Shown piece after piece: positions 1 through 32,987 of a stretch of 32,987 nt of DNA. The first letter of the stretch is position 1. Every line of letters starts with the position of its first letter. This DNA is from a virus. Where the stretch lies: positions 1 to 32,987 of the IMG/VR virus record IMGVR_UViG_3300031758_000309, one strand, 5' to 3'. Below the pieces are notes generated by a model that worked only from the letters and a program-made list of their open reading frames with translations, was not told the origin of the DNA and ran no database searches. Both the position numbers and the translations under genes were made by a program.

Positions 1-127
1 AATAATCAAAGAATCTTTAACTGAACGCTGGAACTCTGGTTGACAGCCATAATGTTGCCACCAGTAGTTAATGATTGCTTCAGTAAGAATTGCTTTATCA
101 CCATCTTCTGGACGGCGTGGATTAACT
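1..127. repeat. Terminal direct repeat, left copy (contig closure)
   Basis: These 127 bases are identical to the last 127 bases of the window. The portal reading frame runs through both copies without a break, so the two ends are the same locus. An exact overlap of 127 is what a de Bruijn assembler with k=127 leaves on a circular path. It is therefore more likely an assembly signature of a circular or circularly permuted genome than a biological terminal repeat. Confidence 0.95.
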
Positions 128-360
128 AGAATCTTTGGACGGCCGATACTAACTGCTGGGGCAAGAGTATTGATTGTTGAAAAAGAAATATTGACCAATA
201 GGCGGTCACCTGGAAGATTTCCTCTATAATGCTTGCCACGATAGAGATTAATGAGTCTTGTCCATAGTCTGTCATATTGTTCATTTTCCCTCCACTTGCG
301 TGATGCTTCTACCTTTGAGCGGTAACGACTTAATTTGTCTGAATTACTTTGTCTTGCCAT
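1..360 (-). CDS. Portal protein, N-terminal part (gene continues across the contig junction)
   Basis: Starts at ATG 360 (MARQSNSDKLSRYRSKVEA) and is open to base 1, where it joins 32860 in frame. The whole gene is 2073 bp, 690 residues. This part holds residues 1-120: a charged helical start, a segment reading LINLYRGKHYRG, and a conserved-looking stretch (LLVNISFSTINTLAPAVSIGRP) of the kind that opens the portal stem/wing fold. The portal is the dodecameric ring at the capsid vertex through which terminase pumps DNA. The start lies 3 nt after the stop of the upstream 364-750 gene, so it is probably translationally coupled to it. Confidence 0.85.
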   Translation of the reverse strand, partial: MARQSNSDKLSRYRSKVEASRKWRENEQYDRLWTRLINLYRGKHYRGNLPGDRLLVNISFSTINTLAPAVSIGRPKILVNPRRPEDGDKAILTEAIINYWWQHYGCQPEFQRSVKDSLII

Positions 361-363
361 GTT

Positions 364-750
364 TTACTTTCTCCCCTTCACGAGACCTTCACCTATTGCA
401 GCCAATCTGCAATATCCTTCTGGTTCTATTTCTTGTTTGATGATGTGGCAGCCTTTCATCTCTTTGCAGTAGAATGCACAGTTGGAGCATTTAACTCCAA
501 TTGCTTTGTCTTCATTTTCTGATGCTGGAACATAGCCAACCCAGATGCCGTTGCCATCATCATCTGACAGTTTGCCGAATTCTTCAACAATTTCATAAAG
601 CGACTCAACATACTTCTGTTCTGCTGGAGCCAACTTAACATTGTTCTTCATATGAGGACTATCTGTATAGCCCTCTTCATGCTCTTCCCCGCCACCAATC
701 TCAATTGCTATTTTAAATGCTGCACCCATTGGGCTATCTTCGTGTTTCAT
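364..750 (-). CDS. Small acidic protein with a five-cysteine cluster, upstream of portal
   Basis: 128 residues. The N-terminal two thirds is acidic and helical. The C-terminal part has Cys at 88, 91, 95, 101 and 114 (KCSNCAFYC, then GCHII and GYCRLA), suggesting a bound zinc or iron-sulfur centre. Short Cys-rich proteins of this sort next to the portal occur in many marine and freshwater phages, often with no assigned role. It overlaps the upstream gene by 4 nt (ATGA) and ends 3 nt before the portal start, so it is co-expressed with head assembly genes. Function unknown; a minor virion or assembly protein is an inference. Confidence 0.8.
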   Translation of the reverse strand: MKHEDSPMGAAFKIAIEIGGGEEHEEGYTDSPHMKNNVKLAPAEQKYVESLYEIVEEFGKLSDDDGNGIWVGYVPASENEDKAIGVKCSNCAFYCKEMKGCHIIKQEIEPEGYCRLAAIGEGLVKGRK

Positions 751-1082
751 TTTCTTCCATCCTTGCGGTCTAATGCGTCTTTTCTGACTAATGCTTTTTT
801 AGCGACAGCCCTAACATCCGCTTCTGTTTTAGGTACTGCTTCTCCCCATGCTGTGAACATGAGTGCGAATCTTGTTGGTTCACCATTTGGCTTGGTGAGA
901 GGCGGAATATTATCTGCTGCTGCAAACCTTCTCGCCCATGAAATCCAACGCCTCTTATCTTTATCTGAAGCACTTGAATAATTCTTAACCCCAGTTTTAA
1001 CTCCAGCAGAGCGTGCGCCAGCAGCGTTAAGCCCGCCTTTAGGATTCTGTCCTGCTTTTCTCTGCCAAAGTTCTGATGCCAT
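747..1082 (-). CDS. Hypothetical protein resembling the phage DUF6321-like family
   Basis: 111 residues, basic. The N-terminal QNPKGGLNAAGARSAGVKTGVKNY stretch resembles a conserved block seen in phage proteins of the DUF6321 type (from memory, not searched). The next block, DKRRWISWARRFAA then KPNGEPTRFALMFTAWGE, is likely the structural core. It starts at ATG 1082 inside the stop of the preceding 39-residue gene (TAATG overlap) and overlaps the next gene by 4 nt. The position among terminase and portal genes suggests a packaging or virion accessory role, but nothing in the sequence proves this. Confidence 0.8.
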   Translation of the reverse strand: MASELWQRKAGQNPKGGLNAAGARSAGVKTGVKNYSSASDKDKRRWISWARRFAAADNIPPLTKPNGEPTRFALMFTAWGEAVPKTEADVRAVAKKALVRKDALDRKDGRK

Positions 1083-1201
1083 TACTTCTTCTTCTTTTTC
1101 TTTTTATTTAAAGCCTTAAGGTCAGCCTCAGTTATTTTTTTGCGTGGTTCAGCAACTGCTGCTAGTTTCTTTTGTTTATCTGAATATTTTGAGTAAGGCA
1201 T
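1082..1201 (-). CDS. 39-residue Lys-rich small protein
   Basis: Too short for most gene finders. It begins at ATG 1201 and stops at 1082, sharing one base with each neighbour (TAATG on both sides), which is strong evidence that it is translated. The protein starts MPYSKYSDKQKKLAAVAEPR, continues with a short helical ITEADLKAL and ends in a run of nine basic residues interrupted by one Asn. The poly-Lys tail suggests nucleic acid binding, perhaps charge balancing of packaged DNA; this is inference. Confidence 0.7.
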   Translation of the reverse strand: MPYSKYSDKQKKLAAVAEPRKKITEADLKALNKKKKKKK

Positions 1202-1434
1202 TATTTCTTCTTCTTTGCTGGTGACTTCTTAGAGGTTGTTTTTTTTGCTGGTGCTTTTGCAGCATTCATGTTGTCCACCAAATTTGGGTAGGGTCTTCCA
1301 GCCTTTTTAGCGGATGCCTTAGCCTTTGCTTTTTGGGCGGGAGACAACTTCTTGGATTTCTTTTTTGGGTTCTTTTTAGCCCAGACTGGTGTGGTCGTGC
1401 TTTCTTGGGCATTGTAATTAGGATTTGCTGCCAT
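1201..1434 (-). CDS. 77-residue Lys/Ala-rich basic protein
   Basis: Start chosen at ATG 1434 because AAGGAG lies 7 nt upstream; a longer in-frame start at 1482 has no ribosome binding site and would overlap the previous gene more. The sequence is a low-complexity, histone H1-like run of KKxxKK and AKAKASAKKAG repeats, ending in PAKKKK, with one ordered island (RPYPNLVDNMNAAKA). It overlaps the upstream gene by 17 nt and shares one base with the downstream gene. Likely a DNA-condensing or virion-associated basic protein; function inferred only from composition. Confidence 0.75.
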   Translation of the reverse strand: MAANPNYNAQESTTTPVWAKKNPKKKSKKLSPAQKAKAKASAKKAGRPYPNLVDNMNAAKAPAKKTTSKKSPAKKKK

Positions 1435-1639
1435 TGGTTTTACTCCTTGATGTTCGTTTAAGATGCCATTCAATATGACCATCTAACTTTTCGTCTACTT
1501 TTTCAACCTGATTGGCTACTCGCTCAAGTAGGGAGCGGGATTCCGCATGCTGTTCACTGTTTTCCTTGCGAAGTTGCTGAATTAAAACAACTAGAGGACC
1601 GCCAATAAAGGCAACAACAATTGGGACAATCCATTCCAT
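1418..1639 (-). CDS. Small membrane protein with coiled coil
   Basis: 73 residues. Residues 3-21 (WIVPIVVAFIGGPLVVLIQ) form one transmembrane segment, followed by a charged heptad-like helix (about 24-60) and a basic tail RTSRSKTNGSKS. This N-terminal anchor plus coiled-coil plan is seen in phage minor membrane proteins, including some holin- or spanin-like proteins. It starts at 1639 within the stop of the zinc-ribbon gene (TAATG). Its place just after terminase, far from the lysis genes, argues against a main lysis role. Function unknown. Confidence 0.75.
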   Translation of the reverse strand: MEWIVPIVVAFIGGPLVVLIQQLRKENSEQHAESRSLLERVANQVEKVDEKLDGHIEWHLKRTSRSKTNGSKS

Positions 1640-1869
1640 TAGATGAGTTCCTTGCGTGCAGGAATCTTTTCAATCTTGCCCTCTTTGAATTCTGGCAAAC
1701 CCTCATAGTAACGCTGGGTCTCACGGACAGTGGAATCATTCCAAGATGATTTACCTTGCGTAACCCCCTTAAATCCGAAAGTGACACTACTGACATGGCA
1801 ATGGAAGCAATAACCCCTAGCGTGGTCCGTTTCTGTCTTCAAATTTCGTCCGCATTCGCATAAATTCAT
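1639..1869 (-). CDS. Small zinc-ribbon-like protein downstream of terminase
   Basis: 76 residues. The N-terminus has C4-x-C6, then C21-x2-C24 with H16, H23 and H25 nearby, consistent with a small zinc-binding module. The remainder is polar (VTQGKSSWNDSTVRETQRYYEG). The start at ATG 1869 is supported by AGGAGA 8 nt upstream. It follows the terminase by 71 nt containing a hairpin. Compact zinc proteins next to terminase can act in packaging or as DNA-binding adaptors, but no specific function can be assigned. Confidence 0.75.
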   Translation of the reverse strand: MNLCECGRNLKTETDHARGYCFHCHVSSVTFGFKGVTQGKSSWNDSTVRETQRYYEGLPEFKEGKIEKIPARKELI

Positions 1870-1905
1870 GATTAATCTCCTATTAAGTGTATAAATCGTT
1901 ACATT

Positions 1906-1932
1906 GCCCCAAGTTTTGATTTTTTATGGGGC
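1906..1932 (-). promoter_or_regulatory. Hairpin between terminase and the zinc-ribbon gene
   Basis: GCCCCA (1906-1911) pairs perfectly with TGGGGC (1927-1932) around a 15-nt A/T-rich loop. It sits in the only sizeable gap of this gene cluster. Neither strand shows a U-run right after the stem, so it is more likely an RNA processing or stability element than a strong intrinsic terminator. Confidence 0.4.
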
Positions 1933-1940
1933 GATTGATA

Positions 1941-3533
1941 TTAATATGTGTTAAATTCCCCGATGAAGAATCGTTCTCTTTCGGGGGTTGCCTTTGGAAC
2001 CTTGCCTGCCCACCAATCCAATGTGCCCCAAGGCTTTTCATCAGAAATCTTGTATTCGGCTAACCAAACAAATTTAAGCATTTGTCTTGCTATTGCAAGC
2101 GACATAACCCTGTCATCATGGGGTGAACCATGGGTAGAGCCATTATCATCACGAACAAAGGTCTTTAACTCGGCAATGGTGTACTCGCAACGCAGTTCAA
2201 GGTCACCGTCACGGAGACTGGCATTTAGTTCATCTATTGCTAATGGCTTAGACAGTGTGGTTGTGCGCCAACCAAGCGTCTCAGAGGCTTCAGCATGTCT
2301 TTGATTAAGCCTGCGCTGTCTATAGATGTTTGGGTATTTTAATTTATTCAGCGCCGTTAGAGTGGTCAATCCGTGGTTGTTGGACTCAACACCAATAAGT
2401 GCCATATTATAGAAATACCCCAAAGGTAGTAATATTTCTTCACCAAACTTGTCGGGGTCCACATGTCCATGCCATGTTGCTACAACCAGCCCAGATTTGG
2501 CATCAATGACATGGGCAGAAGAATAGTCACCACGGGCTAGACCTTCAGCGACATCGGCTCCGATGCAATAGGTAGCCCCATATTGTGGTTGTCCCCAAAT
2601 AGACAGTGGTCCGCCAGAGGATTCAAATATCCATGAGTTTACTGATTCGTCAAGTTTCTTTAAGAAACCACTCTTGGGCTTTTCCGTATCTTGGCGATTT
2701 AAAGAATCAATATCAAAGACAGGGCGACCAGAACGAATGAATGCTTCTTCTGGATTTGATGGGTATTCCTGATGCAACTGCCATGTTGGAAGTTCAGCCT
2801 TCTGCTTTTCATACCAAGACTCATCACGGTCTGTGTTTGCTGACCAAGGATAGAAGATTCCATAGAAACGGTTGGTGCCAGTCTGTGACCCATGCCAAAG
2901 ATTAAAGAAGATGTTGCCTTCGCCTTTAGCCGTGGATAGACAAATAACACGACCACCAACATCGGCAATAGGTTCAATAGATGCCCATGCCTCTTCTGGG
3001 TTAGGCAAGAATGCCATTTCGTCAATGATGGCTAGATAAACGGATTCACCACGAGCAGGCTCATTTGCTGATGGCAATGATTCAATAACCGATTCATTAT
3101 CAAACACCATTTTAAGAACATTGTTTTGTATTAATTCTGGACCTGCTGCCTTTAACCAATCAGGCAAGAACTTGTAGATATATTTGGTTTTACCAAGCAA
3201 CTTAGTTGCCTCACGCTCGGTCTTTGAAAGCATGACTACAAAACGGTCAGGCTGAAAGAATGTCAGCCAAAATGCGTATGCGGCAGCGAGAGTGGAGAAA
3301 CCAATCTGACGAGATTTAAGAACTATTGTGTAGCGCTTTTCAATCCATGCTTTGGCAGTTTCAACCTGAGCCTCTCGCAAAATAAATTGAATCCTACCCT
3401 GATTTGGATGCTTGATGTATGCGTAGTTATTGCAGAAAAAGACAAACGCTTCAAGCAGTTGTTCATCCGTTGCGTTTTCTGGTCCACGACATTTTCTAAA
3501 GTTATATTCGTTTACTAATTCTTCTAACTGCAT
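1941..3533 (-). CDS. terL: Terminase large subunit (packaging ATPase/nuclease)
   Basis: 530 residues, full length for the family. ATPase domain: Walker A-type KSRQIGFST at 73-81, Walker B YLAIIDE ending in D171-E172, and coupling motif STAKGEGN at 200-207. RNase H-fold nuclease: D327 in IGADVAEG, E383 in GVESNNHG, and the DD pair at 473-474 in SPHDDRVMSLA. Each acidic residue is where the family places its metal ligands. The protein docks on the portal, cuts concatemeric DNA and pumps it into the prohead. Its ATG shares a base with the stop of the 3533-4627 gene (TAATG). Unusually, fibre genes lie between it and the small subunit. Confidence 0.97.
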   Translation of the reverse strand: MQLEELVNEYNFRKCRGPENATDEQLLEAFVFFCNNYAYIKHPNQGRIQFILREAQVETAKAWIEKRYTIVLKSRQIGFSTLAAAYAFWLTFFQPDRFVVMLSKTEREATKLLGKTKYIYKFLPDWLKAAGPELIQNNVLKMVFDNESVIESLPSANEPARGESVYLAIIDEMAFLPNPEEAWASIEPIADVGGRVICLSTAKGEGNIFFNLWHGSQTGTNRFYGIFYPWSANTDRDESWYEKQKAELPTWQLHQEYPSNPEEAFIRSGRPVFDIDSLNRQDTEKPKSGFLKKLDESVNSWIFESSGGPLSIWGQPQYGATYCIGADVAEGLARGDYSSAHVIDAKSGLVVATWHGHVDPDKFGEEILLPLGYFYNMALIGVESNNHGLTTLTALNKLKYPNIYRQRRLNQRHAEASETLGWRTTTLSKPLAIDELNASLRDGDLELRCEYTIAELKTFVRDDNGSTHGSPHDDRVMSLAIARQMLKFVWLAEYKISDEKPWGTLDWWAGKVPKATPERERFFIGEFNTY

Positions 3534-4627
3534 TATGCAATGCCCTCCAACAATTCCTTCTTCTTGTTGATGAGCCTAAAAAGTAATCCTAAGAAATCTG
3601 CAGCGTCTGGCATTTCTTCCTCTAAGAATTTGGATACTGCCGCAACATCTCCAAACTCTTGATTACCAATTACGCCATACTTCTCTAAAGACGATTCCCA
3701 TTCTTCTTTAACAAATTCTTTTTCTGCAATTACAACTTGTTCAAGATTAAATAAACCAGGATTTAATTGTGCGAGTTTACTAAATGTCATGTATGGAAGA
3801 CGGGTCTGAATAAATTCATTCAGTTCATCTGACATTGGGAATATTCCATTAGTGCGAGTTCTTGCAGAGGTGTCTCCCTTTAAAAACTTTGCAACTTGCA
3901 TGTCTGGCTGACTAGCAACAGAACTTTCTGTGATGCCGAACTTATCAACAAAGTGTTTTGCTTTTGTTGCGATGTCTTCTCTGTTTTCAAACGGTGGAAC
4001 AGCAACTGCTGACCACTCAAGAATCAACTTAATTATTTCTGGCAGTGTCTCTGCTGACTGTGGAAGTTCTGCATTGTTGATGTAACTAAATCTAATTGCA
4101 GTGTCGTCACCGCCATGTTTAAAGTAAACAAGATGAGCAATACCATTTACGCTTAATACTGGCTCATAGACCTTGATGTTGTTTATGCCATCAATAAGTA
4201 TTCCTTCTTCTTGTCCAACAGGAAAAAATCCACGAGGACCATAAAGAGAGTTATCGCAACGCCAGTCCTGTCCTTCTAATGTTGTATGGCATGAGTTAAG
4301 AAAAACAAATGCGCCAGACTCTTCATCATCTCTATCAGTTGTGTAGTAATCGGCAATACGCTCATATGGATTAAGAAGAATGTTCTCTTCTTCCAAACCA
4401 TTTGATGCTACATAGTTGTACTTACCAATATGCTGGTAGATACTCTTAAATGCAACAAGTACTTGGTCAACACCAACTCTAAACAAATCATATTTATCTT
4501 TTTCAACTACAGCATTTGTGTGTGTTTGTCTGTGCGACAAAACAATTACTCGTGATGTTGATTTAATATTCTTCAAGATATAAAACATCTTGTAGTCTTT
4601 TATTTTTTCTAATGTAAAGTCTTCCAT
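3533..4627 (-). CDS. Unknown 364-residue protein between adhesin and terminase
   Basis: Not recognised. Start at ATG 4627 with GAAGGA 5 nt upstream. The N-terminal 200 residues are beta-rich (MFYILKNIKSTSRVIVLSH; GAFVFLNSCHTTLEGQDWRC; GILIDGINNIKVYEPVL), and the C-terminal 160 are helical and acidic. No signal peptide, membrane segment or clear catalytic motif. It lies 12 nt after the glycine-rich adhesin and shares one base with terL. The context permits a fibre chaperone, an appendage component or a packaging accessory protein; nothing in the sequence decides. Confidence 0.85.
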   Translation of the reverse strand: MEDFTLEKIKDYKMFYILKNIKSTSRVIVLSHRQTHTNAVVEKDKYDLFRVGVDQVLVAFKSIYQHIGKYNYVASNGLEEENILLNPYERIADYYTTDRDDEESGAFVFLNSCHTTLEGQDWRCDNSLYGPRGFFPVGQEEGILIDGINNIKVYEPVLSVNGIAHLVYFKHGGDDTAIRFSYINNAELPQSAETLPEIIKLILEWSAVAVPPFENREDIATKAKHFVDKFGITESSVASQPDMQVAKFLKGDTSARTRTNGIFPMSDELNEFIQTRLPYMTFSKLAQLNPGLFNLEQVVIAEKEFVKEEWESSLEKYGVIGNQEFGDVAAVSKFLEEEMPDAADFLGLLFRLINKKKELLEGIA

Positions 4628-4639
4628 ATTTATCCTTCG

Positions 4640-5758
4640 TTATGGTCCATAGTATTTAAATGTGATACCACCAGCAGTACCTGCTCCAAACTGTGAACCG
4701 CCTCTACCTACAGCAGTTCCTCCAGCAACAACGCTTCCTTGAGAACCATTGCTTTGTGTTCCATAACCGCCTCCACCGCTACCGCCGTTGAGTCCATATG
4801 CTCCACCACCTGCACCACCGTTTCCACCATTGTGCGAGTTTGTATCTTGAGTGTAAGCATTTGTTCCGTTAGCGTCTGTTCCACCGCCTCCACCACATGC
4901 GTAGTATCCACAGTCATATCCATAGTTCGGTACTGTTCCACAACAGTTTCCTAATTTGTCAAAACAGTTGCAGGTATAACTGACGATTGTGTAGAAACCA
5001 TATGTGTTTAAACCACCAATATATGCTGGATTATTTCCAGTGCCAACAGCACCACCTCTACCAAATGGTAAACCACAAGTTCCTGGGTGTTCTCCTGCGC
5101 CACCTCCTCCAGCAGTCCATGTTGTAGAACCAACAGTTAAAGTTGTAGAACCACCGCTTGTTGCAGAACCAGTTCCTCCTCCACCGTTGCCAGCAGCACC
5201 ACCACCTCCTACGCTTCCTGAAACAGTTTGTGTTCCAGTTGAAGATGATGTATGACTAGCAGAAAGACGATATCCTCCGCCTCCTCCACCGCCATAGTTT
5301 GCACCACCGCCTCCTCCATAAAGAAGTATTTCGTAGATGACTGGGGCAATAGGAGAATCTAAATATGGAGTAATTGATGGAATTGAAACGCTGAAAGCAC
5401 CAGCAGTTGAATTTAAATAAGTTTTCAACGACCAAGTAAGAAACTGAAAGGTTTGACCAATTGTTGTTCCGATAGCATTTATAGCACGACAACGGTAATA
5501 GTAGGTCGTATTGGGGGTCAAACCAGAGGCATTGTAGTAAGCAAAGTAAGGACCCGCAGTTACTGTTACCCAGTGAACAACTGTTGAATATGAACTGAAT
5601 GTAGGGCTTGTTGAATAATCAAAATAAACAGTTGTGTCGTACTTGTTTGCAGTTACATAAGCACTGAATGTAGCCCTTTCTTGGTTTACATTTGTTGCTG
5701 CTTGGGGAACTACTGTTGGTGCGAGTTTTGGGTTACTAGACCCTCTGTGTACTGCCAT
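4640..5758 (-). CDS. Glycine-rich adhesin with N-terminal fibronectin III-like domain
   Basis: 372 residues. About 14-110 forms a fibronectin type III-like beta sandwich (TVYFDYSTSP, GLTPNTTYYYRCRAIN, QTFQFLTW). From about 148 to the end the protein is a glycine-rich domain with many GGGG and GGNGG runs, ending in GGITFKYYG. This recalls receptor-binding Gly-rich domains such as the gp38-type phage adhesins, which pack polyglycine II helices. An insert holds seven Cys (228, 263, 265, 272, 273, 283, 288), odd for a cytoplasmically made virion protein and perhaps a metal or disulfide knot. It starts 2 nt after the stop of the collagen-like fibre gene, so the two probably form one appendage. Host recognition is an inference. 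Confidence 0.85.
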   Translation of the reverse strand: MAVHRGSSNPKLAPTVVPQAATNVNQERATFSAYVTANKYDTTVYFDYSTSPTFSSYSTVVHWVTVTAGPYFAYYNASGLTPNTTYYYRCRAINAIGTTIGQTFQFLTWSLKTYLNSTAGAFSVSIPSITPYLDSPIAPVIYEILLYGGGGGANYGGGGGGGYRLSASHTSSSTGTQTVSGSVGGGGAAGNGGGGTGSATSGGSTTLTVGSTTWTAGGGGAGEHPGTCGLPFGRGGAVGTGNNPAYIGGLNTYGFYTIVSYTCNCFDKLGNCCGTVPNYGYDCGYYACGGGGGTDANGTNAYTQDTNSHNGGNGGAGGGAYGLNGGSGGGGYGTQSNGSQGSVVAGGTAVGRGGSQFGAGTAGGITFKYYGP

Positions 5759-5759
5759 A

Positions 5760-7229
<1,470 letters not shown>

Positions 7230-7252
7230 TGTAAAATTCTCCTATTAGTTCT

Positions 7253-7552
7253 TTATGGTCTCCAAGGAAACAGCCATGTAGCAGTTCCCGCAGCCCCTTG
7301 GTTTGAGTCAAAAATATAAGTAGGACCAGTTAAGGTCGCCTTGTTGTCATTTAATTTAGAATCCAGCAAATAGTGAAATTGAAGAGAGGGAGCATGTCCC
7401 CCATCTACGGCATCTTCTTGCTGGTGGTCTAGTTGAAGGGCATTTGATTCTTTTTGTAACTGAGCCTTCAGAGTGTTCATAATCTGAACATGCAAATTGG
7501 CATTTCTGCCCTCATAAGTGTTAGACCCTGGTGCTGCCCATCCTACTCTCAT
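7253..7552 (-). CDS. Hypothetical 99-residue protein
   Basis: Not recognised. It starts MRVGWAAPGSNTYEGRNAN, then a helical stretch (LHVQIMNTLKAQLQKESNALQ), an acidic QQEDAVDGG and a C-terminal beta-like part (ATLTGPTYIFDSNQGAAGTATWLFPW). The ATG overlaps the stop of the small terminase gene by 4 nt (ATGA), and the gene ends 23 nt before the collagen-like fibre. Translational coupling to the terminase small subunit suggests a late, virion-related role; no function can be assigned. Confidence 0.75.
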   Translation of the reverse strand: MRVGWAAPGSNTYEGRNANLHVQIMNTLKAQLQKESNALQLDHQQEDAVDGGHAPSLQFHYLLDSKLNDNKATLTGPTYIFDSNQGAAGTATWLFPWRP

Positions 7553-8016
7553 ACTTCTTCTTCCTCTACTTCAATATCAGGAATGGGCTTTGAGTTAATC
7601 TTATTTTTACTCATTTCAACAATAAGAGTTTGAAGTTCTTCATCGGTTAATTCTTTTACTGAAGTTTCAGTCTTAATATTAATGTTCTGCTGGCTCGCCA
7701 TCTGACCAGTGGCTTTCAAATACAACTCGGCACTACGAACATCACCTGCTATTCCTTTGACATATAAGGCATCTAGGAGGGCTTGTGAGCGTTCTGGAGA
7801 CTGGGTAAGCCCCTTGACAGCCAACTCCCATCTTTCTTTGAAATCTTTACGCTTTTCCCATACCTGCAGAGTATTAAAGTGAATACCATGGTCTTCTGCC
7901 CATGCCTTCTTGGTATTGGGGTTGCGGGATTCCTTGGGGGTGATTAGCCACTCCAAGTATTCTTCTTGTTGCCTTGTGAGCATCATGCGTGCTTCTTTTG
8001 CCATAAATTTATCCAA
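7549..8016 (-). CDS. terS: Terminase small subunit (putative)
   Basis: About 155 residues. Residues 36-58 (KKAWAEDHGIHFNTLQVWEKRKD) form a helix-turn-helix as in phage small terminases, followed by helical and acidic C-terminal parts (VKELTDEELQTLIVEM, then EVEEEEV). TerS recognises the packaging site and feeds DNA to TerL. The Shine-Dalgarno GAAGGAAG sits 3-5 nt before a TTG at 8016; the first ATG (8004) is too far from it, so TTG is the more likely start. It opens the late operon after a 0.5 kb gene-free region. Identification is by HTH, size and context, not by a diagnostic motif. Confidence 0.7.
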   Translation of the reverse strand: MDKFMAKEARMMLTRQQEEYLEWLITPKESRNPNTKKAWAEDHGIHFNTLQVWEKRKDFKERWELAVKGLTQSPERSQALLDALYVKGIAGDVRSAELYLKATGQMASQQNINIKTETSVKELTDEELQTLIVEMSKNKINSKPIPDIEVEEEEV

Positions 8017-8257
8017 TGCTTCCTTCGTATGGTGAAATTGTGATTATCCCTACTATTAGGCAAGACCATTACATTTCGGGGATTACGAATTATTTTTATG
8101 TTGACAGTATCTTTGAAAAGGGGGTGGGGGGTGTAGAAAATAATATGATGAGTGATTGATGATGATAGCAATGAATAGTAACAATAGGGTTTTTGAATAA
8201 TCTGTATCGCCATGGGTAGGTATAGTATCTAATTATATAGGTGGGGGTAGGGGACTG

Positions 8258-8269
8258 GGGGGTACCCCC
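8258..8269. repeat. Perfect GGGGGTACCCCC palindrome
   Basis: Twelve-base self-complementary sequence at the end of a G-rich run on the plus strand (three G tracts of four or more within 8243-8262). It could act as a protein-binding dyad, or the G tracts could form a G-quadruplex with a fourth short run. It lies about 240 bp upstream of terS. Confidence 0.6.
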
Positions 8270-8284
8270 TTACTTACTGGCTAG

Positions 8285-8339
8285 TACTGACTGGTACTGA
8301 CTGACTGGTATGGCATTGGGTATTGGGTATGGCATTGCA
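8285..8339. repeat. Short imperfect tandem repeats (TACTGACTGG and TATGGCATTGGG units)
   Basis: TACTGACTGG is followed by TACTGACTGACTGG, then TATGGCATTGGG, TATTGGG and TATGGCATTGC. These head-to-tail units in non-coding DNA beside terS resemble binding-site arrays for a small terminase or an initiator protein. That role is an inference from position and repetition. Confidence 0.6.
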
Positions 8340-8517
8340 TCCCTACTATGCATTAGTGCTTATGTCTACTCTCTATACCTAGTAAGCAATAGTCCTTGTT
8401 CTTTGCGGGCGACCAATCTAATCCGTCTTGTAGTTAAGCCGCCACTCACAGTGATGATAATGAGAATCAATGAGAATGATTAACCCTTTAGGGGAACGCA
8501 GTAGTTAAATTAAAGAA

Positions 8518-8721
8518 CTACTTCCATTTGTCAATAGGACAGAATGCATGAGGTAGTTTGACTTTGGCGGGCATAAAGCAAAAACACTTGGAACATTGCT
8601 TGGTAATCATGTAGTGCTCGCAGGACTCACAGACCTCTAGTCTTGTGGCTGCTACAGCATCGTCTACATGGTCATGTGTAAGTAGGTGCCAGGGTAATGC
8701 TGGACCATGCATCTCACTCAT
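8518..8721 (-). CDS. Small Cys-rich protein, DUF6171-like zinc module
   Basis: 67 residues. Cys at 31, 34, 43, 46, 48 and 61 (CESCEHYMITKQCSKCFCFM, then AFCPIDKW) with a conserved-looking PAKVKL segment. From memory this matches small phage proteins of the DUF6171 type, predicted to bind zinc. The ATG at 8721 overlaps the end of the 47-residue upstream gene by 8 nt, so the pair forms a mini-operon behind the promoter at 8995-8968. The actual role is unknown. Confidence 0.85.
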   Translation of the reverse strand: MSEMHGPALPWHLLTHDHVDDAVAATRLEVCESCEHYMITKQCSKCFCFMPAKVKLPHAFCPIDKWK

Positions 8722-8857
8722 TGGTTAAAGACTGTTGTAGTGCTAGGTGCTTTACTACCTCTAGGCAATAGAGCATTGTTGCCATTGGCATGTTTGATTC
8801 CCATTTGATGTTGCCGTCATCTAGGGTAATTGTTATTTGCGGCGTTTCATCTGCCAT
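8714..8857 (-). CDS. 47-residue hypothetical protein
   Basis: Short gene at ATG 8857 with a strong GGAGG 6 nt upstream. The protein begins MADETPQITITLDDGNIKWE and continues with a helical SNMPMATMLYCLEVVKHLALQQ. Short proteins with an N-terminal beta hairpin and one C-terminal helix of this kind are frequent in tailed phages with unknown function. First gene of the pair with 8518-8721. The ideal RBS, the overlap and the promoter about 110 nt upstream make it convincing despite its size. Confidence 0.75.
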   Translation of the reverse strand: MADETPQITITLDDGNIKWESNMPMATMLYCLEVVKHLALQQSLTNE

Positions 8858-8895
8858 GTTGTTCCTCCGTTTAATTTATCCGATAATAGAAGCAA

Positions 8896-8919
8896 GGGCT
8901 AAGGTAAGCACCCTAACCC
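8896..8919 (-). promoter_or_regulatory. Leader hairpin before the 47-residue gene
   Basis: On the minus-strand RNA GGGUUAGG (8919-8912) pairs with CCUUAGCCC (8904-8896), one bulged U and one G-U, around the loop GUGCUUA. The phrase GGGTGCTTA occurs again about 55 nt upstream in the same leader. The hairpin lies between the promoter at 8995-8968 and the start at 8857, so it may control the two small genes; it does not match a riboswitch I recognise. Confidence 0.5.
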
Positions 8920-8967
8920 CCACTCCTTTGCACGAAGACAATTGCAGCCCCAGGTTAAGCACCCAAT

Positions 8968-8995
8968 ACTATAATTGTTTTATTTAAGTTGTCAA
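8968..8995 (-). promoter_or_regulatory. Sigma-70 type promoter for the small-gene pair
   Basis: Reading leftwards, TTGACA (8995-8990) is followed after 16 nt by TATAGT (8973-8968), five of six matches to TATAAT, in an A/T-rich spacer. Predicted transcription starts near 8961 and runs through a structured leader of about 100 nt into the 8857 gene. This is the closest match to the housekeeping consensus that I see in the window. Confidence 0.65.
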
Positions 8996-9738
8996 GCATG
9001 TTGCCATGCCCGTCTTGGTCACTTGACCGAGAACCATAACCACCGATAATGGGGCGGGGAAAGAACCTCTGGAATGAGTTAGCAAAAGGACCAGAGGGAG
9101 GAAGCCCACACCCCACTACCGTGGTGGTAAGCAAGTACCCTCCCGAATGACTTAACCCCAATCCCTAAAGAAAAGCATTCGTACTTGCTATGAATCTATT
9201 ATAGCAGTAATAGTAAGGCATTGCTAGTAAAAACACAGGAAATCTTTGGAATATTATTGAATCAATTCCTGACTAAGTAGGTAGGGTTTAATTGTTGACT
9301 AATCCGATAGCAATTACAGGGTTTAACTTTAATTACTACCCTACAGTAAGGAAAGCATTCCCCTATCCCAATATGTGAGATGACTCGGCAATCAATATTC
9401 ACCAAAGCCAATAGTAGTAAGGGTTTTAGTTATCCACCACTCTCAGTGACCATTGCCTACTCTGTGTAGTAGTACTACCAAGCATTGTTATTCCCTCTAT
9501 TAGTAATTACCTTCTTAGTAAGCATTATTGTGTGATTGTTTTGCGGCGATTTTGTTATCCGTGGATGGTTATAACATCTGGATAGATTTATCTAAAGCAC
9601 TCTTAATCTGATTAAAATAATATTATCTAACCCGATTTTCTTTTTAGTTACTTTGTTTACATTGTTGACTAAGTTAGTAGGATTTTACTTCTTGCGGGAT
9701 TTCTAATCTCTCTAGTTACAAGGGCTCATGACCGCCCC

Positions 9739-9751
9739 GCACCTTCGGTGC
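9739..9751. promoter_or_regulatory. Stable GC hairpin in gene-free region
   Basis: GCACC and GGTGC pair perfectly around a TTC (minus: GAA) triloop. It is followed 12 bp later by another hairpin (9763-9786). Neither has a U-run close by, so tandem RNA structure is more likely than simple termination. Confidence 0.5.
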
Positions 9752-9762
9752 TCCTAGGTCTA

Positions 9763-9786
9763 GTGTCTTTTGCTTCGCAACGACAC
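9763..9786. promoter_or_regulatory. Two-part hairpin in gene-free region
   Basis: GTGTC (9763-9767) pairs with GACAC (9782-9786), and inside it TTGC (9770-9773) pairs with GCAA (9777-9780), separated by a small asymmetric internal loop. The outer flanks TCTA and TAGA extend the pairing. A two-step helix like this is typical of folded RNA. Confidence 0.5.
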
Positions 9787-9879
9787 CTGTAGATTGAGTA
9801 ACTATAATATTATTCTTACTATTTTTATTTAACTTGCTTCTAGATATATACATACTGAAAGAAAAAGAAAAAAGAGTAA

Positions 9880-10198
9880 AAAAGAAAAAGAAATATACTC
9901 TCTAGATAAGTATATGTATATGGCTTCCCCCCACTGTTTATCAGCCCTAAAGTTAATGCTGAATGGTCGCCGTAGCCAAGATTTTAAGCCGACACCAAGT
10001 TATTCTTTTTCCTTCCTCCATTAGCAAATGATGTGCGCCACTACATCGTGCTTGGACATGGGAGGGGAACCCGTTTCCGAAGTGAATAGCATTACCCTAG
10101 AGGAATATCCCAGCATCAGTCCTATTTGCTGGTCCTTGGGGGAATTAGCCCGTGCTTGCCCTGTCGCTTCCCAGCGAGGGGGTCTTGCTAACTTGTAT
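9880..10198 (-). ncRNA. Predicted structured phage RNA of about 0.3 kb
   Basis: Transcribed leftwards from the bipartite promoter at 10233-10204. Visible helices: GUUAGC (10192-10187) with GCUAAU (10149-10144), enclosing CCCU-CGCU/AGCG-AGGG (10180-10159) capped by a GGGA (GNRA) tetraloop present only on this strand; CCAGC with GCUGG (10132-10128 and 10114-10110); GAUGU with ACAUC (10047-10043 and 10034-10030); GGCUU (9990-9986) with AAGCC (9926-9922), enclosing UCAGC/GCUGA (9962-9958 and 9945-9941). It ends at AUAUAC (9915-9910) with GUAUAU (9898-9893), followed by a U-rich tract, a plausible intrinsic terminator. No known family recognised. A 58-codon plus-strand ORF inside has no RBS. Confidence 0.5.
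9893..9915 (-). terminator. Candidate intrinsic terminator of the structured RNA
   Basis: On the minus strand ATATAC and GTATAT form a 6-bp stem with an 11-nt loop, followed at once by a pyrimidine tract rich in U (9892-9857). The stem is A/U-rich and therefore weak, but the long U-rich run supports termination in this direction. Confidence 0.4.
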
Positions 10199-10203
10199 CT
10201 CTA

Positions 10204-10233
10204 ATAGTACACGATGCTGTTACCTAATGCACA
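10204..10233 (-). promoter_or_regulatory. Bipartite phage promoter element, copy B (drives structured RNA)
   Basis: Minus strand TGTGCATTAGG (10233-10223), then 13 nt, then TACTAT (10209-10204). It matches copy A at 10620-10649 in all 17 motif positions with identical spacing. There is no gene immediately downstream, only the hairpin-rich region. It lies 20 bp beyond the stop of the 43-residue gene. Confidence 0.65.
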
Positions 10234-10252
10234 ACATCTGACCGAATTTCTT

Positions 10253-10384
10253 TTACTTTTTGTTAAGACGATTCTTCTTGTTCTGATGTCTTGTTGCTGC
10301 ACGCTGTGCTGATGCCAGAAAGTCTTTATCCGACATCTTCTCCCACTTGGTGCTTATCTTGTTCGTTTTGTATTTGCGTGCCAT
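10253..10384 (-). CDS. 43-residue basic protein
   Basis: Start chosen at ATG 10384, just after AAAGAGA; longer in-frame starts run into the upstream gene. The protein (MARKYKTNKISTKWEKM, then ASAQRAATRHQNKKNRLNKK) is strongly basic and probably one or two helices, suggesting nucleic-acid binding. It follows the 46-residue gene by 7 nt, forming a two-gene unit. No family recognised. Tiny early genes near a divergent promoter in phages often encode host-takeover factors; that is inference only. Confidence 0.6.
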   Translation of the reverse strand: MARKYKTNKISTKWEKMSDKDFLASAQRAATRHQNKKNRLNKK

Positions 10385-10391
10385 GTTCTCT

Positions 10392-10532
10392 TTACAATTT
10401 GTTAAGCAGTGCTTCAATGAGTTGTGCGGTTTCGGCATCAATATCGGTGCCGTAGTCCTTTTGCACTACTCGCAATACTCTCCACAGGTCGTAGAGGACT
10501 GCATCCTTCATTTCTTGCTCGGTCAGTTCCAT
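10392..10532 (-). CDS. 46-residue acidic helical protein
   Basis: Start ATG 10532 with an ideal AAGGAG 6 nt upstream. The sequence (MELTEQEMKDAVLYDLWRVL, then VVQKDYGTDIDAETAQLIEALLNKL) reads as two amphipathic helices, with no cysteines or membrane segment. It lies divergently from the plus-strand operon, separated by 167 bp, and is co-transcribed with the basic 43-residue gene. The acidic/basic pairing could mean that the two products interact. No family recognised. Confidence 0.75.
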   Translation of the reverse strand: MELTEQEMKDAVLYDLWRVLRVVQKDYGTDIDAETAQLIEALLNKL

Positions 10533-10619
10533 GTTGGACTCCTTACTAGGGGATGACATCAGTGTAGCAGATAACTTCAGACCATGTTGTAACTCTCCAA
10601 AAGAAATCTTAGAAAGTTC

Positions 10620-10649
10620 TGTGCATTAGGAATCAATATGTGTTACTAT
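10620..10649 (+). promoter_or_regulatory. Bipartite phage promoter element, copy A (plus-strand operon)
   Basis: TGTGCATTAGG (10620-10630), 13 nt, TACTAT (10644-10649), located 50 bp before the HNH gene that opens the plus-strand operon. The -10-like part is acceptable; the upstream part is unlike TTGACA. Downstream, TGCAGG (10657-10662) pairs with CCTGCA (10671-10676), making a leader hairpin just before the ribosome binding site. Confidence 0.65.
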
Positions 10650-10678
10650 GTATGTATGCAGGAAAGGAAGCCTGCAGA

Positions 10679-10691
10679 TTTAAACGAAGGA
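10679..10691 (+). promoter_or_regulatory. Leader/RBS element TTTAAACGAAGGA
   Basis: Carries the AAGG Shine-Dalgarno of the HNH gene. The same TTAAACGAAGGA phrase stands before the scaffold gene (31120-31108) and the 97-residue gene (27872-27860), so it is a repeated translation-initiation element of this phage. Confidence 0.6.
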
Positions 10692-10699
10692 TGGTTTTT

Positions 10700-11143
10700 A
10701 TGCCAAAGAAATATGACAAAGACCAGGACAGAATCAACGAGAATGTTCTGGAAGACGACAACGGTTGCTGGATTTGGCAACTGGGTCTAGACAACTGGGG
10801 CTATGGTATGTCCCGTATTAACGGTAAGCAAGATAAGGCTCACCGTGTTGCTTATAGGGCTTTCATTGATGAGATTCCTGCGGGCAAGTCAGTGCTCCAC
10901 ATGTGTGATGTGCGTGCCTGCGTCAATCCTGACCACTTGTACTGCGGTACCCAGAAAGACAACATGCGTGATGCCATTGAAAGGGGTCGCTTGAACAAGA
11001 CAAGAACCCGACTCACCGTGGAGCAGAAGAAGCAGTTGACTGTTCTCAAGGCCAATGGTGCAACCAAGGCTGAGATTGCCGAGGTATTCGGTGTAGCACA
11101 ACAAACAGTACAGAGATATTGGAAGGATTACAATGCCAAATAA
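10700..11143 (+). CDS. HNH endonuclease with C-terminal helix-turn-helix
   Basis: 147 residues from ATG 10700, chosen because AAGG ends 9 nt upstream; an earlier in-frame ATG (10691) overlaps the RBS and starts at 10640 have none. Residues 67-79 (HMCDVRACVNPDH) hold the HNH core with H67, N77 and H79 and structural C70, C74 and C82, typical of HNH_3-type nucleases. The last 40 residues are a separate HTH (LKANGATKAEIAEVFGVAQQTVQRYW). The fold matches free-standing phage homing-type nucleases, nicking or cutting DNA at a specific site. First gene of the plus operon, so it may serve the phage rather than only itself. Strong identification, unknown target. Confidence 0.9.
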   Translation: MPKKYDKDQDRINENVLEDDNGCWIWQLGLDNWGYGMSRINGKQDKAHRVAYRAFIDEIPAGKSVLHMCDVRACVNPDHLYCGTQKDNMRDAIERGRLNKTRTRLTVEQKKQLTVLKANGATKAEIAEVFGVAQQTVQRYWKDYNAK

Positions 11144-11288
11144 ATTTAACAAAGCACAGCATAGAAAGCCAAAGGATGACCATCACAAAAAGGCAGGTAA
11201 GTTAATTATCCGCAAAGCCGATGGCACCGTAGAAGAAAAGCCAGCCATGACTAGGGCAGAAGCAGAAAAGATTATCTATGGAAAGTAA
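11133..11288 (+). CDS. 51-residue basic protein linking HNH and glycosyltransferase genes
   Basis: ATG 11133 has GGAAGG 6 nt upstream, overlaps the HNH stop by 11 nt, and its own stop overlaps the next start by 11 nt, an arrangement that supports expression. It is polar and basic at the N-terminus (MPNKFNKAQHRKPKDDHHKK), with a beta-like KLIIRKADGTVEE and a final helix TRAEAEKIIYGK. No family recognised. Confidence 0.7.
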   Translation: MPNKFNKAQHRKPKDDHHKKAGKLIIRKADGTVEEKPAMTRAEAEKIIYGK

Positions 11289-12387
11289 TTACAAATACCG
11301 AGTTGCAGTAGTGTCAATTTGTAAAAATGAAGAACAATTTATTGAACGCTGGGCAGAAAGTGCAAAGGATGCTGATGAAATATGGCTACTTGATACTGGC
11401 TCTACTGATTCTAGTGTTGAACTTGCTAAGCGTAAAGGTGTAAATGTTTTAACTAAGACATTTGACCCATGGCGTTTTGACCATGCTCGCAACCATCTAT
11501 TGGAACTTCTTCCTCCTGATATTGATTATGTTATCAATTTAGATGTTGATGAAGTGCTTGTTGCGGGCTGGCGAGAAGCATTGGAGACAGTGCACCCCGA
11601 TGTCACTCGTCCACGCTACAAATATGTGTGGTCGTGGAAGAACGAGGAGACTGGCGAAGAGGGACTTGTGTACCAAGGCGACAAGATTGTTAGCAGGCAT
11701 GGCTACAAGTGGAAGCACCCCGTTCACGAGGTGATGATTCCGCAGGACGGCATGCAGGAAGTGCAGGCAACTGTTGAAGGTTTGGAGATTCATCATCATC
11801 CCGACAGCACCAAGTCACGCAGTCAGTATTTGCCACTATTGATTCAGGCTGTTGCCGAAGACCCAGAAGATGACCGCAACACCTATTACTGCGCTAGGGA
11901 ATTATATTTCAATGCACAGTTGGAAGCATCGGTTAATCTATTTAAAACGCACCTGAGCCTTCCTAGGGCACAATGGAGACCAGAGAGAGCATGGTCTATG
12001 CGCTACATCGCAAAGATGATTCCTGCTGAGCGTGAGCATTGGTTATTGCGTGCCGTTGCTGAGTACCCAGAAGGTCGTGAGCCATGGGTTGACTTGGCAA
12101 AGTTCTACCACGAAAAGCAATGGTGGGCATCCTGTTACTTTGCAGCGACTCGTGCCCTTGCTATTGAAAGCAAACCTCTTCTATACTTGAATGAAGAAGA
12201 AGCATGGTCATATTTGCCATGGGATTTAGCGGCACTTAGTGCTTATCACTTAAAAATGTATGACAAAGCAGTTGAATTAAATGAACAAGCATTACTATTA
12301 AATAAAGAAGATGAACGACTCGTTAAGAACCACCAGTTCTACATGATGAAGTTCTATCCACAACTACAACAAAAGAAGGAAAGTTAA
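11278..12387 (+). CDS. GT2-family glycosyltransferase with helical repeat C-terminus
   Basis: 369 residues. The N-terminal domain (about 8-120) is GT-A: VSICKNEE at the nucleotide-sugar site, LLDTGSTDSSVELA, and the metal-binding acidic motif LDVDE (D89, D91). KHPVHEV (about 146-152) and HHHPDSTKSR follow, as in the SunS/tetratricopeptide-linked GT2 group. From about 190 to the end, helices with TPR-like spacing (YYCARELYFNAQLEASVNLF, AYHLKMYDKAVELNEQALLL) probably hold the acceptor. It transfers a sugar from a nucleotide donor to protein or glycan. In a phage it may decorate virion fibres or alter host surface or DNA; the Thr-rich collagen-like fibre is a possible acceptor (inference). No signal peptide, so cytoplasmic. 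Confidence 0.9.
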   Translation: MESNYKYRVAVVSICKNEEQFIERWAESAKDADEIWLLDTGSTDSSVELAKRKGVNVLTKTFDPWRFDHARNHLLELLPPDIDYVINLDVDEVLVAGWREALETVHPDVTRPRYKYVWSWKNEETGEEGLVYQGDKIVSRHGYKWKHPVHEVMIPQDGMQEVQATVEGLEIHHHPDSTKSRSQYLPLLIQAVAEDPEDDRNTYYCARELYFNAQLEASVNLFKTHLSLPRAQWRPERAWSMRYIAKMIPAEREHWLLRAVAEYPEGREPWVDLAKFYHEKQWWASCYFAATRALAIESKPLLYLNEEEAWSYLPWDLAALSAYHLKMYDKAVELNEQALLLNKEDERLVKNHQFYMMKFYPQLQQKKES

Positions 12388-12389
12388 AA

Positions 12390-12641
12390 ATGACCGAGAT
12401 TTACTATGATAAACTTGAAGAAGTAGATAAGACGCTAGACGAATTAGTTGATTTAAAGGACGCAATGTATAAGCGTCTAGTAGCAGAGCGCAACTCTGCC
12501 GTTGCAGAAGTAATGGCTGAGTTCAAGCAGAAGGTTAGATACCTTCAGGCTCGTTTTGACCAGAGTGCAGAGCGAGTACTAAAACAACTGGGAGACACAA
12601 TCCCAGATGAAGTCAAGGAGAAATTAAATGACAACAAATAA
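12390..12641 (+). CDS. Coiled-coil protein, 83 residues
   Basis: Starts 2 nt after the glycosyltransferase stop. Almost entirely heptad-like helix (YYDKLEEVDKTLDELVDLKD, RNSAVAEVMAEFKQKVRYLQ), with no cysteine or membrane segment. Probably a small oligomeric adaptor. Its overlap with the next gene (14 nt) points to co-translation with the membrane protein encoded there. Function unknown. Confidence 0.75.
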   Translation: MTEIYYDKLEEVDKTLDELVDLKDAMYKRLVAERNSAVAEVMAEFKQKVRYLQARFDQSAERVLKQLGDTIPDEVKEKLNDNK

Positions 12642-12861
12642 AGAATTAACCACAGCACACAAGGACCAAGCACTCAAGGGTGTTGCCCTCGGTGCACTTA
12701 CATGGGTTGCCGTGAAACTCGGCGTATCAATTGAAGTTGTTGCAGTTGCATTGCCAGTTGCTACAACAGCACTATCATGGGTATCAACCAAGATTGGTGA
12801 CGAAGGAACCGCTCTGTTGCTTAAGTTTGCGACAGACTTTACAAAGAAAGGCTCTAAATGA
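12628..12861 (+). CDS. Small holin-like hydrophobic protein
   Basis: 77 residues. Polar N-terminus, then residues 17-50 form a long hydrophobic stretch (GVALGALTWVAVKLGV, SIEVVAVALPVATTALSWV), enough for one or two membrane passes, and a basic C-terminus TKKGSK. Such a plan fits small class II/III holins or membrane anchors. It precedes the M15 peptidase by four genes. Overlap of 4 nt with the next gene. A holin role is possible but two other candidates exist nearby. Confidence 0.7.
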   Translation: MTTNKELTTAHKDQALKGVALGALTWVAVKLGVSIEVVAVALPVATTALSWVSTKIGDEGTALLLKFATDFTKKGSK

Positions 12862-13397
12862 GCGACAATACACAGCGTGCAATTATCGCACAGACGAGTG
12901 CAAAGATTGCATCCGAGTTGATGGTGCACCTAAATCCAAAAGGCAAAGATGATTTGCTGGATAAGTTCCATGATATCTTCAGGTCAGTATTTCATGAGAT
13001 TAATACTGTTGTTCACACTGATGAAAAGCCAGAAGGTAGGCGTATTCCTGTTTTAAAGCAGGAAGATATGCAGATGAAACTCTCAGAGTACACAGCAATG
13101 GCGGGTTCTGCTACCACTAGCGACACCATCACATCAGAAGACATCGGTCTTAGCCCAGCGAATCCAATTCCAGTCAAGAAGATGAAGCGTAATTGGTCAG
13201 ATGATGGTGAAGAGGGCACCCTTAAAATTAAAGGAAGCAATGAACCAGCACCAGCGTGGTTGATTCGTGCCGCTGCAAAGGATGGGGTCACTGAAGTGTT
13301 TGACAACCGTCCTAACAAAATAGATAACCCCAAGCGTCCTGATTATGTATCAACTGGTGTAGACAAGAAGGCTTATTGGGCACCCAAAGAACGGTAA
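12858..13397 (+). CDS. Hypothetical 179-residue protein
   Basis: Not recognised. The N-terminal 60 residues are helical (RAIIAQTSAKIASELMVHLN, then LLDKFHDIFRSVFHEI). The middle is a Ser/Thr/Pro-rich linker and the C-terminus is compact and aromatic (PAPAWLIRAAAKDGVTEVFDN, then RPDYVSTGVDKKAYWAP). The helical N-terminus plus disordered linker plus short C-terminal motif resembles phage DNA-metabolism accessory proteins such as SSB-like or adaptor proteins, but no motif proves it. ATGA overlap with the upstream gene; 21 nt before the next. Confidence 0.75.
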   Translation: MSDNTQRAIIAQTSAKIASELMVHLNPKGKDDLLDKFHDIFRSVFHEINTVVHTDEKPEGRRIPVLKQEDMQMKLSEYTAMAGSATTSDTITSEDIGLSPANPIPVKKMKRNWSDDGEEGTLKIKGSNEPAPAWLIRAAAKDGVTEVFDNRPNKIDNPKRPDYVSTGVDKKAYWAPKER

Positions 13398-13418
13398 CCC
13401 TGTTCCTAAGGAATTCTA

Positions 13419-13613
13419 ATGAAACGCATCGTTAAAGTCATACTGGGCACCACTGTGAACATGGCATTTACAATTGCTGGCATGGTGATTGTCCAGTTGA
13501 CTTTATCGGGCGACACTCAGCGCATTGCTGGGTATGCCAATGGTGCGGCATTGCTCGCAACCTATGGCTTGGCAATATATAGGGAGTTTAAACATGGGAG
13601 TGAAGAGACATAA
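13419..13613 (+). CDS. Two-pass small membrane protein (holin-like)
   Basis: 64 residues. Segments 9-29 (LGTTVNMAFTIAGMVIVQL) and 38-54 (GYANGAALLATYGLAIY) are predicted transmembrane, joined by a short polar turn SGDTQR. Short basic N-terminus (MKRIVK) and charged C-terminus REFKHGSEET. This matches class II holin topology. It overlaps the RusA gene by 20 nt. Its neighbours are DNA-processing rather than lysis genes, so the role is uncertain. Confidence 0.7.
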   Translation: MKRIVKVILGTTVNMAFTIAGMVIVQLTLSGDTQRIAGYANGAALLATYGLAIYREFKHGSEET

Positions 13614-13965
13614 GTTTGTTATTGAAGGCAAACCAAAAGTAAAAGGTAGACCAAGGTTTACAAAAAACGGTAGGGCTTACACCGACTCTAAAACAAGAGA
13701 AGCCGAACAAAACATTAAAGATGCATATCTGGATAGTGAAGGTCCTGTGTTTACCTCTCCAGTGAGTATTAATATTACTCTCTTTAATGACCGCACAGAA
13801 GTCGTCATAACAGAAATGGACTGTGCGTTCTCCACCCTACGAGGTGATGTTGATAACTATGTTAAGTCAATCCTTGATGGATTGCATGATGTCGCATTTG
13901 GCAATGACAAGATTGTTCAAGAGTTGCATGCCGTTAAGATGCCAAAGATTGGTGGTCCCAAATGA
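13594..13965 (+). CDS. RusA-family Holliday junction resolvase
   Basis: 123 residues from ATG 13594, preceded by AGGGAG 7 nt upstream; the longer frame from 13525 lies inside the membrane-protein gene. KPKVKGRPRFTKNGRAYTD near the N-terminus is the basic DNA-binding part. GDVDNYVKSILDGLHDVAFGND (84-105) carries the conserved Asp residues D85, D87, D95 and D105 that bind Mg2+. RusA dimers cut four-way junctions in recombination and replication intermediates, making DNA packageable. This is the only clear recombination gene here. It overlaps the next gene by 4 nt. Confidence 0.93.
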   Translation: MGVKRHKFVIEGKPKVKGRPRFTKNGRAYTDSKTREAEQNIKDAYLDSEGPVFTSPVSINITLFNDRTEVVITEMDCAFSTLRGDVDNYVKSILDGLHDVAFGNDKIVQELHAVKMPKIGGPK

Positions 13966-14399
13966 TAGAGGGATACCAACCAGACTGGGACATTGAACAT
14001 AAGCCCAATAGAAAAGTTAATTGGAAAAATGATTTAGCAATTGGCAAGAAGGGTGAGCAGATATTTGCTGATTTTCTTGAATCATTTGATAAAGGATTAT
14101 TTGAAGTGAAGTTTGACCAGTATCGCAACGGCAGGATGGTCATTGAAACAGAACAGAATCCACGCAAAAAAGGATGGAAACCATCTGGCGTATCAATAAC
14201 AAAAGCAGAATGGTTTATTTATATTCATACTGAAGGTTCTTTTAATGCAATAAATGTTAAAAGGTTAAAGAATTACTTAGCAAAAAATGATAAACTAGTA
14301 TTAAAGAATTTCGCTACTGGAACTGAGAATCCGACAAGAGGATACTTACTATTAGTAGAAGATGTTCATGAGTTAATGAACTCAAAAGATTATGATTAG
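13962..14399 (+). CDS. PD-(D/E)XK-like nuclease (putative)
   Basis: 145 residues. GEQIFADFLES (31-41) is the first helix with E32, then FEVKFDQYRNGRMVIETEQ: E48-x-K50 as the (D/E)xK pair, with E62/E64 on the next strand, and KPSGVSITKAEWFIYI. This is the pattern of small phage nucleases in the PD-(D/E)XK superfamily, often near recombination genes. The usual leading Asp of the PD motif is not obvious by eye (D52 is a candidate). It overlaps rusA by 4 nt, suggesting joint DNA processing. Restriction-type or branch-type nuclease cannot be told apart. Confidence 0.7.
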   Translation: MIEGYQPDWDIEHKPNRKVNWKNDLAIGKKGEQIFADFLESFDKGLFEVKFDQYRNGRMVIETEQNPRKKGWKPSGVSITKAEWFIYIHTEGSFNAINVKRLKNYLAKNDKLVLKNFATGTENPTRGYLLLVEDVHELMNSKDYD

Positions 14400-14408
14400 G
14401 AGAAAATA

Positions 14409-14945
14409 ATGACAAGAAAATACCCATATTATCCAAGTTTTGATGGAAAAAAGGCAGGAGCAGGCACAGAGTGGTTTGTTAATGCGTGTTCTCGTAGATG
14501 GAAAACCAGCAACATGGGAATTTATTCAGCCCGATTAATGCGTAACTCGCACACAGCAGGCAAGAAGATTGGTGACCCAGGAATGGAAAAGTGGTTATCA
14601 GTCCATGCTACTGGTGCTGCTGCCGACATCGGTTATACAGACCGCAAGATAGGTGTGGAGATGTGGAACTGGTTCCTTAAGTATGCAAAGGAACTAGGCA
14701 TTGTAGAGATTCATGACTACGCATATGATGCTGACGCAAGTGATAAGAAGCCAGGATATGGTCGTGGTTTCAGATGCTCAAGAGGCGAAGGCGAAAAAGG
14801 CGTAAAGATTTATAACGCCAAAGAAAATGCTGGCTCATTCGGTGGTAAGTGGATACACATTGAACTAGAGCCTGAGTTCGCTAAGGATGCAACCAAAATG
14901 GAAGCAGCATGGCGAGCATTACCAAAACCTGGGGAGGTTAAATAA
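14409..14945 (+). CDS. M15-type peptidase endolysin (D-Ala-D-Ala peptidase fold)
   Basis: 178 residues. WLSVHATGAAADIGY holds the zinc ligands H66 and D73 with the typical SxHxxGxAxD pattern, and KWIHIELEP supplies H150 near the C-terminus. GRGFRC between them is part of the substrate groove. No signal peptide, so it needs a holin to reach peptidoglycan, which it would cleave in the peptide stem or cross-bridge. The following gene is a 59-residue holin-like protein sharing one base (TAATG). This phage also has an Rpf-type glycan hydrolase at 16169-16600, so two different bonds of the wall are targeted. Confidence 0.85.
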   Translation: MTRKYPYYPSFDGKKAGAGTEWFVNACSRRWKTSNMGIYSARLMRNSHTAGKKIGDPGMEKWLSVHATGAAADIGYTDRKIGVEMWNWFLKYAKELGIVEIHDYAYDADASDKKPGYGRGFRCSRGEGEKGVKIYNAKENAGSFGGKWIHIELEPEFAKDATKMEAAWRALPKPGEVK

Positions 14946-15124
14946 TGAATGATAATTATCACTACGCACAGATGATACTGACAATGATTGTAACAGTCTG
15001 TCTTGTTTATCTGGCACTGAACAACTTCGCATTGTTTTTAGCAATGGCGACATTCCAGTTGGTGCTTTTGGGCATCGTTATCTGGAGGAGTAATCGTGAA
15101 ATTCCAAATGGAAATAAACAATAA
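14945..15124 (+). CDS. Holin-like small membrane protein (59 residues)
   Basis: ATG 14945 lies inside the TAA of the M15 peptidase gene. Two hydrophobic segments: residues 9-25 (QMILTMIVTVCLVYLAL) and 28-47 (FALFLAMATFQLVLLGIVIW), then a charged tail RSNREIPNGNKQ, the usual two-span holin plan. Its end overlaps the sigma-like gene by 29 nt. The pairing with an endolysin makes it the best holin candidate on this strand. Confidence 0.7.
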   Translation: MNDNYHYAQMILTMIVTVCLVYLALNNFALFLAMATFQLVLLGIVIWRSNREIPNGNKQ

Positions 15125-15461
15125 CAAAGAGATTCCATTTGAACCCTCTCAAATGCGATTTTTACCGCAGACTCAGGATATCCCTGTCTACTTCTTTGAT
15201 GACCAAGATGAAGGTCTCAGCGAACTAAGAGAGATAGTTAAAGACTGCGTAGAGTATCTATGTCCCCAAGATAGATTTATCATTGAAGCCATTTACTACG
15301 AGCAAGTTACTTATGAGGTCCTCGGTGAAAGGCTCGGTGTGTCTAATGTCCACGCATGGCGCTTAGCCAAAACTGCAATAAAAAACCTTCAATGCCAGTT
15401 GCTTACTAATGAATATGTAACTGATTATTTAGACTTAGGCGGGGGCGATGAAGAACAATGA
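15096..15461 (+). CDS. Sigma-70 region 4-like regulator
   Basis: 121 residues from GTG 15096, with GGAGGAG 5 nt upstream. Residues about 54-100 (LCPQDRFIIEAIYYEQVTYE, then VLGERLGVSNVHAWRLAKTA) match a sigma region 4 helix-turn-helix, which contacts the -35 element and the RNA polymerase flap. Regions 2 and 3 are absent, so it is not a full sigma factor; the first 50 residues are unlike known domains. It could redirect host polymerase to phage promoters such as the TGTGCATTAGG element (inference). It overlaps the holin-like gene upstream and the acidic gene downstream (14 nt). Confidence 0.8.
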   Translation: MKFQMEINNNKEIPFEPSQMRFLPQTQDIPVYFFDDQDEGLSELREIVKDCVEYLCPQDRFIIEAIYYEQVTYEVLGERLGVSNVHAWRLAKTAIKNLQCQLLTNEYVTDYLDLGGGDEEQ

Positions 15462-15732
15462 CGACTGGATAAAAGTATTTAACATAGAAGATTTTAGAGA
15501 ACTTTCTGAACGCATGGAAAGAATACTCTATAATACTGAGAACGGTTTTACTGCGACAATGTTTTGGACTATTGACCAAGCCATTACCATGGTCCAGTCT
15601 TACCACAATTCCCGTGGCGACTTCCCAGATGAAGAATCATGGAACTTTGTGGAGGACTTTGTAGAAGCGTTCATTGCTTTTTTGGAAGACTACCTAGACG
15701 AAGAAGGAATTGACTACCGTGATGGATTATGA
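15448..15732 (+). CDS. Acidic 94-residue protein
   Basis: Not recognised. It opens MKNNDDWIKVFNIEDFRELS, then has an aromatic and helical core (GFTATMFWTIDQAITMVQSY, SWNFVEDFVEAFIAFLEDYL). Strongly acidic, with no Cys or membrane segment. Its start overlaps the sigma-like gene by 14 nt; the product could be an anti-sigma or DNA-mimic type protein, but that is a guess from charge and neighbour. Confidence 0.7.
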   Translation: MKNNDDWIKVFNIEDFRELSERMERILYNTENGFTATMFWTIDQAITMVQSYHNSRGDFPDEESWNFVEDFVEAFIAFLEDYLDEEGIDYRDGL

Positions 15733-15841
15733 ATCAAAAGAATTCAAATGGTGGTTACATTTTTTAGGTGGTCGTGCACTGATAATGGTGTGGTATTTAA
15801 CGAATTTGGATAAAAAAAATGCTAAGCAAAGACCCCAGTGA
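15722..15841 (+). CDS. 39-residue hydrophobic small protein (tentative)
   Basis: ATG 15722 overlaps the upstream gene by 11 nt, and the stop overlaps the next gene by 23 nt. The peptide (MDYESKEFKWWLHFLGGRAL, then IMVWYLTNLDKKN) could be a single membrane-anchored helix. The ribosome binding site is weak, so it is listed with low confidence. Confidence 0.35.
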   Translation: MDYESKEFKWWLHFLGGRALIMVWYLTNLDKKNAKQRPQ

Positions 15842-16172
15842 ATGGGAAAGAAAAATAAGAAGGGGCGGCCAGAAGAAGGATGACTTCGTAAAACTCGCAA
15901 GAGAGTTGCCCATTAAACCATTAATGGATTTATTCTTTGAAGATACGCCAGTGCAAGAGATTGCAGACAGACTCGGTATTACTCCTGCAACAGTCCGCAA
16001 ATGGCAGAAAGACCCTGACAAAACTATCAACTATAATATTGCAGACCGCATTGCCATCAAGGGCTTGGGTATGCATCCCGCTAATGTATGGGGTGAATTG
16101 TGGTGGGTGCCAGAGGGCGAAGACCACACATGGGCGTGGAAGTACATTGATGACCCAGACTACTGGGCTTAA
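15819..16172 (+). CDS. Helix-turn-helix DNA-binding protein
   Basis: 117 residues. A basic N-terminus (KIRRGGQKKDD), then a clear HTH at about 44-63 (PVQEIADRLGITPATVRKWQ), followed by NYNIADRIAIKGLGMHPANVW, a second helix seen in actinophage HTH proteins, and a Trp-rich tail. Likely a transcription regulator or replication initiator of the phage. Last gene of the plus operon; its stop overlaps the stop of the convergent lysin gene, with no room for a separate terminator. Confidence 0.8.
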   Translation: MLSKDPSEWERKIRRGGQKKDDFVKLARELPIKPLMDLFFEDTPVQEIADRLGITPATVRKWQKDPDKTINYNIADRIAIKGLGMHPANVWGELWWVPEGEDHTWAWKYIDDPDYWA

Positions 16173-16600
16173 CAGCGAGTCTTAAATCTTTTTACTATTG
16201 TTAATTTAGATTTGCACACATACTTACTTATGTATTTATGATGCTTTACACAGCCCCATCCAAACACTCCTACTGGTGGTCTAAATGTTCCATTTTCGTG
16301 GTGACCTTTGAATGCTATGCGGTCTGCTATTTCCACCTGTTGTCGTGCCGTCTTGCCTGTTGCACTGCGTGAGGTACTAAACCATCGCCATGTTCCACGA
16401 TAGATTCCTAATCCCCCTGTGTATGACTTGGTTGAGTGATTCCAATTGCCTCCAGTTTCACATTGAGCAAGCGCATCGTAGAAAGCATCTGGCAGTACGC
16501 CTTGATACTTAACCCTTGGACCTACGGGGTCCGCTTTTACTCCCTGGGCTGGGAGGATGAAAAATGTCAATATGAAAAAAGACAATAGAAATCTACGCAA
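16169..16600 (-). CDS. Rpf-type transglycosylase lysin, secreted
   Basis: 143 residues starting at TTG 16600 (AGGAGA 5-6 nt upstream). A signal peptide about 1-23 (MRRFLLSFFILTFFILPAQG) is followed by the Rpf domain: LAQCETGGNWNH with catalytic E48, TGGLGIYRGTW, then ARQQVEIADRIAF. This fold, a lysozyme-like glycan cleaver, is found in actinobacteria and their phages and points to an actinobacterial host. The C-terminus is basic with several Cys (WGCVKHHK, KYVCKSKL). It is encoded last in the late operon after a holin, so it is probably the main lysin, exported by its own signal peptide. Confidence 0.9.
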   Translation of the reverse strand: MRRFLLSFFILTFFILPAQGVKADPVGPRVKYQGVLPDAFYDALAQCETGGNWNHSTKSYTGGLGIYRGTWRWFSTSRSATGKTARQQVEIADRIAFKGHHENGTFRPPVGVFGWGCVKHHKYISKYVCKSKLTIVKRFKTRC

Positions 16601-16640
16601 TAATCTCTCCTATCGCTAGGTTGGCAAGGGGACGGAAGTC

Positions 16641-16967
16641 CTAGGGCTTCTCGGAGGAAGCCTCATCCCCTTCTAAATGGTCTGGGATACCGTTGTTATT
16701 CTTATCCTCAGACTTCTTACCCTTCATGCCGTTAGCAGCAACAATGCCACCAAGCGAGCCTGTCAGGAAGACTGTGATTGTTTTAAGCAGGTCAATGAAT
16801 TCTTTATCATTAGGTGCTTGTGCGCCAATTGGCTGTGTTACAAACACGAGTGCATACACCATCGCTAATACAGATACTGCAAAGATGAATGCAAGCGTAA
16901 CGCCTACTCCAAAGATGAGACGAGCATGTAACTCTTCTCCTGTATAACGCTTTTCTTTATTTCTCAT
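16641..16967 (-). CDS. Holin with C-terminal calcium-loop-like motif
   Basis: 108 residues. Two membrane spans, about 17-43 (LIFGVGVTLAFIFAVSVLAM, VYALVFV) and 62-80 (KTITVFLTGSLGGIVAANG), joined by a short polar loop. The C-terminus has DKNNNGIPDHLEGDEA (88-103), resembling the DxNxDG-type calcium loop of dockerin and thrombospondin repeats. Between the lipoprotein and the Rpf lysin, so it belongs to the late lysis cassette. The ATG overlaps the lipoprotein stop by 4 nt. Holin role by topology and context. Confidence 0.8.
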   Translation of the reverse strand: MRNKEKRYTGEELHARLIFGVGVTLAFIFAVSVLAMVYALVFVTQPIGAQAPNDKEFIDLLKTITVFLTGSLGGIVAANGMKGKKSEDKNNNGIPDHLEGDEASSEKP

Positions 16968-17143
16968 GGTGTTGTATCTCCTACTAAATCTTTAGTGCAT
17001 GTGCCAGATGCTTCACATATTGGTGGATTACATTCTGCGGCTTCCCAGTTTGCTGGGTCTTGACATGGGTAGCGATAACCACCCTGCCAACCACAGCCAG
17101 TAAGAATAAGTGCAAGGCTAGATATTAATATTATTCTTTTCAT
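16964..17143 (-). CDS. Small Cys-rich lipoprotein of the late lysis cassette
   Basis: 59 residues. Signal peptide MKRIILISSLALILTGC with lipobox LTGC (lipidated C17). The mature part (GWQGGYRYPCQDPANWEAAE, then CNPPICEASGTCTKDL) has five further Cys and the motif RYPCQDPxNW, which I recall as widespread in small lipoproteins of aquatic phages; not searched here. It starts at ATG 17143 inside the stop of the giant internal protein gene (TAATG) and overlaps the holin gene by 4 nt. Possible roles: envelope disruption in lysis or superinfection exclusion; unproven. Confidence 0.85.
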   Translation of the reverse strand: MKRIILISSLALILTGCGWQGGYRYPCQDPANWEAAECNPPICEASGTCTKDLVGDTTP

Positions 17144-20100
17144 TATCTACCTTGACTTCTTAAGTACTCTTCGTAAGCCTTAAGTCTATTGAGTTGCTCA
17201 TACCTTGCAGCATTCTCTTGGTCTGGAGTTAGTGTTGTTAGAGGACTACCAAACAAAGATGCAAGTGCCCTGTTTTGTGCAGCAGATGGACCAGCCTCAG
17301 ATGGCTTTTTAATTCCAAAAACATCTTGAAGGAATTGTGGTCCAGGAAGGTCTGTTCCTCCAACGACTGGAGTAGCATAACGACCAGCAAGACCAGCAGG
17401 AGGAAGTGCTTGTTCAACAAGGTTAGAAATAATGTCTGCACCTTCAAGGTTGCGACCACTGTACAATTCTCTTCCACCAATTGTGGAAATTAAGTTTGCA
17501 AATGGCATTGCGCCAAGAAGGTCTCGTGGACTAATTGCACCTTGCTGAAGTGGACTTGGAGAACCAGCACCAGGAAAACCAAAGTCTGGCTTTACATAAA
17601 TGTTTTCACCAAATGGAGCCTTAAATGCACCAGCCTCTTTCAAATATGATGGAAGTAAAGCACTATCTCCTTTTTCATCTTCAAAGTTTTTGCGGAAGTT
17701 ATTGTATTTATTGTAAATACCAGGATTTGTCCACATATTTGCATACTGCAATGGCAAGTTGCGTGACATCCACATCCAGAACGGAATAAACAATTTTGCT
17801 GATTGGTCAGCCATTGATAGGTCTTCATAGTCAAGTAAAAAGCGTGAAGTTCTATCTGCAGAATCAAGTGCACTGTAGCCTTGACGGATACCATCGTATG
17901 TCATGAGGAAGCGTGAGTAGCGTTCAATAAAAGCACCTGCACGGCGTGATGTTCGTGGTACTGCACCAGCAATTTCACCTGCAGTTTGACCGCTAAGAGG
18001 TACAGTTCTGCCACCAACTACTGGTAATACCTCTGGAAATCTAGCAATTGGAGTTCTTCTTTTTGCAACGGGCAGTCTAGTTTCGGTACCCTTAGTAACA
18101 CCACTTGTTTCACGACCAGTAAAACCAATAGTTTCTGGAACAGTCTTTCCAAAAACTTCTTCAATGTCTCCAAATCCACCAGCACCAGACGCAATAATTG
18201 CTTCTCTGAATGCTTGCTTTTGTGCAGCAGGCTTATTTTTAACTGCATCAGTAGCCAAGAAAAGGTCGGCAAGTACATCGGGTTCCTGTAGTTGACGATA
18301 AATATTAACTGGTTTGCCCAGTACTCTTTCACCTTCATTAGACAAATAATCTGCAAGGAAGCGGGTGTCACCAACTGGAACAGACCTGTTAAATATTGCA
18401 TCTTCAGCAATGCTTTTTAGGGTATCAATATCAGTGAGTTCAAGTCCCAAAATCTTTGCTGCCTTTTTGCGTGCAGCGACATCATCTGCAAGAAGCACAA
18501 GACCAACAAGGTCATTTGAAACTTCACGCCCTGTTGCATATTCTTTAAGGAACTTTTCCCATTGGTTTAACCACACAGTTCCTTCGGTTAAATATTCAGC
18601 CTTTGCACCGCCAGCAGCCAATTGGAAAACATTAGATAAAAAGTTTCTGGTATGGAATCCAGGGGTAGAAGTAACCCAAGTTTTAAGGAATCTGTTATAG
18701 TTCCTCATCCATCTACGCCATACTTGAGCATCCTTTGGATTCTTAAGTCTACGAACATTTGCATAAAGTTTAGCAACTTCTGCTTTAGCATAAAGGTTTG
18801 GAACAACGAGGTTATCAAGTGCTACAAAAGCATCTTCAACAAGATTTACCATAGTTGCTAATTGCTTAGGATTAATATCATCTGTTAAACGACTTAGTTG
18901 TTCTTGAGACAACGCAAGAAAATCATTAAAAAGCACAAGTTCATCACTCAGTGCATCTTGAACTACACTTACTAAATCCTCGTCAACAAACCCCATTGCT
19001 CTTGCATTGCCTATAACTTCAACAATTTGCTGCATCTTTTGTGCTTCAGAAATTGCTTCATCTAAAGCGGCACGGGCAAAATCATCACCTGTTGCAACTT
19101 CTGTACGGCTTAGGCGTGTAATTTCTCCAGTAAGAGCACCAGAAAGTTCATCAATTAGGTCATCTGACCATGTTTTTATTCTGTCCAAAAACAATATTTC
19201 ATTAAATGCTTCTCTAAACTTAACTGTGTCAAATACTCCAGGAATACCACCCAAATCATAAAGACCTTGTGCTTCATATTCTTTCATGACATCTGCAATG
19301 TCAACCATTTTTTCTGCAGTAATTCCCAGTCTTGAAGCAATTGGTCTTGCATCATCAAGAGTGTCTATTGCTAAAATATCATTAGCAAGTTTTGCCCATT
19401 CTTCATCTGCCAAATCATCAAGATAACGCTTGCTAATTAATGTACGGCGTGCAAGGGTAGTGCCAGCATTTTCTTCTTGTGCAATTCTACGCAAGAATGC
19501 ATAATCATCTGCAAACTTTCTAGACCACTTTGTAATTACTGCTCTAGCATTTGTATCAAAGAAGTTTCCTTTGAACCCTCCTCTACGAGCAAGTTCATTT
19601 AACCAAGAAATACCTTTATCAAGGTCTTCTTGCAGAAGTCTCTTCCCAAACCAAACTTTACCAACAGCAAGTGGATTTAAGATGTTTTGTCCAACCAATG
19701 GTGCATCCTCTAAGTCAAGTGCACGAAGAGCAGCATTGGCATCTGGACTTGTTCTTTGCAACCACAGTACTGCTTTGTCGGTGAGAGCCTGTGGAAACCA
19801 AGCCCTCCCCATCATGCCAGCCGCAGTAGCCATATCATCAACTGCACCAGCGTCAATGCCAGTAAAACTGAGTACTCTTCCAAATTCATCACGAAGGTCT
19901 TTAATCTTAAGAGCAAAATCTGCTTCAATTACATTAACGCCGAACCTATCTACAATTTCATCAACTGTTGTAAGGTCATCAAAATCTGGGCTTTCAAGAA
20001 TTCTGTGTACAGTGTTGTAATACTTTCTATATTCTGGTGCCGCAAACAATGAATCAATTCCAATTTTAATTGTTTGTTCAGATGACCTCTTTAGTGCACG

Positions 20101-22020
20101 ATAACCTTTATCCTCAGCAAGACGGTTCAATGCTTCAACGGCATCACTACCTTTTAGAGAGCCAGAGCGAAGACCAGTACGCCAGTTGTAGATATATTCA
20201 GAACCATACAATCCACCTTCGCCAATTGGTGTGGTGTACTTAAGAGCCTTTCCGCCAAGTTTGGTACCAGTAAATCCTTTTGCTAATTGCTTTCCAAGAA
20301 TTGGTACTTGCACCACTTTTTCTCCACCTACACCAACACGACCAGCAGTTACAGCCCTGCTAATGGGGGATGTAAAAGCAGCAGTTTTGGGAAGGGAGAT
20401 TTTTGCTCTACCAAGACCCCAACGCAAACCCCCAGGAGTTGACAATGTATCTGCGACTGCACCTCTAATAGCAGAATTACCACGAGTTGCAATATCTGCA
20501 ATTACATCATCAGTAATGGTATCAATAAAGTTTTGAGCACCACGAGTTACAATATTATCAACTCCAGGATTATCAGCAATAATCTTAAGAGCATCATCTC
20601 TTAATTCACGAACTGATTGAGCAAGACCCTCTCGTGCCTTTGCGCCAAGTTGACGGCGTGGAGCAACAGCACTGTATCTAGCGGCAGCCTTTTCTGCTTC
20701 TTTGACAACCGCTTTATTTCCGCCTCTAACAGCAGTAGATGCACCTTCTGCAACAATGCCCTTAGCAAGAGTTGTTGCTTCTTTTGCAGTAATTTTAATA
20801 CCACCTGATGCCGCAGCATCAAGAATGTCTTTAGTAACTATTTTTGTAACTTGTTTAGCACCTGCTGTTTCAATATTATTTGCTGCCTTAATGATTAGTT
20901 GTTCACCAAGATTTTCTCCAGCGTCTCCAAATACTTTCATACCAGATTTTACAAATGCTTTTGCTGGTATAGATGTTCCCAATGAGAAATAGGTAGTAGG
21001 GTCAAGAATAACATCACCACCAAACCCAACAAAGCGGTCTACCCATTTGTTGCCAGTTTGAATTTCTTGGATTGAACCAAATCCATAATCACTAAACTCT
21101 GTAGGTGAACCAGCCTGTCCAAGGAATTCTCTCCAAGAACCAGAAAAAGTTCTAGTATCAGTAGTCTTTTTTACATTGAGTGTTGCATCAGTTAGAATTT
21201 TATCGGCTGATATTTCATACTCTTTAAGAATTTTATCTTGCTCTTCTTTTGTAGTAGCAGATTGAACTCTGGGTTCATATACAGCCTTTAAATCATTTAA
21301 TTGTTTTTCATATTTTTTATCAATTGGTGTATTTGCAATTTCTTCCCAGTTGATAATGACGGCATCGCCAGGTTTTGCAATAGGCTTACCAGTTTGTTTA
21401 TGCGTAGGAATATAATCGGTAGCCTCATAGCGTTGTGCGCCCCTGAATCCTTGACCTGTTTCTTCAAAAGCAGATGGGACAACACGACTTACATATCCCC
21501 AAACTTTTAATGGCAAGAATGCTTGTTCGGTAATTAAACCAGCAGTATTGGTGACACCACCCCATGCCTTGCTCCACAGTGATTTACCTTTAGGCTTGGT
21601 TTCACCAGACTTGACTTTTGCTATTTCTCTTTCAGACAAGTTTCTAGTTAAGGCATTTTCGTATCTCATTATGTCTTCACTAAGTCTCTGAGACAGTGGC
21701 ACTGTGGTTGTCGTTGTTGGACCTACAACTCTGGGTACTGTGGTAGTAGTGGTAGAAACGGCAGTAGTAGGGGTGGTAGGAATGCTGGGTACTGTAGTTG
21801 TAGTAGTAGGAACAGAAGTAGTAGGAGTACCAAAAATAGCCTCCCATTCTGGGTCAATAGTTGTAGGAGGAGAAGGGGGAGTGGTGTCGGTTGTAGAAGG
21901 CTTGCTAGCCTTTACCCTCTTTTTGTCAGCCTCTTCAGCCTTGCGGAACTGAGCAGCAGATGCAGTCTTTTGCTTTGCCAATTGTGCCAGCGCCTGTGGA
22001 TTTACCTTTTTACTTGCCAT
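17143..22020 (-). CDS. Giant internal virion protein, 1625 residues
   Basis: The largest gene. RBS AAGGAC before ATG 22020. Residues about 40-110 form a Pro/Thr linker with repeated TTTTTVP units; the rest is mostly helical, with Ala-rich segments (AAGGAKAEYLTEGTVWLNQW) and no transmembrane helix of note except an aromatic region near the C-terminus (SAKLFIPFWMWMSRN). Size, helical content and position after the tail genes fit the large ejection protein of podoviruses (T7 gp16-like), which leaves the head first and spans the cell envelope. I see no lysozyme motif, so wall degradation would rest on other genes. Confidence 0.75.
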   Translation of the reverse strand: MASKKVNPQALAQLAKQKTASAAQFRKAEEADKKRVKASKPSTTDTTPPSPPTTIDPEWEAIFGTPTTSVPTTTTTVPSIPTTPTTAVSTTTTTVPRVVGPTTTTTVPLSQRLSEDIMRYENALTRNLSEREIAKVKSGETKPKGKSLWSKAWGGVTNTAGLITEQAFLPLKVWGYVSRVVPSAFEETGQGFRGAQRYEATDYIPTHKQTGKPIAKPGDAVIINWEEIANTPIDKKYEKQLNDLKAVYEPRVQSATTKEEQDKILKEYEISADKILTDATLNVKKTTDTRTFSGSWREFLGQAGSPTEFSDYGFGSIQEIQTGNKWVDRFVGFGGDVILDPTTYFSLGTSIPAKAFVKSGMKVFGDAGENLGEQLIIKAANNIETAGAKQVTKIVTKDILDAAASGGIKITAKEATTLAKGIVAEGASTAVRGGNKAVVKEAEKAAARYSAVAPRRQLGAKAREGLAQSVRELRDDALKIIADNPGVDNIVTRGAQNFIDTITDDVIADIATRGNSAIRGAVADTLSTPGGLRWGLGRAKISLPKTAAFTSPISRAVTAGRVGVGGEKVVQVPILGKQLAKGFTGTKLGGKALKYTTPIGEGGLYGSEYIYNWRTGLRSGSLKGSDAVEALNRLAEDKGYRALKRSSEQTIKIGIDSLFAAPEYRKYYNTVHRILESPDFDDLTTVDEIVDRFGVNVIEADFALKIKDLRDEFGRVLSFTGIDAGAVDDMATAAGMMGRAWFPQALTDKAVLWLQRTSPDANAALRALDLEDAPLVGQNILNPLAVGKVWFGKRLLQEDLDKGISWLNELARRGGFKGNFFDTNARAVITKWSRKFADDYAFLRRIAQEENAGTTLARRTLISKRYLDDLADEEWAKLANDILAIDTLDDARPIASRLGITAEKMVDIADVMKEYEAQGLYDLGGIPGVFDTVKFREAFNEILFLDRIKTWSDDLIDELSGALTGEITRLSRTEVATGDDFARAALDEAISEAQKMQQIVEVIGNARAMGFVDEDLVSVVQDALSDELVLFNDFLALSQEQLSRLTDDINPKQLATMVNLVEDAFVALDNLVVPNLYAKAEVAKLYANVRRLKNPKDAQVWRRWMRNYNRFLKTWVTSTPGFHTRNFLSNVFQLAAGGAKAEYLTEGTVWLNQWEKFLKEYATGREVSNDLVGLVLLADDVAARKKAAKILGLELTDIDTLKSIAEDAIFNRSVPVGDTRFLADYLSNEGERVLGKPVNIYRQLQEPDVLADLFLATDAVKNKPAAQKQAFREAIIASGAGGFGDIEEVFGKTVPETIGFTGRETSGVTKGTETRLPVAKRRTPIARFPEVLPVVGGRTVPLSGQTAGEIAGAVPRTSRRAGAFIERYSRFLMTYDGIRQGYSALDSADRTSRFLLDYEDLSMADQSAKLFIPFWMWMSRNLPLQYANMWTNPGIYNKYNNFRKNFEDEKGDSALLPSYLKEAGAFKAPFGENIYVKPDFGFPGAGSPSPLQQGAISPRDLLGAMPFANLISTIGGRELYSGRNLEGADIISNLVEQALPPAGLAGRYATPVVGGTDLPGPQFLQDVFGIKKPSEAGPSAAQNRALASLFGSPLTTLTPDQENAARYEQLNRLKAYEEYLRSQGR

Positions 22021-22037
22021 ACATATAGTCCTTTTTG

Positions 22038-22715
22038 TTACCCTCGTGACCTAATTCTCTGCTGTGCAGCAACAAGAAAAGGAGTTACTCCCGATGATGA
22101 AATCTTTTTATCAATAGCCCTGCCTAGACCAATCGCATAATCTTTTGTTCTAGCAGTTGCTTCTGCATCAGATACGCCACTTTTAATTAATTTGGCTTTG
22201 TACTTTGCTGACGAATCTTTAATATATTTAGCACCCTGTGTAAGAACATCTCCAGTGCCAGTCTTCGCATATTCTTCAAGTGAGGCAAACCTTTTTGATG
22301 GGTCTGGAAGACCATAATCCTTCCACCAGTTAGCACCAGATTGAGTAGTAAAACTCTTTTCCGCAGCATTCTTTTGTTTCCAAATTTCAACAAGGTCTGT
22401 GTAGTACTGGTCTTTTCCATATCCATCACCAAGACCTTTTGCATTTTGAGCAATGCTCCTGAGACTGGTAAATTTAAGATTAGGCTTTGCTAATTCTGTT
22501 TTTGTATAATTATTTAATTCATCAGTACCATTGTATGTTTTGATTGCAAAATAATCTGGAGCATTAACTTTGTACCATTCATCTTGCGTGTAAGTAGTTG
22601 GTATTTTTTTACTTCCAGTAATGCGACCAAAAACCGTATACTCAGCAGCCTTGAATGGGTCATTATACTGAGTTACATAGTCTTTGTAAATATTATTCCA
22701 ATTGACTTCAGCCAT
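22038..22715 (-). CDS. Putative ejection or internal virion protein, 225 residues
   Basis: Not recognised by motif. Mostly helical and basic (SLRSIAQNAKGLGDGYGKDQ, AKLIKSGVSDAEATARTKDY). No Cys or membrane segment. It lies 17 nt upstream of the giant gene and 2 nt after the Ala-rich gene; together they sit where podoviruses keep their ejection proteins. Function by context only. Confidence 0.65.
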   Translation of the reverse strand: MAEVNWNNIYKDYVTQYNDPFKAAEYTVFGRITGSKKIPTTYTQDEWYKVNAPDYFAIKTYNGTDELNNYTKTELAKPNLKFTSLRSIAQNAKGLGDGYGKDQYYTDLVEIWKQKNAAEKSFTTQSGANWWKDYGLPDPSKRFASLEEYAKTGTGDVLTQGAKYIKDSSAKYKAKLIKSGVSDAEATARTKDYAIGLGRAIDKKISSSGVTPFLVAAQQRIRSRG

Positions 22716-22717
22716 GA

Positions 22718-23638
22718 TTAGTACCCCACTAGTGCTCTAAGTGCATCCTCAAGCGCCTGCCTACGCTGAATTGCAGCCTGCTCAGCAGAAAGTCTGGTCT
22801 GACCAAACTGACTACGAATACCAGTTTCAGCAGTTGCACGCTGTGTTGCAAGGTTTGCAAGTGCAGCAGACTGTGCAAGAGACAACTGATTACCAGTAGC
22901 AAGACGAGCCATACCTTCTTCAGCAAGGCGTGACTGCTGTCCTGCAGATTCAGCAGTAGCAAGAGTATTTAGAAGTTGGTTGTAGTTAGATGCTCCACCA
23001 GTTGCAGCAAGATTTGCAAGTTGAACTGCAGCATCAGTCCTACCAGTAGGAACTCCCTGTGCACGCTGATAAGCCTGAAGTGCATTATCCATTGGTGATG
23101 CAACAGCACGAGTAGCACCTGCATAAGCAGTAGGTGCATTCTGTGTGAGCCAGTTTCTTAATGCGTCATAGCCAGCAGTTGCCTGTTGAGTTCCAGTTGT
23201 GTATGCAGTTTTAACATTTGTAATAGCAGGAGCAAACTGTGTATCTAATGCTCCAATTTGACGAGTTTCTTCTTCTCCAACTTTTGTGAGTAAAGCATCA
23301 ATTGGGGCACGATATCCAGTTCCACCAAGAAGACCTCTAATGTAGTCAGCCTGTGCACGGTTGCGCCTTGCTGTTGCTCTATCCTGTGCCGCCTTATAAC
23401 TTGTATTAATACCTGCTGCACTAGTTGCTGCTCCACCACCACTAGAACCAAAGTCTAGACTAAAGGTAAAATCACCAGCATCTGATTCACCTGCAGTGGT
23501 GTCACTAGCGCCCATTGGCTTTGGACTAAATGCTGGAGCATTCGCTCGCACGGGTGCAAGTCGTGGTGATGCAGGACGAACTGCTCTACCTGCACTTTGT
23601 GGTGCCGATGCACCTCTGTCGTATCTAATTACTGCCAT
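22718..23638 (-). CDS. Ala-rich internal virion protein, 306 residues
   Basis: About a quarter alanine, with long heptad-like helices (ALANLATQRATAETGIRSQF, RLSAEQAAIQRRQALEDALR) and a disordered Pro/Ser-rich N-terminus. AGGAGA before ATG 23638. The composition fits the helical ejection proteins of podoviruses and it follows another such protein. No enzymatic motif visible. Confidence 0.7.
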   Translation of the reverse strand: MAVIRYDRGASAPQSAGRAVRPASPRLAPVRANAPAFSPKPMGASDTTAGESDAGDFTFSLDFGSSGGGAATSAAGINTSYKAAQDRATARRNRAQADYIRGLLGGTGYRAPIDALLTKVGEEETRQIGALDTQFAPAITNVKTAYTTGTQQATAGYDALRNWLTQNAPTAYAGATRAVASPMDNALQAYQRAQGVPTGRTDAAVQLANLAATGGASNYNQLLNTLATAESAGQQSRLAEEGMARLATGNQLSLAQSAALANLATQRATAETGIRSQFGQTRLSAEQAAIQRRQALEDALRALVGY

Positions 23639-23647
23639 TATTTTCTC

Positions 23648-24076
23648 CTATATACCTTGCAGTGCTCTTGCATCTGCTGCAATGTCTGCTGCTTTTTTGC
23701 GTTCAATTTCAGCAAGAGTATCCTCATATTCTTGCTTGTAACCTGCTTGACCAAGGTCATAACCTCTTAATGTGCCAGCCAAATCTTCTCTTGCATAGCC
23801 AAGGTTTCTTGCTCTCTGTGTTGCGTAGTCGCTAAGTGCCTTTGAATAAACACCAGACTTAACGCCTGAACCTTGTAGTCCTCGTCTACCATAACTTGCT
23901 GTTAGTCGTGGAACTTCCTTACGAGCGCCAAAGGCTGCTTCTTCTAATTCAAGGATTGGGCGTTGTCCACGGGTCTCTGCTAAATAACGATTGTAGGTAC
24001 CCATTGCCGAACGCTGTGCGTAACTGGCTAGTGCCTGTCTCCTTAATGCTTCATATCTTGCTGGGTCGTATGCCAT
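23648..24076 (-). CDS. Small helical virion protein, 142 residues
   Basis: Residues 1-45 and 85-140 are charged helices (ALRRQALASYAQRSAMGTYN; GYKQEYEDTLAEIERKKAAD) around a Gly/Ser-rich middle (YGRRGLQGSGVKSGV). RBS AAGGAAAA before ATG 24076. First of three helical proteins between the tail collar and the giant internal protein, presumed to form the ejection apparatus. No known motif. Confidence 0.65.
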   Translation of the reverse strand: MAYDPARYEALRRQALASYAQRSAMGTYNRYLAETRGQRPILELEEAAFGARKEVPRLTASYGRRGLQGSGVKSGVYSKALSDYATQRARNLGYAREDLAGTLRGYDLGQAGYKQEYEDTLAEIERKKAADIAADARALQGI

Positions 24077-24087
24077 GGTTTTCCTTC

Positions 24088-24954
24088 TTATGCTGCCTTG
24101 ATGATGTAATTCACTGCGTAGTAAGGCTGGTAGTAATCAGTGTGTGTGGTTGCGTTGACCACATTGTTCATTGTTGCCGAACCACTTGTCTGAGTGAATG
24201 ATGCGCCAGATACGCTTACTCCAGCGTTTGCTGAATCAGTTGTGAATATGTGTTGGTGAACCTGAGTCCCTGTAAAATCAGTTCCAGTACTACCAGTACC
24301 AGTTGGGTTGCCTGCAGTACCACTTGTTCCATGTCCGTGAGTTCCAGATGCAATTCCCTCAACAGTTTGAGCATGGTTGTGTGAACCAGTAAATCCAGTA
24401 TTTGCACCATGTGTATGGTCTCCACCAGCAAGAGTAACTGCGACTGTACCTGCAACAGTTACTGATGCAACGGTGTTTGGGTGAGAGTGAGCAGGAAGGT
24501 CATTGAGACCAATCTTTCTAGCACCACCTGATGTTCTTACTGCAACAGTACCGCTTGCACCCATAGGTACACGCTCTCTAAGGTCAGGAGTAGTAGCAGT
24601 ATTGTTGAGAACTGCATAAAGTGCTGGATAGGTAGCCGAACTGAATGCTGCACCATCGCAAAGTAGCCAACCACTGGGGGCAGTATTGCCTGCATAAGCA
24701 ATGATTGAACCTGTTGGAACCAGTGCTTCTTGAACGGCAGCAGCCAACTTTGCAAGAGTTACTGCGTTACCTGCAATCTTTGCTCCAGTAACGGCATCGT
24801 CTGCAATGGTATTTGTACCAATTGCACTAGCGTTAAAGTTTGTCCCCGCCTGCAATGCGTCAACAAACGATGCTATAGCATTGAAGTTAGAGTTGTGTTG
24901 AGCAGCAACAATTGTCTGCCCATCTGTGAATGAATATGGAATGGTAATTGCCAT
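24088..24954 (-). CDS. Tail collar fibre with five HxH motifs
   Basis: 288 residues. The N-terminal part (ITIPYSFTDGQTIVAAQHNS) is a virion-attachment module. Residues 78-132 carry the phage tail collar domain (PTGSIIAYAGNTAPSGWLLC, then DLRERVPMG). The C-terminus has HSH (156-158), HTH (180-182), HNH (192-194), HGH (206-208) and HQH (233-235), the pattern used by T4 long tail fibre tips and related fibres to bind iron in a trimeric needle. Likely the main receptor-contact fibre of the tail. Downstream of the hub gene by 2 nt. Confidence 0.9.
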   Translation of the reverse strand: MAITIPYSFTDGQTIVAAQHNSNFNAIASFVDALQAGTNFNASAIGTNTIADDAVTGAKIAGNAVTLAKLAAAVQEALVPTGSIIAYAGNTAPSGWLLCDGAAFSSATYPALYAVLNNTATTPDLRERVPMGASGTVAVRTSGGARKIGLNDLPAHSHPNTVASVTVAGTVAVTLAGGDHTHGANTGFTGSHNHAQTVEGIASGTHGHGTSGTAGNPTGTGSTGTDFTGTQVHQHIFTTDSANAGVSVSGASFTQTSGSATMNNVVNATTHTDYYQPYYAVNYIIKAA

Positions 24955-24956
24955 GA

Positions 24957-26708
24957 TTATGTACCTCGGATTTTTCTGCGCTTATATTTATATGCGATTG
25001 AGTTCAGTCCCCATTTTCTTCCTGGGGCTGTATTTGGCGTAGTGGAATCTGGTCCGATAAATTCAAGTTGAACTGCGAATCCTCTGCCAAGTGGCGAAAT
25101 GCCTCTTCTTTTAAGAATTGAACCTTGAGTGCTAGTACCATAAACAGATGTACCCCAAATTCCAGTACCATAAAGACCGCCAGTGCCAGTACCGTTTATG
25201 ACAATTGTGCGACCTTGCCCAGTAGGTTCTGCTTCATTAAAATTCTTATAGATATTAAGTTTAATATTAGTTGTTTGTTCAGTTTCTCTAAAAACATAAT
25301 ATGGACGAACAAATGTCTTTAACTGAACATAGCGATTGTCATCAAACCAACTGGTTGTGTATTTAGTTAAGAACTTTCCAGTAGGAGATACAGTTCCAGT
25401 TACTAGTACATCATCATTGACATTTGTGTAATCGTCTACTGAATAAACAAATGCAAAGTCATCGTCTGGACAAATCATTAAATAGAATGCGTCATCTTGT
25501 GCATCACGCCAATCGCATCCACCTACTAAACCAAAGCCGTCAATAGGCACTGGGGTTGCATCGTCTGACAATCGTGGAGAAGTCTGGAACATGGCATATG
25601 CACCACCACGACCAATCGTTGGGTCATAAACAAGATTTACTGATGGATATGTAGGAGGTGTGCCTTCGTCAATATCACGATATGGAAGCGACAACCAAAG
25701 ACGCTGATTAACCCATGAACAAGAAATAGACGCTAGACCTGCTGCATTAACTTCATTGTTAATTATGATTGGGCGAATCTTTTCAAAAACATCAATAATT
25801 GAGTTGCGTGTGTAGTAGTAAAGACCATTCGGGTAATCAAAGAAGTAGACACCAGTATCGGTTGCTACTGCCTGTGTTGGGAAATCAATACCAAGTGTCG
25901 TGGAAAGTTCAACAAGTTGGAAAGAATCGGCATCGTAGCCCATAAGTAAATAAACTGCTTTAGGCTTAAAGATAAGAAGTTGACCATCAACAATAAAGAT
26001 TCCACGGATTCCTTGACCGCCTGCTTCAATGTCAATGTAGTCTTCTTGCATCCAGTCTTCTGGTAAACCTTCATGTGACCAACGAAGACGATTAGAATAA
26101 ACAACACCGTCCTCATAAGTATCAGCAACAAACATCTTATTTGCGTGAGCAACACACAAAGAGGCTCTTGGCATATATCCACCAGTTGGCTGTGCATATG
26201 GTTGCCATGTAGGACCTGATGCATTTAATGTTGTCGCATTAACATTGCCAACATTCCACTTGTAGGAATTTGCTTCCGCAAGTCCAGGAGCGATGTAAAG
26301 GGTAGTTCCCCATGTAGTCATTGATGCGCCTGCTGAATTGCTTACTGGCAATGGCACTTGAACGGCACTTTGAATTATGGTTAGTTTTGTAAAGTTTCCA
26401 CCAGATGAGTAGTAAACAGCACCATCAAAAGAAGTAGGAGATGCTGAAACAAAGCCCGTTGTAAGCATTATCTGAGGAGATGTTCCCTTAAAATTGTAAA
26501 GTCTCTTTGGATTCCAATATGGAACAGATGTTTCAACAGCAGTAGAATGTTTTGCTTTATAGCCAGCACGACTAAAGACACCACCACGAGGGTCAATCTC
26601 CACATTAAGCATGGAGGGTGATTCGTTGGGTGCCAGTTGAAACTGGTCGGCACGGAAATTAAGTCCGCCAGTAAAGTCTGCTACTTGATTAAAAGCAATC
26701 TGCGCCAT
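24957..26708 (-). CDS. Tail hub/stabilisation protein (P22 gp10-like)
   Basis: 583 residues from ATG 26708, which lies in the stop of the adaptor gene (TAATG); a nominal upstream ATG gives three extra residues but no RBS. The N-terminus NQVADFTGGLNFRADQFQLA and PSMLNVEIDPRGGVFSRAGY is the conserved opening of the phage stabilisation/tail-hub family, which plugs the portal channel. The rest is beta-rich with a WD40-like propeller feel (DGQLLIFKPKAVYLLMG, TDTGVYFFDYPNGLYYYTRN). Adaptor and hub in tandem fit a short tail. Confidence 0.85.
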   Translation of the reverse strand: MAQIAFNQVADFTGGLNFRADQFQLAPNESPSMLNVEIDPRGGVFSRAGYKAKHSTAVETSVPYWNPKRLYNFKGTSPQIMLTTGFVSASPTSFDGAVYYSSGGNFTKLTIIQSAVQVPLPVSNSAGASMTTWGTTLYIAPGLAEANSYKWNVGNVNATTLNASGPTWQPYAQPTGGYMPRASLCVAHANKMFVADTYEDGVVYSNRLRWSHEGLPEDWMQEDYIDIEAGGQGIRGIFIVDGQLLIFKPKAVYLLMGYDADSFQLVELSTTLGIDFPTQAVATDTGVYFFDYPNGLYYYTRNSIIDVFEKIRPIIINNEVNAAGLASISCSWVNQRLWLSLPYRDIDEGTPPTYPSVNLVYDPTIGRGGAYAMFQTSPRLSDDATPVPIDGFGLVGGCDWRDAQDDAFYLMICPDDDFAFVYSVDDYTNVNDDVLVTGTVSPTGKFLTKYTTSWFDDNRYVQLKTFVRPYYVFRETEQTTNIKLNIYKNFNEAEPTGQGRTIVINGTGTGGLYGTGIWGTSVYGTSTQGSILKRRGISPLGRGFAVQLEFIGPDSTTPNTAPGRKWGLNSIAYKYKRRKIRGT

Positions 26709-27547
26709 TAGTACCAAAATCCTAACGGGTATGGGTTTCCAGGACTAACAAGAATTCCAGGACCACCGAATCCACCATAAGCCCTATTAGCGGCTCCATT
26801 AAGTTGTAATCCCCCAGAAAGAAGTATTGGCTGGTTGCTGTTTGGTGCTGTGATGTTGTCTTTAGCAATTGCAACGCCTTCTTGGAAATGACGCTGATAG
26901 ACAGCAGCCATTTCTGGGTCTTCTTGGAATTGGAAGATACGCATCATTACAAAGTTGACGAGCATCATGTGGAACTCTTGGTTTAAATCAACCAAAAATG
27001 TTGAGTTGGCATCGCCTTGGTTAAGCCATTCAAGGCTTGGTTCACGATATGCACGCATGGTTATGGCATATACATCAAGTGGTCTTGGCCATAGATTAAT
27101 TTGTCCAGCCCATAGAGACCAATATGCAGGGATGTTGGGCTGGTCAGAAGTGCCGTTCCAAATTGCTTCAGCCTTAAATTGGTCAATGTAAATTAATTCA
27201 TTGCCAGCATTAGTATTATTGACTAAGTTAATTGCTTCACGAATATTATTTAAAGTTTGGTTTGATTGCGGCACTGTAATAGCAGTTGAATTTGTACTTG
27301 TTAGAGTAAATCCAGTACTGTAACTGCGTTGGTTGGGAACTGTATTAAATGTGTAAACAGATTGGAGCCAAGGCCATCTTCCATCAAGGGAAATAATACG
27401 CTGATAGCCCTCTTTGATGAACTGAACCACTAGGTCCTGCGATATATCAGCAATATCTAGGTCATTGCCAATTGTCAACTGGGAGATATCCTCCAAGTAT
27501 TGAATTAAATAATATCTGTTGATTCCAGTTGCAAAGTTTCCTGACAT
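26708..27547 (-). CDS. Head-tail adaptor protein (P22 gp4 / T7 gp11-like)
   Basis: 279 residues. Helical N-terminus (LIQYLEDISQLTIGNDLDIA, QFIKEGYQRIISLDGRWPW), then beta-rich part with PAYWSLWAGQINLWPRPLDV and ITMRAYREPSLEWLNQGD, a core phrase I associate with podovirus adaptor rings, and a Gly/Pro-rich tail. It binds under the portal and provides the platform for the tail hub. Follows the 97-residue gene and overlaps the hub gene. Assignment by motif recall and order. Confidence 0.8.
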   Translation of the reverse strand: MSGNFATGINRYYLIQYLEDISQLTIGNDLDIADISQDLVVQFIKEGYQRIISLDGRWPWLQSVYTFNTVPNQRSYSTGFTLTSTNSTAITVPQSNQTLNNIREAINLVNNTNAGNELIYIDQFKAEAIWNGTSDQPNIPAYWSLWAGQINLWPRPLDVYAITMRAYREPSLEWLNQGDANSTFLVDLNQEFHMMLVNFVMMRIFQFQEDPEMAAVYQRHFQEGVAIAKDNITAPNSNQPILLSGGLQLNGAANRAYGGFGGPGILVSPGNPYPLGFWY

Positions 27548-27560
27548 TTAAAATCCGTCC

Positions 27561-27854
27561 TTATTCGTCATCCTCGGTCTGTTGCGTTGCTTTGATAAAC
27601 TTTTCAATTGCTCGCAGGTGACCTATGCAGAAGTCTGTCTGTTTGGCACGAGGTCCACGGCACTGCATACCGTCTTCCCCTACATGGACGCATACGCCCT
27701 GCTTGCCCTCATATTTGTTTCCGCTAGGGAATGCTGGCTCAGTGCCAGACTGAATGTAAGCAGGAAGAATTGCAGCGGTCTCGGTACCATTGGTTGCCCC
27801 ATATGGCTGTGTCCCTGCTAATCCCTGTGCTGTGTGAATAGGTTGTGTTGACAT
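27561..27854 (-). CDS. Small Cys/His protein, 97 residues
   Basis: Start ATG 27854 chosen because GAAGGAAAGAG (part of the repeated leader element) lies upstream; a longer frame to 27941 has no RBS. Residues 53-80 hold C55, H57, C65, C76 and H79 (GVCVHVGEDGMQCRG, FCIGHL), a likely zinc knuckle as in small phage proteins with a CxH...C...CxxH spacing. The flanks are Thr/Gly-rich and acidic. Between the 397-residue protein and the adaptor; probably a minor head protein, unproven. Confidence 0.8.
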   Translation of the reverse strand: MSTQPIHTAQGLAGTQPYGATNGTETAAILPAYIQSGTEPAFPSGNKYEGKQGVCVHVGEDGMQCRGPRAKQTDFCIGHLRAIEKFIKATQQTEDDE

Positions 27855-27859
27855 CTCTT

Positions 27860-27872
27860 TCCTTCGTTTAAG
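27860..27872 (-). promoter_or_regulatory. Repeated leader/RBS element
   Basis: Minus strand CTTAAACGAAGGA, identical to the 13-mer before the scaffold gene and nearly identical to that before the HNH gene; it supplies the Shine-Dalgarno of the 97-residue gene. Confidence 0.6.
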
Positions 27873-27984
27873 ATGTAAAGGGGGCTTTTGGACCCCCAAT
27901 ACACCAACTATAACTTCCCTAAGGTAGCGGGTTTTTTGCAAACCCTCTATATATAGGTATTTCTATTACTACTTTGAGTAGATA

Positions 27985-28039
27985 GCCGAGGCAGGGGGAC
28001 CTGCACGAAGGATTGCAGGGGAAATCCCCCTACCCCGAC
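27985..28039 (-). promoter_or_regulatory. Long mRNA hairpin between 397-residue and 97-residue genes
   Basis: As minus-strand RNA, 15 bases (28039-28025) pair fully with 27999-27985 using three G-U pairs; then a 5-nt bulge and an inner perfect 6-bp stem CCUGCA/UGCAGG (28019-28014, 28005-28000) with an 8-nt loop. On the plus strand the three G-U positions would be A-C mismatches, so the element works as leftward RNA. It lies in the 191-bp gap and is followed by a smaller hairpin (27981-27969), with no U-run. Likely an RNase or stability barrier, or a regulatory site. Confidence 0.65.
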
Positions 28040-28045
28040 TAAACC

Positions 28046-29239
28046 TTAACGCTCGTTCTGAGCCTGCAATCTGGCTAATTGAGCAAGTTTTCCAGCAGAA
28101 ATACTTGATAGTCCCTGTATAGCATTTCCAATATTTCCACCTTTTCTAATTATTTGTCCTGGCAATTGAGATTGCTTAATTGCTTGATTAATATATTCAT
28201 CTAACAATGCTTGAACATCAACACCATATGGATATTGAATATTGTTAACAGCACCAGTAGGAACTTCTGCAAGGACTTTTTGAGTACCTTTAATTCTTGC
28301 TCCAGTGTTTTCAATACCCTCTGCCCATGGAAAGTTTGTTAATCTATAAATAATATCTTGTGCTAAATTGGGGTCAAGTTCAACCTTTTTTCCTGGAACT
28401 TTTGTAATGTAAGTTACTGCATTTTGTGCATTTCTTGGAAGTTCCATCCACTTGTCAATCATTACTTTGTATTGGAACGGTATTTCTGCAATTATGTTTG
28501 CTGCTGCTGGACCGACTGCTGGCAATTCTCCGTTTGGTCCAAGTACTGGTTGAGCACCAGAGTTAAGCATTTTTTGAACTTGTTCTATTTGATTTCTATC
28601 GCTATACCAAGACCTTAATATTTCTGTCCAGTTTCTGTTTGTTGTTGGCTCAACTCCTGTTCTTGGAAATTCATTTAGCCATAGATAACTGTATCCAGGA
28701 ACTTGGTCCCCAGCAGTAATGCCCATTTGTCCAGTAGGTATAGTTCCCTTTTTTACTTTTTTAATTCCTGGAAATATTGAATGATGTAAACCTAAAACCA
28801 TTCCAAGTTCTTCTAAAGCCTTTTTCCTAGCAAGTGCTTCAACACCTTTTTCTAATCCAAGACCAAGACCTTCACCAGCAAGATTAAGACCTACTACAGC
28901 GGCAGTGTCAATTAGTGCTTTTTGTCTTGCGGCATCATCTCCTGTTATATTTGCTGTTCCTGCCCTAGCAAGGGGGTCAGCAAGACCTCCAGTTAAAACT
29001 GCGTCTGCTAGTAAAGCAAGGTCTTTGTATCTTTTTGATTGCTCTTCATAGGCTCTTAATGCGGCTTGTGAAGCAATTGAGCGTGCAGGTGCAGCATAAC
29101 CACCGCCAGCACCGCTTGTTGCTGCTCTATTGGCTACATCTCGTGTTGCGTTTTTAACACCACCAGATTTAATTACTTGCTTAACAGCATCAACAGTATC
29201 GCCAATAAAGTCGCCTATGTCATCAATTGGATTCCACAT
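28046..29239 (-). CDS. Unknown 397-residue protein downstream of major capsid
   Basis: Strong RBS AAAGGAG before ATG 29239. Residues 1-150 are helical and Ala-rich (IDDIGDFIGDTVDAVKQVIK; DTAAVVGLNLAGEGLGLGLE). From about 150, LGLHHSIFPGIKKV and PGYSYLWLNEFPRTG start a mixed alpha/beta region, and PFQYKVMIDKWMELPRNAQN follows. The HHS-containing strand recalls the opening of ADP-ribosyltransferase-like toxin folds, but no full catalytic triad is visible. It sits between capsid and adaptor genes, so it could be a minor head protein or an ejected effector. Not recognised as a family. Confidence 0.8.
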   Translation of the reverse strand: MWNPIDDIGDFIGDTVDAVKQVIKSGGVKNATRDVANRAATSGAGGGYAAPARSIASQAALRAYEEQSKRYKDLALLADAVLTGGLADPLARAGTANITGDDAARQKALIDTAAVVGLNLAGEGLGLGLEKGVEALARKKALEELGMVLGLHHSIFPGIKKVKKGTIPTGQMGITAGDQVPGYSYLWLNEFPRTGVEPTTNRNWTEILRSWYSDRNQIEQVQKMLNSGAQPVLGPNGELPAVGPAAANIIAEIPFQYKVMIDKWMELPRNAQNAVTYITKVPGKKVELDPNLAQDIIYRLTNFPWAEGIENTGARIKGTQKVLAEVPTGAVNNIQYPYGVDVQALLDEYINQAIKQSQLPGQIIRKGGNIGNAIQGLSSISAGKLAQLARLQAQNER

Positions 29240-29263
29240 AAAAACTCCTTTAAATACTGCAAA

Positions 29264-29294
29264 GGGGCGGGGGGAACTTAATCCACCCCGCCCC
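29264..29294 (-). terminator. Hairpin (partial terminator or stabiliser) after the major capsid gene
   Basis: GGGGCGGGG (29264-29272) pairs perfectly over 9 bp with CCCCGCCCC (29286-29294), 13-nt loop, beginning 23 nt after the capsid stop in the direction of transcription. Only three U follow, so it should act as a partial terminator or 3' end protector, keeping capsid mRNA more abundant than the genes behind it. Confidence 0.7.
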
Positions 29295-29317
29295 AGTGCA
29301 ACGGGCTTTGCTACCTA

Positions 29318-30277
29318 TTAGGCGTTGTCTGCGCTGAGGTAACCCTGACGGCTGCGGTTTGAACAGGTGAGTTCACCGAAAGCCATGACCAGTGCGTAGC
29401 GGGCATCCTTGCCTGCAACGGTACCGTTCTGGAAATCGGTTGTGTTGAACCAGTGACCATTCATACCAACCAACTTGAGGTACTTGGTGTTGAGGAAGTA
29501 CATTGAAGCGTTGGAAACTTGGTTGCCAGGAACTGCGAAGTCAAACACGACTGGTGTCTGCTTGAACATGAGGTTCTGGAATCCAGCGTTAGCCTTGGCA
29601 ACATCCTGATAACGGACATTGTTGGTGAGGAGCGACTCGTACTTGCTGAAGAGAGGCTCGGTTGTAACAATGATGTCAGGAACATCGCTGCCCTTAGAGG
29701 CGTTGTTGTAAACGGTGCTCATGCTTGCAAGGCTTAGGGTTGCACCGCTGTTGTCAATGTATGGGTTCCACCATGTGTTGGTGCTTGCGTCAATTCCACC
29801 AACGGTGTTGTTGGCGTTACCAACGATGTTTGCAAGACCATTGAAGTCCTTGCCAGAGTTTCCTGTACCATCACCGAAAAGCATGGTGTTAAGGCTGGAC
29901 TTAAGGGACTCCTCTGCCTGCATAATCTTGGCATTGAGCAGTTTGATGATTGCCTCGGTACCACGGTTCTTGGCTTCCTCAATACCGCTGATTGCGATAG
30001 AAGCAGCAATTTGCTTCCAGTCGTACTCGGCAGCAGAGATGCCATCCTGTGGGGTGAGGGAGATTGGGTCGTAACCACTGTATGAAGAAACGGTGGTGTT
30101 GGCAGCGTACATGAGCGGCTCAACAATTGATGTACCGCCCTCTTCTACGACTACACGACCTCTTGTGTTAAGGTGGTCAAGCAGCACGAGGCTCTTGAAA
30201 ATGTTGTCAACCAGTGTTGGTTGGTAATTCTGAAGCGTTGTGGACAGAATTGCATTGAAATCTGGATTACCAGGCAT
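29318..30277 (-). CDS. Major capsid protein
   Basis: 319 residues, normal for HK97-fold coat proteins. The N-terminal region (AILSTTLQNYQPTLVDNIFK, LLDHLNTRGRVVVEEGGTS) is the N-arm and E-loop area; EEAKNRGTEAIIKLLNAKIM is the long spine helix, with SLKSSLNTMLFGDGTG and GLANIVG later. RBS ATAGGAGAAAA before ATG 30277. The gene has visibly more G and C at third positions than its neighbours, consistent with heavy expression, and is followed by the strongest hairpin of the late operon. Directly behind the scaffold gene, as expected for a head module. No protease is seen. Confidence 0.88.
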   Translation of the reverse strand: MPGNPDFNAILSTTLQNYQPTLVDNIFKSLVLLDHLNTRGRVVVEEGGTSIVEPLMYAANTTVSSYSGYDPISLTPQDGISAAEYDWKQIAASIAISGIEEAKNRGTEAIIKLLNAKIMQAEESLKSSLNTMLFGDGTGNSGKDFNGLANIVGNANNTVGGIDASTNTWWNPYIDNSGATLSLASMSTVYNNASKGSDVPDIIVTTEPLFSKYESLLTNNVRYQDVAKANAGFQNLMFKQTPVVFDFAVPGNQVSNASMYFLNTKYLKLVGMNGHWFNTTDFQNGTVAGKDARYALVMAFGELTCSNRSRQGYLSADNA

Positions 30278-30309
30278 AATTTTCTCCTATATGTTGAAAG
30301 GTTTTGTTG

Positions 30310-31095
30310 TTAGAGGTTTAGAGTTCGCTTTGCTTGCTCAAACGCCTCAAACACGGATTTTGGTGCCGCAGACACGGGTGGAGTTGTTTGTTTACCTGAA
30401 GTTGCGCCAGACACAATGGCTGCATCTCTCTTTGCTTGTAGCCTTGCCTCTTCCTCGGACTTAACCTTGGTTGTGACTGCGGCTTTTTCAAAGACCTTAT
30501 CAAAAGCAATCTGTTTAAAGACTGATTCTAAATCGGTTGAGCCTGTTGCCAGTGCCTTAGCAACCACTTCATCGGCATCAAACGCTTCGCCGTATCGTGC
30601 TTGCAAAGATTCAATTGTCCTTTCCAGTTCCGTCATCGCTCTTTCTTGTTCAAAGACCGCTAGGCGCTGTTCTAGACTTTTGAGTTGCTGATTTGACGGG
30701 TCTTCCCATTCGTCTGCACCCCAGTCGTCATCACTGGGGGTCTGAATGGCAACACCATATGCCTCCTGCAGCAGTTGCAGAGTAGTTGCTGGGTCCTTAT
30801 CCAAGGCTTCTTGGAGTGCGGCAGCATACTGAATCTGCTTTCTTTGTTCGCTGAGTTCCTGCGTTTTGCGGGTATAATCCGCTTGACGCTGGTATCCAGC
30901 AAGCGCTTCCTTCAGCGGAACTACTACTTCCTGACCATCTACTTGCAGTCGCACGATATTATCTGCGTACTGGGAGTAATCAAAAAGGTCTAATTCCTCT
31001 TCGGTTGCTTCTGCGACTACATCCGCTTCAATACCTTGTCCATCAATGGGGGCATCTACAGTTTCAATAGTGTCGTCAATATTTGTGTTTTCCAT
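30310..31095 (-). CDS. Scaffolding protein
   Basis: 261 residues. Acidic N-terminus (ENTNIDDTIETVDAPIDGQG; ATEEELDLFDYSQ), central coiled coil (KSLEQRLAVFEQERAMTELE, RTIESLQARYGEAFDADEVV) and a basic C-terminal helix SVFEAFEQAKRTLNL that would dock on coat protein, the plan of phage scaffolds. The leader element with AAGGA lies before ATG 31095. Between portal and major capsid genes, the canonical place. Confidence 0.85.
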   Translation of the reverse strand: MENTNIDDTIETVDAPIDGQGIEADVVAEATEEELDLFDYSQYADNIVRLQVDGQEVVVPLKEALAGYQRQADYTRKTQELSEQRKQIQYAAALQEALDKDPATTLQLLQEAYGVAIQTPSDDDWGADEWEDPSNQQLKSLEQRLAVFEQERAMTELERTIESLQARYGEAFDADEVVAKALATGSTDLESVFKQIAFDKVFEKAAVTTKVKSEEEARLQAKRDAAIVSGATSGKQTTPPVSAAPKSVFEAFEQAKRTLNL

Positions 31096-31107
31096 GTGGA
31101 GTCCTTT

Positions 31108-31120
31108 TCCTTCGTTTAAG
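31108..31120 (-). promoter_or_regulatory. Repeated leader/RBS element before scaffold gene
   Basis: Minus strand CTTAAACGAAGGA, identical in 13 positions to 27872-27860. Supplies part of the ribosome binding region 12 nt before ATG 31095. Confidence 0.6.
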
Positions 31121-31147
31121 GTTGTTCCTTACTAATAGATATTTCTA

Positions 31148-32987
31148 TTACATCCCGCCTTGTAGGAATGGCAGTATCTGCTCCATTATCTCAGGCGGAA
31201 TCTGTTCTGGCGTAATTTCACCAGTTTGGAGAGCATCAAGAATTGCTAGTATTTCTTGGGGAATTTCACCCTCTGGTGCCATCGGTGCACCCATTTCAGG
31301 TGCCATAGGTGGTGCCATTTCAGGTGCCATTCCCTGTTCTTGCTCTGCCAATAAATCATTTAATGCTTGCGCTACCTCTGGAGGCAACTGGTCAGGGGTT
31401 ATTTCGCCCCTCTGAAGAGCCTCAAGTATTGCCATAAGTTCTTCTTCTTGTGGTAATTCTGGACCTTCGCCTTCTGGCATTGGAGGCATACCACCCTGTG
31501 GTGCCCCTGCCATCATTTGCTCCATACCAGGGGGTAGACCTTCTGGACCCATGGGAGGCATGCCTTCGGGTCCACCCTCTGGTGGTGGAGGAGGTGCCAT
31601 CAAGAAAGATTCTGGATTCTTTACACCGAATCCTGTACCAAGTACATACTCAGCCAGTTTTTCCATGTTTACGATGCCAGCAGCAGCAAATGGTTGCATT
31701 GCCGAAACCATCTGGAGCGCCATATCACGGCGGAAAGCCTCATTGCGTGGAGCAGTAGAACCAGCCTCAACAGTAAAGTCAAACTCACCGTTAATATAAT
31801 CCTTGTCAAACTTAAGCCAGATAGGGGCGTTCTCTGTTCCGATAACACGAATGGTCTGTTCCTCGGTCATGAACTGCTGTGCAAGTTTAATTAAATTCTC
31901 TGCACAATGAGCAATTGAATTTTCAATACTTACCAGTTTTTCAGAAACACGAGCGTTGGATGCCTCGGCAATAATTGATGCTTCACGGGCAGTACGAGTT
32001 GTCTCTGGAATTGCACCACGCTGGTACTCGGAGATACCCGACACACGGTCAATGTCGTTTGTAATCAACGAAGACTGGTTGTAAAACTCAGGCGGGTTAA
32101 TGACCGCTGGCATGGGGACAATAACATTATTTAAGTTTTCATTTCCTTTAACGGGAACGATAACATTGTCATCATCCGATACCAGAGCAGCACGACCAAA
32201 ATCATCAAATGCTGACTCGGAGAACAACCACTTGCGTGAATAACGCTTTCTGTGGTTCATCATCTGTGTACGGGTCTCGTTTAATTCATACTGTAATGGC
32301 TCAATGGCTTCCAACTCACCCATTGGGTAGAAATAGTTAGGAATGTCATAGTCACGAAGCATGACGAATGGATGACCAAATACATAAGGAATTTTGGTTG
32401 GCTTAACAAGGAACTTGTCTCCACCAGTATCAGCAAAAATACTCATGGTTCCTGCGTTGATGTCGTAGTATTCATAAACATCGCAGTAAGCCTCATCCTC
32501 TGAATATGTATAATTTGCATTAGGTGCACCACTGTTTGTATTGCCCCATCTTGCATATGATGATGCACTTACTTCTTTGCGGGCAGCATAATCATAACGC
32601 TGGTCATTCTGTACATCTTTAAGTGGACGGCGTGAACGCTGTGCAATCCAACGGATATCGCTCATGCAGGTTGCATCTGGGTCAACGAACATGTCAAATG
32701 GGTCAACACGCTCAAGGAATGGTCTGTCCTCACGAATAACCATAACTGATTCAACCTGACCAGTTGGCACATTTTCAGTAGCCTCATCAGCCGTCTCTTC
32801 AATGTCATCAAGTTTCTTTTCTTCAACGAAACGATAGCCAGTCTTAATCCATCCATGACCAATAATCAAAGAATCTTTAACTGAACGCTGGAACTCTGGT
32901 TGACAGCCATAATGTTGCCACCAGTAGTTAATGATTGCTTCAGTAAGAATTGCTTTATCACCATCTTCTGGACGGCGTGGATTAACT
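31148..32987 (-). CDS. Portal protein, main part and C-terminus
   Basis: Continuation of the gene that starts at 360, read leftwards across the junction to the stop at 31148 (690 residues in total). Portal features include RVDPFDMFVDPDA and DIRWIAQRSRRP in the wing, and a long helical stem/crown with GISEYQRGAIPETTRTAREA, a common portal signature in podoviruses. The C-terminus is a Pro/Met/Gly/Glu-rich tail holding two copies of an approximately 33-residue unit (about residues 590-624 and 654-690) built around EITPxQxPPE. It lies directly upstream of scaffold and major capsid genes, the usual order. The identification rests on motifs and context; sure of portal, unsure what the tail does. 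Confidence 0.9.
   Translation of the reverse strand, partial: VNPRRPEDGDKAILTEAIINYWWQHYGCQPEFQRSVKDSLIIGHGWIKTGYRFVEEKKLDDIEETADEATENVPTGQVESVMVIREDRPFLERVDPFDMFVDPDATCMSDIRWIAQRSRRPLKDVQNDQRYDYAARKEVSASSYARWGNTNSGAPNANYTYSEDEAYCDVYEYYDINAGTMSIFADTGGDKFLVKPTKIPYVFGHPFVMLRDYDIPNYFYPMGELEAIEPLQYELNETRTQMMNHRKRYSRKWLFSESAFDDFGRAALVSDDDNVIVPVKGNENLNNVIVPMPAVINPPEFYNQSSLITNDIDRVSGISEYQRGAIPETTRTAREASIIAEASNARVSEKLVSIENSIAHCAENLIKLAQQFMTEEQTIRVIGTENAPIWLKFDKDYINGEFDFTVEAGSTAPRNEAFRRDMALQMVSAMQPFAAAGIVNMEKLAEYVLGTGFGVKNPESFLMAPPPPPEGGPEGMPPMGPEGLPPGMEQMMAGAPQGGMPPMPEGEGPELPQEEELMAILEALQRGEITPDQLPPEVAQALNDLLAEQEQGMAPEMAPPMAPEMGAPMAPEGEIPQEILAILDALQTGEITPEQIPPEIMEQILPFLQGGM
32861..32987. repeat. Terminal direct repeat, right copy
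   Basis: Exact second copy of positions 1-127. Removing one copy gives a circle of 32,860 bp and joins the two halves of the portal gene in frame. Confidence 0.95.

Follow-up and report, generated by a model that had tools for sequence, protein, structure and literature searches.

A mirrored, phage-specific promoter-like element at the divergence point of a two-arm tailed-phage genome and the probable untranslated leader of its late operon

The window analyzed here is the whole 32,987-nucleotide stretch of viral DNA. Its first and last 127 bp (positions 1 to 127 and 32861 to 32987) were identical, forming an exact terminal direct repeat, and the portal gene spanned the joint of the map, with its N terminus encoded at positions 1 to 360 and the remainder at the right end, an overlap judged against the relative L006. 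The exact terminal repeat and the portal gene across the joint show that the window is the complete circular genome map, 32,860 bp long, of a tailed phage. The open reading frame (ORF) table contained only two gene arms, which diverge near 10.2 to 10.7 kb and converge near 16.2 kb. The rightward early arm (10.6 to 16.2 kb) carries, among others, genes for an HNH endonuclease (10700 to 11143, plus strand), a glycosyltransferase, RusA, and a sigma-70 region-4 protein (15096 to 15461, plus strand; Pfam PF04545, 25.5 bits against a cut-off of 24.1; PHROG sigma factor, E value of 5.2e-7). The leftward late arm, approximately 27 kb long, starts at 10.2 kb, crosses position 1, continues around the map to 16.2 kb, and encodes the terminase small subunit, a collagen-type tail fibre, the large terminase, the portal, the major capsid protein, and a 1625-residue protein. 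Of the conserved structural genes in this arm, the first is the terminase small subunit-like gene, terS (7549 to 8016, minus strand; PHROG terminase small subunit, E value of 3.5e-5). The same two-arm layout was present in MW202803, a complete circular phage whose large terminase is 50% identical to that of the window.

Several other features of the map were recorded. The HNH genes of relatives occupied other spots within the same noncoding region, in either orientation, as expected for mobile genes. Close to the start of the late arm, 8518 to 8721 (minus strand) encodes a small cysteine-rich protein of family DUF6171 that was conserved in the relatives L004 and L006. A search of bacterial genomes with the large terminase gave a single match, at 36% in one Ktedonobacteria bin, and was rejected as a host assignment. 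Freshwater Nanopelagicales phages likewise carry a sigma-70 factor, a glycosyltransferase, and collagen-like proteins, which we treat as a lead only (PMC10202952).

Where the two arms of this complete genome diverge, a phage-specific promoter-like sequence is present in two copies that face away from each other. The late-arm copy, TGTGCATTAGGTAACAGCATCGTGTACTAT, occupies 10204 to 10233 on the minus strand and consists of TGTGCATT as a -35-like half and TACTAT as the -10 half, which would place the start of transcription near 10197. The mirror copy, with the same two-part motif, lies at 10620 to 10649 on the plus strand and heads the rightward early arm. A shared 30-mer pattern, derived from the same two sites that it matches, found only 10233 to 10204 (minus) and 10620 to 10649 (plus) in the genome, with 0 matches expected in shuffled sequence. 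The core TGTGCA-N17-19-TACTAT occurred exactly twice in the genome, once per arm head, and once in the relative L082 (genome G009), at the homologous late position ahead of the late genes. It was absent from 17 other related records, and reversed controls gave no match. Since most related records do not have the motif, we regard it as lineage specific. The full 30-mer pattern was found in no other contig in the viral-contig scans, and a scan with the promoter pattern beyond the contig of L082 gave four matches, all inside unrelated phages and judged to be chance. The two divergent start regions of L082, early and late, likewise have a sequence in common, TA(C/A)(T/A)ATGTAGTTACT.

The element at 10233 to 10204 does not fit the sigma-70 consensus and was missing from the list produced by a scan for that consensus. 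The gap-free inverted match between the two copies covers 22 of 30 positions, a value that 1 of 12 shuffles also reached and that alone is not decisive; the case for a promoter was built on the bipartite motif, the places where it lies, and its presence in L082. On these sequence criteria, the bipartite minus-strand promoter proposed in a preliminary description of this DNA was confirmed as a real, phage-specific element beyond chance. The same description had called it dedicated to a small RNA, a view that was given up because the circular map puts it at the head of the approximately 27-kb late arm. The recurrence of the motif in a relative and its position heading a gene arm give good support to a predicted leftward transcript that runs from near 10197 across gene-free DNA; the exact start, the direction of use, and the timing of transcription are what we infer from the arrangement. 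Two small genes lie on the minus strand between the promoters, one upstream of the late promoter (10253 to 10384; 44 codons including the stop; codon-use score of +0.27) and one farther back (10392 to 10559; 55 amino acids; codon-use score of +0.15). These genes need a promoter of their own, and therefore other leftward starts exist.

After the leftward promoter copy, 1.34 kb of noncoding DNA is followed by the terS, tail fibre, large terminase (terL), portal, and capsid genes. The locus thus has a promoter in front of the structural-gene arm, then untranslated DNA, and then late genes, which is the arrangement of a late-operon leader. The leader (8858 to 10197, minus strand) was delimited with the ORF tables, a codon-use test, and an alignment with L004, in which insertions and deletions fell out of frame. 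In the codon-use test, no frame of 9880 to 10200 was coding-like, and most of the small genes tested did match phage codon use; the longest plus-strand ORF within 9880 to 10200 had no family match. The gene-free DNA reaches to 8857. The start codon of a small gene lies there, preceded by a purine-rich (GGAGG) ribosome-binding site, and L004 has a counterpart of this gene. Because the gene-free DNA runs on to this point, the interval first flagged as a candidate RNA (9880 to 10198, minus strand) makes up the initial quarter of an approximately 1.34-kb untranslated leader and is best described as its promoter-proximal part. The earlier claim that the promoter points into gene-free DNA was thus upheld, although that DNA extends over 1.34 kb and not just the roughly 300 nt of the predicted RNA.

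We compared the flagged interval with related and unrelated sequences. The contigs of the nearest relatives, L002 (identical over the overlap), L004 (terL 94% identical), and L006, end before or short of this core, and the syntenic relatives L055, L060, L071, and L082 have unrelated sequence or genes at its position. In L082, the promoter is followed by a gene for a 142-residue protein with a weak OB-fold match and then by a long noncoding stretch. No homologue of 9880 to 10198 was found in the viral-contig and genome scans, and a DNA search of phage records gave no match. The contig L146 was considered as the right half of the genome of L004 and was rejected as unrelated and GC rich.

One reading of such a poorly conserved interval is that it is a spacer that is not transcribed, such as a decayed gene or a segment of a site for packaging or replication. 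Packaging sites are often located by terS, and the whole noncoding block adjoins this gene. We consider a spacer of this kind very unlikely, since a promoter is directed into the interval, no iterons or clear repeats were found (the frequency of the candidate iteron TAGTCAACAATTAAA was at chance level), no similarity to the OB-fold gene carried by L082 was detected that would mark a decayed copy, and the conserved blocks described below lie at least 500 nt downstream, outside the core.

We then asked how the interval folds. The preliminary description had proposed a hairpin-dense RNA with at least six perfect helices. The minus-strand fold of 10198 to 9880 had a z score of -0.96, with 17 of 100 shuffles at least as stable, and 150-nt windows inside the interval gave z scores of about -0.2 to 0.7. 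Perfect helices of at least 6 bp with a span of up to 100 nt numbered 4, versus 4.7 ± 2.1 in shuffles, and helices of at least 5 bp numbered 23, versus 18.3 ± 4.5, a count that 30 of 200 shuffles reached. Helix count and folding energy are no better than those of shuffled sequence, and the proposal of a hairpin-dense RNA was not borne out. The GNRA-closed helix does exist, as a 5-bp hairpin with a GGGA loop at 10164 to 10177 (minus strand), and only in this orientation; such a hairpin was present in 1.5% of shuffles, and this one was chosen post hoc among many features open to remark. Outside the flagged interval, two neat hairpins (GTGTC..GACAC and GCACC-GAA-GGTGC) were seen at 9700 to 9860, with fold z scores of about -2.1 to -2.6, better than those of the interval itself.

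Known RNA families were also sought. ARAGORN reported no tRNA or tmRNA, and Rfam at its gathering threshold gave no match in the window, in agreement with the earlier statement that the sequence does not resemble tRNA, tmRNA, RNase P, or 6S RNA. When 8000 to 11300 was searched with permissive filters and E values of up to 5, Rfam gave only two weak matches, both outside the candidate, and no match was obtained with the covariance models of GOLLD, ROOL, and HEARO. These RNAs invite comparison, since the window also has a gene-free stretch in a phage and, as in HEARO, an HNH gene nearby. The window differs in having no covariance-model match and no structure above chance, and its HNH gene lies on the opposite strand, approximately 470 bp away and outside the candidate RNA. 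That the interval encodes a new large structured noncoding RNA of this class is thus highly improbable: gene-free DNA with its own promoter and the GNRA hairpin speak for it, whereas the empty Rfam searches, the chance level of helix number and energy, and the lack of anything similar in relatives, L082 having a protein gene in the interval, speak against it.

The far end of the interval offers a possible 3' end. An AU hairpin (at about 9915 to 9893, minus strand), weak at -4.7 kcal/mol, is followed by a U-rich pyrimidine tract of 37 nt with one purine (9893 to 9857), which exceeds every other pyrimidine tract of the genome in length. The terminator scanner requires three G-C pairs, which this site does not have, and leaves it out of its list. 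The stem and the U-rich run named in the preliminary description as the 3' end are both real, but the hairpin is weak, and together they may form a weak terminator or an attenuator near 9890. If so, a discrete terminated leader RNA of approximately 300 nt (10197 to about 9890) might accumulate and act by itself, in the manner of the abundant Pleft RNA of mycobacteriophages L5 and D29 or of the short lambda pR' transcript before antitermination. The strong case for the promoter, the position of the tract 300 nt downstream of it behind the hairpin, and the GC-rich insert at 10028 to 10204 (52.5% GC, versus 35 to 44% elsewhere in the noncoding parts) all favor such an RNA, and there is precedent for it. 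We nevertheless judge it unlikely, since the interval has no fold signal, none of the collections searched held a homologue, the corresponding interval of L082 contains a protein gene, and the AU hairpin is weak. A fuller version, in which a separate, stable RNA of approximately 300 nt is made from the late promoter, ends at the U tract, has a fold unlike known families, and affects the host or the timing of late-gene expression, while the sigma region-4 protein switches both arms via one mirrored promoter class, seems to us more doubtful still.

The closest precedent in the literature consulted is, by analogy and with no descent claimed, the Pleft transcript of L5 and D29, a noncoding leader of approximately 500 nt that terminates in approximately 90% of cases and is processed (PMC5712189). 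The likeness to Pleft of L5, D29, and StarStuff lies in a promoter at the head of an arm, several hundred gene-free bases, a proposed 3' end ahead of the first gene, and no conserved ORF. Pleft, however, is an early promoter close to an end of the genome, and RNA sequencing and Northern blotting have revealed its RNA (PMC5712189), whereas the promoter described here heads the late arm and its transcript is a prediction; the window also has no DNA similarity to any phage record. The lambda pR'/tR' region offers a second parallel, again with no descent claimed, in that a late promoter is followed by a short leader, a terminator (a possible one in the window), and then all the late genes. For the pR' leaders of lambdoid phages, control is exerted by Q, at a qut site and a terminator (PMC6266700). 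The hairpin of the window differs in being AU only, and its sigma region-4 protein suggests control at initiation instead. Neither a qut site nor a Q homologue was identified, the Q family being absent among the proteins scanned, which represented part of the genes.

Farther down the leader, comparison with relatives revealed short conserved blocks, two of them hairpins that were compared in two or three sequences, too few for proof of structure. The first, UCUCA...UGGGA (9360 to 9388, minus strand), was identical in L004 and partly so in L082, with its pairs kept through one-sided changes. The second, GCAUG-GCAA-CAUGC with a GNRA loop (8989 to 9016, minus strand), was identical to L004 at 28 of 28 positions; its flanks were approximately 60% identical in L004, and a few predicted pairs nearby have changes on both sides. 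A further block, TCGCC(C)GC..AA, is present on the minus strand at 9536 to 9549 and again at 8396 to 8412, upstream of terS. It also occurs twice in L004 and in L082 and in a variant form in L028, L055, and others, and it is possibly a packaging or regulatory site. A scan for the conserved blocks gave one additional match only, in L189, which was judged to be chance. Two observations concern the DNA upstream of terS more generally. A cluster of G/C runs (GGGGGTACCCCCC...) at 8240 to 8265 (minus strand), approximately 250 nt before terS, has similar counterparts in L004 and L082 and is a candidate packaging site, and (A/T)ACCACTCTGGGTGTTC, which is not in this window, is conserved in the noncoding region upstream of terS in about 12 related loci (L028, L034, L042, L045, L053, L055, L060, and L071 among them).

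Taken together, the arrangement of the locus suggests that the flagged interval is probably the late promoter of this small (32.86-kb) tailed phage together with the initial 300 nt of its long, untranslated late-operon leader. A consensus-like sigma-70 site that the promoter scan placed at 8995 to 8968 counts against this reading, since it could be another start for the late genes. The other leftward starts that the small genes between the promoters call for, the absence of the motif from most related records, and the weakness of the AU hairpin also count against it. Under the late-operon-leader reading, the early rightward genes, including that of the sigma-70 region-4 protein, would be expressed first, and this protein would direct host RNA polymerase to TGTGCATT/TACTAT promoters. 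The mirrored promoters would start both arms, the leftward copy starting the late transcript of approximately 27 kb. In a weaker step of the model, some polymerases may terminate near 9890, where the AU hairpin and U tract lie, giving a leader RNA of approximately 300 nt that would be a by-product or an attenuation device, and the remaining polymerases would read through the conserved hairpins at 9388 to 9360 and 9016 to 8989 into the late genes. The sigma region-4 protein is a candidate factor for both promoters, to which it is linked by co-occurrence only. In T4, the sigma-like gp55/gp33 act in late control, at late promoters that have no -35-like half. A small sigma-domain protein and a phage-specific promoter class are common to both systems, whereas only a region-4 domain was found in the protein of the window, and the motif does have a -35-like half.

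A late promoter with a leader is ordinary in kind, and the structure of this promising-looking region, first described as hairpin dense, does not go beyond chance. What the locus offers is a proposed control layout for uncultivated small tailed phages, in which two arms would share one phage-specific promoter class and a candidate phage factor, and a late leader that is unusually long and untranslated, with short blocks conserved in relatives.
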